64,000 nucleotides of DNA, taken from the NCBI GenBank assembly GCA_937890395.1, contig CALACK010000063.1, forward strand, positions 1 through 64,000. The letters run 5' to 3'. The DNA comes from an uncultured Acidimicrobiaceae bacterium. Its GTDB lineage: Bacteria > Actinomycetota > Acidimicrobiia > Acidimicrobiales > Ilumatobacteraceae. Positions 1 through 64,000 of this stretch are shown one piece after another. How positions within the stretch are numbered: the stretch's first letter is position 1; each line of letters begins with the position of its first letter. Under the pieces are notes generated by a model. The model was not told where the DNA came from, did no database searches, and saw nothing but the letters and a program-made list of their open reading frames with translations. The position numbers and the translations under genes were made by a program.

Positions 1-500
1 TCCTGCAGGATGATCTGCATCACCGCAATATCTAACCATTTGCCGAATTTGCGTGCGACTTGCTGTTCGACTCCAACAAGTTTAAACCCGCAAGCCGTAT
101 GTAATTCTCGTGAAGCAATGCTGGTCGACTCAATTCGGGCAATAACGCTGTGAAATCCTGAGACTGTCGCAACTTCAATTAGATGCGTAAGTACTTGTCG
201 GCCAATACCGCGTCGGGCAACATCACGTCGCACATAAACAGAATTTTCGACAGTTGTTCGATACCCAGATCGGTCCTTGTATTCGCTGAGTGCGCCGAAT
301 CCTAAAACCGTGCCACCAGAGTCAACTGCAACGACTGCACAGAATGCTCCACTGCGTGCGGCTATCCACTCTTGCTGAACTTCAAGTGTGCGCGGCACAA
401 GATCCATTGTTGAAGTTTCATTTTCGACTTCGTAGTTATAGATCGCTTGAATCGCTTGCGAATCATCGCTATTGGCCTCACGAATAGTCAAAGTTGACAT
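1..500 (-). CDS. GNAT-family N-acetyltransferase, phosphinothricin-acetyltransferase-like (3' end cut by window edge)
   Basis: Reading the minus strand from an ATG at 498-500 gives an open frame that runs off the left edge (166 codons seen). It begins MSTLTIREANSDDSQAIQAI, continues with an NYEVENETSTMDL segment and a VYVRRDVARRGIGRQVLTHL segment, which is the acetyl-CoA pyrophosphate loop (R-x-x-G-I/V-G), and later has ACGFKLVGVEQQ. This matches the PAT/bar/MnaT (YncA) branch of GNAT enzymes, which acetylate phosphinothricin or methionine sulfone/sulfoximine-type amines. The true substrate is unknown. It is nearly complete, since the family is about 165-180 aa. It is the only gene here on the minus strand and diverges from the tRNA genes. 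Confidence 0.85.
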   Translation of the reverse strand, partial: MSTLTIREANSDDSQAIQAIYNYEVENETSTMDLVPRTLEVQQEWIAARSGAFCAVVAVDSGGTVLGFGALSEYKDRSGYRTTVENSVYVRRDVARRGIGRQVLTHLIEVATVSGFHSVIARIESTSIASRELHTACGFKLVGVEQQVARKFGKWLDIAVMQIILQ

Positions 501-583
501 TGCTAAAACACTATCTTTCAGGGTGTAGTCAGTTCCCGCTATATTGAAGGCGAAATCTGTGAGGGTGAATCCAAGCAGTGTTC

Positions 584-656
584 GCCCTCTTAGCTCATTC
601 GGTAGAGCACTTCCATGGTAAGGAAGAGGTGGTGGGTTCGATTCCCACAGAGGGCT
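584..656 (+). tRNA. tRNA-Thr (anticodon GGT)
   Basis: A 73-nt cloverleaf can be folded. The acceptor is GCCCTCT/AGAGGGC, the D-arm is AGCTC...GAGC, and the anticodon stem CTTCC/GGAAG encloses loop ATGGTAA with anticodon GGT. The T-arm is GTGGG-TTCGATT-CCCAC and the discriminator base is T at 656. CCA is not encoded. Confidence 0.95.
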
Positions 657-667
657 CCGTAATACAA

Positions 668-741
668 GGCGACGTAGCTCAGTTGGTTAGAGCATCCGGC
701 TCATAATCGGAAGGTCATCGGTTCGAGTCCGATCGTCGCTA
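668..741 (+). tRNA. tRNA-Met (anticodon CAT), elongator type
   Basis: A 74-nt cloverleaf. The acceptor is GGCGACG/CGTCGCT with a G-U closing pair, the anticodon stem TCCGG/TCGGA encloses loop CTCATAA (anticodon CAT), and the T-arm is ATCGG-TTCGAGT-CCGAT. The discriminator is A at 741 and CCA is not encoded. It lacks the three consecutive G-C pairs in the anticodon stem expected of an initiator. Its acceptor and D-arm resemble elongator Met, although a lysidine-modified tRNA-Ile2 cannot be fully excluded. It sits 11 nt after tRNA-Thr and marks the left border of the glycan gene block. Confidence 0.88.
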
Positions 742-780
742 CAAGTGATGAATAACTCGCAAAGTAGAGTGAAATCTCGT

Positions 781-2547
781 ATGAACCAAGAAGATTCAAA
801 GGCTCGTAATTCTTTTGTTGTGTGGCGATTACTAACTTCGACAGAGCGCAGAACTTTAATCGGAATCATCTTCCTGATTTTGGTTGGCATGGTTCTTGAA
901 ACTTTAAGTTTGGGCATTGTGGTGCCAGTCGTGGCGATTTTGACGCAAGACGATTACGAAACCAAATATAAGTGGCTTAGCGACTGGTTAGGTTCGCCAA
1001 GTCGTGAAGACCTAATTATTTTTGTGATGGTGTCGATGGTTGTCGTATACATCGTGAGAAGTATATTTTTGCTTTGGAGTTCTTGGATTCAAAAGGGTTT
1101 CAGCGCAGCTTTATCTGGTCGACTATCGCAACGGCTATTTACGATTTATTTGCGGCAGCCATATATGTTTCACTTGCAACACAACTCGTCAACCTTGATG
1201 CGAAATTCGCGTAATGCAAATGTTGTCGTATCGGGTGGTATTGATCCGACTCTGGTACTACTCACCGATGGGCTAGTAGCAGTTGCCTTATTCTCACTTT
1301 TAATTGTGATCGAACCAGTCGGCACACTAATCACGATTGTTACTTTTGGCGTGGGGGCTTTGACATTTCAAAAATTAACAAAGAAACGAATCGATAGATG
1401 GGGTGATGAGAAAAACACTCATGACGGAATGATTCTGCAACATCTTCAGCAGGGCCTCGGCGGTGCAAAGGACGTCAAGATTCTTGGTCGTGAAAGCGAA
1501 TTTCTTGCACAACACGAAAAGCATCTAAACGAAAGTCTGCGAATTAGTCGTGTATACACAGTGCTGCAAAGTGTGCCTCGAGTTTGGATGGAGATCCTTA
1601 CAATCACCGGGTTGAGCGCACTAGTCATCAGTATGGTTTTGCAAAAACAGTCATTCGCCGAGATAATTCCAACGCTCGGTTTATTTGCTGCAGCGGCATT
1701 TCGAGTCATGCCGTCAATCAATCGCCTGCTTGGCTCTCTTCAGACTCTAATTTTTAGTCGCGCGATTATTAGCTCGGTATTTGAAGACTTCAAACTTGAT
1801 GCGCCGGACACTCCAGAAAATAAAACCGTCACACCGTTCAAAGACCAACTTGAGTTAAAAAATCTCGGCTTTCAATATCCAACCGCAGTCACGCCTTCGT
1901 TGCAAGATGTTTCGCTGGTTGTGCGCCGTGGCGAAGCAGTAGGTTTCGTTGGTCCAAGTGGTGCCGGTAAGAGCACGCTTGTCGACGTAATTCTTGGGCT
2001 TTTTGCGCCGACATCCGGCACGGTATTGGTTGACGGTCTTGACATTCAAGACAACTTGCGAAATTGGCAAAACCAAATTGGCTATGTGCCACAAACTATT
2101 TATCTCACAGATGACACTTTGCGGCGCAATGTGGCATTTGGTCTAGGTGATGAGAATATTGATGAACAAGCAGTCGTTGACGCAATTCGACTTGCACAGC
2201 TTGAAGATTTTGTTGAGTCGTTACCAGAGAAACTTGGCACGGTTGTCGGCGAACGCGGCGTAAGGCTTTCTGGCGGGCAGCGTCAACGAATCGGTATTGC
2301 TCGAGCGCTGTATCACAACCCAAGTGTTTTGGTTCTTGATGAAGCGACGAGTTCTCTAGACACGCCAACTGAACATGGAGTGATGCAGGCGGTGCAAGCG
2401 TTGCAGGGTGCTAAAACGGTAATCATCGTGGCTCACCGCTTGAGCACGGTTGAATATTGCGATCGTCTGTATCGGATTGAAGATTCGCGTATGACCGAAC
2501 AGGGCACTTTCGACGAAGTCGTTAAACGTGCTGCGCTCAAGGGATAA
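781..2547 (+). CDS. ABC transporter, fused permease and ATPase (MsbA/PglK-like exporter)
   Basis: This is a half-transporter of the type I exporter fold. The first 330 or so residues hold hydrophobic segments (for example around LIGIIFLILVGMVLE and LIIFVMVSMVVVYIV), and the C-terminal ATPase follows. The ATPase has Walker A GPSGAGKST, Q-loop VPQ, signature LSGGQ, Walker B VLVLDEATSSLD and the H-loop AHRLS. It probably acts as a homodimer in the inner membrane. At the head of a glycan gene block it most likely flips or exports a lipid-linked saccharide, as PglK does; that is inference. Starts at GTG 745 or ATG 748 are also open, but they lie only 3-6 nt past the tRNA, so ATG 781 is preferred (588 aa). 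Confidence 0.85.
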   Translation: MNQEDSKARNSFVVWRLLTSTERRTLIGIIFLILVGMVLETLSLGIVVPVVAILTQDDYETKYKWLSDWLGSPSREDLIIFVMVSMVVVYIVRSIFLLWSSWIQKGFSAALSGRLSQRLFTIYLRQPYMFHLQHNSSTLMRNSRNANVVVSGGIDPTLVLLTDGLVAVALFSLLIVIEPVGTLITIVTFGVGALTFQKLTKKRIDRWGDEKNTHDGMILQHLQQGLGGAKDVKILGRESEFLAQHEKHLNESLRISRVYTVLQSVPRVWMEILTITGLSALVISMVLQKQSFAEIIPTLGLFAAAAFRVMPSINRLLGSLQTLIFSRAIISSVFEDFKLDAPDTPENKTVTPFKDQLELKNLGFQYPTAVTPSLQDVSLVVRRGEAVGFVGPSGAGKSTLVDVILGLFAPTSGTVLVDGLDIQDNLRNWQNQIGYVPQTIYLTDDTLRRNVAFGLGDENIDEQAVVDAIRLAQLEDFVESLPEKLGTVVGERGVRLSGGQRQRIGIARALYHNPSVLVLDEATSSLDTPTEHGVMQAVQALQGAKTVIIVAHRLSTVEYCDRLYRIEDSRMTEQGTFDEVVKRAALKG

Positions 2548-2552
2548 CTAAA

Positions 2553-3764
2553 GTGACGAGAGATTCGCAACTTGATGTTGTAATCGTTGGTGGTGGAATA
2601 GTCGGCCTAGCAACCGCAAACTCATTGCTCTCAAATAATCCAAACTTAAAATTGGTTATTCTAGAAAAAGAGTCTTCACTTGGTGCACACCAAACAGGAC
2701 ATAACAGCGGAGTTATCCATTCAGGTTTGTATTACAAGCCCGGTTCGCTGAAGGCGAAAAATTGTATTGAGGGATACTCGAAATTACTTGAGTTTTGTCG
2801 CGAGCATGATGTCGCACATGAAATTTGCGGAAAGATCGTTGTCGCATTATCTGAGCAAGAGCGTTCACAACTCGAGATGCTTCGGCAGCGTGGCGAACAA
2901 AATGGCTTAATTGGTATCCGTCGGTTAAGTAAAACAGAAATAATCGAAATAGAGCCACACTGCACCGGCATTGACGGTTTGTTTGTCCCACAGACTGGCA
3001 TCGTCGACTACGGAGCAATGACAATGCGTCTCGCCGAGCGAATTCAAAACTTCGGTGGACAAATTCTCATGAATAGTGAAGTCATTGAAATTGCAGAATC
3101 ATCAAATACGGTTCTAGTTTGTACAGCGCGGCAGCAATTTACGACGCGAGTATTAATAACTTGTGGTGGATTGCATTCTGATCGGCTTGCGATGCAAACT
3201 CAACCAGATCTTGATTTAAGAATTATTCCGTTTCGTGGTGAATATTTTGAATTGAAAGAATCTGCGAAACATCTTGTTCGTAGCTTGATTTACCCTGTGC
3301 CTGATCCGAATTTTCCTTTTTTAGGTGTGCATTTTACAAGACGCATTGATGGCACTATTGAGTGCGGCCCAAATGCGGTTTTGGCTTTTGCACGTGAGGG
3401 CTACCGTAAGACAGATATTTCAATTCGTGAGTTCACTCAGACTTTGGCATGGCCAGGTTTTCGGAAGATTGCTCGCAAATATTGGCGCACTGGACTCGGT
3501 GAATATCATCGCTCGTTTAGCAAAAATGCTTTTGTTGCTGCGCTGCAGAAACTTGTGCCAGAAATCACGGCAAATGATCTGCAACCCACTGGTTCTGGTG
3601 TTCGTGCCCAAGCCTGTAGCCGTGCAGGAAGTTTGTTGGATGACTTTGAAATTCGGCAAAAAGGACGAGTGGTGCACGTTTGTAATGCGCCGTCTCCTGC
3701 GGCGACGGCATCTCTTGCAATTGGCGATGCGATCGCATCTCGTGTTTCGTCGATCGTAGAGTAA
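2553..3764 (+). CDS. lhgO: L-2-hydroxyglutarate oxidase-like FAD-dependent oxidoreductase
   Basis: A DAO-fold flavoprotein of 403 aa. The N-terminal dinucleotide motif GGGIVGLATA binds FAD, HQTGHNSGVIHSGLYY is the hallmark segment of the L-2-hydroxyglutarate oxidase family, and the C-terminus carries TGSGVRAQA followed by APSPAATASLAIG. Known members oxidise L-2-hydroxyglutarate to 2-oxoglutarate and pass electrons to the membrane quinone pool. The GTG start at 2553 lies 5 nt after the transporter stop. A role in a glycan block is not obvious. It could supply 2-oxoglutarate to the oxygenase at 9684-10481 or oxidise a sugar acid; both are speculation. Confidence 0.82.
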   Translation: MTRDSQLDVVIVGGGIVGLATANSLLSNNPNLKLVILEKESSLGAHQTGHNSGVIHSGLYYKPGSLKAKNCIEGYSKLLEFCREHDVAHEICGKIVVALSEQERSQLEMLRQRGEQNGLIGIRRLSKTEIIEIEPHCTGIDGLFVPQTGIVDYGAMTMRLAERIQNFGGQILMNSEVIEIAESSNTVLVCTARQQFTTRVLITCGGLHSDRLAMQTQPDLDLRIIPFRGEYFELKESAKHLVRSLIYPVPDPNFPFLGVHFTRRIDGTIECGPNAVLAFAREGYRKTDISIREFTQTLAWPGFRKIARKYWRTGLGEYHRSFSKNAFVAALQKLVPEITANDLQPTGSGVRAQACSRAGSLLDDFEIRQKGRVVHVCNAPSPAATASLAIGDAIASRVSSIVE

Positions 3765-3799
3765 GATCAATTGACTTAATTTCTGAACGGGCAACAATC

Positions 3800-4369
3800 A
3801 TGCAACAACACATCACTGACTATTCGGCTCGACTTGCAGGGGCATTAACTCTGCCAGCGATAAATAAAGTTCCTGATCTTGCAGCTGCTTTTAAGCAAGC
3901 ATGGGACACAAAAAAAACAATTTACCTATGTGGCAATGGTGGAAGCGCAGGCAATGCAATCCACTTGGCTAATGACTTCATCTACGGAGCAGGTTTAACG
4001 CGGGGTATTGGTTTGCGGATCGAATCTCTCGCTGCAAACTCGGCAGTTCTGACATGCCTTGCTAATGACATCGGATACGAAGAGGTATACGCCGAACAGC
4101 TTCGTGTTAAGGCAAACTCTGGTGACGTGTTACTCGTGTTTTCAGGTAGCGGCAATTCGCCAAACATTGTTCGCGCTCTTGAAATGGGCAACAAACTCGG
4201 AATGGAAACTTTTGCAATTCTTGGTTTCTCAGGCGGAAAGTGCAAAGACATCGCAAAACATCCGTTGCATTTCGCAATTGATGACATGCAGATCGCCGAA
4301 GACTTGCAGTTGATTATTGGACACATGATCATGCAGTGGCTTTGCGATAGCGCAAATAGCGCCGAGTAG
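3800..4369 (+). CDS. gmhA: SIS-domain phosphosugar isomerase, GmhA-type (sedoheptulose 7-phosphate isomerase)
   Basis: A 189-residue single SIS domain, the usual length for GmhA. The phosphate-binding loop CGNGGSAGNAIHLANDF is near residues 45-61, FSGSGNSPNIVRAL is a second sugar-phosphate segment, and the C-terminal helix contains LQLIIGHMIMQWL. GmhA converts sedoheptulose 7-phosphate to D-glycero-D-manno-heptose 7-phosphate, the first committed step to activated heptoses. The HldE-like protein at 13281-14711 and the transketolase subunits fit such a pathway. Its metal and catalytic residues were not checked in detail. It starts 35 nt after the oxidase gene. Confidence 0.85.
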   Translation: MQQHITDYSARLAGALTLPAINKVPDLAAAFKQAWDTKKTIYLCGNGGSAGNAIHLANDFIYGAGLTRGIGLRIESLAANSAVLTCLANDIGYEEVYAEQLRVKANSGDVLLVFSGSGNSPNIVRALEMGNKLGMETFAILGFSGGKCKDIAKHPLHFAIDDMQIAEDLQLIIGHMIMQWLCDSANSAE

Positions 4370-4385
4370 ATAGTCAAGATTTATC

Positions 4386-5378
4386 ATGACGACTGCAATC
4401 GTTACTGGTGGCGCGGGTTTCATTGGTAGTCACCTAGTAGATGCTTTACTCGCCGAAGATATCTCAGTTCGGGTGATTGATAATTATTCAACTGGTCGGC
4501 CAGAAAATCTTGCACATGTTGCTGGACGAGTCGAGTTAGTCGAGGCAGATTTTGCAAAGCCGGGTAGTTGGCAAAAACTTTTTCAAGACGCAGATTGGGT
4601 GTTTCACCTTGGTGCACTTGCCGACATCGTGCCAAGTATTCAACGGCCTGCAGATTATTTTCAGGCAAATGTCGACGGCACATTTAATGTTTTAGAAGCG
4701 GCAAAAAATGCCGGAGTAAAGCGATTTGTCTATGCTGCTTCGTCGTCGTGTTACGGAATACCAGATAAGTATCCGACCTCAGAAGCCGCCGAGATTTCGC
4801 CGCAGTATCCGTATGCGTTAACAAAACGCCTAGGTGAAGAACTTGTGATGCATTGGGCGCAGTTGTATAACTTGCCAGCAATTGCATTGCGATTGTTTAA
4901 CGTCTACGGTCCGAGGTCACGAACTTCTGGCACCTATGGCGCCGTGTTAGGTGTGTTCCTCGCACAAAAATTAGCGAACAAGCCGTTCACTGTTGTTGGC
5001 GACGGCACGCAAACTCGAGATTTTACGTATGTAACTGATGTTGCTAATGCATTTTTGACGGCAGCACAAAGTTCAGTTTGCAAAGAAATCTTTAATGTCG
5101 GTAGCGGCGAAACAGTTTCGGTGAATCGCCTGGTTGAACTTCTTGGTGGAGAAGTTACGTACATCCCCAAGCGTCCTGGTGAGCCAGACTGCACATTTGC
5201 CGATATCACGAAAATTCGCCATGAATTAAAATGGCAGCCAAAGGTAGATATCAAGCAAGGCGTCGAGAATATCTTGGCGAATATTGATTATTGGAAGTCG
5301 GCACCAGTTTGGACGCCCGCAACGATTGCCACGGCGACGCAAGACTGGTTCAAGTATCTTGGTAGTGATGACAAATAA
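4386..5378 (+). CDS. NAD-dependent nucleotide-sugar epimerase/dehydratase (extended SDR, GalE/WbpP-like)
   Basis: An extended short-chain dehydrogenase of 330 aa. It has the NAD motif TGGAGFIGSHL at residues 7-17, the AASSSCYG segment carrying the active-site Ser, catalytic Tyr143 and Lys147 in YALTK, and the substrate-binding LRLFNVYGPR. Members epimerise or dehydrate UDP-, GDP- or dTDP-sugars, and sequence alone does not fix which. It lies between the GmhA-like gene and a second SDR whose ATG overlaps its stop by 11 nt, which implies translational coupling. It is likely to convert an activated sugar for the glycan made by this block. Confidence 0.87.
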   Translation: MTTAIVTGGAGFIGSHLVDALLAEDISVRVIDNYSTGRPENLAHVAGRVELVEADFAKPGSWQKLFQDADWVFHLGALADIVPSIQRPADYFQANVDGTFNVLEAAKNAGVKRFVYAASSSCYGIPDKYPTSEAAEISPQYPYALTKRLGEELVMHWAQLYNLPAIALRLFNVYGPRSRTSGTYGAVLGVFLAQKLANKPFTVVGDGTQTRDFTYVTDVANAFLTAAQSSVCKEIFNVGSGETVSVNRLVELLGGEVTYIPKRPGEPDCTFADITKIRHELKWQPKVDIKQGVENILANIDYWKSAPVWTPATIATATQDWFKYLGSDDK

Positions 5379-6351
5379 AATATTTATAACTGGCGGGGCT
5401 GGATACGTGGGCTCAATGTTGGTGCCACGACTACTTAAAGACGGTCACTCGGTGACAGTAATTGATTTAATGTGGTTTGGTGATGATGTAATTGACGCTC
5501 ACCCAAACCTAAAAATGGTTAAGGGCGATATTCGTGATCAGAAACTATTGAAAGCCGAAATTCCCGGGCATGATGTTGTAATTCACTTGGCTTGTATTTC
5601 GAATGATCCAAGCGTTGATTTAGATCCAGAACTTGGTCGCTCGATAAACCTTGATGCGTTTAGGCCATTGGTTGAGATCAGCAAGGCAAGTGGTGTCAGT
5701 CGGTTTATTTACGCTTCATCGTCGTCTGTTTATGGCGTAAAAAGTGAGCCGAACGTTTCAGAAGAAATGTCGCTTGAGCCTTTAACTGATTATTCAAAGT
5801 TCAAGGCCGACTGCGAAAAAATTATCGCAGAATATCAGTCAGATGATTTCACGACTGTGACAATCCGTCCAGCAACAGTCTGTGGCTATTCACGTCGCCA
5901 GCGACTTGATGTTGTTGTCAATATTCTCTCAAACTTGGCTTTTCACAAACGAAAAATAACAGTCTTCGGCGGTCAGCAGCTTCGACCAAATATTCACATC
6001 GCCGACATGGTCGAAGCGTATGTCGTGTTATTGAACGCTCCGAAAGAATTGATCGCTGGCGAGATTTTCAATGCTGGTTACGAAAATCAAAGCGTTGAAG
6101 AACTGGCACTTTCGGTTCGAGATGTCATGGGTGATGATGTTGAACTAGTGACGTCACCATCAGATGACAATCGCTCGTATCATATTTCATCTCAAAAGAT
6201 TTCTAAAACACTTGGCTTCGTGCCACAGCACACAATTAGAGACGCAATTGTCGACATGAAGAATGCACTAGAGGGTGGTTTGCTGCCAGACTCGTTAACA
6301 GATGACAAATATTTCAATATCAAGCTAATCCAAACTGAAAAGTTGGCGTGA
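5368..6351 (+). CDS. Second NAD-dependent sugar epimerase/dehydratase (extended SDR)
   Basis: This is a distinct extended SDR of 327 aa, not a recent copy of its neighbour. It shows TGGAGYVGSMLVPRLL at the N-terminus, YASSSSVYG, and catalytic Tyr142 and Lys146 in YSKFK. IRPATVCGYSRRQRLD replaces the usual RLFNVYGP segment, a form often seen in SDRs of glycan clusters. The ATG at 5368 is chosen because the homologous region starts there and it overlaps the previous stop; the frame is open upstream to 5284 without recognisable sequence. Its substrate is unknown. Confidence 0.85.
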   Translation: MTNKIFITGGAGYVGSMLVPRLLKDGHSVTVIDLMWFGDDVIDAHPNLKMVKGDIRDQKLLKAEIPGHDVVIHLACISNDPSVDLDPELGRSINLDAFRPLVEISKASGVSRFIYASSSSVYGVKSEPNVSEEMSLEPLTDYSKFKADCEKIIAEYQSDDFTTVTIRPATVCGYSRRQRLDVVVNILSNLAFHKRKITVFGGQQLRPNIHIADMVEAYVVLLNAPKELIAGEIFNAGYENQSVEELALSVRDVMGDDVELVTSPSDDNRSYHISSQKISKTLGFVPQHTIRDAIVDMKNALEGGLLPDSLTDDKYFNIKLIQTEKLA

Positions 6352-7955
6352 TATTGAGGATCGGCCTCGATTTTGATAACACGATTGCTAATTACGACCA
6401 AGCGTTTCCAGAAGTTGCACGAATTCTTGGTTACGAGACTAAAACTCTAAACAAGCGTGACCTGAAACTCGATCTGCTTAATCGGCCTGACGGTGATACT
6501 GCTTGGCAAAAAGTTCAGGGTTTGGTCTACGGAAAGTTCATTGATCTTGCTTCTCTGTATCCCGGTGTATACGAGTTTGTATTGCGGGCATTGTCAGGCA
6601 ACAACCAAGTTTTCATCGTCAGTCATAAAACGCAACTCGGACACTTTGACGAATCGCGCACACCACTACGGCAAGCCGCAACAAATTGGCTGATTAATCA
6701 GAAACTCGTTGGTGACTCTGATTCAAAAATCAAATTGCAGAATGTTTTTTATGCCGAAACTCGTGATGAGAAAATTAATAAAATCGTTGAACTGAAACTT
6801 GACGTATTCATTGATGACTTAGATGAAGTATTGAGCGACAAATCGTTTCCAAAAGAAACTAGAAAAATTCTGTTTGGATCCGACACCAGTGCTGATCAAG
6901 AAATATCAACAATGCACTCATGGCGTGAAGTCGGTGACGAATTGTTTGGCGAAATTGATTCGAGCGTAATATTGACTGGTGCTAAATTTGTTTGCCCTGA
7001 GCTGAATTGCACATCTGCGCAACGCGTTGAGGGTCGCGGCAACAGCAAAATTTTTCGCGTCGAAACTAGCGATGGTTCAATTGCGCTTAAGGTTTACCCC
7101 GACTTAGCAGTTGATAATCGCTTACGCCGCAACGCCGAGTGGCAGGCGTTGAATTTTCTTCAACAAAATAAAATGCGGGTTCCAAGACCAGTACAAACAG
7201 ACTCAGAGCTCAACTGGTCTTTAATCGAGTGGATAGACGGTTCACCAGCAGATCCTCTAAACCAAGTACATCTTGATCAGGCTGCAAGTTTTATTCAAAA
7301 TCTAAATCAAGCCAGTCGTGTGATCACTTCAGGAAGCATGTTTGGGTTAGCAACAGAAGCATGCTTGAATCCTTCATTTATCGAAAATCAAATTAATAAT
7401 CGGCTTACTGCACTTAAGTCGGTTGAAGATTCTGCATTGCGTGAGTTCATCGACAATGATCTTTCACCAACTTTGGCTAGAACTATTGAGAGCACTCGTC
7501 GTTTGATGGTTGACAATTATGACGCAATTCTTGATCAAAAATATTGGACTTTGAGTCCGTCCGATTTTGGCTTGCATAACGCAATCGCCACGCCGCATGG
7601 CGATCTTGTATTTTTTGATTTTGAGTATTTTGGCTGGGATGATCCTGTCAAGCTGACCGCTGACGTTTGTCTGCATCCCGGAATGTCTCTTGATGAGAAC
7701 GCACAGCAGCGTTGGATCAGCGAAGCCAAAAAGCTATTCGCCGATGATCCAAACTTTGGTGTGCGATTGAATGCTCTTTACCCGTTATACGCAATTAGAT
7801 GGGCATTAATTATGTTAAATGAATACAGAACCGACAAAATAAAGAACAGATTAAACGCACAGAGTAGAATGCAATCTGATATTCGTGGCGCACAGTTGAA
7901 ACAATTGGAGAAAGCAAAGTTGATGTTGAAGAATGCAGACCGGACTGTTTTGTAA
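6348..7955 (+). CDS. Fusion of HAD-type phosphatase and aminoglycoside/choline-kinase-like phosphotransferase
   Basis: A two-domain protein of 535 aa. Residues 1 to about 200 look like a HAD hydrolase: nucleophile and acid-base Asp8 and Asp10 in GLDFDNT, motif II Ser92 in IVSHK, and the metal-binding pair Asp156-Asp157 in FIDDLDE. Residues 215-535 look like an APH/choline kinase: RVEGRGNSKIFRVE with the ATP-side Lys in ALKVYP, an SPSDFGLHN catalytic loop (Asp406, Asn411) and a metal-binding Asp424 in FFDFEYFGWDDP. The GTG start overlaps the previous stop by 4 nt. The phosphatase half might act as the missing GmhB and the kinase half on a sugar or amino alcohol. Both roles are inference. Confidence 0.75.
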   Translation: MILRIGLDFDNTIANYDQAFPEVARILGYETKTLNKRDLKLDLLNRPDGDTAWQKVQGLVYGKFIDLASLYPGVYEFVLRALSGNNQVFIVSHKTQLGHFDESRTPLRQAATNWLINQKLVGDSDSKIKLQNVFYAETRDEKINKIVELKLDVFIDDLDEVLSDKSFPKETRKILFGSDTSADQEISTMHSWREVGDELFGEIDSSVILTGAKFVCPELNCTSAQRVEGRGNSKIFRVETSDGSIALKVYPDLAVDNRLRRNAEWQALNFLQQNKMRVPRPVQTDSELNWSLIEWIDGSPADPLNQVHLDQAASFIQNLNQASRVITSGSMFGLATEACLNPSFIENQINNRLTALKSVEDSALREFIDNDLSPTLARTIESTRRLMVDNYDAILDQKYWTLSPSDFGLHNAIATPHGDLVFFDFEYFGWDDPVKLTADVCLHPGMSLDENAQQRWISEAKKLFADDPNFGVRLNALYPLYAIRWALIMLNEYRTDKIKNRLNAQSRMQSDIRGAQLKQLEKAKLMLKNADRTVL

Positions 7956-8755
7956 TGCCAATGGATGACCGATCAAAATTATTGCGCAGATACGTCATCG
8001 ACGCGATGCGTGGCGGCGGGCGAGGTCACCTCGGGTCATCAATGTCGATGATTGAAATTTTGCGAGTGCTATACGACTCGGTGCTTAAATATGATCCGAA
8101 AAACCCAGAGTCGACTGATCGTGATCGATTTGTCCTAAGCAAAGGTCACGGTTGTCTCGCTCTATATGCAATTTTGGCGGACAAAGGTTTTCTCCCAATT
8201 AGCGAACTTGAGAGTTTTTGTCGACCAACTTCTCGACTCGGTGGTCACCCAGAGCGTGGCAAAGTGCCAGGGGTAGAAGCGTCAACTGGTGCACTTGGAC
8301 ATGGTTTGCCAATCGCAGTTGGGCTCGCACTTGCGATGCGCTTACAAGAACGCAATAGCCGAGTTTTTGTTTTAACTGGTGATGGCGAAATAAACGAAGG
8401 TTCGAATTGGGAGGCGGGTATGGCGGCCGCTAAACACAAGCTGTCAAACTTGACCGTGATGGTGGATTACAACAAGTTGCAGAGCTACGGCAAGACATCA
8501 GAAGTTTTAGATCTTGAACCGCTTGTCGACAAGTTTAAGAGTTTTGGTTTTGTCACCCATGAAGTTGACGGTCACGATGTCGCAGCACTTGAAGCAATTT
8601 TTAAAAAATTACCTTTTTCAGATAGTGCACCTTCGGCAATAATCTGTCACACGATTAAAGGTAAAGGATTTCCGTTCGCTGAGGGAAACCCTGAATGGCA
8701 TCACAAATCAGGAATGACAGAAACTGATATCCAACAGATGTACGACTGCCTCTAA
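7955..8755 (+). CDS. Transketolase-like protein, N-terminal (thiamine-diphosphate-binding) subunit
   Basis: A 266-residue protein covering the pyrophosphate-binding half of a transketolase. It has AMRGGGRGHLGSSMS near the start, LSKGHGCLALYA, and the thiamine-diphosphate motif GDGEINEGSNWE with a downstream DYNKLQ, ending at HHKSGM. Split transketolases move two-carbon ketol units between phosphorylated sugars. The next gene supplies the pyrimidine-binding half, with TAATG-type overlap of stop and start. In a glycan block it could make a higher ketose such as sedoheptulose 7-phosphate, or attach a two-carbon branch. A second start at ATG 7961 is possible. Confidence 0.88.
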   Translation: MPMDDRSKLLRRYVIDAMRGGGRGHLGSSMSMIEILRVLYDSVLKYDPKNPESTDRDRFVLSKGHGCLALYAILADKGFLPISELESFCRPTSRLGGHPERGKVPGVEASTGALGHGLPIAVGLALAMRLQERNSRVFVLTGDGEINEGSNWEAGMAAAKHKLSNLTVMVDYNKLQSYGKTSEVLDLEPLVDKFKSFGFVTHEVDGHDVAALEAIFKKLPFSDSAPSAIICHTIKGKGFPFAEGNPEWHHKSGMTETDIQQMYDCL

Positions 8756-9681
8756 TGCGTAAAACTGCACTTGATTGTGTCTACAAACTCGCCAAAGTTG
8801 ACGAACGGGTTGTGTTCGTCGGCTCTGACCTTGGGCCTGGTGTGCTTGACAAAATGAAAACCGAATTTCCACAAAGGTTTTTCATGGAAGGTGTCAGTGA
8901 GCAATACATCGTCGGCATGGCGGCTGGTTTAGCGATGGAAGGATTCATCCCTTATGTGAATACCATTGCGACTTTTCTAACTCGACGTTGTTACGAACAA
9001 GTAGCAGTAGACCTTTGTATTCATGATTTGCCAGTTCGTCTGATCGCCAATGGCGGTGGCGGGGTTTACGCGCCGCTTGGGCCAACGCATTTGGCGATTG
9101 AGGATATTGCAATTATGCGAGCGTTGCCGAATATGGCAGTAGTGGCACCTTGTGATGCAGATGAAATGAATCGTTTAATGATGTCAACTCTTGAGTGGCC
9201 TCATCCGATTTATATACGTCTCGGCAAAGGAGGCGACAAAATTGTTAGCGAAGAGAAAAATGGTTTTGAATTAGGTAAATCAATCTTGATGCGAAGTGGC
9301 TCTGATGGTATGTTCGTTACGACTGGTGTGATGACGCAACTTGCATTAGAGACCGCAGACATATTGAAAAAAGACGGAGTCAATGTCGGCGTCGTTCACA
9401 TGCACACGATTAAACCTTTTGATGCTGCTGGCGTGATTTCTGCGATTGAAAATGTAAAAGCAGTAGTCACAGTTGAAGAGCACATCGTTAACGGTGGTCT
9501 CGGTTCGGCACTGCTCGAAACATGCAGTGACCTTCGTCCAGAATTATTACCAAAGATTACGCGAGTAGGCATACCTGACAAATTTGCAACTGAGTATGGC
9601 AGTCAAAATTCGCTATTGAAGCATTGGGGAATCACGTCGGATACCTTGGTAGGTGCGATGATGAAAAAGCTTGGAGGCTAG
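8755..9681 (+). CDS. Transketolase-like protein, C-terminal (pyrimidine-binding) subunit
   Basis: The 308-residue partner of the preceding gene. FMEGVSEQYIVGMAAGLAMEG contains the Glu that activates thiamine diphosphate. LGPTHLAIEDIAIMRALPNM is the typical transketolase/DXS middle segment, and the C-terminal domain carries VVTVEEHIVNGGLGSAL. Start and stop overlap by one base (8755), so the two subunits should be translated in a fixed ratio. Whether it acts as a general transketolase or a dedicated glycan enzyme cannot be told from sequence, but the context argues for a dedicated one. Confidence 0.88.
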   Translation: MRKTALDCVYKLAKVDERVVFVGSDLGPGVLDKMKTEFPQRFFMEGVSEQYIVGMAAGLAMEGFIPYVNTIATFLTRRCYEQVAVDLCIHDLPVRLIANGGGGVYAPLGPTHLAIEDIAIMRALPNMAVVAPCDADEMNRLMMSTLEWPHPIYIRLGKGGDKIVSEEKNGFELGKSILMRSGSDGMFVTTGVMTQLALETADILKKDGVNVGVVHMHTIKPFDAAGVISAIENVKAVVTVEEHIVNGGLGSALLETCSDLRPELLPKITRVGIPDKFATEYGSQNSLLKHWGITSDTLVGAMMKKLGG

Positions 9682-9683
9682 TT

Positions 9684-10481
9684 GTGATATTTACTTCAGA
9701 TGAAGATCTCGCAATTGCTAACGAATATTCAAATCATGGTTACATAATTAGACCAAATGCGGACAAAGAAGCATTTAATTGGATTCAGAAAAGTGCGGCC
9801 AATGTGGCTGCGGTTGCTCTAAACATCGAGCCACCAACAGATAACGAAAAGTTCTTGAACGAAATTCACAATCTTGTTGAACCGTCAAAACTAAACGACT
9901 TCAGATTAAAAGTGATACAAGGTTTAAACGCACTTCCAGAATTTCGCTTAATGTACTTTCGTTTGGCGAAACCATATTTAGAAGCAATTGTTGGCAACGA
10001 ACTTGCAATGCAGCAACGCATCAACTTGAGCATTCAAATGCCAAATGACACAAGTTCGTTGTTGCCGGTACATGCCGACACCTGGTCAGGCGACTCACCG
10101 TTTGAAGTTGTGGTTTGGTTGCCACTCGTCAATTGTTTTGGCACAAAGGCGATGTATTTGTTGCCTCCAACCGAGTCTGCAAAATTTTCAGATGAGTTCA
10201 GCAAGCGCGGTGGAAGCAGCAGCGAATCTATTTTCGACTCAATCAAAACCGAAGTTAAATGGCTTGAAGTTAAAAGTGGACAAGTATTAGTTTTTGATCA
10301 GTCTCTCCCACATGGCAATCGTCTAAACGAAGAAACTGAAACTCGCTGGTCGATGAACTGTCGGTTCAAGGGTGTGTTCACGCCGTATGGCGATAAGAAG
10401 CCCGGAGAATTTTTTGAGCCGATCACTCTACGCCCAGCATCTCGGCGTGGTATGTCATACGTGCTTCCGAAAATCTCATGA
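9684..10481 (+). CDS. 2-oxoglutarate-Fe(II) oxygenase of a sporadic carbohydrate cluster
   Basis: A 265-residue protein with a visible iron triad: His130 and Asp132 in VHADTWSG, and His210 in LPHGNRL. Arg221 in TRWSMN is a candidate for binding 2-oxoglutarate. I recognise the type as the oxygenase that accompanies LIC12192-family proteins in scattered carbohydrate clusters; it would hydroxylate or otherwise oxidise a sugar. The GTG at 9684 is chosen because GGAGG at 9673-9677 sits 6 nt upstream. The frame is open to 9624 inside the previous gene. It begins 2 nt after the transketolase stop and overlaps the next gene by 4 nt. Confidence 0.78.
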   Translation: MIFTSDEDLAIANEYSNHGYIIRPNADKEAFNWIQKSAANVAAVALNIEPPTDNEKFLNEIHNLVEPSKLNDFRLKVIQGLNALPEFRLMYFRLAKPYLEAIVGNELAMQQRINLSIQMPNDTSSLLPVHADTWSGDSPFEVVVWLPLVNCFGTKAMYLLPPTESAKFSDEFSKRGGSSSESIFDSIKTEVKWLEVKSGQVLVFDQSLPHGNRLNEETETRWSMNCRFKGVFTPYGDKKPGEFFEPITLRPASRRGMSYVLPKIS

Positions 10482-10879
10482 AAAGGTTACGAGGCTACAT
10501 ATTCGCTCGACCTTTTATGGGCGAAAGGGCTCCGCAACACGTGCAAAATATTATTTTGCGTGACTACTGCAATAAAAAAGGTTTTGAACTATTACTAGCG
10601 GCGACAGAATATGCGATGGCTGATTCATTCATGATTTTAGAGTCGGTGCTAGACGATCTAGATAGCGTTGACGGTGTCGTGTTTTACAGTCTCTATCAAT
10701 TACCAATTCAATCCGAACAGCGAAATTCTGTTTATTCACGTGCGCTTGAATCAGGCAAATCGCTCCATTTTGCTGTCGAAGGAATGTCGATTACGAAGCC
10801 AATAGATATTGATTCGGTTGAGCAATGTTTGTTAGTCAAGACAACTCTTGATCACTGCATTACAAAAGTTGAAGTTTGA
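10478..10879 (+). CDS. LIC12192-family sporadic carbohydrate cluster protein
   Basis: A small protein of 133 aa that I recognise by its N-terminal RGYIFARPFMGERAPQHVQN segment, then IILRDYCNKKGFELLLAATEYAM, VVFYSLYQLP and LHFAVEGM. This is the pattern of the LIC12192 family first noted in Leptospira surface-carbohydrate loci. Its biochemical role is not established as far as I know. It has no signal peptide or membrane segment and looks like a small alpha/beta domain. It overlaps the oxygenase gene by 4 nt, which supports joint function. Family assignment is from memory of the motif. Confidence 0.75.
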   Translation: MKRLRGYIFARPFMGERAPQHVQNIILRDYCNKKGFELLLAATEYAMADSFMILESVLDDLDSVDGVVFYSLYQLPIQSEQRNSVYSRALESGKSLHFAVEGMSITKPIDIDSVEQCLLVKTTLDHCITKVEV

Positions 10880-10882
10880 ACT

Positions 10883-11548
10883 ATGGGTGTTTGGCGCGAA
10901 TTCGTAACACCGTTACATAAGTCGACGAAGCGCGATTATCTTGCGCGAATGAACGACGACAAAGTCCATTGCATGCTTAAGGCAAAAGAATACGGAGCAG
11001 ATTACTGGGACGGTGACCGTCGTTATGGATATGGCGGCTACAAATATCGCGCAGGCTATTGGACGCCTGTCGCCCAATGTTTGATTGATACTTACAACTT
11101 GAAACCAGGTTCAAAAGTTTTGGATTTGGGCTGTGGAAAAGGTTTCTTGTTGCATGAACTTTTATTGCTTGAACCAGATCTACAAATAGTTGGCACCGAT
11201 ATTTCGGAGCATGGTTTAAGCCAGACCACCGATCTTGTCAAGCCAAATGTGCAGATTCACGATGCGCGAGGCGAATTTAAATGGAAGGACAAAGAGTTTG
11301 ATCTAGTAATTTCGCTCACGCTTCTACATAATTTACGAGCGTTTGATTTAGAAAATTGTTTGCGCGAGATTCAGCGCATTGGTAAGTCACATTATGTAAC
11401 TTCCGAGAGCTATCGAAACGAACTTGAGCAATTTAATTTGCAGTGTTGGGCGTTGACCTGTGAAACATTCTTTGATTTAGATGAGTGGCTGTGGATGTTT
11501 GAAAAGACTGGCTATACGGGCGACTACGAATTCATATACTTTGAGTAG
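10883..11548 (+). CDS. Class I SAM-dependent methyltransferase of the glycan cluster
   Basis: A 221-residue protein. A cluster-type N-terminus with YGADYWDGDRRYGYGGYKY precedes the SAM-binding motif I KVLDLGCGKGFLLHEL, followed by an acidic IVGTDIS and a DLVISLTLLHNL post-motif. These mark a Rossmann methyltransferase. The WDGDRRYGYGGY stretch is typical of methyltransferases that travel with sporadic carbohydrate clusters. The acceptor is probably a sugar hydroxyl or carbon of the nucleotide sugar, which is inference. It lies 3 nt after the LIC12192-like gene. Confidence 0.83.
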   Translation: MGVWREFVTPLHKSTKRDYLARMNDDKVHCMLKAKEYGADYWDGDRRYGYGGYKYRAGYWTPVAQCLIDTYNLKPGSKVLDLGCGKGFLLHELLLLEPDLQIVGTDISEHGLSQTTDLVKPNVQIHDARGEFKWKDKEFDLVISLTLLHNLRAFDLENCLREIQRIGKSHYVTSESYRNELEQFNLQCWALTCETFFDLDEWLWMFEKTGYTGDYEFIYFE

Positions 11549-11551
11549 TCA

Positions 11552-12424
11552 ATGTTTGTATTAACAACCGATCAATTTGGTCGTATTTTGATCGAGAATG
11601 TTGCAGCAAGAAGTGGCTCGTCTGAGAACTTGGTTGCGTTGCCAAATATTGAAAAGAATTTCTTGCAAGCCGAACTTGAGAACTGGATGAAAAGTCATTC
11701 GATAAGCCAAGTTTCTGAGACCATACGTTTTAGTTTGCTAACAACTACTGATCAGCCAAAAACTGAATACATATCATGTTCTGTCGAAAACGTAGGCACG
11801 CCAAAGTCTCCTTTCGAATGGGTGTCAGTTGAGAATTTGTGGCAAAAAAATATCGACGATTCAATAGCTAGTGCAATGAACCAGATTATTGGGCAAGTCG
11901 AAAAAATTAATCCAGGGAGTTTAGAAAAACTTGAACAATTGTTTGTAAAAGATTTTGACTTAAATAAAGTAAATCCACGAGTTTTTTTCGCGAAGTCAGA
12001 AACGGTCGAAGTAACAGAAGCGTTGATCTCGTTTCTTGGCGCATTCAGCGTCGGAAACGGGCAGCAAACTGCACGGCTCTGCATGCACCACAGTCAGTCA
12101 CAAGTGATCCAAGAAATGCTAATGATTCATGCAGTGCCGATAAGTACAGGTCCATTACGCCAAAATAATAATTCATCAGTTTCATACCACATGATGCGCG
12201 GAGCCTTAGAAATAACTTTGCACCATGGAGGTACTGTTGGCAACATAGTGCATCACGTTGAGCGCCGCGCCGATCAACCATCGTCACCGAGTTCAATAAG
12301 AGTTCCCGCTCGCGTCTTTCGCACAATTCGAACTGTCACAGACTCGGCCGTATTCATTGAAGTTCAGAGTGGTCCATTCTCTGATAGCGACACCGAGTGG
12401 TGTGCGATTGAAGACATTCGGTGA
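11552..12424 (+). CDS. WbuC-like cupin protein with unrecognised N-terminal region
   Basis: Residues about 165-290 resemble WbuC-family cupins: TARLCMHHSQSQVIQEMLM, SYHMMRGALEITLH, SIRVPARVFRTIRT and the terminal ESGPF-type motif seen here as VQSGPFSDSDTEW. WbuC proteins occur in O-antigen loci and have a metal-binding cupin fold with no firmly assigned reaction. The His-rich metal segment is altered (MIHAVPISTGPL where R-P-H-R-H is usual), so metal binding is uncertain. The first 160 residues match nothing I know. It starts 3 nt after the methyltransferase and overlaps the next gene by 4 nt. Confidence 0.65.
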   Translation: MFVLTTDQFGRILIENVAARSGSSENLVALPNIEKNFLQAELENWMKSHSISQVSETIRFSLLTTTDQPKTEYISCSVENVGTPKSPFEWVSVENLWQKNIDDSIASAMNQIIGQVEKINPGSLEKLEQLFVKDFDLNKVNPRVFFAKSETVEVTEALISFLGAFSVGNGQQTARLCMHHSQSQVIQEMLMIHAVPISTGPLRQNNNSSVSYHMMRGALEITLHHGGTVGNIVHHVERRADQPSSPSSIRVPARVFRTIRTVTDSAVFIEVQSGPFSDSDTEWCAIEDIR

Positions 12425-13284
12425 GAGTTTTAATCGTTGGTGGCACTGGAGTAATTGGTTCTTGTCTGCAAAAGACATTGGCGAAGAACGGTCATGAAGT
12501 GGTCATCACTTCGCGTAAGTCATCGACATCAAATGATTCAACGCTGTTAGTTAATTTGGAGAATATTTCAGATTCAGTGCAAACGATTCGTAATGCCGGA
12601 AACTTCGATGCGGTAGTTCTTTCGGCTGGAGTAAGTTCAATACGAGCCTGTCAAGTCAATCCGCAGGCCACTTCGTTGGTAAATGTTGATGCTCAAGTTG
12701 AGATCGCTAATGATCTTCTCTCCATTAACCCATTAAAAATTGTTCTGATCTCAAGTAATCGAGTCTTTGATGGATCGGCCGAGTTAATCAAAAGCAAGTC
12801 AACCTACAGTCCGACGACTGAGTACGGGCGACAAAAATCGCAAGCTGAAACAGAGTTGCTATCGCTTGGTTCATCAGTAAAAATAGTGCGATTTTCGAAA
12901 GTGATTTCTGAACATACTGCATTGATAGTCGACTGGTTTAGCAAACTCTCAAATAACGAAAAAATTTCAGCGTTTGTCGATATGGCGATTAGCCCGATCA
13001 CCGTTGACACTGCTGTTAATGTCATCGAGAACGTACTCGTTGCCGAATGCGGACCAGTAGTGCAATTCTCGGCGGCAGACGAAATTTCTTTTTTTGATTT
13101 GGCTTCGGTCGTTGCGAATTACGCTAAGTCGCCCCTATCTAATGTGATTCGTCAATTGGCGCAAGATGCAGGCGATAATGCAGTCCTTCATTCGTCGCTA
13201 GAATCAAGTGTGTTCTTGCCGATCAAGCCAATGCCGTCGTTGCAATCTGTTCATAAAATTATGGAGAAACTTATCAGGTCATGA
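12421..13284 (+). CDS. RmlD-like sugar-nucleotide reductase (NAD(P)-dependent SDR)
   Basis: A 287-residue atypical/extended SDR with the cofactor motif VGGTGVIGSCLQ at residues 6-17, LISSNRVFDG (the RmlD-type Ser/Val-Phe-Asp-Gly signature) and the catalytic pair Tyr135 and Lys139 in YGRQK. RmlD-like enzymes reduce 4-keto groups of dTDP- or other nucleotide sugars, so this is likely to set the final stereochemistry of a modified sugar. The GTG start at 12421 overlaps the WbuC-like stop. Its exact substrate is unknown. Confidence 0.82.
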   Translation: MRVLIVGGTGVIGSCLQKTLAKNGHEVVITSRKSSTSNDSTLLVNLENISDSVQTIRNAGNFDAVVLSAGVSSIRACQVNPQATSLVNVDAQVEIANDLLSINPLKIVLISSNRVFDGSAELIKSKSTYSPTTEYGRQKSQAETELLSLGSSVKIVRFSKVISEHTALIVDWFSKLSNNEKISAFVDMAISPITVDTAVNVIENVLVAECGPVVQFSAADEISFFDLASVVANYAKSPLSNVIRQLAQDAGDNAVLHSSLESSVFLPIKPMPSLQSVHKIMEKLIRS

Positions 13285-14711
13285 AAAACGGCACAGTTTT
13301 TGTCTCCGGAACTTTCAATGTTCTTCATCCAGGACACTTGCGCTTACTAAAATTTGCCAAAGACAGTGGTGAAAGACTCGTTGTTGGCGTTCTCAGTGAC
13401 CGCGTGGCTGGGGTGGCAGCACATGTGCCACAAGAGTTTCGCTTAGAGGCTGTCAAAATGCACGCAATCGTAGATGAAGCGTTTTTGATTGATGATTCTG
13501 TGAATGATGCGATCCGCAAAATTCAGCCATCGCGAGTCGTCAAGGGCAAGGAACATAAAACTAAAGACAACCCAGAGCAAGAAGCCGTAGATAGTTATGG
13601 CGGAAAATTGTTATTCAGTTCGGGTGATGTGGTGTTTACTTCGCTTGATTTGATTCGCCGTGAGATGGCAATTCAAGAACCAAAGACGATTACTTTGCCA
13701 ATTGATTTTATGGCTCGACGCGGAGTGACCAAAAAATCTTTATCGTTATTGCTTTCAAAAATGAAAGATATGAAAGTAGTGGTGATCGGCGACACGATCG
13801 TTGACGAATATATCTCTTGTGATCCACTTGGAATGTCCGAAGAAGATCCAACAATTGTTGTAACGCCGATTTCTAGCAAGAAATTTATCGGCGGGGCTGC
13901 GATTGTCGCAGCACACGCAGCCTCACTAGGCGCGAAAGTCAAATATTTCTCAGTCGTTGGTAAAGATGAGTCAGCCCAGTTCTGTCGCGATGAATTGACT
14001 AAATTCAATGTTGACCACGAACTAATAGTTGATGATGCAAGGCCTACAACTCTTAAACAACGCTTTCGCAGTCGCGGTAAGACTCTGTTGCGAGTCAGTC
14101 ATCTGGTGCAACGTTCGGTTGACGAGCCAATACAAAAGAATCTTGTGGCAAGTGTTAAAAAAGCCTGCACTAATGCCGATTTGCTGATTTTCTCAGACTT
14201 TAATTATGGGTGTTTGCATCAGAATGTTGTTGATCAACTCGTTGTGATTGCGACTACAAATAAAATGCGAATAGTCGCAGATAGCCAATCTTCATCGCAA
14301 ATTGGCGATATTTCAAGATTCAAAAATACAGATTTAATAACCCCAACAGAACGCGAAGCCAGGTTGGCGCTGCGCAACACCGAAGACGGTCTCGTGGTAA
14401 TCGCGCAGTCGGTTTGTTTAAGCGCAGAAGCTAAAAGTGTCACTTTGAAACTTGGCGAACAAGGAGTTTTACTTCACGGTCGATGGGGTAAAGACTGGGA
14501 GACCGATCAGATTCCGGCACTTAATTCGGCGCCGCACGATGTCGCAGGCGCTGGCGATTGCCTGCTGGTAGCGACTTCGCTGGCGATGACAGTTGGTGCA
14601 AACATGTGGGAGTCAGGGTTGCTCGGCTCGCTTGCAGCGGCAATTCAAGTTGGGCGAGTTGGCAATACACCAATCACTCAAAACGAACTTCTGCACGAGT
14701 TGGCGGAGTGA
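13281..14711 (+). CDS. HldE-like bifunctional protein with reversed domains: nucleotidyltransferase then PfkB kinase
   Basis: 476 aa. Residues 1 to about 135 form a cytidylyltransferase-like domain with the HxGH site at His16-His19 (SGTFNVLHPGHLRLL). Residues 150-476 form a ribokinase/PfkB domain with VVVIGDTIVDEY, FIGGAAIVAAHAASLGA and the catalytic VAGAGDC (Asp426). E. coli HldE, which makes ADP-heptose precursors, has the same two activities but with the kinase first. The reversed order suggests an independent fusion. With the GmhA-like gene it could phosphorylate and then activate a heptose phosphate. The ATG overlaps the previous stop by 4 nt, and its own stop overlaps the next GTG. Confidence 0.8.
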   Translation: MKNGTVFVSGTFNVLHPGHLRLLKFAKDSGERLVVGVLSDRVAGVAAHVPQEFRLEAVKMHAIVDEAFLIDDSVNDAIRKIQPSRVVKGKEHKTKDNPEQEAVDSYGGKLLFSSGDVVFTSLDLIRREMAIQEPKTITLPIDFMARRGVTKKSLSLLLSKMKDMKVVVIGDTIVDEYISCDPLGMSEEDPTIVVTPISSKKFIGGAAIVAAHAASLGAKVKYFSVVGKDESAQFCRDELTKFNVDHELIVDDARPTTLKQRFRSRGKTLLRVSHLVQRSVDEPIQKNLVASVKKACTNADLLIFSDFNYGCLHQNVVDQLVVIATTNKMRIVADSQSSSQIGDISRFKNTDLITPTEREARLALRNTEDGLVVIAQSVCLSAEAKSVTLKLGEQGVLLHGRWGKDWETDQIPALNSAPHDVAGAGDCLLVATSLAMTVGANMWESGLLGSLAAAIQVGRVGNTPITQNELLHELAE

Positions 14712-15397
14712 GAGCGGTCCTACTCGCCGCCGGACTCGGAACTCGACTTAGGCCACTCACCGATACAGTTCCAAAATGTTTGGTACCGATCAAAGGCAAG
14801 CCACTTTTAGATATTTGGGTTGAATCGCTACTGCAAGCCGGAGTTGAAAGAATTCTTGTAAATCTTCACTACAAGCATGATTTAGTTGAAGACCATATTG
14901 CGAATTCTACATATCGCGATCAAGTTGAAACAGTTTTTGAACCAAAGTTACTTGGCACAGCAGGAACGCTAGTTGCGAACCGACAATTTTTTAAAGGCGA
15001 AGACGGAATGTATATTCACGCCGACAACTATTCAGAAGTTGACATTTCTCAACTGATTGAACTTCATATTCAACGACCGAAAAATTGTTTAATGACGATG
15101 CTTGCCTTTCGAACGGACGCGCCACAAACCTGCGGAATTCTTGAACTAGATAATCAAAATGTTTTGCAAAGAATGTATGAGAAGTCACCAGAGAGTCATG
15201 GCAATTTGGCAAATGCGGCGTTATACGTTTTGTCGAACGAATTAGTAGCAAGCGTTACGACTGAGCATGATTTCAGTACTCAGGTGATACCGAATCTACT
15301 TAAACGTATCTATGTCGTTGAAACCGACAAGACTTATATTGATATTGGTACTCCAGAGAGTTATCAACGCGCTCAAGAAATTGCAAATGTTGATTAA
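14708..15397 (+). CDS. Sugar-1-phosphate nucleotidyltransferase
   Basis: A 229-residue NTP-transferase fold protein. It opens with AVLLAAGLGTRLRPLTDTVP, has the sugar-phosphate-binding KCLVPIKGKPLLDI, LLGTAGTL and the metal-binding YIHADNY. The short length and lack of a C-terminal left-handed helix domain put it with HddC- or RmlA-core-type enzymes that join a sugar-1-phosphate to GTP, CTP or dTTP. The GTG at 14708 is chosen because it overlaps the previous stop and opens the conserved domain directly; the frame extends upstream to 14558 without homology. It may activate the sugar made by the HldE-like kinase, though the two activation activities could be redundant or serve two sugars. Confidence 0.85.
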   Translation: MRAVLLAAGLGTRLRPLTDTVPKCLVPIKGKPLLDIWVESLLQAGVERILVNLHYKHDLVEDHIANSTYRDQVETVFEPKLLGTAGTLVANRQFFKGEDGMYIHADNYSEVDISQLIELHIQRPKNCLMTMLAFRTDAPQTCGILELDNQNVLQRMYEKSPESHGNLANAALYVLSNELVASVTTEHDFSTQVIPNLLKRIYVVETDKTYIDIGTPESYQRAQEIANVD

Positions 15398-16916
15398 AAA
15401 GATCAGACGACAGTTGTTTCAACTACGGCACGGTAACTTTTTAGCGTTTCTAAAAAAGTTTTCTAAATTGAGGACAATGCTTACATTTGTTGCCTTGTTG
15501 AGCTTTCAAGAGCGACGATTTTGGAAAAAACTAAACAAGATCTCATATAACTTTTCTAAGACTGTTGGCCAGAATATTGAACCCAATAAATCTGATTCTT
15601 TGATGGCCAGCAAAGTTGAAAAAATACTGAGCCAAATTAGAGCCTTAATTAAAAATAACCAGACTGCAGCAGCTCTAGAAAAACATCGTCAGGGTGCTGA
15701 ACTGTTTCCAAAATCGCTTGAGCTAAAGCAGGCACACGCGCAGACACACTTTCTTCGAGGTGAATGGACCAACTATCTCGCGGTTTCAGTACAAGCGGAT
15801 GATTTGATGCGACAACTCGCCCAAGAGCAAGCGTTAGATATAACACGACTGCGCTTTTTGGGCAATGGATGGACGGGGCCACTTGGCCATATTTCGTTAC
15901 TTGACACAGTGATAAAACTCAGAGAACTGAATTTGTTTTCTGACGAACAAAGGATTTTGCTTTACGATTCTCAATACGCATCTAATAGTGCACTCCTTAA
16001 ACTTTTTCTTCCAAAAATATTAAATATTAAGAGCGACGTCAAACTTATTGAAAAGTTCACGCAGAAGTTTGGTTCGATAGTTGATCAGGTACCGATGTAT
16101 CGCCTTAAGAACAGAATTGTTGACCAGTGGTCAGCTATCGATATTGCGAACCAAGCATGGAGCAATGAACATCGAGAGCCGGTTGTCAAACTTTCTGACT
16201 CTATTGAGGCTCGAGGTATGTCGATACTCAAACGATGGGGGCTTCCAGCCGATGCTTGGTTTGTAGTGATCCATGTACGAGAAGGTGACCATCGACCACA
16301 TGCCCGTCTACAAAACTCCGATATTTCGACGTATTTCCCGATGATGCGCGAGATTGTGAGTCGTGGTGGATGGGTAATTCGAATGGGGAGTCCGTTGATG
16401 CGGCCACTGCCCGAGATGCAAAATGTCATCGATTATGCGCACGCAATTGAGCGAGTTGACTGGATGGATGTGTTTCTATGGGCAAAAGCTAAGTTTTCTA
16501 TCGCCACAAACTCAGGCGGCTCAGAAGTGCCGATGTGCTTTGGTACGCCTGTAATCAGAACAAACTATTCTTCATTTGGACACTGTTCATTTTTCGAAAA
16601 ATCATTTATGGTGCCAAAGCTCTACAAACTTAAAAGCGAAAAGGTATCAATGTCGTTGCAACAGGTACTGCGCACTCCGATCCCTTGGTGCGAATCGACA
16701 GTTCATGAAAACATTGAATTTGAAATCATAGACAACTCACCCCAAGATTTGGTTAATGCAGCAGTTGAAATGTTCTCAAGATTCGAGAAAAATGTCTGGA
16801 GTATGACGCAAGATCAAGTGAATGCTCAAAACATTCGACTCAGCGAAGGTGCGGTTGGCGGGCTTCCGATCTCGCAAAGCTTTCTTGCCAATCATCAATT
16901 ATTTGTTCAAGCATGA
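15387..16916 (+). CDS. TIGR04372-type glycosyltransferase with N-terminal helical extension
   Basis: 509 aa starting at an ATG that overlaps the previous stop by 11 nt. The C-terminal half has the pattern I associate with TIGR04372 putative glycosyltransferases: WFVVIHVREGDHRPH, a GGWVIRMGSPLM segment, NVIDYAHA, WMDVFLWAKAKF and GTPVIRTNY. The first 170 residues are helical and rich in Lys, Leu and Ala, including a QTAAALEKHRQGAELFPKSL stretch that resembles a TPR-like helix pair. It probably transfers one residue of the glycan; donor and acceptor are unknown. It is the first of three paralogous genes in a row. Confidence 0.72.
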   Translation: MLIKKIRRQLFQLRHGNFLAFLKKFSKLRTMLTFVALLSFQERRFWKKLNKISYNFSKTVGQNIEPNKSDSLMASKVEKILSQIRALIKNNQTAAALEKHRQGAELFPKSLELKQAHAQTHFLRGEWTNYLAVSVQADDLMRQLAQEQALDITRLRFLGNGWTGPLGHISLLDTVIKLRELNLFSDEQRILLYDSQYASNSALLKLFLPKILNIKSDVKLIEKFTQKFGSIVDQVPMYRLKNRIVDQWSAIDIANQAWSNEHREPVVKLSDSIEARGMSILKRWGLPADAWFVVIHVREGDHRPHARLQNSDISTYFPMMREIVSRGGWVIRMGSPLMRPLPEMQNVIDYAHAIERVDWMDVFLWAKAKFSIATNSGGSEVPMCFGTPVIRTNYSSFGHCSFFEKSFMVPKLYKLKSEKVSMSLQQVLRTPIPWCESTVHENIEFEIIDNSPQDLVNAAVEMFSRFEKNVWSMTQDQVNAQNIRLSEGAVGGLPISQSFLANHQLFVQA

Positions 16917-18112
16917 AGTCTCTTTTCAAGTTCTTACAGATAATTTCGGGATTAGTTATTGCTATCGCGATTCGAATTGTGTTCCCGTTTAGGAACTATA
17001 AATTTGGTCGGCTACCGAGTCACGAGATTGGACACTACGCATCAAATGTAGAAATTCACTTGTGTGAAAAAGATGCAAAAATTCATGGCGATTCTAAAAA
17101 AACTGCAGACATCTGGTACCGAAACCCAGATCACGCGGTTGCCAACAACCAATTAGACACAATGTGGTCGCGAGTAATCAAGATTTCCAATTCGCCAATT
17201 ACTAGGTACGCCGACGCAATTTCACAGCGACTGCCAGGCGGGTCTAAATTTTCAATTTCGCACCATGATCGAGATGCATACGGTCTCTACAGCAAATTGC
17301 AGCCACATATTAAATTTTCAAATTCAGAAACAAAACAAGGTGAAGATTTTCTAAATTCTTTGAGAGCTACCACTAGTCAGAAGTTTGTGTGCTTGGCGGT
17401 TCGTGATTCGTCGTACAAACGAGATCAGTTCGAGAATCGCGACATCCGTCATGATGACTATCGCAATAACGACATCAACAATTTTCATAATGTTGCCAAG
17501 CGATTAGTTTCAGACGGTTATCTTGTTTTCAGAATGGGTGCAAAAGTCGAGCGACCATTCGGGGTAGATGCGTCAGGAGTTTTTGACTATGCATCAAACG
17601 GCATGCGAACCGATTTTCTAGATGTATATCTTTCGGCAAACTGCGAAATTTTCATTTCAACCGTCTTGGGCATTGATTCAATCCCAGAGATTTTTCGTGT
17701 ACCAAGAGTTTTGACTAATTACATTCCGATCGCCAACTTCGGCAAGTACGGTCCACAAGATTTGATAATCCCAAAACAATATTGGATTGAGAACGAGAAT
17801 AGGTATATGCCGTTCAGCGAAATTGTGGCGTCAAAAAATGCGCTTGGGTCTTGCACAAGCAGTTACGAATATCAACGCGCAGGCCTAAAACTTGTAGAAA
17901 ACACTCCACAAGACATAACTCTCGCTGCACAAGAACTTCTCGCCCGTAAAAATGGCACCTGGCAAGTAACTGTCGAGGCAAAGACTCTGCAAGATAAGTT
18001 CTGGTCGTTGTATGACCAACTTTCGCCTCCAGGTATTAAGAGCCGTGTAGATGATCACAAACCAATAATTGGCACAGAGTTCCTTCGCGCTAACCCGCAC
18101 TGGACGTTATAA
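16913..18112 (+). CDS. TIGR04372-type glycosyltransferase, second copy
   Basis: 399 aa. An N-terminal hydrophobic helix (about residues 4-25, ending with IRIVFPFRNYKFGR) probably anchors it to the membrane. The family core follows: KFVCLAVRDSSYKRDQF, a D-Y-R-N-N-D-I segment, YLVFRMGAKVERPF, VFDYASNGMRTDFLDVYLSA and an RVPRVLTNYIP stretch. The C-terminus ends FLRANPHWTL, a signature it shares with the next gene. It is closer to the third copy than to the first. The ATGA overlap with the upstream gene indicates coupling. The donor sugar is unknown. Confidence 0.72.
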   Translation: MKSLFKFLQIISGLVIAIAIRIVFPFRNYKFGRLPSHEIGHYASNVEIHLCEKDAKIHGDSKKTADIWYRNPDHAVANNQLDTMWSRVIKISNSPITRYADAISQRLPGGSKFSISHHDRDAYGLYSKLQPHIKFSNSETKQGEDFLNSLRATTSQKFVCLAVRDSSYKRDQFENRDIRHDDYRNNDINNFHNVAKRLVSDGYLVFRMGAKVERPFGVDASGVFDYASNGMRTDFLDVYLSANCEIFISTVLGIDSIPEIFRVPRVLTNYIPIANFGKYGPQDLIIPKQYWIENENRYMPFSEIVASKNALGSCTSSYEYQRAGLKLVENTPQDITLAAQELLARKNGTWQVTVEAKTLQDKFWSLYDQLSPPGIKSRVDDHKPIIGTEFLRANPHWTL

Positions 18113-18116
18113 AACT

Positions 18117-19340
18117 TTGAAGTTCAACATTGATCCCCGCCTCAGCCGGCTAGTTCGACTAACTCTTTCAGCGCCATTTGCGCTGTTCTTTGTCGTGCTA
18201 ATTCGCGTGATTCGACCAGTTTTTTTAGTTCGAATTGGCGTGATGCGCAGCGATCGAATTGGTCATTTCGCCCTAGAGACCGAACTCTGGCTCCTTGAAC
18301 AAGAATCTGGCGTCGCCTCGCGTCCGAAGCGTTCAGTTGATATTTGGTTTGCACCCGAGCCGATCGCCAATCGAGTTCTCCACAAAATGTGGAAGCAAGT
18401 GCTGATAATCTGGCCTAATTGGTTGATGGTTTCGGTGTTCCGCATCAATCATTTAATCCCCGGCGCAGCCGCTCACCAGATCAATAAAACAACTGCGACA
18501 TGTTTAGATGTTCACAATTTGTTAGACGTCTACCCTCCGCGCCTTAAATTCACGGCAAGGCAAATCGAACAAGGTCATGCAGGTCTTGCAAAGTTAGGCA
18601 TAAAGCCAAGTGATCGATTCGTTTGTTTTATCGTACGAGATTCGGCTTACACAAAAAAAGCATTCCCTGAAAAAGATATGTCATATCACGACTTTCGAAA
18701 CTGCGATGTTGATGACTACGTTGCCGGCGCCGAGGCACTCGCAGATCGCGGCTTATTTGTATTGCGCATGGGTTCTGTAGTTTCAAAGCCACTTGTCTCA
18801 AGTAATCCACGCGTGATTGATTATGCAAACTCCAAAGTCCGTAGCGAATTTATGGATCTCTTTCTCGGTGCTCATTGTGAATTTAATGTTTCTGACGGTT
18901 TAGGTTTCTACGCAATTCCTGCGATGTTTCGTCGGCCGAACGCCTACGTTAACTATTCGCCATTTTTTATGTATTACTCGTCTCGCGCATGCGATTTGGG
19001 TATCGCAAAAACAATGATTGACACAGCGACTGGCAAACGCCTGAATCTCACTGAGATGGGCAATCGCGGAGTCGCCAGATTTGGTGAGACATCTCAATTC
19101 ACAATTGCTGGCGTTTCGGTCAAGAGCAACACTCCATCCGAAATTAAAGATCTGATGCTTGAGATGCTTGATCGCATCGACAGCAAATGGTCAAGCCGGC
19201 CAGAAGACGATGAACTTCAGCGCAAGTTCTGGGAGAAGTACTCAGAAATCATTGGCCCTGATAGAGAGAATTTTCACGGCGAGATTTGGTCTAAATATGG
19301 CGCACAGTTCTTGCGTGATAACCAAGACTGGATTCTCTAG
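18117..19340 (+). CDS. TIGR04372-type glycosyltransferase, third copy
   Basis: About 407 aa. It has an N-terminal membrane helix (FALFFVVLIRVIRPVFLVRI), then RFVCFIVRDSAYTKKAF, YHDFRNCDVDDY, LFVLRMGSVVSKPL, VIDYANSKVRSEFMDLFLGA and FRRPNAYVNYSPF. It ends FLRDNQDWIL, matching the second copy (FLRANPHWTL). The frame is open from TTG 18069, 44 nt inside the upstream gene. TTG 18117, just after the upstream stop at 18112, is preferred because the family-like sequence starts there, but no clear ribosome site decides it. It is the last gene of the glycan block. Confidence 0.7.
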   Translation: MKFNIDPRLSRLVRLTLSAPFALFFVVLIRVIRPVFLVRIGVMRSDRIGHFALETELWLLEQESGVASRPKRSVDIWFAPEPIANRVLHKMWKQVLIIWPNWLMVSVFRINHLIPGAAAHQINKTTATCLDVHNLLDVYPPRLKFTARQIEQGHAGLAKLGIKPSDRFVCFIVRDSAYTKKAFPEKDMSYHDFRNCDVDDYVAGAEALADRGLFVLRMGSVVSKPLVSSNPRVIDYANSKVRSEFMDLFLGAHCEFNVSDGLGFYAIPAMFRRPNAYVNYSPFFMYYSSRACDLGIAKTMIDTATGKRLNLTEMGNRGVARFGETSQFTIAGVSVKSNTPSEIKDLMLEMLDRIDSKWSSRPEDDELQRKFWEKYSEIIGPDRENFHGEIWSKYGAQFLRDNQDWIL

Positions 19341-19401
19341 AAATCACTGGTGCGCTCAGCGGGCGCTGGGCTAGCGTATTGAATGTAATTAAGTGCAATT
19401 T

Positions 19402-19474
19402 AGGGCAGTAGCTCAGTTGGTAGAGCGCCGGTCTCCAAAACCGATGGTCGGGGGTTCAAATCCCTCCTGCCCTG
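19402..19474 (+). tRNA. tRNA-Trp (anticodon CCA)
   Basis: A 73-nt cloverleaf. The acceptor is AGGGCAG/CTGCCCT, the D-arm AGCTC...GAGC, and the anticodon stem CCGGT with loop CTCCAAA carries anticodon CCA. The T-arm GGGGG-TTCAAAT-CCCTC contains one mismatch or wobble, and discriminator G is at 19474. CCA is not encoded. Its position just before secE-nusG is the common bacterial arrangement. Confidence 0.93.
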
Positions 19475-19496
19475 CAAATTGCTAGCCAGCCAGGTT

Positions 19497-19528
19497 TCTA
19501 GTTGTCTGGATGTCTAGATATCTAGCCG
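19497..19528 (+). repeat. Degenerate 8-nt tandem repeat, four units, CTAG-rich
   Basis: Four consecutive 8-mers read TCTAGTTG, TCTGGATG, TCTAGATA and TCTAGCCG. Three contain CTAG, a tetranucleotide usually rare in bacterial DNA. The repeat sits in the 182-nt spacer between tRNA-Trp and secE, and I see no gene or clear promoter in that spacer. Confidence 0.6.
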
Positions 19529-19656
19529 TGCCAGCCAAGGGTGTGCTTAGAGTTGGGGTGGAGGAACAACGACCCGTTACTCCCATCCGATTCGGTCTTT
19601 TGGGTAAGAAGCAATCGAAATCGCAGTTGAAATCGCCGATAGGGTAAACACCCACT

Positions 19657-19962
19657 ATGTCAATGGATCTCAATCGGCAACAAAAACGCTCGATGCAAAA
19701 AATGGGCGAAGTCAACGAGCAAGGCGCACCGATTCGCCAAGCCCGCCCGACGGTGACTGCTAAAGCGTCCAAAGAGCGCGTTGGTCCGTTTCAGTACATT
19801 CGTGAAGTTCGCGATGAAATGCGCAAGGTTGCGTGGCCAAAATGGCCAGAAGTACGTCGATATTCAATAATTGTGCTGGTCACCGTTGTAATTGTCACCG
19901 CTTTTGTGGGTGGATTAGACGCTGCATTTGGCATACTTTCAGGCTGGCTTTACAAAGATTAG
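19657..19962 (+). CDS. secE: Preprotein translocase subunit SecE
   Basis: 101 aa with a hydrophilic N-terminal arm followed by the SecE core: FQYIREVRDEMRKVAWPKWPEVRRYS, where the amphipathic helix and K-V-x-W-P motif lie on the membrane face. One transmembrane helix follows at about residues 70-92 (IIVLVTVVIVTAFVGGLDAAF). SecE clamps SecY in the translocon. It is a little longer than minimal single-span SecE because of the arm. It sits 12 nt upstream of nusG, the usual pair, and is likely to be the first protein gene of the nusG-rplKA transcript. Confidence 0.95.
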   Translation: MSMDLNRQQKRSMQKMGEVNEQGAPIRQARPTVTAKASKERVGPFQYIREVRDEMRKVAWPKWPEVRRYSIIVLVTVVIVTAFVGGLDAAFGILSGWLYKD

Positions 19963-19974
19963 GCAACCAAAAAA

Positions 19975-20643
19975 ATGACTGACGACATCACAACAACTCA
20001 ACTTGCTACCGACGACGAAGCTACACAACTCGTCGACGCAACTTTCGATCTCACAGAAGATGGTGACGATAGCGAAGTAGAGCGCCCGTGGCTACGGCCT
20101 GGCAAATGGTATGTCGTTCACTCGCAGTCTGGCTACGAAAAAAAAGTTGATGCAAATCTAAAAGCACGAATTGCTTCTTACAATCTTGCTGATCGAATTT
20201 ATGAAATTGTTATCCCAATGGAAGACGTTGTCGAATTTAAGCAAGGTCGAAAACAGACGGTTCAGAAAAAAGTATTCCCTGGATATTTGCTGGTGCGCTG
20301 CGAGATGGATGACGAAACTTGGTTTTGCATTCGCAACACACCAGGCGTAACTGGCTTCGTCGGACAGAGTCAAAAGGGCAAGACCCCCGCACCGTTGTCA
20401 CGCAAAGAAGTTGAAACTTTCTTGTCGGCAAAAGGTGACGGTAAAGAAGCACCGAAGCGTAAGGCACCAAAACTTGATTATGAAATCGGTGAAGGTGTCC
20501 GCGTTAAAGAGGGTCCGTTCGCAGACTTCTCAGGTCAAGTTGCGGAAATCAATGCAGACCACATGAAACTAAAAGTGCTTGTCAACATTTTCGGTCGAGA
20601 AACTCTCGTCGAAATGGATTTCAGTCAAGTCGCGAAGCTCTAA
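19975..20643 (+). CDS. nusG: Transcription termination/antitermination factor NusG
   Basis: 222 aa. An acidic leader of about 38 residues (ATQLVDATFDLTEDGDD), a frequent actinobacterial addition, precedes the NGN domain starting KWYVVHSQSGYEKKVDANL with VFPGYLLVRCEMDD and NTPGVTGFVG. A linker with KRKAPKLDYEIGE then leads to the KOW domain GVRVKEGPFADFSGQVAEIN. NusG binds the RNA polymerase clamp, alters pausing and links transcription to translation or Rho. It is followed by rplK after 28 nt. Confidence 0.96.
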   Translation: MTDDITTTQLATDDEATQLVDATFDLTEDGDDSEVERPWLRPGKWYVVHSQSGYEKKVDANLKARIASYNLADRIYEIVIPMEDVVEFKQGRKQTVQKKVFPGYLLVRCEMDDETWFCIRNTPGVTGFVGQSQKGKTPAPLSRKEVETFLSAKGDGKEAPKRKAPKLDYEIGEGVRVKEGPFADFSGQVAEINADHMKLKVLVNIFGRETLVEMDFSQVAKL

Positions 20644-20671
20644 CTAGAAACTCACAAGAAAGAAATTCATC

Positions 20672-21100
20672 ATGGCAAAAAAAGATATTAAAGCGATCGT
20701 CAAGATTCAGATTCCTGCGGGCAAGGCAACACCTGCGCCACCAGTTGGTACCGCGCTCGGACCTCATGGTATTCAAATCATGGAGTTCGTAAAGCAGTAC
20801 AACGCTGCAACCGAGTCACAGAGTGGCACCGTTGTGCCAGTTGAGATCACAATTTTCGAAGATCGTTCGTTTACATTCATTCTCAAGACTCCACCGACGC
20901 CGGTTTTATTGCGTCAAAAAGCTGGTCTTGAAAAGGCTTCAAAGAACCCTGGCAAAGAAGTTTGTGGTTCAGTAACTGAAAAAGATGTTGAAGAAGTTGC
21001 AAAAATCAAGATGCCAGACTTAAACGCAAATGACCTTGAAGCAGCCAAACAACAAGTTCGTGGAACAGCCCGTTCAATGGGCCTGACTGTGGTGGGCTGA
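20672..21100 (+). CDS. rplK: 50S ribosomal protein L11
   Basis: 142 aa, standard length. The N-terminal domain [20 protein letters not shown], with the flexible proline-rich hinge, contacts the thiopeptide/GTPase-centre rRNA, and the C-terminal domain has [12 protein letters not shown] at its end. L11 forms the base of the stalk with L10-L12 and takes part in elongation-factor and stringent-factor activation. It is part of the nusG-rplK-rplA transcript. An AT-rich 108-nt spacer with no evident gene separates it from rplA. Confidence 0.97.
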
Positions 21101-21208
21101 TAGAAATAGCTGGCTAGTAAAAGAATTAATTAGATAAAAATCAAACCAAAAATCAAATCCTGATTCAGAAGAACCTCATCTGGTCAGGCTTACAACGAGG
21201 GAGGCTTT

Positions 21209-21949
21209 ATGCCAGAAAAAAATACGGACAAAAATACAGGTAAAAATATAGATAAGAGCCACGGCAAGAACTATCGCAATGCGGTGGCTTCGTATGATCG
21301 TGAAACACTGCATTCACCAGCAGATGCAGTTGCCAAAGTAAAGTCACTCGCCAAGGCGAAATTTGACGAAACAATTGAACTCGCTGTGCGCTTGGGTGTT
21401 GATCCACGCAAAACAGACCAGAGCGTTCGTGGCACCGTTTCGATGCCATCAGGCACTGGCAAGACAGTGCGGATTGCAGTTTTCGCAGCAGGCGATGCCG
21501 CAAAGCAAGCTCGCGACGCAGGTGCAGACATTGTTGGTAGCGATGATCTCGCTGCAGATATTGAAAAAGGCAAAATGGAGTTTGACATTGTCATTGCAAC
21601 CCCAGACATGATGCCGTTAGTCGGCAAGCTCGGTCGCGCACTCGGACCACGTGGTTTGATGCCAAACCCAAAGACTGGCACCGTGACACAAGATGTTGCT
21701 CGCGCAGTTGCCGAGTTCAAAGGTGGAAAAGTTGAATACCGCACTGACCGCTATGGCAATGTGCACATCCCGGTAGGCAAAGTTAGTTTCGAAGTTGCTG
21801 CGTTAACACTCAACGTGACAGCAGTGCTTGACGAACTCAACCGCACCCGCCCAGCGGCTGCCAAAGGTCGATACATCAAAAAGATTGCGATGTCATCAAC
21901 AATGGGGCCCGGCGTAAAGATTGATCCAGCACTCATCGCTGGCGAATAA
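21209..21949 (+). CDS. rplA: 50S ribosomal protein L1
   Basis: 246 aa, slightly longer than usual because of an N-terminal addition of about 20 residues built from KNTD/KNTG/KNID units (see the repeat at 21218). The core starts KNYRNAVASYDRE and includes FDETIELAVRLGVDPRK, MMPLVGKLGRALGPRGLMPN (the rRNA/mRNA-binding signature) and a C-terminal GPGVKIDPALI. L1 lines the E-site stalk and in many bacteria represses its own rplK-rplA mRNA. The ATG at 21209 has a strong AGGGAGG ribosome site 4 nt upstream, which supports inclusion of the repeat. Confidence 0.96.
   Translation: MPEKNTDKNTGKNIDKSHGKNYRNAVASYDRETLHSPADAVAKVKSLAKAKFDETIELAVRLGVDPRKTDQSVRGTVSMPSGTGKTVRIAVFAAGDAAKQARDAGADIVGSDDLAADIEKGKMEFDIVIATPDMMPLVGKLGRALGPRGLMPNPKTGTVTQDVARAVAEFKGGKVEYRTDRYGNVHIPVGKVSFEVAALTLNVTAVLDELNRTRPAAAKGRYIKKIAMSSTMGPGVKIDPALIAGE
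21218..21265 (+). repeat. 12-nt in-frame tandem repeat at the 5' end of rplA
   Basis: Three consecutive 12-mers (AAAAATACGGAC, AAAAATACAGGT, AAAAATATAGAT) encode KNTD, KNTG and KNID. A fourth, more diverged unit at 21254-21265 encodes KSHG. It lies directly after the start codon of rplA and lengthens the L1 N-terminus. Confidence 0.75.
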
Positions 21950-22336
21950 CTAAAAATCATTAGATAGCGCTAATGCTGGGGGTTAATGTCGCGGGTTAAT
22001 GTCGCGGGTTAATGTCGCGACTAGTTGCCAAGCGGGTTTTGTGCCCGATATCGTGAAAAGTCGTAATTAAGAATTTGAAGCAGGATAGTAGTAATAGCAA
22101 CTTAAGCAGAAATGCAAAGGTTGCCCACCGCAGAAATTTGGTCTGATCAACTGTTTAGTCGAGGCGAAAGCGCGACAAAGCACTGAGAAGATAATTAACT
22201 GAAATTAGATCGAAATCCGATCGGAATCAGTTAGCCAAACGAGGTGAATGAATCTGGTTTTGACGCGAGTCGCCCAGGGTTGTTCCGCACTGCGTTGAGC
22301 ACCCGAGCGTTAACTAATCAGAAAGTTTTATAAATC
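21950..22336 (+). promoter_or_regulatory. 387-nt rplJ leader region (possible L10 autoregulatory leader and promoter)
   Basis: No reading frame of note lies here. The 5' part holds a three-copy 13-nt repeat. The 3' part has a possible hairpin at 22277-22304 (GGGT and GTTC pairing with GAGC and ACCC, one bulge) ending 32 nt before the rplJ start. In many bacteria the rplJ leader RNA binds the L10-L12 complex to adjust L10/L12 synthesis. A match to that structure could not be confirmed by eye, so the regulatory role is inferred from position and length. Confidence 0.4.
21980..22018 (+). repeat. Three perfect copies of a 13-nt tandem repeat
   Basis: The unit GGGTTAATGTCGC occurs three times in a row without mismatch at 21980-21992, 21993-22005 and 22006-22018, in the noncoding stretch between rplA and rplJ. 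Each copy contains ATG but the copies do not open a useful frame. Confidence 0.9.
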
Positions 22337-22864
22337 ATGGCAAATCCAAGTGCGCAAAAAGTCGCAGTAGTTGCAGAAGTTCGCGAGAAACTCACTGCTG
22401 CAAACTCGGCGATCATTACCGAATATCGCGGTATGACTGTTGGGTCTCTTGCATCATTGCGTCGCAAGTTGCACCCACACAATGCCGAATACAAAGTTTA
22501 CAAAAATACGCTTGCGCGATTTGCTGCACGCGAGGCTGGTGTTGCCGAACTCGAAGCATTTCTTAAAGGCCCAGCGGCGATTACTTTCGTCAAGGGCGAC
22601 GCTTCTGCTGTAGCAAAAGTTTTGCGCGATCACGCCAAAGAAAATCCTGCGCTTGTTTTAATGGGTGGGGTTGTTGCTGGAAAAACTGTCAACGCTAAAG
22701 AGCTTCGAGCCCTTGCCGACTTGCCACCACGCGAAGTGATGCTGGCGCAATTCGCTGGTTTGCTCAAAGCACCAATGTCAAAGACAGCAAACTTGCTCGC
22801 TGCGTTGCCACGCAAAGCCGCTTACGGCCTCAAGGCACTCATCGAACAACGCGAAGCAGCATAA
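22337..22864 (+). CDS. rplJ: 50S ribosomal protein L10
   Basis: 175 aa, normal for actinobacteria. The N-terminal rRNA-binding domain includes NSAIITEYRGMTVGSLASLRRKL and EYKVYKNTLARFAARE, then AFLKGPAAITFVKGD, ARALADLPPREVMLAQ-like helix sequence and a C-terminal helix LLAALPRKAAYGLKALIEQ, which docks L7/L12 dimers. It forms the stalk base with L11 and L12 and can repress its own mRNA. It follows the long leader at 21950-22336 and precedes rplL by 99 nt. Confidence 0.96.
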   Translation: MANPSAQKVAVVAEVREKLTAANSAIITEYRGMTVGSLASLRRKLHPHNAEYKVYKNTLARFAAREAGVAELEAFLKGPAAITFVKGDASAVAKVLRDHAKENPALVLMGGVVAGKTVNAKELRALADLPPREVMLAQFAGLLKAPMSKTANLLAALPRKAAYGLKALIEQREAA

Positions 22865-22896
22865 CGGTTTAAGAAATTAAGAAATTAAATAAAACT

Positions 22897-22944
22897 AACT
22901 AGTCAAATAACTAATCAAATAACTAATCAACTAACGAAACAAAT
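22897..22944 (+). repeat. 12-nt tandem repeat upstream of rplL
   Basis: Units AACTAGTCAAAT, AACTAATCAAAT and AACTAATCAACT follow each other, with a weaker fourth unit AACGAAACAAAT. The repeat fills much of the 99-nt rplJ-rplL spacer and ends shortly before the AGGAG ribosome site of rplL at 22950-22954. Confidence 0.75.
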
Positions 22945-22963
22945 AAAACAGGAGAATATCAAT

Positions 22964-23344
22964 ATGGCACTTACAAAAGATCAGATCCTTGACGGAATCT
23001 CAGAACTCACAGTTCTTGAGCTCAAAGACCTTCTTGACGCGTTCGAAGAGAAGTTCGGCGTATCAGCAGCAGCCCCAGTGGCAGTTGCCGCAGCAGGCGG
23101 AGCAGCACCAGCCGGTGACGCAGCAGCAGAAAAAGATGAGTTCACAGTCATTTTGAAAGATGGTGGCGCTCAGAAGATTGCCGTTATTAAGGCAGTTCGC
23201 GAACTTACTTCGCTTGGTCTCAAAGAAGCAAAAGACCTTGTTGATGGTGCACCAAAGCCTGTCCTCGAAAAGGCGAGCAAGGACGACGCCGCAAAGGCGA
23301 AGGCCAAGCTCGAAGAGGCCGGCGCAACCGTCGAACTCGCTTAA
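22964..23344 (+). CDS. rplL: 50S ribosomal protein L7/L12
   Basis: 126 aa. The N-terminal dimerisation helices ([21 protein letters not shown]) are followed by an Ala/Gly/Pro-rich hinge at about residues 35-55. The C-terminal factor-binding domain has [35 protein letters not shown] and the closing [10 protein letters not shown]. Several copies form the mobile stalk that recruits EF-Tu, EF-G and IF2. A clear AGGAG sits 9 nt before the ATG. A strong hairpin follows the gene, which probably lowers read-through into rpoB. Confidence 0.97.
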
Positions 23345-23348
23345 TTCG

Positions 23349-23395
23349 CGGTCGAGGCGTCCGGGTTTCCGGACGCCGACCGTGGTCTTAATTTG
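23349..23395 (+). terminator. Strong hairpin after rplL (terminator or attenuator before rpoB)
   Basis: The two arms GGCGTCCGG (23356-23364) and CCGGACGCC (23369-23377) pair perfectly around a GTTT loop. Outer arms CGGTC (23349-23353) and GACCG (23378-23382) extend the stem across a small GA bulge. The following TGGTCTTAATTT is only partly T-rich, so it may be a partial terminator or processing site, as in the E. coli rplL-rpoB spacer. The rest of the 243-nt spacer shows no gene. Confidence 0.65.
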
Positions 23396-23587
23396 CGAGT
23401 CTGGTGAATTTCACCAAAAATTTGTGATTAAGGACAAAACATCGCTCTCGGCAATGTTTTCTGCTCCCTAGCACAGATAGGCTCGTAAATCGCCGTGCTT
23501 TGCCCTCTGACTAACTCAAAAAGTTTGTCAGAAGGCTATTCATTGCAAATTCCCTGCTTGCCAAGTTCTTAACCTAGGAGTACACTC

Positions 23588-26500
23588 GTGGCCCTTCGTG
23601 CTGATGCACGCGAACGCTATTCGTTCGCAAATCTATCTGATGCAATGGAAATCCCGAATCTAATCGGCGTACAACGTGAAAGCTTTGAGTGGTTTCTCAC
23701 TGAAGGTTTGCGAGAAGTGTTTGAAGATATTTCACCAGTTAAGGGTGTGAGCGATGATCTTCAACTTGAACTTACGTTTGACCCAGATGATGCCGATCTC
23801 AACCCGAAGCCAAAGTTCACAGAAGCAGAGTGTCGCGATCGTGACATGACTTATTCGGTGCCAAAGTTTGTTAAGGCAAAGTTTTTAAACCGTCCAACTG
23901 GCGAAATCAAAGAGCAGACAGTTTTTATCGGTGATTTTCCGAAGATGACCGACAAGGGAACTTTCATCATCAATGGCACCGAGCGTGTTGTTGTTTCACA
24001 GTTGGTTCGTTCACCAGGCGTTATCTTCGAACCGGGCGAGCGCTTTCGTTTGCGTAACTTATCGAAGTATCAATTAGTCAAGGGCACGATTCACCCATCT
24101 CGTGGTGAGTGGCTTGAGTTCGACGTTGAGCATAAGCCAGGCAAAGAAGTTACTGCAGGTACTCGTGTCGCACGAAAGCGTCGCATGGGTGTGTTCACAA
24201 TTATTCGTGCGCTGGGTTACGACGAGTTAAATGCGCCAGGTTTCATTGACCGGTTCGTCAATTACTTTGATTTCCTTGAAGATCAGTGGCGCCGTGAAAA
24301 GTTGATTGCTCCGACTCGCGAAGAAGCTTTGCTTGAAATTTACAAGCGTGCTCGACCAAGTGAGCCACAGAACGTTGAAGCGGCTCGTGTCTATTTTGAG
24401 CAGGCATTTTTTGGTGTTCGTTACAACTTGTCTCGAGTTGGTCGCTACAAATTGAATCGCAAACTCGGCGGCGAAGTAAAGAAAATTCAAGAGATGTTTG
24501 GTCTTAAGACCGGCACCGAACTTGGGCAACTTGATATTGCTGCTGAAGACCAAGATGTGTTGAGTCGTTGCGAAGTTCTTGCGACTATTTCTTATATGTT
24601 GCATCTTGTTAAGCAAGAGCCTGGTTATCGCCTTGACGACCAAGATCACTTTGCTAACCGTCGCATTCGTTCAGTTGGCGAATTGATTCAGAACCAGGTT
24701 CGAATTGGTTTGTCGCGAATGGAGCGTGTTGTTCGCGAGCGTATGACCACTCAAGATTCTGAAGCGATTTCGCCACAGACCTTGATCAACGTGCGACCAG
24801 TAGTTGCAGCAATCAAAGAGTTCTTTGGAACTTCTCAGTTGTCGCAGTTCATGGACCAAGTCAACCCACTGTCGGGTTTAACTCATCGTCGTCGACTTTC
24901 GGCTCTTGGGCCAGGCGGACTCAGTCGTGAGCGTGCAGGTTTCGAAGTTCGAGACGTTCACTTTTCTCACTACGGTCGAATGTGTCCAATCGAAACACCA
25001 GAAGGTCCAAACATTGGTTTGATCGGTGCATTATCGACATACGCGCGGATCAACCCATTTGGTTTCATCGAAACTCCATACCGCCGAGTTAAGGGTGGTT
25101 TTGTTACTAGCGAAATTAAATACATGGCAGCCGACGAAGAAGAAAACTACGTTGTTGCCCAGGCCAACACACCGATTTTGCCAGATGGTCGCTTTCGCGA
25201 TGATCGCGTTCTTGTTCGTCGTTCGCCGCAGGCAGCAAGTTTGGAAGACCTCAAAAAAATGCTTGAAGCAGAAAGTTTCTTCGGCGCAACAACCGACATC
25301 GGTCTTGTAACGCCAGACGAAGTTGACTTTATTGACGTTTCACCAAAACAGATCGTGTCGATTGCGACTGCGTTGATTCCCTTCCTTGAGCACGACGATG
25401 CAAACCGTGCGTTGATGGGTGCAAACATGCAACGTCAGGCTGTGCCGTTGATTCGCGCCGAAGCACCGTATATCGGTACTGGTGTTGAGGCTCGCGCTGC
25501 GCGTGACGGAGCCGATTTGATCTTGGCAAAAGACGACGGTGTTGTTGAGTCGATAACGGGCGCAACAATCGTAGTTAAATACGAGAACTTGCCAAAGCGT
25601 GAGCACGAACATAAGTTGTCAAAGTTCTTGCGATCCAACCAAGACACTTGTATTAACCAAGTGATTCGTGTTAGAGAAGGGCAGAAAATTTCAAAAGGCG
25701 ACTTGCTCGCTGACGGCCCAAGCACAGACGAAGGCGAACTCGCACTCGGAAAAAACTTACTCGTGGCTCTTATGCCATGGGAGGGCTACAACTTCGAAGA
25801 CGCAATTATTTTGTCTGAGCGTCTTGTTAAAGAAGATGTACTCACGTCAATTCACATTCACGAGTACGAAGTTGATGCCCGTGATACAAAACTCGGCGCG
25901 GAAGAAATCAGCCGTGACATTCCGAACTTGTCTGAAGAAATTCTTGCAGACCTTGACGACCGTGGAATCATTCGCGTCGGCGCCGAAGTAGGGCCAGGCG
26001 ACGTACTCGTTGGCAAGGTAACACCTAAAGGTGAAACCGAACTGACACCAGAAGAGCGTTTGTTGCGCGCGATCTTCGGCGAAAAGTCGAAGGAAGTTCG
26101 CGATACATCACTCAAAGTTCCGCACGGTGAAGGCGGCAAAGTAATTGACGTCAAAGTTCTTAAGCGTGCCGCAGAAGGCGACGACTTACCAGGTGACGAA
26201 TTGCCACCAGGCGTTAACCAAATCGTGAAAATTCACGTTGCACAAAAGAGAAAGATCAGTGTCGGTGACAAACTCGCTGGTCGGCACGGCAACAAAGGTG
26301 TCATCTCGAAGATTCTGCCTGTTGAAGACATGCCGTATCTCGAAGATGGAACTCCAGTCGACATCATTTTGAATCCACTTGGTGTACCAAGTCGAATGAA
26401 CATCGGCCAGGTTCTTGAAGCTCACTTGGGTTATTGCGCAAGATGGGGTTGGTTTGATGAAAAGAACAACAAGACTGTCGGCGCGAACCCAATTCGTGGC

Positions 26501-27223
26501 ACCGAATCAAAGACTCGACCATCAACACCGCCTGCAACTTTTGTGGCAACACCGGTTTTCGACGGTGCGCAGTGGGATGAAGATGACCAAGCCGGTTCGC
26601 ATCCAACTATTCAGTCGATTCTGCGAAACTTAAACCCAGAGTCAGTTGATGGCAAGCGAATGATCGGCGAAGACGGCAAGACACTTCTGCGCAACGGTCG
26701 CACCGGAGATGTTTACGACAACCCAATCACAGTTGGCTATATGTACATCTTGAAACTTAACCACTTGGTTGATGACAAGATTCACGCACGGTCAACTGGT
26801 CCATACTCGATGATCACGCAACAACCACTTGGCGGCAAAGCACAATTCGGTGGTCAGCGTTTCGGAGAAATGGAAGTGTGGGCACTCGAGGCCTACGGCG
26901 CTGCATATTGCTTGCAAGAACTTTTGACAATCAAGAGCGACGACGTACTCGGACGAGTTCGCGTGTACGAAGCGATCGTCAAGGGCGACAATATTCCAGA
27001 GCCTGGTATTCCTGAGAGTTTCAAAGTGTTGATGAAAGAAATGCAAGCACTTTGCCTCGACGTAGAAGTTATTTCGCATGAAGGCAAGCAAGTTGAGCTC
27101 ACAGATCTCGACGAAGAAGTCTTCACTGCAGTCCGTGAACTTGGTATCGACATCAGCCGCAACGAACGTGGTTCTGATGCAGATGACCGCGAGCGCGAGC
27201 GACGACGAGAGAAGGCTTACTAA
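23588..27223 (+). CDS. rpoB: DNA-directed RNA polymerase subunit beta
   Basis: 1211 aa with the full set of beta landmarks: [16 protein letters not shown] near the start, the rifampicin-pocket region [13 protein letters not shown] (about residues 413-426), [46 protein letters not shown], the [16 protein letters not shown] catalytic-side motif and [28 protein letters not shown] near the C-terminus. The GTG start at 23588 fits the homologous N-terminus. Position 425 is Val where Asn is usual (E. coli Asn518). It is transcribed with rpoC, 37 nt downstream. Confidence 0.98.
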
Positions 27224-27260
27224 TGATTAACGGCAGCACAACAGAAGGGTTGGCATCAAC

Positions 27261-30200
27261 ATGTCAGATGTAGTTATCGACGACAACAAGCGCAAGCTTG
27301 ACATCAACAGCTTTCAACAGTTGCGTATCGGTTTGGCAACAGCCGACGACATTCGCAACTGGTCACGCGGCGAAGTTAAAAAGCCAGAGACGATCAACTA
27401 CCGCACATTGCGCCCAGAGCGCGACGGTTTGTTCTGCGAAAAAATCTTCGGACCAACTCGCGACTGGGAATGCTATTGCGGCAAATACAAGCGTGTTCGC
27501 TTTAAGGGAATCATCTGTGAGAAGTGTGGCGTTGAAGTCACACGTTCGAAAGTTCGTCGTGAACGTATGGGCCATATCGAACTGGCAGCACCAGTCGTGC
27601 ACATTTGGTATCTACGCGGCACTCGTAGTTGGTTGGCATATCTTCTCGGTGGCTTAGAGTCACGCGAAGAAATCAAGGCCAAGCAATTAGAGAAAGTTAT
27701 TTATTTCGCGGCGTGGTTGGTCAGTGAAGTCAATGCTGACAAGCGTCATGAAGAAATGCCAGCGCTCGAAAAAGAATATTTAGAAGACCGCGAAGAAGCG
27801 ATAAAGCGAAAAGAAAAAGAAATCAAGCTTCGCCAAAAAGATGCTGAGGCAGAATTAAAGCAACTTGAAAAAGATGGTGCGAAAGAAAGCGATATTCGCG
27901 CTAAGCAGAAACTTATTGACAAAGACATAACTTTGATCACTGATCGTCACACAAAAGACATTGATCGTCTCGAGCGTGCCTTTGATACTTTCAAAAAACT
28001 TCACCCAAGAATGATCATTGATGACGAAGAACTTTGGCGAGAAATCAAAGATCGTTACGAAGATTATTTCACTGGTGGCACTGGTGCCGAGTCAATCAAA
28101 GTTTTGATTGACACAATCGATTTTGACTCAGAAGAAGTAATTCTTCGTGAGGCAATTATGAATGGCTTAAACGGCAAACCGCTTTCAACACAGCGCAAGC
28201 AAAAAGCAATTAAGCGTTTGAAGATCGTCGCATCGTTTAACCGTCGTGATAAAGATGAGCGATTGGTGAACAATCCAAAGGCAATGATTTTGGATGTCAT
28301 TCCAGTTATTCCGCCAGAGTTGCGCCCGATGGTGCAGCTTGATGGTGGTCGTTTTGCAACTTCAGACTTAAACGACCTTTACCGTCGCGTGATCAACCGC
28401 AATAACCGTTTGACTCGATTGCTCGAACTCGGTGCGCCCGAAATCATTGTTAACAACGAAAAACGAATGTTGCAAGAAGCAGCAGACGCTCTATTCGACA
28501 ATGGCCGTCGTGGCCGACCAGTTAGTGGTCCGGGAAATCGTCCGCTCAAGTCGCTTTCAGATGGTCTCAAAGGAAAGCAAGGCCGTTTCCGTCAGAACTT
28601 GCTCGGCAAGCGCGTTGACTATTCGGGTCGTTCAGTAATCGTCGCCGGACCAACCTTGCGTTTGCAGCAGTGTGGTTTGCCGAAGTTGATGGCACTTGAA
28701 TTGTTCAAGCCATTCGTAATGAAGCGGCTTGCCGATCAGCAACTTGCGCAGAACATTAAATCTGCCAAGCGCATGGTTGAGCGTCGTCGTCCACAAGTTT
28801 GGGACGTACTTGAAGAAGTAATCAAAGAGCATCCAGTGTTGCTTAACCGCGCACCAACTTTGCACCGACTTGGTATTCAGGCTTTCGAGCCAGTGCTTGT
28901 CGAAGGCAAAGCGATTCACTTGCACCCGCTTGTGTGTACAGCGTTTAACGCTGACTTCGACGGAGACCAAATGGCAGTTCACTTGCCGTTGTCGGTTGAA
29001 GCACAAGCAGAAGCTCGTGTGTTGATGCTTTCAGCGAACAACATTTTGTCACCAGCATCTGGTCGACCAATTGTTACCCCACAACAAGACCTTGTAATCG
29101 GTGGTTTCTATTTGACACGTGAAGAAGCAGGTTTAAAGGGCGAAGGACGAGTGTTCAAAACAATGTGGGAAATCACCCGTGCACTTGATGAAGGTGGAGT
29201 AAAACTTCACGCGAAAATCAAGTTGCTTGAAACTTCTCAAGATGCATCAGGAAACAGTGTCACGAAATATGTTGACACCACACCTGGTCGATTGTTGTTC
29301 GAAGAAGTTCTGCCAAAAGACTTCGTCGTACGGTTTGGTCACATCTCGGCTGCGGTCAAGAAAAAAGAGTTCGGCGTAATCGTTGAACGCTTGAGCGATA
29401 ATTATCCCAAGGCAGTCATTGCTACGTCACTAGATGCGATTAAAAACATTTGTTACCGCTACGCATCGCAGTCAGGTCTAACCGTTTCAGTTGATGACGT
29501 AAAGACTCCAAAGGCAAAGCGTGGAATCCTCGACGGTTATGAGAAGCAAGCAGAAAAAGTCGAGAATCAGTTCCGTCGCGGAATCATCACCGATGGTGAG
29601 CGCCGTCAGCAAGAAGTTCGAATTTGGACTGCTGCTACTGCCGATGTTCAAGAAGCGATGGAAGCCGAATTTAAGGCTTTGCATTTCAACCCAGTTGACA
29701 TGATGATCGGTTCTGGTGCTCGTGGCAACATGACCCAGATGCGTCAGATCGCAGGTATGCGAGGACTCGTGGCCAACCCTCGTGGTGACATGATTCCTCG
29801 TCCGATCAAGAGCAACTTCCGTGAAGGTCTGCAAACTCTTGAATACTTCATTGCGACTCCAGGTGCTCGTAAGGGCCTTGTAGATACTGCGCTTCGTACT
29901 GCTGACTCGGGTTACCTAACTCGTCGTTTGCATGACGTTGCTCAAGAACTAATCGTTCGTGAAGATGATTGTGGCACGACTCTCGGTGTGTGGGTAGAAA
30001 ACGTTGGTGCAGATACTGCAAACACACGTGCATACCTTGAGACCAAGTTGTTCGGACGCGCTTTGCTTAACGACATTGAACTTTCAGATGGTTCGGTAAT
30101 GCCGAAAAATACGATCGTCGGTGACATTGAAATGGAGACCTTGCGTCTCGATCCAAAAGTTTCACGTGTTCGTGTTCGCTCGGTCGTAACTTGCGACGCC

Positions 30201-31310
30201 GAAGTTGGTGTTTGCGCAAAATGTTACGGTCGTTCATTAGCAACTGGTAAAGACATCGAACTTGGTGAAGCAGTTGGCGTAATCGCTGCACAATCAATCG
30301 GTGAGCCTGGTACTCAGTTGACAATGCGTACCTTCCATACTGGTGGCGTTGCCGGAAAAGACATCGCTGGTGGTTTGCCACGCGTAGTTGAACTTTTCGA
30401 AGCTCGTAACCCAAAGGGTTCTGCTCGACTGGTGCCAGCAACAGGCGTTCTTCGAATTCTTGAAGACGAAGGCAAGGGAATTCCGATCAAAGTTATTGAT
30501 GATCAAGGTCAGGAAATTGAGATCATCTTGCCGAGCGGTAGTCGTCCACTAGTAAAAGACGGACAGAACGTTGAAGCCGGAGAGCGAATCACTGATGGTC
30601 CTTTAGATCCAAAAGAGTTAATGGTGATCAAGGGAATTCGCGAAACTCAGCAATATCTCGTTGAAGAAGTGCAAAAGGTGTATCGCGATCAAGGTGTGGC
30701 GATTCACGACAAGCACATCGAGTTGATCGTCCGTCAAATGACGCGACGCATCAGCGTTCAAGAGCCAGGCGAGACTCAGTTCTTACCAGGTCATCTTGCG
30801 GACTCAAAAGTTTTCCGTGATGTCAACCGGGCAATCGTTGAAGAAGGAAAGAAGCCAGCTGAGGGTCGCCCGGTATTGATGGGTATCACCAAGGCTTCGC
30901 TTGCAACCGAATCATGGTTGTCGGCAGCGTCCTTCCAAGAAACGACTCGTGTTCTTACCGAGGCAGCGATTGACGGCAAGTCAGATCATTTGGTTGGCCT
31001 CAAAGAGAACATCATCATCGGTAAATTGATCCCAGCCGGAACGGGTATGGATCGATACAACTTGTTTGATGTCAGCGCGCCAGATTATGTGCCGATGGCT
31101 TATTACTCAAGCGATGACGAAGCCGATCCAGCTGCATACTTGGCAGGGTTGAAAGGCACATATGTTGCCGACGATCAAACGCAAGATTTAGCCGAGACAA
31201 TTGAACCGGTTATGAGCGACGTTAGCGAAGTTAGCAACGTTGTAACCAGTCGTGACACTGATCTTGATAACGGTTTCGACGATAGTCCTGACAGCGAGAT
31301 CGCTCAGTAA
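27261..31310 (+). CDS. rpoC: DNA-directed RNA polymerase subunit beta-prime
   Basis: 1349 aa. The N-terminal zinc ribbon is [21 protein letters not shown], the catalytic Mg loop [12 protein letters not shown] places Asp565, Asp567 and Asp569, and the second zinc site includes [19 protein letters not shown]. The bridge/trigger region includes [25 protein letters not shown] across residues near 1010-1035. A charged coiled coil at about residues 165-250 ([16 protein letters not shown]-type sequence) corresponds to the insert found in actinobacterial beta-prime subunits. The C-terminal tail is acidic. Confidence 0.98.
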
Positions 31311-31337
31311 AAATCGAAAGATAGGTTCGGATAAGCA

Positions 31338-32027
31338 ATGTCTGAATTCGACAAGTTTGCCGAGGACTATCACGAGTTGTTGCGCAAGAGTCTTGCGCTG
31401 ACTCGAACTAGCGATGAATATCAAGCCGAATATAAAGTTCGGCTACTCAAGAATCGTCTGGCTCGTGGCGCGGCGAAAACGCGTAGCGCTACTCAACTAA
31501 ACGTTCTTGACTTTGGCTGTGGTGTGGGCTTATCTTTGCCGTATTTAATTGAGCAATTTTCTGAGTCAAAGATCTTTGCGACTGATGTATCCGAGGTATC
31601 GCTTGATCTTGTTCGGGCTCAGTTTCCACAAGTAACTATCGCTGACTCGAGATTAAACAGTGCTGAGCGGTTTGATGTAATTTTTATGTCTACTGTGCTG
31701 CACCACATTACGGGTCGGGCTCGAGTTGAAATTCTTGAGAATTTGCGCGCAAAACTCAAACCTCAAGGTTGCCTAGTTGTGATTGAACACAATACTTATA
31801 ACCCACTAACCCGTCGAATTGTTTCAAACTGCCCGATGGATGTGGATGCCGAATTGATTTCGATGCGAGACATCAAAAAATTACTCTTTCGAGACTGTGG
31901 GTTTAAGCTCCGCGAAACTGGGTATTGTTCGTTCTTTCCAGAGCCATTAAAGGCGCTAGCGAAACTAGACCGGATCTTGAAGAAGTTTCCATTAGGCGGT
32001 CAATACTTCGTTGTGGCGACCCCTTAA
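31338..32027 (+). CDS. Class I SAM-dependent methyltransferase between rpoC and rpsL
   Basis: 229 aa. Motif I is NVLDFGCGVGLSLPYL, an acidic IFATDVSEVSL follows, and FDVIFMSTVLHHI and LKPQGCLVVIEHNTYNPLTR are the later Rossmann strands. It resembles small-molecule or sugar methyltransferases (Methyltransf_11/12 type) more than rRNA or ribosomal-protein methyltransferases, though its location inside the rpo-str run invites the latter idea. It starts 27 nt after rpoC and so is probably co-transcribed. Its substrate is unknown. Confidence 0.8.
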   Translation: MSEFDKFAEDYHELLRKSLALTRTSDEYQAEYKVRLLKNRLARGAAKTRSATQLNVLDFGCGVGLSLPYLIEQFSESKIFATDVSEVSLDLVRAQFPQVTIADSRLNSAERFDVIFMSTVLHHITGRARVEILENLRAKLKPQGCLVVIEHNTYNPLTRRIVSNCPMDVDAELISMRDIKKLLFRDCGFKLRETGYCSFFPEPLKALAKLDRILKKFPLGGQYFVVATP

Positions 32028-32044
32028 AAACGATTAAAGGCAGG

Positions 32045-32074
32045 TTGCCGAGACGAGCCAATGAGCCGTAGTAT
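32045..32074 (+). promoter_or_regulatory. Candidate promoter for the rpsL-rpsG-fusA-tuf operon
   Basis: TTGCCG (32045-32050) and TAGTAT (32069-32074) are separated by 18 nt and resemble -35 and -10 elements. They lie in the 118-nt spacer before rpsL, and a small CCCG-TTTG-CGGG hairpin follows at 32082-32093. This is a weak match by eye only. Confidence 0.3.
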
Positions 32075-32145
32075 TCACTGTCCCGTTTGCGGGTGATTTC
32101 GAATAGGTAGTTTTCCGTAACAGCAATTTAAAAAAGGTCGTTTGC

Positions 32146-32517
32146 GTGCCCACAATTCAACAGTTGATCCGTCAGGGTCGAAGCTCGAAGTCTTCAAAGA
32201 CTAAGACTCCGGCGCTTAAGGGTTCTCCTCAGCGTCGTGGAGTGTGCACGCGTGTCTTTACAACTACGCCGAAAAAGCCGAACTCAGCACTGCGCAAAGT
32301 CGCACGTGTGCGTCTGACAAGCGGTGTAGAAATTACTGCGTATATCCCAGGCGAAGGACACAACTTGCAAGAGCACTCAATCGTGCTTGTGCGTGGTGGT
32401 CGTGTTCGCGATCTTCCTGGTGTTCGATACAAAGTTATTCGTGGCGCACTTGACGCCGCCGGAGTCAAAGACCGCAAGCAATCTCGTAGCCGTTATGGCG
32501 CGAAGAAGAGTAAGTAA
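32146..32517 (+). CDS. rpsL: 30S ribosomal protein S12
   Basis: 123 aa from a GTG start. It contains [22 protein letters not shown] (Lys43 kept), then [21 protein letters not shown] and the basic tail [14 protein letters not shown]12 lies at the decoding centre and sets accuracy. Residue 88 is Arg (codon CGC at 32407-32409), where most bacteria have Lys; Lys-to-Arg at this site is a known streptomycin-resistance change in M. tuberculosis and E. coli. It is followed by rpsG after 10 nt. Confidence 0.97.
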
Positions 32518-32527
32518 AGGTTTATTT

Positions 32528-32998
32528 ATGCCACGTAAAGGTCCAGTAGCTCGACGCGAATTCGCAGCAGATCCTGTTTATCGCTCATCTCTTGTAACTC
32601 AGATCGTCAACAAAGTTATGTTGCACGGCAAGAAGAGCATCGCCGAATCAATTGTCTATGACGCAATGAAAGTCATGGAAGCAAAAATGGGTGCAGAGCC
32701 TCTCACCGCAGTGAAGCGTGCAGTTGACAATGTCAAACCGCCACTAGAAGTTCGAAGTCGCCGTGTTGGTGGCGCAACTTATCAAGTACCAGTTGAAGTG
32801 CGACCTCGTCGTGCAACAACTTTGGCGATTCGTTGGATCGTTGAAAATGCGCGCAGTCGTCGCGAGAAGACAATGGCCGAATGCCTTGCAAGCGAATTAA
32901 TGGACGCATCAAATGGTCTTGGCGCATCAATGAAAAAGCGTGAAGATATGCAAAAAATGGCGGAGTCGAACAAGGCGTTCGCTCACTACCGCTGGTAA
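32528..32998 (+). CDS. rpsG: 30S ribosomal protein S7
   Basis: 156 aa, the family norm. It starts [18 protein letters not shown] and contains [41 protein letters not shown] and the C-terminal [10 protein letters not shown]-like end. S7 nucleates assembly of the 30S head and contacts the E-site tRNA. The frame is open upstream to 32387 inside rpsL, but ATG 32528 matches the conserved N-terminus. It is 10 nt behind rpsL. Confidence 0.97.
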
Positions 32999-33028
32999 AA
33001 CTGAGCAAAATTTTTAGGTAACCCCCAC

Positions 33029-35113
33029 ATGGCATCACGCGAATATCCTCTTGAAAAATATCGCAACATCGGCATCATGGCGCACATTGACGCCGGTAAA
33101 ACCACAACTACTGAACGAGTTCTTTACTACACCGGTAAGACATACAAGATCGGTGAAGTGCACGAAGGTGCTGCCGTCATGGACTTCATGGTTCAAGAGC
33201 AAGAGCGTGGCATCACAATTACTTCGGCTGCGACAACTGCGGTGTGGCGTGGGCACCGCATCAACATCATTGATACTCCAGGTCACGTCGACTTTACTAT
33301 CGAAGTAGAGCGTTCATTGCGTGTGCTCGACGGCGCCGTTGCAGTTTTTGACTCGGTTGCAGGTGTTGAGCCACAAACCGAAACTGTTTGGCGTCAAGCT
33401 AATAAATACAAAGTGCCTCGTATGTGCTTTATTAACAAAATGGATCGCACAGGCGCAAACTTCTATCGAACGCTTGACATGATCAAAGATCGTTTAGCCA
33501 CAGTACCGGCTGTATTGCAGTTGCCTTATGGCGCTGAAGCTGGCTTCAAAGGTTTGATCGATATCGTAAAAATGAAATCAATCGTCTGGGATGGCGATGA
33601 AAAAGATTCCGAATATCACGAAGAAGAGATTCCTGCTGACTATCTCGACCAAGCCAAAGAGTATCGCGCCGAACTATTAGATCTTGTTGCTTCAGAAGAC
33701 GAACAACTTATGGAGAAGTTTCTCGCTAACGATGACCTCAGCGAAGAAGATTTGCGAATGGGTCTTCGTAAGGGAACTCTGGCTTTCAGTTTTGTGCCAA
33801 TTCTTTGCGGTTCAGCATTTAAAAACAAAGGCGTACAACAAATGTTGGATGCTGTTGTTGATTACATGCCATGTCCGATCGACATTCCGCCAGCGACTGG
33901 CACAAACATCAAAGGTGATGAAAACATCACTCGTACTTCAGACGAAAAGGGCCCATTCGCGGCACTTGCATTCAAAATTGTTGCTGACCCATTTGGTCGC
34001 TTGACTTACTTCCGCGTTTATTCAGGCACGATCACTAAGGGTGACGAGGTTTATAACTCGGTCAAAGAAAAGCGTGAACGCGTCGGTCGTTTGTTGTTGA
34101 TGCATGCGAACCAACGCGAAGACATTGAATTCGCGATGGCTGGTGACATTGTTGCTGGTCTTGGTTTCAAAGACGTGACAACTGGTGACACTCTTTGTGA
34201 TCGCGAAGACCCGATCATTTTAGAGCGAATGATTTTCCCTGAGCCTGTTATCCATGTGGCGATTGAGCCAAAAACTAAAAATGACCAGGACAAACTTGGC
34301 AAAGCACTTAAGTCTTTGTCTGACGAAGACCCAACTTTTCGTGTGCGTACAGACATCGAAACTGGTCAGACCGTAATTTCAGGAATGGGTGAGTTGCACC
34401 TTGAAATTCTTGTTGACCGTATGCAACGCGAGTTTGCTGTTGATGCAACTGTTGGTAAGCCACAGGTTGCATATCGCGAAACGATTACGAAGAAAATTGA
34501 GAACATCGAATACCGACACATCAAACAAACTGGTGGTTCGGGTCAGTTCGCAGTCGTAAAAGTAACGATTGAGCCAAGTGGCCCGGGCGGTGGTTATCAA
34601 TTCGAAGACGAAATCACCGGCGGCAAAATACCCCGTGAATATATTCAGCCAGTAAACCAAGGTATTCAATCGGCACTAGACAACGGCGTTCTCGCTGGTT
34701 ACCCAACGGTTGACGTAAAAGTTTCACTGATGGACGGTCAGTACCATGACGTTGACTCGAGCGAAATGGCTTTCAAAATTGCTGGTCAGATGGTATTTCG
34801 CAAGGCAGCCCAACTAGCAAAACCTGTACTTCTTGAGCCGATTATGGCTGTCGAAGTTGTTACTCCAGAGGACTACATGGGTGATGTGATTGGCGATCTC
34901 TCAAGCCGTCGAGGTCGGATCGAAGGCATGGAAGCAAACGGCAATGCACAAATCGTCAAGTCGCAGGTTCCGCTTTCTGAAATGTTCGGATACAGTACAG
35001 ATCTGCGTTCTCGCACACAAGGGCGTGCGACTTATACGATGCAGTTTCATTCGTATCAGCAAGTGCCCGAAGCAATATCAATAGAAATCATCAAGCGCGT
35101 GCGTGGCGAATAG
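33029..35113 (+). CDS. fusA: Elongation factor G
   Basis: 694 aa translational GTPase. The G domain has [22 protein letters not shown] (P-loop), the switch I sequence [29 protein letters not shown] and [12 protein letters not shown]. Domain IV has the [20 protein letters not shown] segment that reaches the decoding site. It drives tRNA-mRNA translocation and, with RRF, ribosome recycling. It is a single complete copy in the usual str-operon place, between rpsG (30 nt) and tuf (70 nt). Confidence 0.98.
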
Positions 35114-35183
35114 TCAAGCAAGCCAAAGTTTCATAAATAACTATATATAACGACAATTAAGACAATAAATAGGGAGAAGAACA

Positions 35184-36368
35184 ATGAGTAAAGCGAAATT
35201 CGAGCGCGTCAAGCCACACGTAAACATCGGAACGATGGGTCACATCGACCATGGCAAAACAACACTTACTGCAGCGATCTCAAAGACACTCGCAGGCAAA
35301 GGTCTTGCCGAGTACACACCTTTCGATCAAATCGACAAGGCACCAGAAGAAAAAGCTCGTGGTATTACGATCTCGATCGCTCACATTGAGTACAACACCG
35401 AGAAGCGGCACTACGCACACGTTGACATGCCAGGTCACGCTGACTACATCAAGAACATGATCACCGGTGCCGCTCAGGTAGACGGGGCAATCTTGGTAGT
35501 AGCCGCAACTGACGGACCAATGCCACAAACCCGTGAGCACGTTCTTCTCGCCCGCCAAGTTGGTGTGCCTTACATCGTGGTTGCTCTTAACAAATCAGAC
35601 ATGGTTGATGACGAAGACATGTTGCAACTCGTTGAAGAAGAAGTTCGTGACTTGCTCACCTCTTACGAGTTCGATGGCAAGAATTGCCCAGTCGTTCGCG
35701 TCTCGGCTCTCAAAGCCCTCGAAGGCGATGCAGCGTGGCAAGAAAAGATCATGGAGCTGATGACTGCTTGTGATGATTCAATCCCAGAGCCAAAGCGTGA
35801 ACTTGATAAGCCTTTCTTGATGCCAATTGAAGACGTGTTTACGATCACTGGTCGTGGAACAGTAGTAACGGGCAAAGTTGAGCAAGGCAAAGTTCACACC
35901 GGCGACGAAATTGAAATCGTTGGACTCCGTGACACACAAAAGACTGTCTGCACCGGAGTAGAAATGTTCCATAAGTTGCTCGACGAAGGTCAAGCAGGCG
36001 ACAACATAGGTGCTCTTCTTCGTGGAACTAAAAAAGAAGATGTTGAGCGCGGTCAGGTTCTATGTGCGCCAGGTTCAATTACTCCGCACACAAATTTTGA
36101 AGGTCAGGTTTATGTATTGAAGAAAGAAGAAGGCGGACGTCATAAGCCTTTCTTTAATAACTACCGACCTCAGTTCTTCTTTCGAACAACTGACGTAACT
36201 GGCACTGTTGAACTTCCAAAGGGAACAGAAATGGTTATGCCTGGCGACAACGTAACAATGACTGTTGAACTCGGCAAGGCAATCGCCATGGTTGAAGGTC
36301 TTCGATTCGCAATTCGCGAAGGTGGCCGCACAGTGGGTGCTGGTCGCGTAACGAAGATTCTCAAGTAG
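35184..36368 (+). CDS. tuf: Elongation factor Tu
   Basis: 394 aa, the usual length. It has [20 protein letters not shown], switch [45 protein letters not shown] and the C-terminal [20 protein letters not shown]-Tu-GTP delivers aminoacyl-tRNA to the A site. A GGGAGA-type ribosome site precedes the ATG. It lies in the str operon before rpsJ (25 nt), so translation factors and S10 are probably on one mRNA. Confidence 0.98.
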
Positions 36369-36393
36369 ATCGTTTTAGAACCGGTTCATCCTG

Positions 36394-36708
36394 ATGGCAC
36401 AAAGCATCCGAATCCGCCTCAAGGCGTTCGATCACCAAAACATTGACGAATCTGCAAAGAAGATCGTTGAGACTGTGACTCGCACGAATGCGACGGTGCG
36501 TGGACCGATTCCATTACCTACCGACAAGCATCGTTTCACAGTTATTCGTGGCCCACACGTTGACAAAGACTCGCGTGAACATTTTGAGATGCGTATTCAC
36601 AAACGCTTGATTGACATTGTTGACCCAAACGCCAAGACAATTGACAGTCTTCAACGTTTAGAGCTTCCTGCTGGCGTTGACATCGAAATCAAAATCCAAA
36701 ACTCTTGA
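36394..36708 (+). CDS. rpsJ: 30S ribosomal protein S10
   Basis: 104 aa. [20 protein letters not shown] at the N-terminus, the loop [29 protein letters not shown], and [11 protein letters not shown] at the end are all standard S10 features. It packs in the 30S head and can also serve in NusB-S10 antitermination complexes. In most bacteria rplC follows directly; here a repeat and two non-ribosomal genes come first. Confidence 0.97.
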
Positions 36709-36738
36709 CAACAACACTGGGTTTAGTTTTGGGTCTAA

Positions 36739-36777
36739 TTTCTAGTTCTAGTTTCTAGTTCTAGTTTCTAGATCTAG
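36739..36777 (+). repeat. Three-copy 13-nt tandem repeat, CTAG-rich
   Basis: TTTCTAGTTCTAG occurs perfectly at 36739-36751 and 36752-36764 and with one change (TTTCTAGATCTAG) at 36765-36777. Each unit carries two CTAG sites, giving six in 39 nt. It fills the spacer between rpsJ and the methyltransferase gene. Confidence 0.88.
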
Positions 36778-36789
36778 TTTTTAATTCAG

Positions 36790-37911
36790 ATGAAATGCAT
36801 CTATTGCGAGAGCAAAAATCTGGTCAGAGAGCCTTCGTTCTCTGACTTTCGCACGATAACTTCAGACGTTAAACCTTGGCGTCGTGGTTTGAACATCGCT
36901 ATTTGCAAAGATTGCGGGTTTCCGCAGGCCGAAGTAAATGATGATTGGCAGAAATCTGCATCAGAAATTTATAGCGATTACGCATCGTATTATCAGACTA
37001 GCGACAACGACCAAACGGTGTTCATCGATGGTGCTGCCTCGGGTCGCGGTGATCTGTTTGTTGATTCAGTAGTTCAAACAAGCCAAACCAAACAGGGTGG
37101 TGCAGTTCTTGATTTTGGTTGTGGCGCAGGCACGTTGCTTTGGTCATTTGCAAAACTGCGAAGTGACTTCAATCTTTTTGGTTTTGATCTCGATGATCGT
37201 GAATTGAAAAAACTTTCAGCAATACCAAATTTCAACGAACTTCTTGTTGGTGAACTTGATAAGAATTTAAAATTCGACTTGATTTCGATGTCGCATTCGC
37301 TTGAACATCTCGTTTCGCCGATTGAGACTATGAAATTACTTGGTGCAATGTTGAATGAAAACGGTCACCTCGTTATTGCGGTTCCGGATTGTTCGAAAGA
37401 CCCGTTTAAGTTGCTGATCGCTGACCATTGTTCGCATTTTTCAGTACCGACACTCACGCTATTTCTTGAGCGAGCTGGCTTTGAAGTGGTACGAATCGAG
37501 TCTCGAATTGAAACCCGTGAATGTTGGGCTGTTTGTAAACCTTCCAAAACGGCGACGACCTCGATTGGCGCGAACCCTAATACGGTTTGGGTTGGAGAAT
37601 CAGTCCGTTGGTTGAATGAAGTGAAGAATCACGCTAGTTCGCTTGCAAAATCGAAGTCTTTTGGCATTTTTGGGACTTCGATCAACGCTCTGTGGCTCTT
37701 CGGTGAACTTGAACTAGATGTCAAGTTTTTTGTTGATGAAGACCCGTCTCGAGTTGGCAAAAAGCTATACGGAAGACCCGTGATTGAACCGAGCGAAGTT
37801 ATGCCCGGCTCAACTGTTTATTTGCCTTTTATTACAACTCTTGCCGAGAAAATCGCGATCAGACTAAACAATCGGAATATCACGTGGGCTGTGCCACCTA
37901 AAAGTGCGTAA
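36790..37911 (+). CDS. Zinc-finger class I methyltransferase with C-terminal Rossmann-like domain
   Basis: 373 aa. An N-terminal C-x2-C pair (MKCIYCESKN) and a second one (ICKDCGFPQ) probably hold zinc. A SAM-binding domain follows with AVLDFGCGAGTLLWSFA, LFGFDLDD and LISMSHSLEHLV. The last third (GIFGTSINALWLFGELEL, then FFVDEDPSRVGKKLYGRPVI) looks like the C-terminal domain of sugar C-methyltransferases (Methyltransf_13/14 layout). That suggests methylation of a nucleotide sugar rather than of the ribosome. The location between rpsJ and rplC is unusual. Confidence 0.75.
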   Translation: MKCIYCESKNLVREPSFSDFRTITSDVKPWRRGLNIAICKDCGFPQAEVNDDWQKSASEIYSDYASYYQTSDNDQTVFIDGAASGRGDLFVDSVVQTSQTKQGGAVLDFGCGAGTLLWSFAKLRSDFNLFGFDLDDRELKKLSAIPNFNELLVGELDKNLKFDLISMSHSLEHLVSPIETMKLLGAMLNENGHLVIAVPDCSKDPFKLLIADHCSHFSVPTLTLFLERAGFEVVRIESRIETRECWAVCKPSKTATTSIGANPNTVWVGESVRWLNEVKNHASSLAKSKSFGIFGTSINALWLFGELELDVKFFVDEDPSRVGKKLYGRPVIEPSEVMPGSTVYLPFITTLAEKIAIRLNNRNITWAVPPKSA

Positions 37912-37974
37912 GAATTCTTTAAGACTTTATTGGTTGGGCAAACCTTTGCGTCTAATTAACGATAGAAACTATTT

Positions 37975-39198
37975 ATGAGCGATTACACGCAAACTGATTC
38001 ATCTTCGATGCCTGAGCACAGAGGTCAGGGCTCATCTGAGTTGCCGCCGCCTTCGTTGTCGCAATTCAACGATCGCCAGCTCTCTTCGCAACACAATTCT
38101 TCTGGTCCGAGACGAGGTCGCACAATTTTTGGGATCGCAGTTATCGCTGGTTTGTTTGGTTTAATCGGTGGCATCGTAGGCGCATATGTTGAGCGAGAGA
38201 CAAATTTAAGAGAATCAAATTCGACCGAAACTGTCACCCAAGTTACTTCAGCGCCAATTGTTGTCGCATCTGGCAGCAACAATATGGCTGACTCATTAAT
38301 TTTGTCAGTTGCAACGCGACTCGCCAACAGTGTTGTCACAGTTATCTCGACTTTGGGTGAGGTCGGTGTCGGTGGTCGTTCGGTCGGTACTGGGGTTGTG
38401 CTCACTTCAAATGGTGAGATTTTGACAAACGCGCACGTTGTTAAAAGTGCAATTTCAGTGGTTGTGCGTTTCGCTGGAGAGACCGAACCGCGCGTTGCAA
38501 AGATCTTGGCGACTGATGTTGGCAACGATCTTGCATTAATAAAAGTAGAGGCAACTGGTTTAGTTGCCGCAACTTTTGCCAAACCTGGCAGTGTGAAAAT
38601 CGGTGATGCTGTAATCGCGATTGGCTACGCACTTGCACTAGATGGTGGCCCTACGGTCACCTCAGGAATAGTTTCGGCGATGAAGCGCACAATCGAGACA
38701 GAGACTGGTGCTCTTAACTCTTTGATTCAAACCGATGCGGCGATTTCTTCGGGCAATTCGGGTGGGCCGTTAGTTAACTTACAAGGTGAAGTAGTTGGTA
38801 TAAATACTGCTGTCGCGCGTGGCGATTCAGAGTCGGCCGCGACCAACATCGGATTTTCTATTTCAGTGGATGAAGTCTTAATTGTGATTGAGCAACTTCG
38901 TGATCAGGCAAACGGAGTTGAACGCCGTGAGGGCTTTTTGGGTGTTGGCTTAACAGGCCGTGAGGACGGCGGGCAAGGCGCAATTATCACAGATGTTCGA
39001 GCGGGGTCACCTGCCGATGGCGCCGGAATTGTCGTCAACGACATCGTGCTGTCGGTAGATGGCGAACCAATCGACGGGCAGGCTGGCCTTGTAGCGGCTA
39101 TTCGCGATGCGGTTCCTGGTCAGAAAGTCAAAATTGAAATTTCACGAGATGGTCAAAGAATGACCTTCGAAGCCACCTTGGCCGCCCGAACGAATTAA
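37975..39198 (+). CDS. HtrA/DegP-like membrane-anchored serine protease with PDZ domain
   Basis: 407 aa. A cytoplasmic Pro/Ser/Gln-rich arm (residues 1-48) is followed by one membrane helix at about 50-71 (TIFGIAVIAGLFGLIGGIVG). The trypsin-like domain has triad His154 (TNAHVV), Asp185 (GNDLALI) and Ser262 (SSGNSGGPL). A PDZ domain covers about residues 315-400 (FLGVGLTGRE, then VRAGSPADGAGIVVNDIVLSVDG). Members degrade or refold damaged envelope proteins outside the membrane. It follows the methyltransferase by 63 nt and is separated from rplC by a 278-nt spacer, so it probably ends a transcript. Confidence 0.92.
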   Translation: MSDYTQTDSSSMPEHRGQGSSELPPPSLSQFNDRQLSSQHNSSGPRRGRTIFGIAVIAGLFGLIGGIVGAYVERETNLRESNSTETVTQVTSAPIVVASGSNNMADSLILSVATRLANSVVTVISTLGEVGVGGRSVGTGVVLTSNGEILTNAHVVKSAISVVVRFAGETEPRVAKILATDVGNDLALIKVEATGLVAATFAKPGSVKIGDAVIAIGYALALDGGPTVTSGIVSAMKRTIETETGALNSLIQTDAAISSGNSGGPLVNLQGEVVGINTAVARGDSESAATNIGFSISVDEVLIVIEQLRDQANGVERREGFLGVGLTGREDGGQGAIITDVRAGSPADGAGIVVNDIVLSVDGEPIDGQAGLVAAIRDAVPGQKVKIEISRDGQRMTFEATLAARTN

Positions 39199-39476
39199 CT
39201 TGTTAACAAGCCCGAAAATCTAGCAATTTTTGTCATTTGTAGTTTGGGGACCAGATTTTGCGGGGATAGAGTAAACACTTCGTTCGTGGCCTTGGTTTTG
39301 CCAAGCCTCAAACGGAGAGATCAATTCAAAAAATTGATGTCTGTGTGCGCCCGTGTTATTTGCGAGTACCTCACAGCGAAAACTATAAAAGTGCTCCGCA
39401 GGCTTTGGCCGCGCGGAGCATTTGTGCGAATACACGAATTATTTTATTAAACATTTCGAGAAAAGGTTTTGGCCTC
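39199..39476 (+). promoter_or_regulatory. Spacer and probable rplC leader with hairpin
   Basis: No gene is seen in these 278 nt. A perfect 8-bp stem is formed by TGCTCCGC (39392-39399) and GCGGAGCA (39413-39420), followed by TTTG and AT-rich sequence. It could be a terminator for the upstream gene or an attenuator of the S10-operon remainder, where L4 control is known in other bacteria. TTGCGA (39360) and TATAAA (39384), spaced by 18 nt, resemble a promoter, but its start point would fall within the hairpin, so only one reading can be right. Confidence 0.45.
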
Positions 39477-40148
39477 ATGGCACAAAAAGCGATCGTCGGC
39501 GAAAAAGTCGGCATGACACAAGTATGGAGTGACGACCAACGCGTCGTGCCCGTCACCGTGTTAAGAATTGAGCCAGCTCGAATTGTCCAGGTAAAAACTG
39601 GCGCAACCGACGGTTACACCGCATTGCAAGTTACGTACGGGCAGAAAGATCCAAAAAAACTCAATAAAGCAGAAGCGGGTCATTTCGCACCTAAGAGTGG
39701 TGCGCGTAATGTTGCCGCAGGTCGTCGTTTGATTGAATTACGTCTTGATTCTGTAGATGGTTTTGAAGTCGGCCAAGAAATCAAGGTTGACACTCTGATT
39801 GTCGGCGACCGCGTCGACGTAACTGCAGTTAGTCGTGGTAAAGGTTTTGCCGGAACGATGAAGCGTCACAACTTCAGCGGTCAAGGCGCGAGTCACGGTA
39901 ACCACAAACACCATCGCACACCAGGCTCAATCGGTTCTTGCACATTTCCTGGTCGAGTGTTTAAAGGTTTGCGAATGTCAGGTCACATGGGTCACGAGCA
40001 AGTGACAACTCTCAATCTTGAAGTTGTTCAAGCAGATCTTGAAAGAAATCTGTTGCTGGTTAAAGGTTCTGTTCCCGGCCCAAACGGTGGTGTAGTAATT
40101 ATCCGCAACGCTGTCAAGGCTCCGCTTAGCCAAGGGGCCAAGGAGTAG
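39477..40148 (+). CDS. rplC: 50S ribosomal protein L3
   Basis: 223 aa from ATG 39477; the frame stays open upstream to 39345 but without L3 sequence. It has AIVGEKVGMTQVWSDDQRVV, SRGKGFAGTMKRHNFSGQGASHG (the loop that reaches the peptidyl-transferase centre, including the Gln methylated in some bacteria) and GRVFKGLRMSGHMGHEQVT. L3 is an early 50S assembly protein. It leads a tightly packed run of ribosomal genes; rplD follows after 2 nt. Confidence 0.97.
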   Translation: MAQKAIVGEKVGMTQVWSDDQRVVPVTVLRIEPARIVQVKTGATDGYTALQVTYGQKDPKKLNKAEAGHFAPKSGARNVAAGRRLIELRLDSVDGFEVGQEIKVDTLIVGDRVDVTAVSRGKGFAGTMKRHNFSGQGASHGNHKHHRTPGSIGSCTFPGRVFKGLRMSGHMGHEQVTTLNLEVVQADLERNLLLVKGSVPGPNGGVVIIRNAVKAPLSQGAKE

Positions 40149-40150
40149 TC

Positions 40151-40771
40151 ATGGCAAAGATTGAAATGAAAAATGCTGCCGGCAAAAAAGCCGCATCAAT
40201 CGAAGTTGCTGACTCGATGTTCGGCATCACGCCAAACATTCCTGTAATGCACCAAGTGGTCGTTGCACAACTTGCGCACCGTCGTTCTGGTACTCAAAGC
40301 ACAAAGACTCGGTCTGAAGTTCGCGGTGGCGGTAAAAAGCCGTTCAAGCAAAAAGGTACTGGTAACGCTCGTCAAGGTTCGATTCGCGCCCCGCATTTCA
40401 GCGGTGGTGGTGTCGCACTTGGGCCAAAGCCGCGCAAATATTCTCAGCGCACACCAAAGAAAATGATTCAACTTGCATTGCGCTCTGCATTGTCAGACCG
40501 CATGAGCGAAAACAAAGTTGTTGTTGTTGAAGATTGGGGCTTTGCTGCGCCAAGCACGAAAGCCGCATCAGCAGCGATTTCTGCTCTCGGTATGTCGGGT
40601 CGCGTGATGATCGTGCTCGAGCGTAAAGATGAAAGTGCCTGGAAGAGCTTCCGTAATCTCACAGATGTTCATGTTCTAAGCACCCCCGAACTCAATGCCT
40701 ATGACATTTTGTGCAACGACTGGATCGTATTTACAAAAGCAAGCCTGCCGGCAATGGAGGCTGCAAAGTGA
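40151..40771 (+). CDS. rplD: 50S ribosomal protein L4
   Basis: 206 aa. It includes the VVAQLAHRRSGTQSTKTRSEV and GGGKKPFKQKGTGNARQGS loop, which lines the peptide exit tunnel and affects macrolide binding, then KKMIQLALRSALSDR. L4 assembles early with L3 and in some bacteria represses the S10 operon through its leader. Its stop overlaps the GTG of rplW by 4 nt. Confidence 0.97.
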   Translation: MAKIEMKNAAGKKAASIEVADSMFGITPNIPVMHQVVVAQLAHRRSGTQSTKTRSEVRGGGKKPFKQKGTGNARQGSIRAPHFSGGGVALGPKPRKYSQRTPKKMIQLALRSALSDRMSENKVVVVEDWGFAAPSTKAASAAISALGMSGRVMIVLERKDESAWKSFRNLTDVHVLSTPELNAYDILCNDWIVFTKASLPAMEAAK

Positions 40772-41058
40772 AAGACCCACGCGACATCATTCTTCGACCG
40801 GTTGTTAGCGAGAAAAGTTATTCGCTTATCGACAAGGGCACGTACACATTTGAGGTTCATCAAGATGCAACTAAGCCAGAGATTCGCGACGCTGTGCAGT
40901 CAATTTGGGGCGTCAAGGTAACTCGCGTAAACACGATTAATCGCCCAGGCAAGCGTCGTATAACGCGCGGCACAAACCGAATTGGTGTTCGTGATGGATC
41001 AAAGCGCGCAATTGTCACTTTAGAAGCCGGAAGTCAAATTCCGTTGTTCGAGAACTAA
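40768..41058 (+). CDS. rplW: 50S ribosomal protein L23
   Basis: 96 aa from GTG 40768, chosen because it overlaps the rplD stop and starts KDPRDIILRPVVSEKSY, the family N-terminus; the frame is open upstream but inside rplD. KVTRVNTINRPGKRRI is the rRNA-binding loop. L23 lies at the tunnel exit and docks trigger factor, the signal recognition particle and SecYEG. rplB follows after 21 nt. Confidence 0.96.
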   Translation: MKDPRDIILRPVVSEKSYSLIDKGTYTFEVHQDATKPEIRDAVQSIWGVKVTRVNTINRPGKRRITRGTNRIGVRDGSKRAIVTLEAGSQIPLFEN

Positions 41059-41079
41059 TCAAGTAAGGACTGACTCAAG

Positions 41080-41916
41080 ATGCCAATTCGTAAACGCCGT
41101 CCGACGAGCCCAGGCCGTCGATTTCAGACAGTTTCTGACTTCAGTGAAATCACGAAGACCACACCAGAAAAGTCGTTGCTTGCACCAAAGCCATCACGCG
41201 GTGGTCGTAACTCTCATGGTCGAATCACATCTCGTCACCAAGGTGGCGGACACAAACAGCAATATCGAATGGTCGACTTCAAGCGCGGCAAAGATGAGTG
41301 TGGTGCAAAAGTAGCGGCAATTGAATATGACCCGAACCGCACATGTCGTATTGCTTTGTTGCATTACAACGATGGAACTAAGGCTTACATTCTTGCGCCA
41401 AAGGGTCTTGAAGTCGGTGCCCGCGTAGAGAGCGGACCAAAAGCAGACATCGTTGTTGGCAATGCTTTGCCGCTTCGTTTCATGCCAGTCGGTACAACTG
41501 TTCACAATATTGAAATGCGTCCTGGTCAAGGTGGCAAAATTGCTCGCTCAGCTGGAATGGCAGTTCAGTTGGTTGCAAAAGAAGGTTTGTACGCAACTTT
41601 GCGAATGCCATCAAGTGAAATGCGTCGTGTTCCAATTGATTGTCGCGCCACAGTTGGTGAAATCGGAAACTCAGAACACGAGCAGATCAAAATTGGTAAA
41701 GCTGGTCGTAATCGCTGGAAGGGTGTTCGCCCACAGTCTCGTGGTGTTGTAATGAACCCAGTTGACCACCCTCTTGGTGGTGGCGAAGGAAAAACTTCTG
41801 GTGGTCGTCCACCGGTGTCTCCATGGGGTAAGCCAGAGCGTCGTACTCGTAACAAGAACAAGTCGTCGCAACAAATGATTGTTCGTCGTCGTCGATCCGG
41901 AAAGGCACGAGGTTAA
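41080..41916 (+). CDS. rplB: 50S ribosomal protein L2
   Basis: 278 aa, standard. [20 protein letters not shown] is the N-terminal rRNA-contact segment, the SH3-like core has [18 protein letters not shown], and [16 protein letters not shown] contains the conserved His needed for peptidyl-transferase function. The basic tail ends [11 protein letters not shown]2 bridges subunits at the peptidyl-transferase centre. It lies 3 nt before rpsS. Confidence 0.98.
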
Positions 41917-41919
41917 ATA

Positions 41920-42222
41920 ATGTCACGAAGTCTTAAAAAAGGTCCGTTTGTTGATGAGCACCTTCTCAAAAAGTTAGACGCCATGAACGCAAGTGGCGAC
42001 CGCAAGGTCATCAAAACTTGGTCGCGCCGAAGCACGATTATCCCAGACATGTTGGGCCATACATTCGCAGTTCACGACGGACGCAAGCACATTCCGGTTT
42101 ACATCAGTGAGTCAATGGTCGGGCACAAACTGGGTGAGTTCTCACCGACTCGAACATTTAAGTTTCACCAAAGTCAAGAAAAAGCAGCGGCGGCAGCAGC
42201 GGCATCAGCAGGCAAGCCATGA
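41920..42222 (+). CDS. rpsS: 30S ribosomal protein S19
   Basis: 100 aa. [42 protein letters not shown] and [13 protein letters not shown] are the hallmarks. The C-terminus has an Ala-rich tail ([12 protein letters not shown]-like) somewhat longer than in E. coli. S19 sits in the 30S head and pairs with S13 near the A-site finger. Its stop overlaps the rplV ATG by 4 nt. Confidence 0.97.
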
Positions 42223-42785
42223 CCGGTCCAAAACTAAACGAAGCAACACGAGTTGCTGGTGTTTCAAGTGGGTTTCGAGCTTCGACGCGCTTTGCTCGGT
42301 TGTCACCGTCAAAGGTTCGTGTTGTTTTAAATCTTGTTCGCGGCATGGACGTCAAATCTGCCGATGACTTGTTGCGCTTAACAGATCGTGACTCGGCACA
42401 CATCGTGCGCAAGTTGCTTGCGTCGGCTGTGGCTAACGCAACAAATAATTTTGAGCAAAATGCCGAAGAGCTTTACATCAAGGCATGTTTTGCCGATGCG
42501 GGACCAACGCTCAAGCGTTTCCGTCCACGAGCTAAGGGCAGTTCGGCTGCAATTTTTAAGCGCACTAGTCACATCACAATCGTTTTAGACAAACTTAGTG
42601 AGGCAGCACTAGCAATTCGCGAAACACAAAGTGAGTCACGCGGTGGGGCAGAATCTGCTCGTCGCCGTGATCGCGTTGAAGCAAGTCGCGCTCGTTCACA
42701 AAAATCAAAAGCAGCAGCACCAGACGCCGATGCAAATGCAGATGCGCCAGTTGATGCCGAAACAGAAACAGCGACGGAGAATTAA
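42219..42785 (+). CDS. rplV: 50S ribosomal protein L22 with long charged C-terminal tail
   Basis: 188 aa against about 110-130 in most bacteria. The core ([44 protein letters not shown]) ends near residue 128. The hooked loop with [19 protein letters not shown] lines the exit tunnel. The extra 55-60 residues are first Arg/Ser-rich and then Ala/Asp/Glu-rich ([19 protein letters not shown]), a low-complexity tail likely to be disordered at the subunit surface. Tails like this occur in some actinobacteria. rpsC starts directly after its stop. Confidence 0.95.
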
Positions 42786-43667
42786 ATGGGCCAAAAGATT
42801 AATCCTTACGGCTTTCGCCTCGGTGTAACCACCGACTGGAAGAGCAAGTGGTTCAGTACAAAGGACTACAAGGCATACCTCACTGAAGACTGGAAGATTC
42901 GCGACTATCTCAAGGTGCAACTTTCTGATGCTGCTGTTAGTCGCATTGAAATCGAGCGCACCCGTGACAAACTTCGAATTGACGTGCACACTGCACGCCC
43001 AGGAATCGTCATTGGTCGCAAGGGACAAAAAGCCGAAGAGCTTCGCGCCGGATTGACAAAACTTACTGGCAACAACAAAGTGCAATTAAACATCACAGAA
43101 ATTCGCGATGCGGAACTTGATGCTGCGCTTGTTGCTCAGGGTGTTGCCGATCAGCTCGTTAATCGAATTGCTTTTCGTCGCGCAATGAAGCGTGCAGTTC
43201 AGAACGCTCAGAAGCAAGGCGTGCAAGGTATTCGCGTTCAGTGTTCGGGTCGACTCGGTGGAGCAGAAATGTGCCGTCGAGAGTGGTATCGCGAAGGTCG
43301 TGTTCCGCTACATACACTTCGCGCCAATATTGATTACGGTTTCCGTGAAGCAGCGACTACTTCTGGTCGAATCGGCATCAAAGTTTGGTTGTACAAAGGT
43401 GAAATTCTTCCTTACAAATCTCAGACTGACGATCGAATCACTCGTGAAGCAGCAATGGCTGCTGGAGAGACATCTGGTCACTCAGACGCCACACGAAAAG
43501 TTGTTACTTCAGCCGGACCAAAAGTGGCAGAAATTGACGATGTCGCAGTGGTGCCTCTTGTTAAAGAAGCAGATCCAGATTTTGAACGCTTACTAGACGA
43601 AGAAGAAGATATTCAACGTCGAAGCCACGATGGCAACGAAACTCCGCACTTTAAGCGAGAGGATTAA
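42786..43667 (+). CDS. rpsC: 30S ribosomal protein S3
   Basis: 293 aa, longer than E. coli S3 (233 aa) through a C-terminal tail. It starts [20 protein letters not shown] and has the KH domain [18 protein letters not shown]. The second domain has [26 protein letters not shown] and [12 protein letters not shown]. The final 65 residues are acidic ([17 protein letters not shown]). S3 is at the mRNA entry channel and helps unwind structured mRNA. It directly abuts rplV. Confidence 0.97.
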
Positions 43668-43673
43668 ACATTT

Positions 43674-44090
43674 ATGTTAGAACCACGTAAAGTTAAACAC
43701 CGAAAACAACATCGCGGTCGTATGACTGGTGTATCAAAGGGCGCCAATGAACTTGCTTTTGGCGAGTACGGTATTCAGGCGCTTGAACCAGGTTGGATAA
43801 CAGCACGTCAAATTGAAGCGTCTCGTATCGCCATGACCCGTCACATTAAGCGTGGCGGAAAAGTTTGGATCAACGTGTTTCCAGACAAGTCGGTTACCAA
43901 GAAGCCAGCTGAAACTCGTATGGGTTCGGGCAAAGGTAATCCAGAGTTGTGGGTAGCCGTAGTCAAGCCGGGTCGTGTGTTGTTCGAACTGTCGTATCCA
44001 ACTGCGGCAACTGCACATCAGGCTTTGAGCCGTGCAGCGCAAAAGTTGCCGATTAAAACTCGCATCATTTCACGAAACGAGGCGATCTGA
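43674..44090 (+). CDS. rplP: 50S ribosomal protein L16
   Basis: 138 aa. [20 protein letters not shown], the [21 protein letters not shown] segment with the Arg region hydroxylated in some species, and [26 protein letters not shown] are diagnostic. L16 positions the aminoacyl-tRNA acceptor arm at the peptidyl-transferase centre. It lies 6 nt after rpsC and 1 nt before rpmC. Confidence 0.97.
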
Positions 44091-44091
44091 T

Positions 44092-44310
44092 ATGGCACGT
44101 GAACTAACAGAACTTCGCGAAATGGATCTCGCAACACTTGTTGAAGAGTTGCGTGCGACAAAACAAGAGGCACTTAATTTGCGTTTTCGAAATGCAACAG
44201 GTCAACTTGATGACACTGCTGCGATTACGAAAGCGCGTCGCCAAATCGCTCGAATCAGCATGTTGATTCGCGAACGCGAAATTGTTGCTGCAGAAGCTGC
44301 AGGGAAGTGA
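44092..44310 (+). CDS. rpmC: 50S ribosomal protein L29
   Basis: 72 aa from ATG 44092; an upstream in-frame extension into rplP is not used. [36 protein letters not shown] forms the two-helix hairpin, with the signature [12 protein letters not shown]29 lies near L23 at the tunnel exit. One base separates it from rplP. Confidence 0.95.
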
Positions 44311-44318
44311 GCAAAATT

Positions 44319-44600
44319 ATGAGCGATACAACTAGTTCAACAACACCAGAGCGCAACATTCGCAAGTCGCGAGAGGGCGTTGTCGTATCTAATAAAATGA
44401 ATAAGACGATCGTGATTGCAATCGTTGAGCGTATTCGTCACCAAAAGTACGAGAAGTTCATCACCCGTACCAAGAAACTTTACGCCCACGACGAAACGAA
44501 CGACGCCCAAATCGGCGATCGCGTGCGTGTCATGGAGACTCGTCCGATGTCGAAGCTAAAGCGTTGGCGTGTAATCGAGATCTTGGAGCGTGCAAAGTGA
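44319..44600 (+). CDS. rpsQ: 30S ribosomal protein S17
   Basis: 93 aa from ATG 44319, or 97 aa from GTG 44307, which overlaps the rpmC stop. The AGGGA at 44301-44305 is too close to the GTG, so the ATG is preferred, but this is undecided. The core has [18 protein letters not shown], a [19 protein letters not shown] segment and [12 protein letters not shown]17 binds 16S helix 11 early in assembly. Its stop overlaps the rplN GTG by 4 nt. Confidence 0.95.
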
Positions 44601-44965
44601 TTCAACAAGAAACCCGACTTCGTGTTGCTGACAACAGTGGCGCGCGTGAAGTGCTCGTGATTAAAGTGCTCGGTGGTACTCGCCGTCGTTATGCATCAAT
44701 CGGAGACGTATTCATTGGCACGGTAAAAGATGCAATCCCTGGCGCCGCAGTTAAAAAAGGTGAAGTTGTGCGTTGCGTTGTTGTACGTGTGGCGAAAGAG
44801 AAGCGTCGTCCAGACGGCAGCTATATCAAATTCGACGAAAACGCTGCAGTGTTGATCAAAGATGATCTCACTCCACGTGGAACGCGAATCTTTGGCCCAG
44901 TTGGTCGAGAATTGCGCGACAAGAAGTTCATGCGAATTATTTCGCTCGCCCCGGAGGTGTTGTGA
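44597..44965 (+). CDS. rplN: 50S ribosomal protein L14
   Basis: 122 aa, the exact family length, from GTG 44597 ([20 protein letters not shown]). [21 protein letters not shown] and [20 protein letters not shown] with GPVARELR-like [15 protein letters not shown] follow. L14 forms an intersubunit bridge and is bound by RsfS. The start overlaps the rpsQ stop, as expected in the spc operon. Confidence 0.97.
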
Positions 44966-44966
44966 C

Positions 44967-45269
44967 ATGAAGTTTAAAAAAGGTGACAACGTAATAGTGA
45001 TCGCAGGCAAAGATAAAGGTGCCAAGGGCGCTATCTCGGCCGTGCTTCCTGCTAAAGGCAAAGTAATTATTGACAATGTCAATGTTGTAAAACGTCACTC
45101 AGTCGCGCGTGGGAAGAACACAAAGAGCGAAATCATTGACAAGCCAATGCCGATTCATGCATCGAATGTGATGTTCGACCAAGGTGGCAAGCCTTCAAAG
45201 ATTGGTTACAAAGTCGACAAAAATGGCAAGAAAGTTCGTATTGCTAAAAGCACCGGAGCAGAGATCTAA
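44967..45269 (+). CDS. rplX: 50S ribosomal protein L24
   Basis: 100 aa from ATG 44967. The KOW motif [30 protein letters not shown]-like [12 protein letters not shown] and the C-terminal [18 protein letters not shown] identify it. L24 is an assembly initiator near the tunnel exit. The final A of its stop codon is the first base of the rplE ATG (45269). Confidence 0.96.
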
Positions 45270-45877
45270 TGACAACTAAAACTGTTGCTACGCCGCGCAT
45301 GAAAGCGCACTATCTAAACACAGTTCGTGAAGACCTGATGAAGCAGTTGGAGTTAACAAACCCAATGCAGGTACCCTCGATCTCAAAAATTGTGATCAAT
45401 ATGGGTGTCGGCCGAGCAACCCAACAAGCATCATTGCTTGATGGGGCTGTTGCTGACTTGACTGCGATCTCTGGTCAAAAGCCTTTAATCACCAAGTCGC
45501 GTATCGCAATTGCATCGTTCAAACTTCGTGAAGACCAACCAATTGGTTGCAAAGTCACGATGCGTGGAGACCGAATGTGGGAGTTCTTCGATCGACTTTT
45601 GTCGGTTGCGATTCCTCGAATTCGTGACTTCCGTGGTTTGTCCGGCAGATCATGGGATGGAAACGGTAACTACACATTCGGCCTTACTGAGCAACTTATG
45701 TTTATGGAAGTTCGAGTTGATCAAGTTGATGCGCCTCGTGGTATGGACATCACAATCGTGACCACCGCTAAAGACGATCTCTCTGGTAAAGCATTACTCG
45801 ACGCTTTTGGTTTTCCATTTCGCAAGGGCGAAGAACCAACTTCAGTAACCAAAGCCAAGAAAATCAAAAAGAAATAG
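45269..45877 (+). CDS. rplE: 50S ribosomal protein L5
   Basis: 202 aa, slightly longer than the 179 of E. coli because of a C-terminal basic tail (TKAKKIKKK). It has [58 protein letters not shown] and [21 protein letters not shown]5 binds 5S rRNA and contacts the P-site tRNA. The start shares one base with the rplX stop. Confidence 0.97.
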
Positions 45878-45913
45878 TCGCAGAGTCACAGGAACATCGG
45901 AGACCAACTTAAC

Positions 45914-46099
45914 ATGGCAAAAAAATCACTCATGATCAAAGCAGCACGAAAGCCTAAGTTCAAGGTGCGTGGCTATACACGTTGCCAACGATGTGGCCGC
46001 GTGCGTGCGGTATATCAAAAATTCGGGCTCTGCCGTATTTGCTTCCGCGAACTTGCACACGCTGGTGAGATCCCTGGTATCACAAAGGCAAGTTGGTAA
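45914..46099 (+). CDS. rpsZ: 30S ribosomal protein S14, zinc-binding type (S14Z)
   Basis: 61 aa with four cysteines, Cys24, Cys27, Cys40 and Cys43, in [10 protein letters not shown] and [10 protein letters not shown], which form a zinc knuckle. It is the short C+ paralogue typical of actinobacteria and Firmicutes. S14 is a late-binding protein of the 30S head. It lies 36 nt after rplE and 6 nt before rpsH in standard spc order. A zinc-free copy elsewhere in the genome is possible but not visible here. Confidence 0.96.
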
Positions 46100-46105
46100 A
46101 CCGTC

Positions 46106-46507
46106 ATGATGACTGACCCAATCGCCGACATGCTCACACGTATTCGCAACGGAAACGTCGCGATGCGAGACGAAGTGATGATGCCTGCGTCTAAACAAAA
46201 ATCTGCACTCGCCGAAGTTCTCAAGCGAGAAGGTTTCATCGCCGACTATTCAATTGCTCAAGACGATCAAGGTCCTGGAAAAGTGCTCAAGATCAGCATG
46301 AAGTACGGCGAAGATCGTCAACGAACAATTTCAGGCATCAAACGCATTTCGACACCTGGCCTTCGCGTTTATCGCGGAGCGACAGAAGTGCCTCGCGTTC
46401 TTGGTGGTCTGGGTGTAGCAGTTCTTTCAACAAGTCACGGGCTCATGACCGACCGCGAAGCGCGTAAGCGCAACGTTGGTGGCGAAGTCATGTGTTTCGT
46501 GTGGTAA
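46106..46507 (+). CDS. rpsH: 30S ribosomal protein S8
   Basis: 133 aa. [39 protein letters not shown], the [25 protein letters not shown] loop and [26 protein letters not shown] are all typical. S8 binds 16S helix 21, and in E. coli it represses the spc operon at the rplE region. It starts with an ATG-ATG pair (46106, 46109). Confidence 0.97.
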
Positions 46508-46532
46508 GTCAAGAGTCGAACGGAGCTATTAA

Positions 46533-47075
46533 ATGTCACGCATAGGAAAATCTGCAATCGCAGTGCCAACCGGTGTCGAGGTTTCGATCTCTGGTGCAGC
46601 GATAACAATCAAGGGCCCAAAGGGCAGTCTCAAACGTGAAATTCCTTTCGGTGTTTCTGCACGCCGCGAAGAAAACAACTTGGTTGTTGAGCGAGCAAAT
46701 GACGAGCGAGATTCGAGGTCACGTCATGGATTAACTCGTACTTTGTTGTCGAACATGATTATCGGTGTAACAGACGGGTATACAAAAGAACTTGACATTC
46801 AAGGAGTCGGTTATCGCGCCGAAGCGCAAGGGCCAAACAAGTTGAAGCTTGCTCTGGGTTTTTCGCATCCGATTGTTTACACGGCACCAGATGGCATCAC
46901 ATTTGAAGTGACTGCACAGACAAAAATTGTCGTCAAAGGTAATGACAAAGAAGTAGTTGGTCAAGTTGCTGCAAACATTCGCAGCATGCGCAAGCCAGAG
47001 CCTTACAAAGGCAAAGGTGTTCGCTATTTGAATGAGCGCGTTCGTCGTAAGGCCGGCAAGACCGGCAAGAAGTAA
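46533..47075 (+). CDS. rplF: 50S ribosomal protein L6
   Basis: 180 aa. [54 protein letters not shown] and the C-terminal signature [23 protein letters not shown] match the family. L6 lies near the factor-binding centre and the sarcin-ricin loop. It is followed by rplR after 28 nt. Confidence 0.97.
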
Positions 47076-47103
47076 CAAGAAGAAAACTGTAGACTCAACT
47101 TTT

Positions 47104-47472
47104 ATGACTAGTGCAGCAGAAAAACGACACTCGGGCCGATTGCGCCGTCAACGCCGTGTGCGTAAGAAAATTCATGGCACCGCTGAACGTCCACGCTTGG
47201 CAGTATTTCGTAGCAACAAGCACTTATCGGCACAGTTAATTGATGATGATGCGGGTCGCACAATTGCCGCAGCATCTTCACTTGAAGCCGACTTGCGAAA
47301 AGCAGGTTCGGGTTCAACAGTTGAAGCCGCAGCACGAGTTGGTAAAGCAGTTGCGCAGCGCGCCAAACTAATCGGAATCAAGAAAGTTGTTTATGATCGC
47401 GGTGGATTTTTGTACCACGGTCGTATCGCAGCAGCAGCCCAGGCTGCTCGAGAAGAAGGCTTGGAGTTCTAA
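47104..47472 (+). CDS. rplR: 50S ribosomal protein L18
   Basis: 122 aa from ATG 47104. The basic N-terminus [25 protein letters not shown] is followed by [49 protein letters not shown] and ends EEGLEF. L18 binds 5S rRNA with L5. The frame extends upstream to 47032 within rplF but without homology. It abuts rpsE with no spacer. Confidence 0.97.
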
Positions 47473-48129
47473 ATGAGCAACGTCACCCCAGTTCCAGCAG
47501 TGCCAGGTGCAGAAGTTACCGATCGTCGCGAACGCCGCGACCGTCGTGAGCCACGCGAAAAGCGCGAGCCCCGTCCGCCAGCAAAAGTTGGCGAAATCGG
47601 TGAGTCACGTGTTGTGCATATCAATCGCGTCGCCAAAGTTGTAAAAGGTGGTCGACGATTCTCGTTCACCGCACTTGTCGTAATAGGCGATCGCAACGGC
47701 CGCGTTGGCCTTGGATACGGCAAAGCAAAAGAAGTTCCATTGGCAATTCAAAAAGGAACCGAAGAGGCCAAGCGAAATCTGTTTCATGTTGCTCTCGCCG
47801 GAACAACAATTACTCACGCAACGATTGGTATTAACGGCGCGGGTCGAGTAATGCTCAAACCGGCAGCGCCTGGTACCGGTGTTATCGCAGGTGGTGCAGC
47901 CAGAATTATTCTTGAAGAAGCCGGTATCAAGGATGTACTTGCAAAAGTACTTGGTTCTTCGAATGCAATCAACGTTGCTCGTGCAACAATTAATGGCCTC
48001 AAGGGTTTACAGCGCCCGGACGAAGTTGCAAAACGTCGAGGTTTGCCTGCAGAAGATTTTGTTCCAAAAGGAATGCTGCGTGCGTACACAGAGCGTAAGA
48101 AAACAATCTCAAGTCTTGGAGCGAAATAA
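47473..48129 (+). CDS. rpsE: 30S ribosomal protein S5
   Basis: 218 aa. A charged N-terminal arm with alternating Arg/Glu ([19 protein letters not shown]) of about 40 residues precedes the double-stranded RNA-binding domain [20 protein letters not shown] with [21 protein letters not shown]. The C-terminal domain has [23 protein letters not shown] and [16 protein letters not shown]5 affects accuracy and spectinomycin binding. The arm is longer than in E. coli but common in actinobacteria. Confidence 0.97.
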
Positions 48130-48131
48130 TC

Positions 48132-48437
48132 ATGGCTGTTACTAAAAAAGCTGCAGCACCAAAGGTGGTTAAAGAATCAGTTAAAAAAGCTGCTGCGCCA
48201 AAAGCGGTTAAAAAAGCTGCTGCAGTCAAAGCAACGCGCAAAACACACACGGGCCCAACAGTTGTTGTTAAACAAGTGCGCTCACAAATTGGCATCATGC
48301 CAAAGACCAAGGGAACGATGCGCGCACTTGGGCTTCGCAAAATCGGTGATGTCAACACGTTGCCAGATCGCCCTGAGATTCGCGGCATGATTGCACGCGT
48401 TCCTCACCTTATTGAAGTAAATCGAAAAGGAGCATAA
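48132..48437 (+). CDS. rpmD: 50S ribosomal protein L30 with Lys/Ala-rich N-terminal extension
   Basis: 101 aa against about 60 for most L30. The core VVKQVRSQIGIMPKTKGTMR, ALGLRKIGDVNTLPDRPEIRGMI and RVPHLIEV is complete. The first 42 residues repeat a KKAAAPK(A/V)V pattern (48144-48230), resembling histone H1-like tails. The ATG at 48132 is 2 nt after rpsE; a start nearer the core is not evident. The tail probably gives extra rRNA contacts on the 50S surface. Confidence 0.94.
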   Translation: MAVTKKAAAPKVVKESVKKAAAPKAVKKAAAVKATRKTHTGPTVVVKQVRSQIGIMPKTKGTMRALGLRKIGDVNTLPDRPEIRGMIARVPHLIEVNRKGA

Positions 48438-48439
48438 TC

Positions 48440-48928
48440 ATGCGCGTCGACGAAATTGGGCCACGCTACGGATCACGCAAGAAGCCAAAGCGCGTCGGTC
48501 GTGGTACTGGTGGTAAAGGTGGCAAGACCGCAGGTCGTGGTACAAAAGGTCAATACGCACGTAACACGGTTGCTCGCGGTTTTGAAGGTGGACAGATGCC
48601 ACTTAAGCAACGCGTACCAAAGTTGAAAGGTTTCAATAACCCGTTTCGAGTTGAGTATTACGCCGTCAATCTTGATGCCGTTGATTCTCTTGGCGTTGCC
48701 GAGGTAGACCCAGCTTCACTCGTTGAGGGCGGTGTGGCGCATAAAGGCCAAATGATCAAAGTTCTTGGTCGTGGAAAAATCACCCGAGCGGTCAAAGTTT
48801 CAGTTCATGCCATTTCTAAGTCAGCACAGGAAGCAATTGTTGCCGCTGGCGGGTCGGTAGTTATCTTGCCTCCAACATTTAGAGGCGTTCGACCACCGGC
48901 CAAGGGCAGCCAGTTCACTAACCGCTAG
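48440..48928 (+). CDS. rplO: 50S ribosomal protein L15
   Basis: 162 aa. The glycine-rich basic N-terminus RVGRGTGGKGGKTAGRGTKGQ, then FEGGQMPLKQRVPKLKGF and IKVLGRGKITRAVKVSVHAISKSAQEAI, are characteristic. L15 joins late assembly steps near the peptidyl-transferase core. It lies 2 nt after rpmD and 47 nt before secY. Confidence 0.96.
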   Translation: MRVDEIGPRYGSRKKPKRVGRGTGGKGGKTAGRGTKGQYARNTVARGFEGGQMPLKQRVPKLKGFNNPFRVEYYAVNLDAVDSLGVAEVDPASLVEGGVAHKGQMIKVLGRGKITRAVKVSVHAISKSAQEAIVAAGGSVVILPPTFRGVRPPAKGSQFTNR

Positions 48929-48975
48929 TACAGTTCGTTTGGTTCGGTTCACACAACAAATAGCGAGGCAATGTC

Positions 48976-50295
48976 GTGGCAAAAATTAGCAACATCTTTA
49001 AGGTTGCAGAACTTCGAAACAAGATTCTGTTCACACTTGCGATGCTGGCGGTCTATCGACTGGGCAGTTCATTGCGTGTGCCAGGCGTTGATGCTCAGGC
49101 GATTAGCCAACTTCGTGAAGCATCAAAATCTCAAGGTGCACTCGGGTTTCTCAACTTATTTTCAGGTGGTGCGTTCGGCAGTTTCTCTATATTTGCGCTC
49201 GGCATCATGCCCTACATCACTTCAAGCATCATCATGCAAGTTTTAACAGTCGTAATTCCAAAACTTGAAGAATGGCAACAAGAAGGCGCAACAGGTCAGC
49301 GCAAAATCACACAATGGACACGTTATGTTGCAATTGGTATCGCCACATTGCAAGGTGCGGGATTAACTTTTATTTTCGGTCAAGGAAGGGGCTCGGCTTT
49401 TTTCTCCGCCAGTAATCAGGCACCAGATGTTGTTTTACTAGATCCATTTATGCCGCGGGCGTTGCTTGTGATTCCGTCTCTTGTTGCAGGCACTGCTCTG
49501 TTGATGTGGCTCGGTGAATTAATTAGCCAACGTGGCATCGGTAATGGAATGTCAATGGTGATTTTTGCATCGGTTGTCAGCGGTTTGCCTTATAACTATT
49601 ATTCGCTTTTGCAGACGCGAAAAACTCTCGTGTTTGTTATTTTGGTGGCACTTTCTATTGGCATCATCATTGCAGTTGTGCGTGTTGAACTTGGTCAAAG
49701 GCGCATCCCTGTGCAATTTGCCAAACGAGTAGTAGGTCGAAAAATGTACGGTGGTCAGAACACGTACATTCCGTTGAAAGTAAACCAGTCAGGTGTTGTG
49801 CCAATTATTTTCGCTAGTTCAGTTTTGTTATTGCCAGTATTGATGTCAAATATGCTTGGCAGTGGCGAAGGCTGGCGTGGAGCGATTGCTCGGTTTGTTA
49901 CTCAATACCTGATTAATAGTCAAAACTTGATGTATGTCACTGTCTTCGGGCTGTTGATTATTGCGTTCGCATACTTTTATAACTCAATTGCCTTTGATCC
50001 AATTCGTCAAGCAGACCAATTGCGCAAACAAGGCGGGTTCGTACCTGGTATTCGTCCTGGTCAGCAAACTGAAGCATTTTTAGGTAAGACCGTCAATCGG
50101 ATCACTTTGCCAGGCGCAACATTTGTTGCAGTAATTGCCATTTTGCCTTACATCGTTCTATGGGTAGGCAATGTGAGTTCGTTTCCGTTTGCTGGTACAA
50201 CAGTATTGATCGCCGTTGGTGTGGCACTTGAACTAATGCGACAAATTGATAGTCAGTTAATGCAACGCAATTACGAAGGTTTCCTCAAGCAATAA
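48976..50295 (+). CDS. secY: Preprotein translocase subunit SecY
   Basis: 439 aa polytopic membrane protein, ten helices expected. It has KILFTLAMLAVYRLGSSLRVPG (first helix), the plug region FSIFALGIMPYITSSIIMQ, the cytoplasmic loop GQRRIPVQFAKRVVGRKMYGGQNTYIP and PLKVNQSGVVPIIFASS, and the C-terminal LMQRNYEGFL. It forms the protein-conducting channel with SecE and, usually, SecG. The GTG at 48976 is the start. ATG 48971 is in another frame. Confidence 0.97.
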   Translation: MAKISNIFKVAELRNKILFTLAMLAVYRLGSSLRVPGVDAQAISQLREASKSQGALGFLNLFSGGAFGSFSIFALGIMPYITSSIIMQVLTVVIPKLEEWQQEGATGQRKITQWTRYVAIGIATLQGAGLTFIFGQGRGSAFFSASNQAPDVVLLDPFMPRALLVIPSLVAGTALLMWLGELISQRGIGNGMSMVIFASVVSGLPYNYYSLLQTRKTLVFVILVALSIGIIIAVVRVELGQRRIPVQFAKRVVGRKMYGGQNTYIPLKVNQSGVVPIIFASSVLLLPVLMSNMLGSGEGWRGAIARFVTQYLINSQNLMYVTVFGLLIIAFAYFYNSIAFDPIRQADQLRKQGGFVPGIRPGQQTEAFLGKTVNRITLPGATFVAVIAILPYIVLWVGNVSSFPFAGTTVLIAVGVALELMRQIDSQLMQRNYEGFLKQ

Positions 50296-50354
50296 TTCAT
50301 TAAACTCGGAACTTTTAATCACGTTTTATTGGCCAAGGATCGGAATTAAAACTC

Positions 50355-51011
50355 ATGAGCGTTGGAGTGCGAATAATAATGTTCGGCCGACAGGGTGCTG
50401 GCAAAGGAACACAAAGTGCAAGACTGGCGGAGCATTTTGGTGTGCCTCATATTTCGACTGGCGAGATGCTTCGCAACGCAGTGAAGCAAGACTCAGTCGT
50501 CGGGCGTGCAGCTAAAAAAGTTTTAGATCGCGGTGAATTAGTTGATGACGACTTGATGGTTTCACTTGTTCAAGGTCGAATCGGCCAAGAAGATGCGCGC
50601 ATGGCTGGCTATGTTTTAGATGGTTTTCCGCGCACAATCGGCCAAGCGGCAGCCTTTGATTCGTTGACTGAAGCGCGACCAGTTGGCTATGTGATTGACT
50701 TAGATGTCGCGCGAGAGATCGTTTTGGTTCGACTTTCTGGTCGGCGAGTCTGCGAATCGTGCTCGACTAACTACACGGCACCGGAAAATGAGCCAAAACC
50801 TTGGATTTGTGAAAAATGTGGGGGATCCGTGGTTCAGCGCACCGATGACACTCAGCAGGCGATCAATCATCGACTTGATGTTTACGAGGCTCAAACTGCC
50901 CCATTAATAACCTTCTATCACGGGCGCGGGTCGCTACATGTAGTAGACGGGGTCGGCTCGCCAGACGAAGTCTTTGGTCGGCTTACCTCGGTTGTAAATT
51001 TAGGAAAATAA
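50355..51011 (+). CDS. adk: Adenylate kinase with zinc-binding lid
   Basis: 218 aa long-form adenylate kinase. The P-loop MFGRQGAGKGTQSARLAEHF is followed by HISTGEMLRNAV, YVLDGFPRTIGQA and the LID domain, in which Cys133, Cys136, Cys152 and Cys155 form a zinc site. It interconverts AMP, ADP and ATP. The usual phosphate-loop Pro is replaced by Arg in GRQGAGKGT (commonly GPPGAGKGT or GAPGAGKGT), a small oddity. A map gene is expected next in many actinobacteria but is absent. Confidence 0.96.
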   Translation: MSVGVRIIMFGRQGAGKGTQSARLAEHFGVPHISTGEMLRNAVKQDSVVGRAAKKVLDRGELVDDDLMVSLVQGRIGQEDARMAGYVLDGFPRTIGQAAAFDSLTEARPVGYVIDLDVAREIVLVRLSGRRVCESCSTNYTAPENEPKPWICEKCGGSVVQRTDDTQQAINHRLDVYEAQTAPLITFYHGRGSLHVVDGVGSPDEVFGRLTSVVNLGK

Positions 51012-51166
51012 CCGAGAAGTTGCACTCATCTAAAAATGGTTTTAAATCGTTATATCTCAGGGGTTTGAGAGCGATAGTTCAGGGCGATAGCGTGACAAGT
51101 CGCCCTAAACGATCATCTGATCGTCGGGCAATGAATGTAACAACAAAGAAATAGTTCGGAGAAACT
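51012..51166 (+). promoter_or_regulatory. infA leader with two inverted repeats
   Basis: A 155-nt spacer holds two stem candidates: AGGGCGA (51081-51087) with TCGCCCT (51100-51106), and ACGATCA (51109-51115) with TGATCGT (51118-51124), the latter with almost no loop. A GGAG ribosome site precedes the TTG start of infA. No reading frame resembling map is seen. A promoter or translational control site is plausible but not shown. Confidence 0.4.
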
Positions 51167-51391
51167 TTGCCCAAAAATAAGGAAGATGCAATCGTGCTGG
51201 AAGGCAAGATTACTGAATCCCTACCCAACGCAATGTTTCGAGTTGAGCTCGAAAATGGACACACAGTCTTGGCTCACATTTCAGGAAAGATGCGAATGAA
51301 TTACATTCGAATTCTTCCTGGCGACAAAGTGCAAGTAGAACTAACACCGTATGACCTCACAAGAGGTCGTATTACTTACCGATTTAAATAA
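51167..51391 (+). CDS. infA: Translation initiation factor IF-1
   Basis: 74 aa S1-like OB-fold protein with [43 protein letters not shown] and [18 protein letters not shown]-1 binds the A site of the 30S subunit during initiation. The start appears to be TTG at 51167 with GGAG 6-9 nt upstream and no alternative ATG before the conserved core; a rare start codon here would keep expression low or responsive. Confidence 0.96.
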
Positions 51392-51408
51392 CGACAAGAA
51401 GGCGTGCA

Positions 51409-51522
51409 GTGAAAGTAAGAACCAGCGTTAAAAAAATATGCGAGAAGTGCAAGATTATCCGTCGGCACGGTCGCGTAATGGTGATCTGCGAAAACCCACG
51501 TCATAAGCAACGTCAAGGCTGA
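51409..51522 (+). CDS. rpmJ: 50S ribosomal protein L36
   Basis: 37 aa, a gene short enough to be missed in many scans. From GTG 51409 it reads [20 protein letters not shown] and ends with [11 protein letters not shown]. Cys11, Cys14, Cys27 and His32 form the zinc site of the zinc-binding L36 type. It lies 17 nt after infA and 14 nt before rpsM, the standard order. Confidence 0.95.
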
Positions 51523-51536
51523 GCGAGAGAGACAAG

Positions 51537-51917
51537 ATGGCACGTATTTCAGGAGTAGACATTCCGCGCGAGAAGCGCCTAGAGATAGGTCTGACCTATA
51601 TTTTTGGTATTGGTCGCGTTACCGCGAAAAAACTTTGCAGCGAAACTGGTATTAGTCCAGACACTCGCGTGCGTGATTTAACTGACTCTGAGGTCAACAA
51701 GATTCGTATGTTCATCGAGAACAACCTCAGCGTTGAAGGCGATCGTCGTCGAAATGTTCAAACAGACATCAAGCGAAAAATTGAAATTGGTTCATACCAA
51801 GGCACTCGTCATCGCAAGGGATTACCTGTTCGTGGTCAGCGCACACACACAAATGCGCGCACACGAAAAGGCCCGAAGAAGACGGTAGCTAACAAGAAAA
51901 TGGCAGTGAGGAAGTAA
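51537..51917 (+). CDS. rpsM: 30S ribosomal protein S13
   Basis: 126 aa. [26 protein letters not shown], the helix-hairpin-helix region and the tail [26 protein letters not shown] are standard. S13 contacts the P-site tRNA and bridges to L5. It opens the alpha-operon part, with rpsK 2 nt behind. Confidence 0.97.
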
Positions 51918-51919
51918 CC

Positions 51920-52315
51920 ATGGCTGATCCAAAACCAAAAACCCGAAAGCGCAAGCGCGAGCGTCGTAATGTCGCAACTGGCATTGTGCACATCAAGAGT
52001 TCTTTCAACAACACAATCGTTTCAATCACCGACACAGAAGGCAACGTAATCGCGTGGGCATCATCTGGTGGAGTTGGTTTCAGTGGTTCACGAAAATCAA
52101 CACCATTCGCCGCGCAAATGGCAGCAGAAAAAGCTGGTCGTGCTGCGATGGAGCTTGGTCTTCGTCGCGCCGAAGTGCGAGTAAAGGGTCCAGGTTCTGG
52201 TCGCGACACTGCATTGCGTCAGATTCAAAATCTTGGTATTGAAGTTTCAGGCATTAAAGATGTATCCCCAGTTCCACACAACGGCTGTCTGCAGCCAAAG
52301 CGAAAGAGGCCGTAA
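51920..52315 (+). CDS. rpsK: 30S ribosomal protein S11
   Basis: 131 aa. [48 protein letters not shown] and [20 protein letters not shown] are diagnostic. S11 lines the platform near the E site. It is followed by rpsD after 3 nt. Confidence 0.97.
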
Positions 52316-52318
52316 CTC

Positions 52319-52936
52319 ATGGCTCGCTACACAGGTCCAAAAGTTCGAATCTCGCGCCGCCTTGGTGTCAACGTTTTCGAAAACACAAAAGGCTCGAAGG
52401 CTCTTGAGCGTCGGCCGTTTCCACCAGGTCACCACGGTCGCTCGCGTCGTAAAGGTGCAGGCAGCGAATATCTTGCGCAGTTGCAAGAAAAGCAGAAGGC
52501 AAAATATATCTACGGTTTGCTTGAGCGTCAATTTCATAATCTCTACGAGAAGTCAGTGCGTTTAACTGGGCCGACTGGTGAGAACCTGTTGCGTCTACTT
52601 GAATTGCGCCTTGACAATGTCGTCTATCGCGCTGGTTGGGCTGCATCGCGTCCACAGGCTCGTCAGTTTGTCAACCACGGGTTGATCAAAGTCGATGGCA
52701 AGCGAGTTGATATCGCGTCTTACACATTGCAAAAAGGTGAAGTTGTTTCGCTCTCCGAAAAGGCGAGCAACATGATTATCATCCAACACAACATTGATAC
52801 TCTCGGTCGCAAAATGGTCGGCTGGCTTGATATCGCAGAGGCTGGCAAGCAGGTCACGGTGCGCGAGTTGCCAGTGCGTGAACAAATTGACGTACCTGTA
52901 CGTGAACAATTAATCGTTGAGCTCTATTCAAAGTAA
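52319..52936 (+). CDS. rpsD: 30S ribosomal protein S4
   Basis: 205 aa. ARYTGPKVRISRRLGVNVF and the FPPGHHGRSRRKGAGSEYLAQL segment precede the S4 RNA-binding domain RLDNVVYRAGWAASRPQARQFVNHGLIKVDGKRV. It is the Cys-free S4 form, with no zinc cluster near the N-terminus. S4 is a primary 16S-binding protein that also limits decoding errors; in E. coli it represses the alpha operon. Confidence 0.97.
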   Translation: MARYTGPKVRISRRLGVNVFENTKGSKALERRPFPPGHHGRSRRKGAGSEYLAQLQEKQKAKYIYGLLERQFHNLYEKSVRLTGPTGENLLRLLELRLDNVVYRAGWAASRPQARQFVNHGLIKVDGKRVDIASYTLQKGEVVSLSEKASNMIIIQHNIDTLGRKMVGWLDIAEAGKQVTVRELPVREQIDVPVREQLIVELYSK

Positions 52937-52966
52937 CCCCAAGTAAGAATTGTCTAAGGAGAAAAA

Positions 52967-53899
52967 ATGCTTGTAATCCAACGCCCGACAGTCGAACCAA
53001 TCGGCTCGCCACAAAACAACCGTCAGAAATTTTCGGTTGGTCCACTAGAACCAGGTCTTGGTCACACGATCGGCAACTCATTGCGCCGAATGTTGTTGTC
53101 ATCGATTCCTGGTGCGGCAATTACTTCAGTAAAGTTCGAATCAGCTTTGCATGAATTCGACACAATTGAGGGTGTATCCGAAGACGTAACTGAGATCATT
53201 CTTAATCTCAAAGACATTGTTCTGGTGTCAACCTCAGACGATCCAATTGCGCTTCATGTAGATGTCAAAGGACCGATGGAGCTCACAGCCGGTGACATTC
53301 AGTGTCCACCAGATGTTGAGATTCTTAACAAGTCTCAGAAAATCGCCACTCTTTCAGCAAAGGGCAAGTTCGTGTTTGACCTTACGGTTGAGCGCGGCAA
53401 GGGCTACATGTCGTCAGATCGAGATGGCGCTCGCAAGACAATTGGGATCATTCCAATTGATGCGATTTTCTCACCAATTCGTCGCGTTACGTTTGAAGTT
53501 GAGCCGACTCGAGTAGAGCAGTCAACTAATTACGACAAACTTGTTATCGATATTGAGACTGACGGCTCGATCACGCCGGTTGATTCGCTTGCGTCGGCTG
53601 GTGCAACTCTGCGTTCGCTTGTTGATCTCGTGGCAAACTTGACTGCAGAGCCAGTAGGTCTTGAACTAGGCGAAGTTGTTGGTTACTCGAGTGGTACTGG
53701 CGATCTAGATATGCCAATTGAAGACCTCGATCTTTCAGAGCGACCACGCAACTGTTTGAAGCGCGGACAAGTTCACACAATTGGCGAGTTACTAACTCGG
53801 TCAGAAGAAGACTTGATGAACATCACCAACTTCGGGCAGAAGAGCCTTGATGAGATCAAACAAAAACTTGATGAGCAAGGACTCTCGTTGCGCCTCTGA
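52967..53899 (+). CDS. rpoA: DNA-directed RNA polymerase subunit alpha
   Basis: 310 aa. The N-terminal assembly domain has KFSVGPLEPGLGHTIGNSLRRMLLSSIPGAAI and LHEFDTIEGVSEDVTEIILNLK. The C-terminal domain (SERPRNCLKRGQVHTIGELLTRS, then ITNFGQKSLDEIKQKL) binds upstream DNA and activators. An AAGGAG-like ribosome site is 6-7 nt before the ATG. Confidence 0.98.
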   Translation: MLVIQRPTVEPIGSPQNNRQKFSVGPLEPGLGHTIGNSLRRMLLSSIPGAAITSVKFESALHEFDTIEGVSEDVTEIILNLKDIVLVSTSDDPIALHVDVKGPMELTAGDIQCPPDVEILNKSQKIATLSAKGKFVFDLTVERGKGYMSSDRDGARKTIGIIPIDAIFSPIRRVTFEVEPTRVEQSTNYDKLVIDIETDGSITPVDSLASAGATLRSLVDLVANLTAEPVGLELGEVVGYSSGTGDLDMPIEDLDLSERPRNCLKRGQVHTIGELLTRSEEDLMNITNFGQKSLDEIKQKLDEQGLSLRL

Positions 53900-53966
53900 G
53901 CCTTCGAGATTTTTGCTGAGAATCAACTGAATTAAAATATCTAAATAATCAAGGAGACGATTCACT

Positions 53967-54338
53967 ATGCCAGGAAGACCACGACGCGGACCAAGTTTTG
54001 GTGGAAGCTCGTCACACGAAAGATTGATGATGGCCAACTTGGCGTCGTCATTATTCGCTGCTGAAGGCATCGTAACGACTGAGACAAAAGCAAAAGCACT
54101 TCGTCCAATCGCCGAGAAACTAATTACAAAGGCAAAGAAAGCTCAGGGCACTAGCCCGATGCGAGTTCATCGCATTCGTCAGATTCAGAGTTACCTTCGC
54201 GACAAAGAAATGACAAACAAACTTGTCAATGTTGTTGCACCTCGATATACAGAGCGCAATGGTGGCTACCTTCGAATCTTGAAGCTTGGCCCACGCCACG
54301 GCGACAACGCACCAATGGCGCGCATCGAACTTATCTAG
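53967..54338 (+). CDS. rplQ: 50S ribosomal protein L17
   Basis: 123 aa. MPGRPRRGPSFGGSSSHERLMMANLA, IVTTETKAKALRPIAEKLITKAK, APRYTERNGGYLRILKLGPRHGDNAPMA all match L17. It lies at the tunnel exit. It has an AAGGAGAC ribosome site and sits 67 nt after rpoA. Confidence 0.97.
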   Translation: MPGRPRRGPSFGGSSSHERLMMANLASSLFAAEGIVTTETKAKALRPIAEKLITKAKKAQGTSPMRVHRIRQIQSYLRDKEMTNKLVNVVAPRYTERNGGYLRILKLGPRHGDNAPMARIELI

Positions 54339-54361
54339 TTCGAAAAACAAAAGCATCTGTG

Positions 54362-55171
54362 ATGCGCCGAGCACGATTCGTCGTCGCATATAACGGGGCG
54401 AAGTTTCACGGTTTTGCGATTAATCCCGGTGTTGAAACTATTGCCGGCACACTCGGTGGGGCACTGCAACAAATCTTTCAGCGAGCAGTGCCGGTTGTTT
54501 CTGCTGGGCGCACAGATACTGGTGTTCATGCTCGAGGTCAAGTAGTTAGTTGCGATCTGCGAGATGACGTTGATCTGATTCTCTTACAGAAGCAACTGAA
54601 TTCAATGTGTGGGCCCGAAATTATTATTCGGCACGCATCTTGGGCGAGCAACGACTTTCACGCAAGGTTCTCGGCCATTTGGCGGCACTATCAGTACATG
54701 ATCTATAACGCCGAGTACCCAGATCCGTTTTTAGTTGATACTTCTTGGCATGTTATTGCGCCACTTAACTTGCGTGCATTGCACATGGCATGTGATCCGA
54801 TTATCGGCACGCATGATTTCTCGGCATTTTGCCGTCGGCCAAAGCAAGATCTTGAACCCGACCTTGAAGGCCCAGAGACTAACGAGTCTGAAATTCGCGA
54901 AGTTTCATTAAAGAGGTACGTGATGCAGGCAGCCTGGCGCAACAAAGGTGACGGCATATTCGCTTTTGACATTAGGGCGAATGCTTTTTGTCATCAGATG
55001 GTCAGATCGCTAGTTGGCACATTTGTTGAGATCGGTGTTGGTAAGCGACCAAGTAGCGACATGATGACTTTGATCCGCTCGGGCGATAGGGCAGAGGCTT
55101 CGCAACTGGCGCCACCCCAAGGCTTATGTTTAGTTGAAGTTGGATATCCGGATGCAGTGATTACTCTCTAA
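54362..55171 (+). CDS. truA: tRNA pseudouridine synthase A
   Basis: 269 aa. It has RRARFVVAYNGAKFHGFAIN, the catalytic Asp52 in SAGRTDTGVHARGQV, the SHEFSAF-like GTHDFSAFCRRP, and FCHQMVRSLVGTFVEIGVGK near the end. It converts U38-U40 in tRNA anticodon stem-loops to pseudouridine. GTG 54359 immediately precedes ATG 54362, and either could start. truA often follows rplQ in actinobacteria and before rplM, as here. Confidence 0.95.
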   Translation: MRRARFVVAYNGAKFHGFAINPGVETIAGTLGGALQQIFQRAVPVVSAGRTDTGVHARGQVVSCDLRDDVDLILLQKQLNSMCGPEIIIRHASWASNDFHARFSAIWRHYQYMIYNAEYPDPFLVDTSWHVIAPLNLRALHMACDPIIGTHDFSAFCRRPKQDLEPDLEGPETNESEIREVSLKRYVMQAAWRNKGDGIFAFDIRANAFCHQMVRSLVGTFVEIGVGKRPSSDMMTLIRSGDRAEASQLAPPQGLCLVEVGYPDAVITL

Positions 55172-55294
55172 AGCCCATATTTTTGTTGGGCCGATTGTTA
55201 TTTGGGTGGTTTCGGCCCTATCATTACTAGGCCGTTTAAACGAGTGCGAAGAGCCCTCAGGCGGTTGCTAATTCTAGATTTCAAGGAACTTTTT

Positions 55295-55741
55295 ATGCGT
55301 ACATATTCTGCAAAACCAGCTGACGTCAAGCGTGCTTGGCATTTGATTGATGCCGAAGGGCTTGTGCTCGGTCGACTTTGCACAGAGACTGCAACTTTGC
55401 TTCGCGGCAAACACAAACCGATGTACACACCAAGCATGGATACTGGCGATCACGTCGTAATTATCAATGCATCAAAAATTGTTCTTACTTCTGGAAAAGC
55501 CGATCGCGAAATGGTCTATGACTACTCTGGTTATCCAGGCGGTTTGAAATCAGAAACATACGCACATCTGTTAGATCGCAAACCTGGCGATGCAATCCGT
55601 CGATCAATCCGCGGAATGTTGCCAAAGGGAACTCTCGGTCGCGAGATGTTAAGCAAGTTACAGGTTTATCCAGGTGCAGAACATCCGCACGCAGCGCAAT
55701 CACCAAAAGTGCTTGAGCTTCCACACGCCAAGGCTCGCTGA
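55295..55741 (+). CDS. rplM: 50S ribosomal protein L13
   Basis: 148 aa from ATG 55295, supported by AAGGA at 55283-55287; an open frame back to 55202 lacks homology. KRAWHLIDAEGLVLGRLCTETATLLRGKHKPMYTP, the DTGDHVVIINASKIVLTSGKA segment and IRGMLPKGTLGREMLSKLQVYPGAEHPH are characteristic. L13 is an early 50S assembly protein. The 123-nt spacer after truA may hold a promoter. Confidence 0.97.
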   Translation: MRTYSAKPADVKRAWHLIDAEGLVLGRLCTETATLLRGKHKPMYTPSMDTGDHVVIINASKIVLTSGKADREMVYDYSGYPGGLKSETYAHLLDRKPGDAIRRSIRGMLPKGTLGREMLSKLQVYPGAEHPHAAQSPKVLELPHAKAR

Positions 55742-55779
55742 GTCGAGCACTAGAAAAATTAGAGAAAAGAGACAAACTC

Positions 55780-56175
55780 GTGGGAACAAAGCCACTTACT
55801 CAAACAACAGGGCGACGCAAGCATGCAATCTGTCGTGCTCGTTTGCGACCAGGAACAGGCATCGTAACGATTAACGATCGCGTGTTCGAAGAATATTTCC
55901 CATCTGAAGTACAACGCAACTCTTCAACCGAAGCATTGCGAGTAGCCAACATGATCGGCGCTTATGACATTGACGCTGACATTATTGGTGGCGGTATCGC
56001 TGGGCAATCTGGTGCATTGCGCATGGCAATCGCCCGAGCGATTGTTGAACTTGATCCTGAACAACGACTTGCGCTGAAGAAGGCCGGATTGTTGACACGC
56101 GACTCACGTCGTAAAGAGAGCAAGAAATACGGTCTCAAAAAGGCGCGCAAGGCGCCACAGTACACCAAGCGTTAA
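55780..56175 (+). CDS. rpsI: 30S ribosomal protein S9
   Basis: 131 aa from a GTG start. GRRKHAICRARLRPGTGIVTINDR, GGGIAGQSGALRMAIARAIVELDPE and the C-terminal RKESKKYGLKKARKAPQYTKR are standard; the last Lys-Arg contacts P-site tRNA. It pairs with rplM (38 nt). A 7-bp stem, AGCATGG/CCGTGCT at 56190-56209, follows the gene but lacks a T run. Confidence 0.97.
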   Translation: MGTKPLTQTTGRRKHAICRARLRPGTGIVTINDRVFEEYFPSEVQRNSSTEALRVANMIGAYDIDADIIGGGIAGQSGALRMAIARAIVELDPEQRLALKKAGLLTRDSRRKESKKYGLKKARKAPQYTKR

Positions 56176-56189
56176 TTCGCTTTTTGCAA

Positions 56190-56209
56190 AGCATGGGTTG
56201 TGCCGTGCT
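56190..56209 (+). terminator. Weak hairpin after rpsI
   Basis: AGCATGG pairs with CCGTGCT (one G-U) around loop GTTGTG. No T-rich tail follows, so termination here is doubtful and it may only mark the end of the rplM-rpsI mRNA. Confidence 0.3.
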
Positions 56210-56256
56210 AGCAAACCAAATTTAAGTTATGCGTGCTAGAAACAGCAGGTAGTTAA

Positions 56257-57603
56257 ATGTTGAAATTTGGAACTGACGGAGTTCGCGGAGAATTCGGAAC
56301 TGAACTAACAACGAGTTATGTTGCCGCACTCGCTCGGGCAGCAGCAAAAGTTCTGCAATGCAAACTCGTGGTAATTGGTCGTGATACTCGCGAATCTGGC
56401 CCTGTGCTTGAAACAGCTATTGCTCAGTCGTTGAGTAATCTTGGTATTGAAGTTCATCTAATGGGTGTTGCGCCAACGCCGGCAATTGCATTTGCTGCGG
56501 TGTCAAGTGAAGCGGTGTCGTTTGCAATTACTGCTTCGCATAACACTTATACAGACAACGGTGTGAAGATTTTCGGTCGTGGTGGACGCAAACTCACAGA
56601 TGAGCAAGAATCGCGAATTGAACTTGAAACTGAACTTGAGCTTGCTAGCGAGATTAATCGTGCGCCAGATCATCAGCAATCTTCTGCAAGTTCAAAAATC
56701 TCCGCTGTCTCGCACCCAGAATATTTAGCACGATATTGCGCGGCGTTAGTCGCGAGCCTGCCCAAAAATGCTTTAGCCAAACTTCACATTGCTTTAGATT
56801 GCGCAAACGGCGCAATGAGCGAAGTTGCTTCAGCCGTTTTCACTGGGCTCGGTGCAAAGGTGTCAGTAATTCATAATTCGCCGAACGGTAAGAACATTAA
56901 TCACCACTGCGGCGCAACTGAGCCCTCCGAATTGAAAGAACTTGTCAAAAAAATTAAAGCCGATCTGGGTGTCGCATTCGACGGTGATGGTGATCGACTG
57001 ATTGCAATTGATGACTCTGGGACAATTGTGGATGGTGATCATTTAATCGCAATTAGCGCTCAAGACATGAAGCGCAACGGCACGTTGCGGAATAACAAAG
57101 TAGTCGTGACTGTGATGACGAATATAGGTTTTCATCGAGCAATGAAACAATCTGAAATTGAAGTGGTTACAACACCTGTTGGTGACAGGTCGGTGCTAAT
57201 TGCAATTCAAGAAAATGATCTCTCGCTTGGCGGAGAACAAAGCGGACACATTATTTACCACGACATCGCAACGACAGGTGATGGTTTGTTGGCGGCGATT
57301 CGTCTTTCTGCGCTGATTGCGAATTCTTCACAGGTATTCAGTGAGATTGCAAGTAACGCCATGACTAGTTTTCCGCAGGTGTTAAAAAATATTCGTGTTG
57401 CCAAACTCGCCGAAAATGTTGCTCAAATTTTTGCCACCGAGATAGCGGCTGCAGAAAAACTCTTGGGAGATAATGGTCGGGTGCTAGTGCGCTCAAGTGG
57501 CACAGAGCCTGTTGTGCGTGTGATGGTCGAAGCGCGAGAATATGACATCGCCGTATCTGTCGCAACCACGCTTGTTACAGCAATTACTGCCCGACTGGGT
57601 TAG
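56257..57603 (+). CDS. glmM: Phosphoglucosamine mutase
   Basis: 448 aa. It starts KFGTDGVRGEFGTELT, carries the phosphoserine loop AITASHNTYTDNGVKIF with Ser94, the metal loop FDGDGDRL (Asp242, Asp244, Asp246), LGGEQSGHIIY (sugar-binding) and VRSSGTEPVVRVMVEA (phosphate-binding). It converts glucosamine 6-phosphate to glucosamine 1-phosphate for UDP-GlcNAc and peptidoglycan. It stands 22 nt before the glmS gene that makes its substrate, a natural functional pair. Confidence 0.97.
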   Translation: MLKFGTDGVRGEFGTELTTSYVAALARAAAKVLQCKLVVIGRDTRESGPVLETAIAQSLSNLGIEVHLMGVAPTPAIAFAAVSSEAVSFAITASHNTYTDNGVKIFGRGGRKLTDEQESRIELETELELASEINRAPDHQQSSASSKISAVSHPEYLARYCAALVASLPKNALAKLHIALDCANGAMSEVASAVFTGLGAKVSVIHNSPNGKNINHHCGATEPSELKELVKKIKADLGVAFDGDGDRLIAIDDSGTIVDGDHLIAISAQDMKRNGTLRNNKVVVTVMTNIGFHRAMKQSEIEVVTTPVGDRSVLIAIQENDLSLGGEQSGHIIYHDIATTGDGLLAAIRLSALIANSSQVFSEIASNAMTSFPQVLKNIRVAKLAENVAQIFATEIAAAEKLLGDNGRVLVRSSGTEPVVRVMVEAREYDIAVSVATTLVTAITARLG

Positions 57604-57625
57604 TCACGAAAGTAGACTATAAATC

Positions 57626-60600
57626 ATGTGCGGAATTATCTGCGTGCTCAGTCGTCCGACGCGACGGGCAACGCCCACCTCGAAAGAGATTATTGAACTT
57701 TTAGACCGAGCAATCAGTCAAGGCGCTGAAAGCAAAATTGACGGCTTGTCAAAACTCGTCGCTCAAGCTGATGAATTATTGCGGGGCGACGCCGGCCAGT
57801 TTTGTTTGGCGGATAATCATCAGTTAGTCGCAGCGATGACTTCGCGACTTGATCAACTAGACGCGGTTGTCACGGGCTATGAACAAGCGATCGAACACTC
57901 TGCCGAGGTTCAAACAGCGACGTCAGAACTTGCATTGCAACAGATCATTAGCGCGAAAGACGCGCTATGGGAGCTGCGTAATGATCGAATTCGAACAGCG
58001 CGTCTAGTAGATGCACTCGCTGGGCAAGGTGCGTCAAATGCAGCACGAAGTGGATATTTTTCGATTCAACAAGCGTTCTCTGGCATAGATCGGCTCGAGG
58101 TTCGCGGTCGAGATTCGGCGGGCGTACATGTTCTGGTTTGGGGACATGGATTGAAAGCCGATGACAAAAACATTAAGTCTTTAATCGCCAACCGAAGTGA
58201 TGACTCATTATTTATGTCGGGCGCAGTTCGGGTAACTGATAATGCATGGTCATTTGTTTATAAAGCCGCAGCAGAGATTGGCGAACTTGGTGATAACACC
58301 AGGGTGATGCGCAACGCAGTAATGGCAGATGACTTGTTGCGTTTATGTATTTCACAACCAAATTCACAAGTCGCGGTACTAGCGCACACGCGTTGGGCAA
58401 GTGTCGGCATCATTTCGGAACCAAACGCTCACCCTGTAAACAGTGAAGAACTTGAGCGCAAACATAGCGACGCATATTTGGTTGCTGCATTAAATGGAGA
58501 TGTTGATAATCACGCCGATCTTCGAGCCGTAAATAGTCTGCGCATCGCGGGGCCAATTACAACAGACGCAAAAGTTATCCCAGCATTGGTTGCACGACGT
58601 TTGGCAACAAATGCTTCTTTGAGCGACGCATTTCGAGAAACTGTTGCAAAGTTTGATGGGTCAGTTGCAATCGCAGTCGCAAGTGCCGCTGAACCTGACA
58701 AACTTCTACTTGCATTGCACGGCAGCGGTCAAGGACTCAGCATTGGACTTGCTGAAGACCGTTTCATTGTTGCCAGCGAACCATATGGCGTTGTCGAAGA
58801 GACGCTCAAATATGTGCGCATGGACGGCGAAGCACTGGGCGACCCTGATAATCCGTCAAGTCGTGGACAAGTCGCAACATTGTCTATTGCTAATGCTGGA
58901 GAACTGAGTGGAATCATTCTGCAGTCTTATGACGGCAGCAAAATTGCGCTCAGCGAAAGTGATATCCATACAGCCGAAATCACAACTCGTGATATAAATC
59001 GTGGCGAACACAAACACTTTTTATCAAAGGAAATTGCCGAAGCACCGCAGAGTTTTCGAAAAACTTTGCGTGGCAGAATCGTTGAAAAAAACGGATTGTT
59101 GGTTGCCGAACTTGGCGAAGCAGTACTTCCCAAATTTGTGCGCGATCGTCTCGCATCTGGTGCGATCACAAAAGTTCGTGTAATAGGTCAAGGCACTGCG
59201 GCTATTGCTGGTCAAGCGTTGGCCCGACTTCTTAAACAACTTGTCGACATTCACTTAAACATCGAGGCATTACCAGCCAGTGAACTTTCTGGTTTTGAAT
59301 TAACTCTCGACATGAGTGACACATTGGTAGTTGCGATTAGTCAAAGTGGTACGACTACCGACACGAATCGCACAGTAGATCTTGCTCGCGCCCGTGGCGC
59401 AAGTGTTTTGGCAATTGTCAATCGTCGTGGCACTGAACTTTCAGTTAAAGCTGATGGCGTTATGTATACATCTGATGGTCGCGATGTTGAGATGAGCGTT
59501 GCCAGCACCAAAGCTTTTTATTCGCAAGTTGCAGCAGGCGCTTTGTACGCGTGTGCGTTATCGAGTGCCGCGGGCAAGTCAAGCGACAAGGCTCGACACG
59601 AGTTGCTTACTGGTTTACGCACGATTCCAGATGCGTTAGTTGAAGTTCTTGAAACACGTCCGGCAATTGCGGCCGCTGCCAAGCAGTTTGCGTCTGCGCG
59701 TCGTTACTGGACAGTCGTAGGTAATGGGATGAATACGATTGCAGCGCAAGAGATTCGCATCAAATTATCTGAGCTCTGTTATAAATCTATTTCAAGCGAT
59801 ACGACTGAAGATAAAAAGCACATTGATCTTTCGTGTGAACCGTTAATTTTTGTCTGCGCGACTGGGCTACTTGAAGGCACGGCATCAGATGTTGCCAAAG
59901 AGATCGCGATTTACCGTGCTCACAAAGCGCTGCCGATTGTTGTTGCTACTGCTGGTCAAAATCGATTTGATGCAGCGGCAGCAGTTTTGCTCGTGCCCAA
60001 TGTCGAAACAAGCCTGTCATTTATTTTGAGTGTGATGGTAGGACACTTATTTGGCTATGAAGCAGCTTTGGCGATTGACGCACTTGCCCGCCCGTTACGT
60101 GAAGCCCGTGAGGTCATAGAGCATGCTGTCGAAAGAGGCGGCGATGCAAATGAATTGCTTTCCAAGATTCGGGCGTTGTTGCCTGTACCGGCAACTCGGT
60201 TTACTGATGCGCTTTCAACTGGTAGCTACGACGGCAATCTTGAAGCCAGCACTGCAGTGCGAATCGTGACAATGTTGCGCGACACTCTCTCGAGTGATCC
60301 GGTTCAGGCGTATCAGCAAACATCTGGCAAGATTGCCTCGCCAGAATTATTGTTAGACGATCTAACAAGTGCTCTAACTCGTGGTGTTGACGAATTAACT
60401 CGTCCGGTAGACGCTATTAAACATCAAGCCAAAACTGTGACTGTTGGCATTTCGCGTAGTGACGAAGGTTTGTTTGACCGACCATTGGTTAAAGCCCTGT
60501 TTGAGGCTGGCGTCGCCCGCGAACGACTTTCGTATCGTGTATTAAAAATCGTCGCCGATCTTGACGCAGCGGTGAGTTCAGTGACCGGTTTTACTCGGTA

Positions 60601-61033
60601 CGGCATAGAAGGCGACGTAACGGGCACGACGGGCACGATCACAATTGTTGATCGCGGCGGAATGTCAAAAAATCTTTCTTCTCGCGTTGACCGCAATTCG
60701 CAACTAGTCGGCACCAAGCGTCGAGTTGCGAGTGAACAAGAAGTTCTCGTTGCTCGTGGTCGCAGTGATAATCGCACCGTGATAATGGTTCCTGAAACAA
60801 AAGGTGGAGAAACAACTGGCATCACTTTGCTGCATGTGATGTTTCACGATCGACTCGCCGCCACGGCGATGCGTGCCGTGCTACAAGGGTATGACCATCG
60901 ATATGACCGGCTTGTTGACTGGGTAACAGAAACCGAAGGCTCATTTAGAGAAGATCGCTTAGCTGAAGTGCCAGTGGCTGATTTGTTAATTTTACCAATC
61001 AGCGAGATGGCTGACCACTGGCGTTCGCAGTAG
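57626..61033 (+). CDS. glmS: Oversized glutamine-fructose-6-phosphate aminotransferase (GlmS-like, 1135 aa)
   Basis: The usual GlmS is about 610 aa. Here the nucleophile Cys2 (MCGIICVLS) is separated from RGRDSAG (160-166) by about 134 extra residues. Glutaminase residues HTRWAS (Arg256) and NGD (290-292) follow with another insertion. SIS domains start near residues 516 and 694; KLSELCY and DKKHIDL seem to keep the isomerase Glu and His. AKTVTVG (Lys936) resembles the normal C-terminal AKSVTVE, but about 195 more residues follow with no family I know. All catalytic parts appear present, so it probably makes glucosamine 6-phosphate for glmM, 22 nt upstream. Confidence 0.85.
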   Translation: MCGIICVLSRPTRRATPTSKEIIELLDRAISQGAESKIDGLSKLVAQADELLRGDAGQFCLADNHQLVAAMTSRLDQLDAVVTGYEQAIEHSAEVQTATSELALQQIISAKDALWELRNDRIRTARLVDALAGQGASNAARSGYFSIQQAFSGIDRLEVRGRDSAGVHVLVWGHGLKADDKNIKSLIANRSDDSLFMSGAVRVTDNAWSFVYKAAAEIGELGDNTRVMRNAVMADDLLRLCISQPNSQVAVLAHTRWASVGIISEPNAHPVNSEELERKHSDAYLVAALNGDVDNHADLRAVNSLRIAGPITTDAKVIPALVARRLATNASLSDAFRETVAKFDGSVAIAVASAAEPDKLLLALHGSGQGLSIGLAEDRFIVASEPYGVVEETLKYVRMDGEALGDPDNPSSRGQVATLSIANAGELSGIILQSYDGSKIALSESDIHTAEITTRDINRGEHKHFLSKEIAEAPQSFRKTLRGRIVEKNGLLVAELGEAVLPKFVRDRLASGAITKVRVIGQGTAAIAGQALARLLKQLVDIHLNIEALPASELSGFELTLDMSDTLVVAISQSGTTTDTNRTVDLARARGASVLAIVNRRGTELSVKADGVMYTSDGRDVEMSVASTKAFYSQVAAGALYACALSSAAGKSSDKARHELLTGLRTIPDALVEVLETRPAIAAAAKQFASARRYWTVVGNGMNTIAAQEIRIKLSELCYKSISSDTTEDKKHIDLSCEPLIFVCATGLLEGTASDVAKEIAIYRAHKALPIVVATAGQNRFDAAAAVLLVPNVETSLSFILSVMVGHLFGYEAALAIDALARPLREAREVIEHAVERGGDANELLSKIRALLPVPATRFTDALSTGSYDGNLEASTAVRIVTMLRDTLSSDPVQAYQQTSGKIASPELLLDDLTSALTRGVDELTRPVDAIKHQAKTVTVGISRSDEGLFDRPLVKALFEAGVARERLSYRVLKIVADLDAAVSSVTGFTRYGIEGDVTGTTGTITIVDRGGMSKNLSSRVDRNSQLVGTKRRVASEQEVLVARGRSDNRTVIMVPETKGGETTGITLLHVMFHDRLAATAMRAVLQGYDHRYDRLVDWVTETEGSFREDRLAEVPVADLLILPISEMADHWRSQ

Positions 61034-61046
61034 AAAGTCAAAGCAG

Positions 61047-61412
61047 ATGATTGGCCTGGGCATTGACGCAGTAAGCGTGCCGCGATTTCGTGACGCACTT
61101 GAGCGCACTCCAACATTAAAGACGCGAGTTTTTACCGCTCAAGAACTTAACTCTCTTGCAACTCGAAAAGATTTGGCACCAGGTTTGGCAGCACGATTTG
61201 CGGTTCGCGAAGCAACAATGAAAGCACTTGGCGTAGGACTTGGCGCTTTTGATTTGCAAGATGTTTCAATTCGTAGCCACGCTTCTGGTGCTCCCGAATT
61301 AATCGTCACAGGTCGAGCGGCAGAAATTGCCAGCCAACAAGGTGTTTCTTCTTGGCATGTTTCGCTATCGCACACTCACGACATGGCGGTGGCTGTTGTC
61401 GCTAGTCACTGA
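61047..61412 (+). CDS. acpS: Holo-acyl-carrier-protein synthase
   Basis: 121 aa. The metal-binding MIGLGIDAVSVPRF (Asp7) and ARFAVREATMKALG (Glu) motifs, and WHVSLSHTHDMAVAVV at the C-terminus, identify the AcpS-type phosphopantetheinyl transferase. It moves the 4'-phosphopantetheine of CoA to acyl carrier protein for fatty-acid synthesis. RFAVREA differs from the common RFAAKEA by Arg for Lys. It lies 13 nt after glmS and 18 nt before alr. Confidence 0.95.
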   Translation: MIGLGIDAVSVPRFRDALERTPTLKTRVFTAQELNSLATRKDLAPGLAARFAVREATMKALGVGLGAFDLQDVSIRSHASGAPELIVTGRAAEIASQQGVSSWHVSLSHTHDMAVAVVASH

Positions 61413-61430
61413 GTTCAAAGGCGTTTAGAA

Positions 61431-62576
61431 GTGAGCGCAACTGATCGTTGGGCTTGGGCTGAGGTTGATCTATTAGCTCTGAGCGAGAATGTTAAAGCTC
61501 TCGTAAAACAAGCAGGTCGCGCAGAACTTTGGGCAACAGTTAAAGCAAATGGATACGGACACGGCGCTGTTGAAGTTGCGCGAACAGCATTGGCGTCTGG
61601 TGCTAGCGGGCTCTGCGTTGCGCTTGCCGACGAAGCTCATGAGTTACGCCAAGCAAAAATTACTGCACCGATACTTATTGTTAGTGAGCAACCAGAAACC
61701 CAACACGAGCAAATGTTGCGTGATGATGTCGCTGCAACTCTTTATAACGAAGCGAGTATTTCAAGTTATGCCGCCGAGGCTGCGCGACTTGGTGTTATTG
61801 GTCGGGTTCATCTGAAAGTTGATACTGGTATGCATCGTGTTGGTGCACCAATCGAAGATGCACTGGTTCGAGCAAAACAAATTAATAGCTTGAAGTCACT
61901 AACCCTTGAAGGTGTTTACACGCATTTCGCTGCCGCTGATTTGCCAGAACATTCTGCGACAGATTTGCAAAGGCAAAAATTTGTCGAAGTCATTAAGTTG
62001 TTAGAACAAAACTCATTGCGACCAAAATATACTCATACGGCTAATTCATCTGCAGCAATTCGTGAGATAGATACTGCTTTAGTCACGGGTCTCGGTATAG
62101 CGCGAGTCGGTATTGCGATCTATGGCATTGCGCCGAGTATCGAACTCGAATCGCACGTCGCGAAACTCAAACCGGTGATGTCGATTCATGCGCGTGTCTC
62201 TCACGTGCAGCGTCTCAAAGCCGGCGAGGGTATCTCATATGGTTTGCGCAGCAAACTTGAATGCGATGCAACTATTGCGACTCTCCCAATTGGCTATGCC
62301 GATGGCATACCTCGTCGACTGTGGTCGGTTGGTGGCGAAGTATTAATTGGTGGAAAGCGTTGCCCGATTATCGGTGTCGTAACGATGGATCAACTGATGG
62401 TTAATTGCGCAGACGCACAAATAAAAATCGGCGACCACGCAGTTTTGCTCGGTACACAAGGCACTGAAACAATTACTGCCAATGAAATCGCAACACGGCT
62501 TGAGACGATTGGCTACGAAATTGTCTGCGGTATAAGTTCTCGAGTTCCGCGACGCTATATCGACGCGAAAAAATAA
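61431..62576 (+). CDS. alr: Alanine racemase
   Basis: 381 aa fold-III PLP enzyme from a GTG start. WATVKANGYGHGAVEVART carries the PLP lysine Lys38, HLKVDTGMHRVG and LTLEGVYTHFAAAD form the barrel, and GISYGLRSKLE holds the second base Tyr270, with VTMDQLMVNC near the end. It interconverts L- and D-alanine for peptidoglycan. The acpS-alr-tsaE-tsaB-rimI order is frequent in actinobacteria. Confidence 0.96.
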   Translation: MSATDRWAWAEVDLLALSENVKALVKQAGRAELWATVKANGYGHGAVEVARTALASGASGLCVALADEAHELRQAKITAPILIVSEQPETQHEQMLRDDVAATLYNEASISSYAAEAARLGVIGRVHLKVDTGMHRVGAPIEDALVRAKQINSLKSLTLEGVYTHFAAADLPEHSATDLQRQKFVEVIKLLEQNSLRPKYTHTANSSAAIREIDTALVTGLGIARVGIAIYGIAPSIELESHVAKLKPVMSIHARVSHVQRLKAGEGISYGLRSKLECDATIATLPIGYADGIPRRLWSVGGEVLIGGKRCPIIGVVTMDQLMVNCADAQIKIGDHAVLLGTQGTETITANEIATRLETIGYEIVCGISSRVPRRYIDAKK

Positions 62577-62591
62577 GCGCAGCGAATTTAA

Positions 62592-62633
62592 CCCAGTGAA
62601 ATTAGTCAAGTGAAATTAGCCCAGTGAAATTAA
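62592..62633 (+). repeat. Three-copy 14-nt tandem repeat over the tsaE start codon
   Basis: CCCAGTGAAATTAG (62592-62605), TCAAGTGAAATTAG (62606-62619) and CCCAGTGAAATTAA (62620-62633) follow each other. The third unit contains the GTG start codon of tsaE (62624), and the other two contain decoy GTG codons, of which the first is closed by an in-frame stop. Confidence 0.85.
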
Positions 62634-63124
62634 CGCTAGAGACTCTGCAAGACACTGCACGTATTGCAGAAATAATTGCATCGCATTCGCGGCCTCGCGA
62701 CATGATTTTACTTGTCGGTGAAATGGGGGCAGGTAAAACAACTTTCACGCAAAGTTTTGGCCGAGCACTCGGTATCAACGAACCGATTACTTCGCCAACT
62801 TTCAATTTATTGCACAACTATGGCACTGGACGCATGTCGTTGCATCACGCCGATTTGTATCGCCTTGAACGCACTGGCGAGTTAGCTGATCTCGGGCTAG
62901 ATGAATTGCAAGACAGTGGGGGCATAGTGATTGTTGAATGGGGCGACATTGTCGGCGAAGATCTTGGCGATGCATTGATCATTCGCATCTCTTATTCTGT
63001 GGATGTAAATGCAATTGAATCAAGAACGTTAGAAATTGATCTGCGTGGTTCACAATGGGCTAGTCGTTGGCAAAAGTTGATTGATGAACTTGTGGCGAAA
63101 CTAAACAATTCGGTGCGAGGCTGA
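62624..63124 (+). CDS. tsaE: tRNA threonylcarbamoyladenosine biosynthesis ATPase TsaE
   Basis: 166 aa. The P-loop GEMGAGKTTFTQSFGRAL (32-49, Lys38) is followed by ITSPTFNLLHNYGTG, LHHADLYRLERTGELADLGLDE and VIVEWGD, all typical of TsaE. It hydrolyses ATP in the TsaBDE complex that makes t6A at tRNA position 37. The GTG start lies in the third unit of a tandem repeat, so the exact start is less sure; the conserved sequence begins right after it. Confidence 0.94.
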   Translation: MKLTLETLQDTARIAEIIASHSRPRDMILLVGEMGAGKTTFTQSFGRALGINEPITSPTFNLLHNYGTGRMSLHHADLYRLERTGELADLGLDELQDSGGIVIVEWGDIVGEDLGDALIIRISYSVDVNAIESRTLEIDLRGSQWASRWQKLIDELVAKLNNSVRG

Positions 63125-63129
63125 ACCTA

Positions 63130-63843
63130 ATGATTGTTCTGGCAATTGATACTTCGACTGATGCTGTAAGTGTGGCAATTAGCAATTCGAAACAATTATT
63201 GGCTAGCAGTCACGTGCTCAGCGATCGCCGCCATGCAGAACAACTTGCACCAATTATCAAGAATGTCTGCAAACAAGCAGATATTTCGATGCGTGAAATT
63301 GATGTTGTTGGAGTAGACATTGGCCCGGGTTTGTTTACTGGTATGCGAGTCGGCATCGCTTCTGCCAAAACGATTGCACAGGTTTTAGATGTTCCAATTA
63401 TTGGCATCTCAAGTCTGGATATTTTGGCACGATCAGTTGCCACAACCGATCGAGTCGTATTGGCAACGATTGACGCGCGTCGTGGTGAACTTTATTGGGC
63501 GATGTATCGTAACGATGTTGGCTCGAGCATTGAAGTTAAACCACCAGTTGTTGGCAAGGTCAGCGACTGCGTTGCAGATGTTATAGATCGTGGCCAAGCC
63601 ACATTGATTGTTGGCAATGGTGCGTTACGCCATCGCGCATCGATTTCTGAATCACTCGAAGCAACTGGGCTCTCAATCGAGTGGGCTAACGAACAATTAG
63701 CCCAACCGAGTGCAGGTGTTTTGGCAGTAATCGTCGCCGAACTTGCGTTGCATGAACAGTGGCAAACAGCCGCCGAATTACAAGCGCTTTATTTACGGGC
63801 GCCTGATGCCGTAATAAATTGGCAAACGCGAGTCAACTTATGA
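63130..63843 (+). CDS. tsaB: tRNA threonylcarbamoyladenosine biosynthesis protein TsaB
   Basis: 237 aa ASKHA-fold protein. It opens VLAIDTSTDAVSVAISNS, has RRHAEQLAPIIKNV, VDIGPGLFTGMRVGIASAKTIAQ and TIDARRGELYWAMY, matching TsaB. It scaffolds TsaD and TsaE in the t6A complex. Its stop overlaps the next ATG by 4 nt. Confidence 0.95.
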   Translation: MIVLAIDTSTDAVSVAISNSKQLLASSHVLSDRRHAEQLAPIIKNVCKQADISMREIDVVGVDIGPGLFTGMRVGIASAKTIAQVLDVPIIGISSLDILARSVATTDRVVLATIDARRGELYWAMYRNDVGSSIEVKPPVVGKVSDCVADVIDRGQATLIVGNGALRHRASISESLEATGLSIEWANEQLAQPSAGVLAVIVAELALHEQWQTAAELQALYLRAPDAVINWQTRVNL

Positions 63844-64000
63844 GCATTTTGGATCGTTTTATTCGCACGAAAACTAGCGACAAATTTGAAAACTTAGATC
63901 AGCCTGCGTTGGTGATAGCGCCAATGCGACGAGCGCACATTCGCAGCATCATGCCAATTGAACAGCAGGTTTATCCACGACCATGGACCGCGCAAGTTTT
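63840..64000 (+). CDS. rimI: Ribosomal-protein-alanine N-acetyltransferase RimI-like (3' end cut by window edge)
   Basis: An open frame from ATG 63840 to the window end gives 53 complete codons. After a 25-residue leader it reads IAPMRRAHIRSIMPIEQQVY and PRPWTAQVF, the start of a GNAT domain typical of RimI, where an E-x-x-x-x-P-x-P-W pattern is usual. RimI acetylates the N-terminus of S18. It overlaps tsaB by 4 nt. The acetyl-CoA-binding part is outside the window. Confidence 0.82.
   Translation, partial: MSILDRFIRTKTSDKFENLDQPALVIAPMRRAHIRSIMPIEQQVYPRPWTAQV

Follow-up and report, generated by a model that had tools for sequence, protein, structure and literature searches.

The window analysed in this study is a 64,000-nt stretch representing one contig of a draft genome (2.17 Mb, 219 contigs); its host belongs to the family Ilumatobacteraceae, order Acidimicrobiales and class Acidimicrobiia, and these are the taxa behind all counts of family, order and class given below. 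The gene order in the window is fusA, tuf, rpsJ, a methyltransferase gene, an HtrA-type protease gene, rplC and rplD, with rplB, rpsS, rplV and rpsC among the next ORFs. The tuf ORF (EF-Tu; 35184..36368, + strand; 717.8 bits for NCBIfam EF-Tu, cut-off 522.4) ends 25 bp 5' of rpsJ (S10; 36394..36708, + strand; NF001861, 162.5 bits, cut-off 85), and rplC (L3; 39477..40148, + strand; TIGR03625, 274.4 bits) is followed by rplD (L4; 40151..40771, + strand; TIGR03953, 236 bits, cut-off 130.1); the identities of fusA, tuf, rplD, rplB, rpsS, rplV and rpsC all scored above the NCBIfam cut-off. S10 gene order is commonly regarded as nearly fixed, and the original prediction that two non-ribosomal genes split rpsJ from rplC was confirmed, as both ORFs in the interval (36790-37911 and 37975-39198) are non-ribosomal and co-directional.

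The first inserted gene (36790..37911, + strand) encodes a SAM-dependent methyltransferase (Pfam Methyltransf_23, E 1.4e-21) with general SAM-methyltransferase domains and, by eye, two N-terminal CxxC pairs. Sugar C-methyltransferases combine a zinc-binding N-domain, a SAM domain and a C-terminal domain; for the window protein, the Pfam zinc-binding and C-terminal C-methyltransferase domains were not listed at E<=5, a listing in which the HMMER filters discard most matches above 0.1. The expectation of a zinc-finger, sugar-type enzyme held for the methyltransferase domains; the sugar type is not shown, since the Pfam listing at that threshold contained neither a sugar nor a zinc domain. The predicted fold had a mean pLDDT of 35 and hence was unused. 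Of 200 family genomes searched at E<=1e-15, 8 contained the methyltransferase: 7 from among the 23 sampled genomes of the genus and one other; it adjoins rpsJ or HtrA in the 7 genus carriers, and six further genus genomes carry HtrA alone at this place, without the methyltransferase. Its divergence tracks that of rplC within the genus, and the marker tree, read without a statistical test of the tree, suggests from sequence that the gene was inherited in the genus with several losses. A viral origin was considered and rejected, as one scan of viral contigs confirmed no relative. The repeat anticipated ahead of the inserted genes is real: the spacer 5' of the methyltransferase holds a 13-bp tandem repeat of TCTAGTTTCTAGT (36734..36787; TRF, 3.6 copies), which is the sole such site in the genome at <=2 mismatches and is degenerate in close relatives.

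The second inserted gene (37975..39198, + strand) encodes an HtrA-type serine protease with one PDZ domain, in agreement with the expected HtrA-like protease (Trypsin_2, 106.6 bits; PDZ_2, 61.3 bits), and with a hydrophobic N-terminal stretch seen by eye. Its His and Asp residues match the corresponding ones of a DegP-like PDB chain; at the serine position that chain carries Ala, and the window protein has GNSGGP there. The protein thus has the Trypsin_2 domain with a His-Asp-Ser triad and the PDZ domain that characterize the HtrA/Do family. HtrA/DegP proteases including Mycobacterium PepD (Rv0983, 1y8t) likewise consist of a trypsin-like domain and one PDZ domain; the window protein differs from them in scoring below the listed NCBIfam HtrA cut-offs (TIGR02037, 213 bits against 416.2) and in its site beside the S10 genes. 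HtrA lies inside the interval in 20 of the 23 fetched family loci that hold rpsJ and rplC (the window, 18 of 19 loci in one set and 1 of 3 in another), being absent from the family loci L059, L101 and L102 as well as from L145, and tblastn did not detect it in the order loci fetched from other families. Two adjacent HtrA-like genes occupy the interval in one locus (L067:20-2162). Additionally, a GATAGAAA or GGTAGAAAT element located ~5-12 nt 5' of the htrA start in the window (37950-37977) and in the genus members L035, L036, L038, L041 and L075 has a sequence like the -10 box of a leaderless mRNA.

Surveying the interval in related genomes showed that the split is lineage-wide and not peculiar to the window genome. 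Within the host family, rplC was detected in 166 and rpsJ in 134 of 200 genomes; both were found in 115, and the 93 used (22 were dropped with the genes on different contigs) gave rpsJ-rplC gaps from 302 to 27,253 bp with a median of 3100 bp. The gap was >=1.4 kb in 91 of these 93 genomes and <500 bp only in G109 and G033. Of 118 order genomes, 110 had both genes, and 95 of these were used after dropping 14 with the genes on different contigs and one with the genes on opposite strands; 54 had a gap of <500 bp, 41 a gap of >=900 bp, and none fell between. In 27 of the 49 order families with both genes found, one or more genomes had a gap of >=900 bp, and in G304 rpsJ and rplC lie ~544 kb apart on opposite strands of one contig. 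In loci L175-L219, 45 in all and chiefly from Streptomyces and other actinomycetes, with L210 titled Acidimicrobiia, the gap was only -16 to 40 bp. The origin of the window in a 219-contig draft could be taken to suggest that the gap is a mis-assembly or a binning chimera; however, the order rpsJ, methyltransferase, HtrA was found again in other assemblies of the genus, and large rpsJ-rplC intervals occur in three single-contig family genomes (9425 bp in G012, 7920 bp in G019 and ~5.8 kb in G038). Assembly error, against which the original prediction was to be checked, is therefore refuted for the arrangement and has a negligible probability, and read mapping could still change details of the window contig.

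The genes found in the interval differ widely among loci. According to Pfam, they include NeuB and GNAT genes (L053), ABC-transporter genes (L061, and L055 on the strand opposite to rplC), a short-chain dehydrogenase (L086), a zinc alcohol dehydrogenase (L095), and an enoyl-CoA hydratase with a HAD hydrolase (L067, the HAD gene on the strand opposite to rplC); a TetR regulator (L063), PhyH (L069), TauE (L096) and a molybdopterin dehydrogenase (L097) are all encoded on the strand opposite to rplC. An S15 peptidase gene lies 5' of rplC in a genome where rpsJ was undetected (L062). Because simple ORF calling misread frames in GC-rich loci, genes were named only on a Pfam match, and 3 of the 20 scanned ORFs had no family. 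The NeuB and GNAT acetyltransferase genes, of the nonulosonate-synthesis type, stand between rpsJ and HtrA in another genus (L053:1741-3310). The methyltransferase and HtrA of the window consequently look like two of many tenants of the interval, and the tenants on the strand opposite to rplC argue against a single transcript through it.

The 278-bp spacer between HtrA and rplC contains a two-hairpin RNA preceded by a promoter-like pair. A hairpin-bearing spacer after the inserted genes had been predicted, and its hairpin proved to belong to a conserved two-hairpin RNA at 39327..39431 (+ strand; cmsearch 88.6 bits, the window being one of the 29 model sequences). The RNA consists of a P1/P2 hairpin with conserved G-CC...GG-ACC, followed by a GUGCUCCGC/GCGGAGCAU hairpin, and in the genus alignment of the spacer before rplC this block is, by eye, more conserved than the HtrA end. 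Both hairpins are present across the family and order with length changes that are not multiples of three, which makes a coding role for the leader unlikely. Upstream of rplC, its frame stays open across the leader to 39345 (window 39345-39476), and a conserved rplC extension is unlikely because the open-frame lengths vary among relatives. An extra hairpin in the window (39320-39341; GAUCAAUU...AAUUGAUG) extends into the 5' edge of P1 and might form in competition with it.

In the RNAalifold analysis of the 29 sequences, 11 of 20 pairs were changed on both sides; 96.7% of cells were paired, compared with 35-48% in slid control alignments, and none of 500 shuffles equalled the real alignment in a single one of the five measures. 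Aligning 33 sequences outside the model by sequence only gave the same two hairpins, with 16 of 20 pairs changed on both sides, 0 of 500 shuffles reaching any measure and slid controls again far lower; the rows of this set (A5) were found via the covariance model, so that their choice leans to the model. The window leader itself folds moderately better than shuffles (z -1.9 and -2.5). The conserved secondary structure with covariation that is sought in an r-leader is thus present, and the element before rplC is almost certainly a structured RNA. Rfam 15 returned no match at the leader in 18 sources (the window at E<=5, 7 loci at E<=3 and 10 loci at E<=1). The second hairpin is followed by no long U-run, and a terminator scan of 36350-39600 listed none in the leader. 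Mimicry of rRNA by the leader was also looked for in two 23S loci, in which the hairpin-1 model with filters off gave a best score of 10.6 bits (minus strand, E 0.29) and no convincing look-alike; more distant mimicry may exist.

Searching 197 class genomes with the covariance model gave 104 genomes at E<=0.01 and 98 at E<=1e-5; class carriers were counted at the latter threshold, excluding six genomes with weak matches (E 2e-4 to 0.0075). Within the order, 77 of the 79 genomes sampled were carriers, as were 21 of 118 genomes from the rest of the class. Among rplC loci with enough upstream sequence, the RNA was found in 67 of 74; the full model missed L091, L100, L107, L109, L112, L116 and L117 and was weak in L071 and L114. 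Hairpin 1 alone was found in L091, L100, L109 and L112, all four of which helped build the hairpin-1 model, and L107, with a 378-bp rpsJ-rplC gap, matched neither the full nor the hairpin-1 model. Across the 197 class genomes the hairpin-1 model matched 62 at E<=0.001, none additional to the full model. The RNA was present in 32 of the 35 loci from named records (L140-L174), and in the three without it (L171, L173 and L174) rpsJ touches or overlaps rplC.

The position of the RNA was tested with 46 best matches, one per genome, from the 77 order carriers, leaving secondary matches out; two lacked coordinates, and in all 44 others the match lies 11-163 nt 5' of rplC. In other orders, 13 of 13 fetched strong matches are directly 5' of rplC. 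The best matches therefore occupy a consistent place upstream of one r-protein operon, as expected for an r-leader. Second, weaker matches lie elsewhere in some genomes (the best in G286, E 1.5e-5, far from rplC), and weak matches in L212 and L214 were rejected as far from rplC. The fetched sequence around the weak class match L133 showed no fusA, tuf, rpsJ, rplC or rplD nearby. Outside the class, 16 of 221 phylum genomes had weak matches only (best E 1.8e-4), and six of these 16, fetched as one 2.6-3.0 kb sequence each, contained no fusA, tuf, rpsJ, rplC or rplD match. One MAG record titled Bifidobacterium breve (L165) has an Acidimicrobiia-like rplC region with the leader, and its label looks wrong. 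Among the titles and abstracts listed by full-text searches of an open-access library, none reported this rplC leader or this rpsJ-rplC split. Overall, the element before rplC is a candidate RNA regulator, strongly supported, at the head of a large r-protein operon, and it had no Rfam match in the sources scanned.

A promoter-like pair, TTGGGG - 17 nt - TAGAGT (39244..39272, + strand), ends 54 nt before the leader in the window. On its own this pair is not significant, as 23% of shuffles were as good; a stricter promoter scan did not list it, and in a consensus scan of 36350-39600 promoter- and terminator-like sites were no more numerous than in shuffles. A similar pair is found in other loci. 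Over 67 loci, which are related and of which one (L152) was read one base off, the best sigma70-like score upstream of the leader averaged 8.3 versus 5.1 for shuffles (Wilcoxon p 9e-10); the pair ends a median of 41 nt 5' of the leader, and the form TTGGNN-N16-19-TANNNT occurs in 33 of the 67.

Gene spacing changes together with the leader. Loci with the leader have a short tuf-rpsJ gap (median 22 bp, n=64, range 2-119) and an rpsJ-rplC gap of >=174 bp (n=76). Loci without it have a median tuf-rpsJ gap of 341 bp (n=23) and an rpsJ-rplC gap of <100 bp in 50 of 51 cases, the exception being the 378 bp of L107; a short tuf-rpsJ gap despite an absent leader was seen in L171 (-1 bp), L210 (16 bp) and L174 (31 bp). 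The four hairpin-1-only loci have rpsJ-rplC gaps of 176-353 bp. This comparison leaves aside tuf-rpsJ gaps >3 kb and uses leader labels assigned by hand; its loci are related and its sets overlap in part (e.g., L141 and L035), so that the counts are not independent events. The leader was also read in many fetched order loci with a gap <500 bp, and all but two (49 and 53 bp) of the 54 order genomes with such gaps have >=179 bp between the genes. The leader is therefore independent of the inserts, as the gap stays at >=179 bp and the leader is present in insert-free loci.

This two-state spacing pattern is the core of the proposed explanation, in which the boundary between operons, formerly at tuf|rpsJ, now lies at rpsJ|rplC and a new leader heads the operon, an explanation that is likely as a whole. 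We infer from the spacing that rpsJ, close behind tuf, would be read with the fusA-tuf unit as its tail. The S10 operon would then start at rplC from its own putative sigma70-type promoter, with a ~200-nt 5' leader containing the two-hairpin RNA; judged from sequence, a separate transcription unit very probably begins at rplC. The leader is predicted, with reasonable though not high confidence, to mediate r-protein feedback by sensing a free ribosomal protein and repressing the rplC operon. The best guess for this ligand is L4, a choice by analogy that is offered tentatively and at somewhat less than even chances, because, as argued in the available text of PMC7247131, the ligand of a multi-gene operon is best predicted from r-proteins with an established ligand role in other leaders, and L4 (uL4) feedback is established as controlling the E. 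coli S10 operon (available text of PMC10931766). Since rpsJ and rplC would need no common transcript, the interval from rpsJ to the rplC promoter would tolerate insertions, and tenants would accumulate. The inserted genes had been expected to separate control of rpsJ from the rest: separate control is supported by sequence, and the promoter-like pair and leader, found before rplC with or without inserted genes, are likelier than the inserts as its cause.

The original prediction also considered that the arrangement could tie envelope stress to ribosome synthesis, which could be put more widely as HtrA (and the methyltransferase) sharing a transcript with rpsJ or rplC, letting envelope stress or growth rate adjust both. 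The presence of HtrA in nearly all family loci and its co-directional placement in the window are more constant than random tenancy would give, and they keep a weaker form of this idea alive. However, HtrA is missing from the three family loci and from L145 named above as well as from the order loci searched outside the family; the other tenants are unrelated to it, vary by genus and are in several cases on the opposite strand, and the promoter-like pair and leader intervene between HtrA and rplC. The variation among the tenants, together with the opposite orientation of several of them, led to this coupling being set aside as the main reading; it is considered improbable, and no link to envelope stress was found. 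A less remote but still unlikely alternative concerns the RNA itself, which could instead be a site of RNase processing, of pausing or of antitermination, or a leader that answers to a different signal. The lack of an rRNA mimic in the two 23S loci would fit such a role, as would the indication in the available text of PMC7247131 that, among the cis-acting RNAs that regulate r-proteins, some may have no r-protein as their ligand. Against it, the strong matches stand at rplC in every case checked, as r-leaders do at their own operons, and feedback by uL4 on the S10 operon has an established example in E. coli (PMC10931766, in the portion available).

The predicted r-protein leader resembles two known systems in part. 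The E. coli S10 leader precedes rpsJ. As described in the accessible part of PMC10931766, it too is a structured RNA before S10-operon genes, with L4 encoded in the controlled operon; the RNA of this study differs in standing before rplC, in having no terminator in the leader and in having no Rfam match, so that neither the position upstream of rpsJ nor the intrinsic attenuator of the E. coli type was found. An L4 leader candidate in Archaeoglobi also precedes rplC, rplD, rplW and rplB; it is archaeal, is rated borderline in the text seen of PMC7247131, and is likened here by gene context and not by structure. For the invaded junction, the nearest precedent appears to be the inter-operon insertions of PMC8046335, where, in the text searched, unrelated genes in small groups enter the spaces between operons and fuller separation may ensue. 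The same invasion pattern is seen here, including the separation of rpsJ and rplC by >500 kb in G304. In the searched text of PMC8046335 the named str|S10 insertions lie between the two operons, whereas here the invaded junction follows rpsJ, as if the boundary had moved; that text describes insertions in other classes and does not treat Actinobacteria.

Combined, the split and its spread, the conserved RNA with its position and covariation, and the spacing rule, all read from sequence, make it fairly probable that the S10 control point was relocated at the level of the class, where a new promoter and an undescribed leader would have freed rpsJ to the str operon and opened the junction. One junction has been broken repeatedly across the class, and the candidate cause, a second control point, is also present where the junction is intact. 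The resulting natural series of leaderless and tight, leader-bearing and adjacent, and leader-bearing and invaded loci could serve to test whether regulatory uncoupling precedes the loss of gene order, and the leader offers conserved nucleotides suited to binding tests. As a minor observation, many draft contigs (L053, L063, L081, L099 and others) start within the 3' end of tuf, just 5' of rpsJ; a second near-identical tuf copy breaking the assemblies would explain these contig starts.

Follow-up and report, generated by a model that had tools for sequence, protein, structure and literature searches.

The first amino sugar needed for the cell wall comes from GlmS, a gateway enzyme that is almost universal and also a target for antibiotics. 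In the stretch of DNA analysed here (64,000 nucleotides, hereafter the window), the open reading frame found in the position of glmS begins with ATG-TGC (M-Cys2) and encodes 1135 amino acids against 609 (with Met) in Escherichia coli GlmS, i.e. almost twice the usual size, as a sequence-only reading had stated. The locus raises the question of whether such a protein is still a GlmS, whether its organism holds another one and what the additional parts may do. We consider it likely (probability of roughly 0.7) that this is the only GlmS of the organism and that it belongs to a distinct long subfamily, in which a sensor-like C-terminal domain and helical inserts may act as an allosteric and quaternary-structure module.

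Alignment with E. coli GlmS (E. coli numbering) accounted for the total excess of 526 residues. The stretch from C1 to R26 comprises 158 residues instead of 25 (+133), and further additions lie between R26 and H71, ahead of HTRW (+49), between H71 and D123 (+8), in the linker region between D123 and C300 (+31), between C300 and H504 (+6) and between H504 and K603, ahead of the catalytic Lys (+105); finally, 199 residues instead of 5 separate K603 from the end (+194). The additions announced beforehand, i.e. about 134 residues between Cys2 and RGRDSAG, inserts ahead of HTRW and between the second SIS domain and AKTVTVG, and about 195 residues past the normal end of GlmS, agree with these measurements. 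The extra region had also been placed on the active-site side, and the C-terminal addition is indeed joined straight to the active-site C-tail because the catalytic Lys is kept. All features are listed in Table 1.

Table 1. Long glmS gene, its segments and its neighbours (positions in the window; residue numbers of the long protein unless stated otherwise)
Feature	Position	Strand	Basis
rplM and rpsI, upstream anchors of the conserved slot	55289..56175	+	locus comparison, NCBIfam
glmM (phosphoglucosamine mutase), immediately upstream of the long glmS	56257..57603	+	TIGR01455 over its cut-off
Long-form GlmS, 1135 aa	57626..61033	+	ORF, profile matches, alignment, structural comparison
First strand of the Ntn glutaminase domain with nucleophile Cys2 (E. 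coli Cys1)	57626..57658	+	alignment; modelled strand 4-9
N-terminal helical insert, residues 12-156, ~133 extra residues	57659..58093	+	model, conservation
RGRDSAG motif of the glutaminase domain, R160 = E. coli Arg26	58094..58141	+	alignment
Second glutaminase insert, residues about 173-223	58142..58294	+	alignment
Glutaminase core: HTRW (254-257), NAHP (H269), NG (290-291), D314	58295..58825	+	Pfam, alignment, fold
Interdomain linker region, within the D314-Q522 stretch, ~31 residues longer than that of E. coli	58826..58996	+	alignment
Isomerase domain, two SIS folds: SQSGTTTDT (572-580), K713, E716, H732	58997..60085	+	Pfam, alignment, fold
Helical insert of ~105 residues, from second SIS fold to catalytic C-tail	60086..60409	+	alignment, model
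Near-invariant catalytic C-tail DAIKHQAKTVTVGISR, K936 = E. coli Lys603	60410..60457	+	alignment, conservation
C-terminal extra domain, residues 945-1135, PAS/GAF-like predicted fold	60458..61030	+	model, fold search, conservation
acpS (holo-ACP synthase), immediately downstream of the long glmS	61047..61412	+	NCBIfam
alr (alanine racemase), downstream, peptidoglycan precursor gene	61431..62576	+	TIGR00492

Full-length relatives, from 98 % down to 44 % identity, were retrieved from many independent assemblies, the 48 that were aligned hardly vary in AKTVTVG, and in every one of them K936 is followed by about 190 residues. A frameshift, fusion, read-through or assembly artefact was ruled out on the basis of this common architecture. 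Conservation over the 48 long forms is uneven: near-invariant columns amount to 13 of 16 in the C-tail (DAIKHQAKTVTVGISR), to 19 of 191 in the C-terminal domain (including the polar residues T990, R991, Y992, K1031, D1048, R1050 and E1057), to 4 of 145 in the N-terminal insert (residues 12-156, six predicted helices) and to 4 of 108 in the insert at 821-928, which is also predicted to be helical.

Family membership was assessed by comparing 15 diverse long forms with 13 standard actinobacterial GlmS and that of E. coli. The N-terminal Cys nucleophile of an Ntn glutaminase (C1) was present in the 15 long forms, as were the glutaminase residues R26, H71, R73, W74, H86, N98, G99 and D123 and the isomerase residues S347, Q348, S349, T352, D354, K485, E488, K503, H504 and K603 (E. 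coli numbering), so that the double-SIS part retains its SQSxxT phosphate loop together with K485, E488, H504 and K603. Lys558, Glu561, His577 and Lys676 of human GFAT-1, which are conserved from E. coli to humans (PMC7000685), correspond to K713, E716, H732 and K936 of the long protein. Other positions that are (nearly) constant in standard GlmS are replaced, namely Y25V, T124A, C300Q, E351T and G505I in all 15 long forms and H97L and E125K in 14 of them; S303 is Ala in the 15 long forms and also in 5 of the 13 standard actinobacterial enzymes.

Pfam recognised one SIS domain and a GATase_6 domain. A whole-protein AlphaFold2 model, built from a 29-sequence alignment (mean pLDDT 82, pTM 0.71), superposed on E. 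coli GlmS 2j6h (568 residues, Z 33.6) and on 1xff, a structure of the glutaminase domain alone (Z 29.3). The NCBIfam model TIGR01135 gave 238 bits, below its curated cut-off of 418, and the ending typical of that model, a few residues past the catalytic Lys, is absent here. Since the score lies under the cut-off, we claim membership as a divergent long subfamily of GlmS and not as a TIGR01135 equivalog. With this restriction, the predicted fold, the catalytic residues, the neighbouring genes and the lack of a standard copy support the identity of the long form as a GlmS.

As regards the last point, a TIGR01135 search of the rest of the window's genome (2.17 Mb, 91 % complete) revealed no standard glmS, although one might still lie in the missing part of this single genome. 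The only further match to that model was a 289-aa GlxB-type class-II amidotransferase (C157:5503-5982), behind which a GltB C-terminal-like ORF lies in the same orientation. With both names read from the sequence, this pair is best taken as a separate amidotransferase system, not a GlmS. The best glmU match of the genome (C134:11084-12142), a 384-aa open frame covering positions 3-341 of 452 of TIGR01173 and scoring below its cut-off, is possibly a shortened or contig-cut GlmU.

The suggestion that related genomes be searched for a second, normal glmS was followed in a survey of 148 genomes of the class Acidimicrobiia. The long form occurred in 57 genomes (about 40 %), a standard-type match only, mostly in frames of about 600-690 aa, in 83, and both in none, additional matches in long-form genomes of the class being contig-split pieces of the same gene. 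In one genome of the class (G054, 95 % complete) no match to GlmS was obtained. The long form is present in each of the 12 genomes of the family to which the window belongs. The window's copy is most likely the only GlmS of its organism. Outside the class, within Actinomycetota, it was found in four further families of the phylum, and a standard copy was absent from the genomes checked apart from G187 (family f49), the single genome in which the two forms co-occurred. As G187 measures 6.5 Mb, shows 5 % contamination and carries its long copy away from glmM, its two GlmS may reflect contamination or recent transfer.

The gene order of the window is rplQ-truA-rplM-rpsI-glmM-GlmS-acpS-alr-tsaE-tsaB (NCBIfam identities), GlmM catalysing the next step of the GlmS pathway. 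Long and standard GlmS share one slot, usually between glmM and acpS/alr, at nearly all loci where the contig reaches; departures were seen mainly in family f72 and in G187, whose long forms do not adjoin glmM. No glmS ribozyme or other RNA element was matched by Rfam between positions 53000 and 64000. The ribosomal protein L17 encoded at 53967-54338 scores above the standard L17 cut-off, yet higher with a 'sunset domain variant' model, of which it covers just the first half.

The cores of the 15 long GlmS formed one clade (support 100/100), separated by very long branches from the 13 standard actinobacterial sequences and E. coli. Mean identities were 64 % among long forms, 49 % among standard forms, 30 % between the two and 44 % between standard forms and E. 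coli GlmS. A tree of 75 loci, built on the flanking genes truA, rplM, rpsI, glmM and alr by a quick search with SH-aLRT supports only, needs 7 changes between long and standard forms, at least 4 of them forced by well-supported branches. The simplest reading is exchange in place, by recombination between the flanking conserved genes; the alternative is repeated loss from an ancestor that held both forms. In the long-form tree, the copies of f72 and G187 branch within Acidimicrobiia (support below 95 %), a position that suggests transfer. The long GlmS is thus no single oddity: it represents a clade-wide subfamily swapping with standard GlmS in the same slot.

The extra segments matched nothing above noise among Pfam, NCBIfam and PDB sequences; this holds for the N-terminal insert (residues 12-156) in Pfam and PDB, and the C-terminal domain matched neither PAS nor GAF in Pfam. 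Region 822-1134 was modelled separately (pLDDT 88.6), and Foldseek returned nothing under E 0.001 with it; the best match (E 4e-3) was the 180-kDa glutamate dehydrogenase of Mycobacterium smegmatis, whose PAS-containing segment 174-358 (7JSR) gave a VIA Z of 8.7 over 161 residues. GAF, PAS and Cache sensor domains followed with Z of 6-7, all these matches being modest, i.e. near values that unrelated models reach. The match to 7JSR also calls for caution, its N-terminal part having been modelled ab initio into low-resolution (~6 A) density. Profile-level homology to the N-terminus of large glutamate dehydrogenases was not detected, hhalign with 16 such enzymes from Acidimicrobiia giving a probability under 1 %. 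A search of a viral fold library found no match below E 0.001. Given modest fold matches and no profile similarity, we call the C-terminal domain PAS/GAF-like in predicted fold and not a member of either family. The structure prediction and HMM search proposed for the extra regions yielded a helical N-terminal insert, a PAS/GAF-like C-terminal fold and no known Pfam or NCBIfam family.

In the mechanism that we propose, the long GlmS would hydrolyse glutamine at Cys2, channel the ammonia past W257 and the C-tail, and convert fructose-6-phosphate to glucosamine-6-phosphate using K713, E716, H732 and K936. With lower confidence, the PAS/GAF-like domain and the helical inserts of the glutaminase and isomerase parts may form an allosteric and quaternary-structure module, in which metabolite binding would shift the C-tail, or change the orientation of glutaminase and isomerase, and so set the flux into UDP-GlcNAc. 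The C-tail and Trp74 seal the ammonia channel in GlmS (PMC7948480), and a domain fused behind the C-tail would be well placed to control its ordering and hence the coupling of glutamine hydrolysis to amino transfer. By analogy, the design would resemble the N-terminal ACT/PAS segment of 180-kDa glutamate dehydrogenases. An unassigned domain that resembles sensor-type folds fits the earlier suggestion that the extra region may regulate the enzyme. A regulatory role of the additions is plausible, and partner binding, the other role suggested, is a candidate too.

That the extra parts are structural only, building up a larger oligomer or joining the enzyme to GlmM or other products of the operon and sensing no metabolite, is an explanation that we hold to be less likely, despite the weakly conserved, all-helical predictions for the N-terminal and 821-928 inserts, which are typical of packing elements, and the location of the gene beside glmM and acpS; the scattered near-invariant polar residues and the predicted sensor-like fold of the C-terminal domain exceed the needs of packing. 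It appears quite improbable that the long form makes another amino sugar or runs a deaminase-like reaction, glucosamine-6-phosphate coming from elsewhere. The fixed C300Q, S303A, E351T and G505I around the sugar pocket, the identity of about 30 % to standard GlmS and the long stem branch would suit such a change of reaction, but the residues for glutamine hydrolysis, Schiff base formation and isomerisation are all kept, the slot adjoining glmM is the same, long-form genomes lack a standard GlmS though glmM, glmU-like and alr genes are present, and S303A also occurs in standard enzymes.

Feedback by UDP-GlcNAc through a eukaryotic-type isomerase pocket, with the extra domains incidental, has a precedent in eukaryotic GFAT, for which allosteric feedback control by UDP-GlcNAc is known (PMC7000685), but we give it very little credit: the pocket residues T447, T458, G461 and H463 of human GFAT-1 are replaced by V, A, V and Y in the long form. 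As this pocket is not conserved, any feedback would use another site.

GlmR/YvcK is a regulator of GlmS. A true GlmR/YvcK (TIGR01826 over cut-off) was absent from the surveyed members of the window's family (f1) and from family f3, and found in most other long-form genomes; the long form is therefore not simply its substitute, and the idea of a general replacement was rejected.

Compared with known systems, the long form shares with standard GlmS (TIGR01135; E. coli b3729, PDB 2j6h/1jxa) the glutaminase and double-SIS architecture, the catalytic residues, the glmM partner and the predicted fold, and differs in its length, in a core identity of about 27 % to the E. coli enzyme, in altered QGTA and KHID motifs and in the domain after the C-tail. 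Eukaryotic GFAT-1 (PDB 6r4e and others) has the common two-domain fold and also carries additional segments that the E. coli enzyme lacks; in human GFAT the insertion forms a loop (46 residues long in hGFAT2, PMC7948480), whereas the long GlmS has predicted helical bundles and a C-terminal domain. The 180-kDa NAD-glutamate dehydrogenase (PF05088 family) is likewise an enzyme of nitrogen metabolism much enlarged by sensor-type domains (PMC8175468), but its catalytic domain is another one and its sensor-like domain is N-terminal. The literature search found no paper on a long GlmS, which constitutes a distinct, conserved and apparently undescribed subfamily replacing the standard enzyme in place.

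As the long GlmS stays under the cut-off of the curated model, a sizeable fraction of Acidimicrobiia genomes may seem, after automated annotation, to lack an essential gene. Because long and short forms are naturally exchanged at one locus, paired genomes are available in which to test directly whether the extra domains regulate amino-sugar synthesis. Tentatively, and at somewhat under even odds, we propose that an allosteric sensor domain lies behind the catalytic lysine in a subfamily repeatedly exchanged in situ; if true, entry into cell-wall amino-sugar synthesis would be controlled within GlmS itself, and not by riboswitches, sRNAs or partner proteins.
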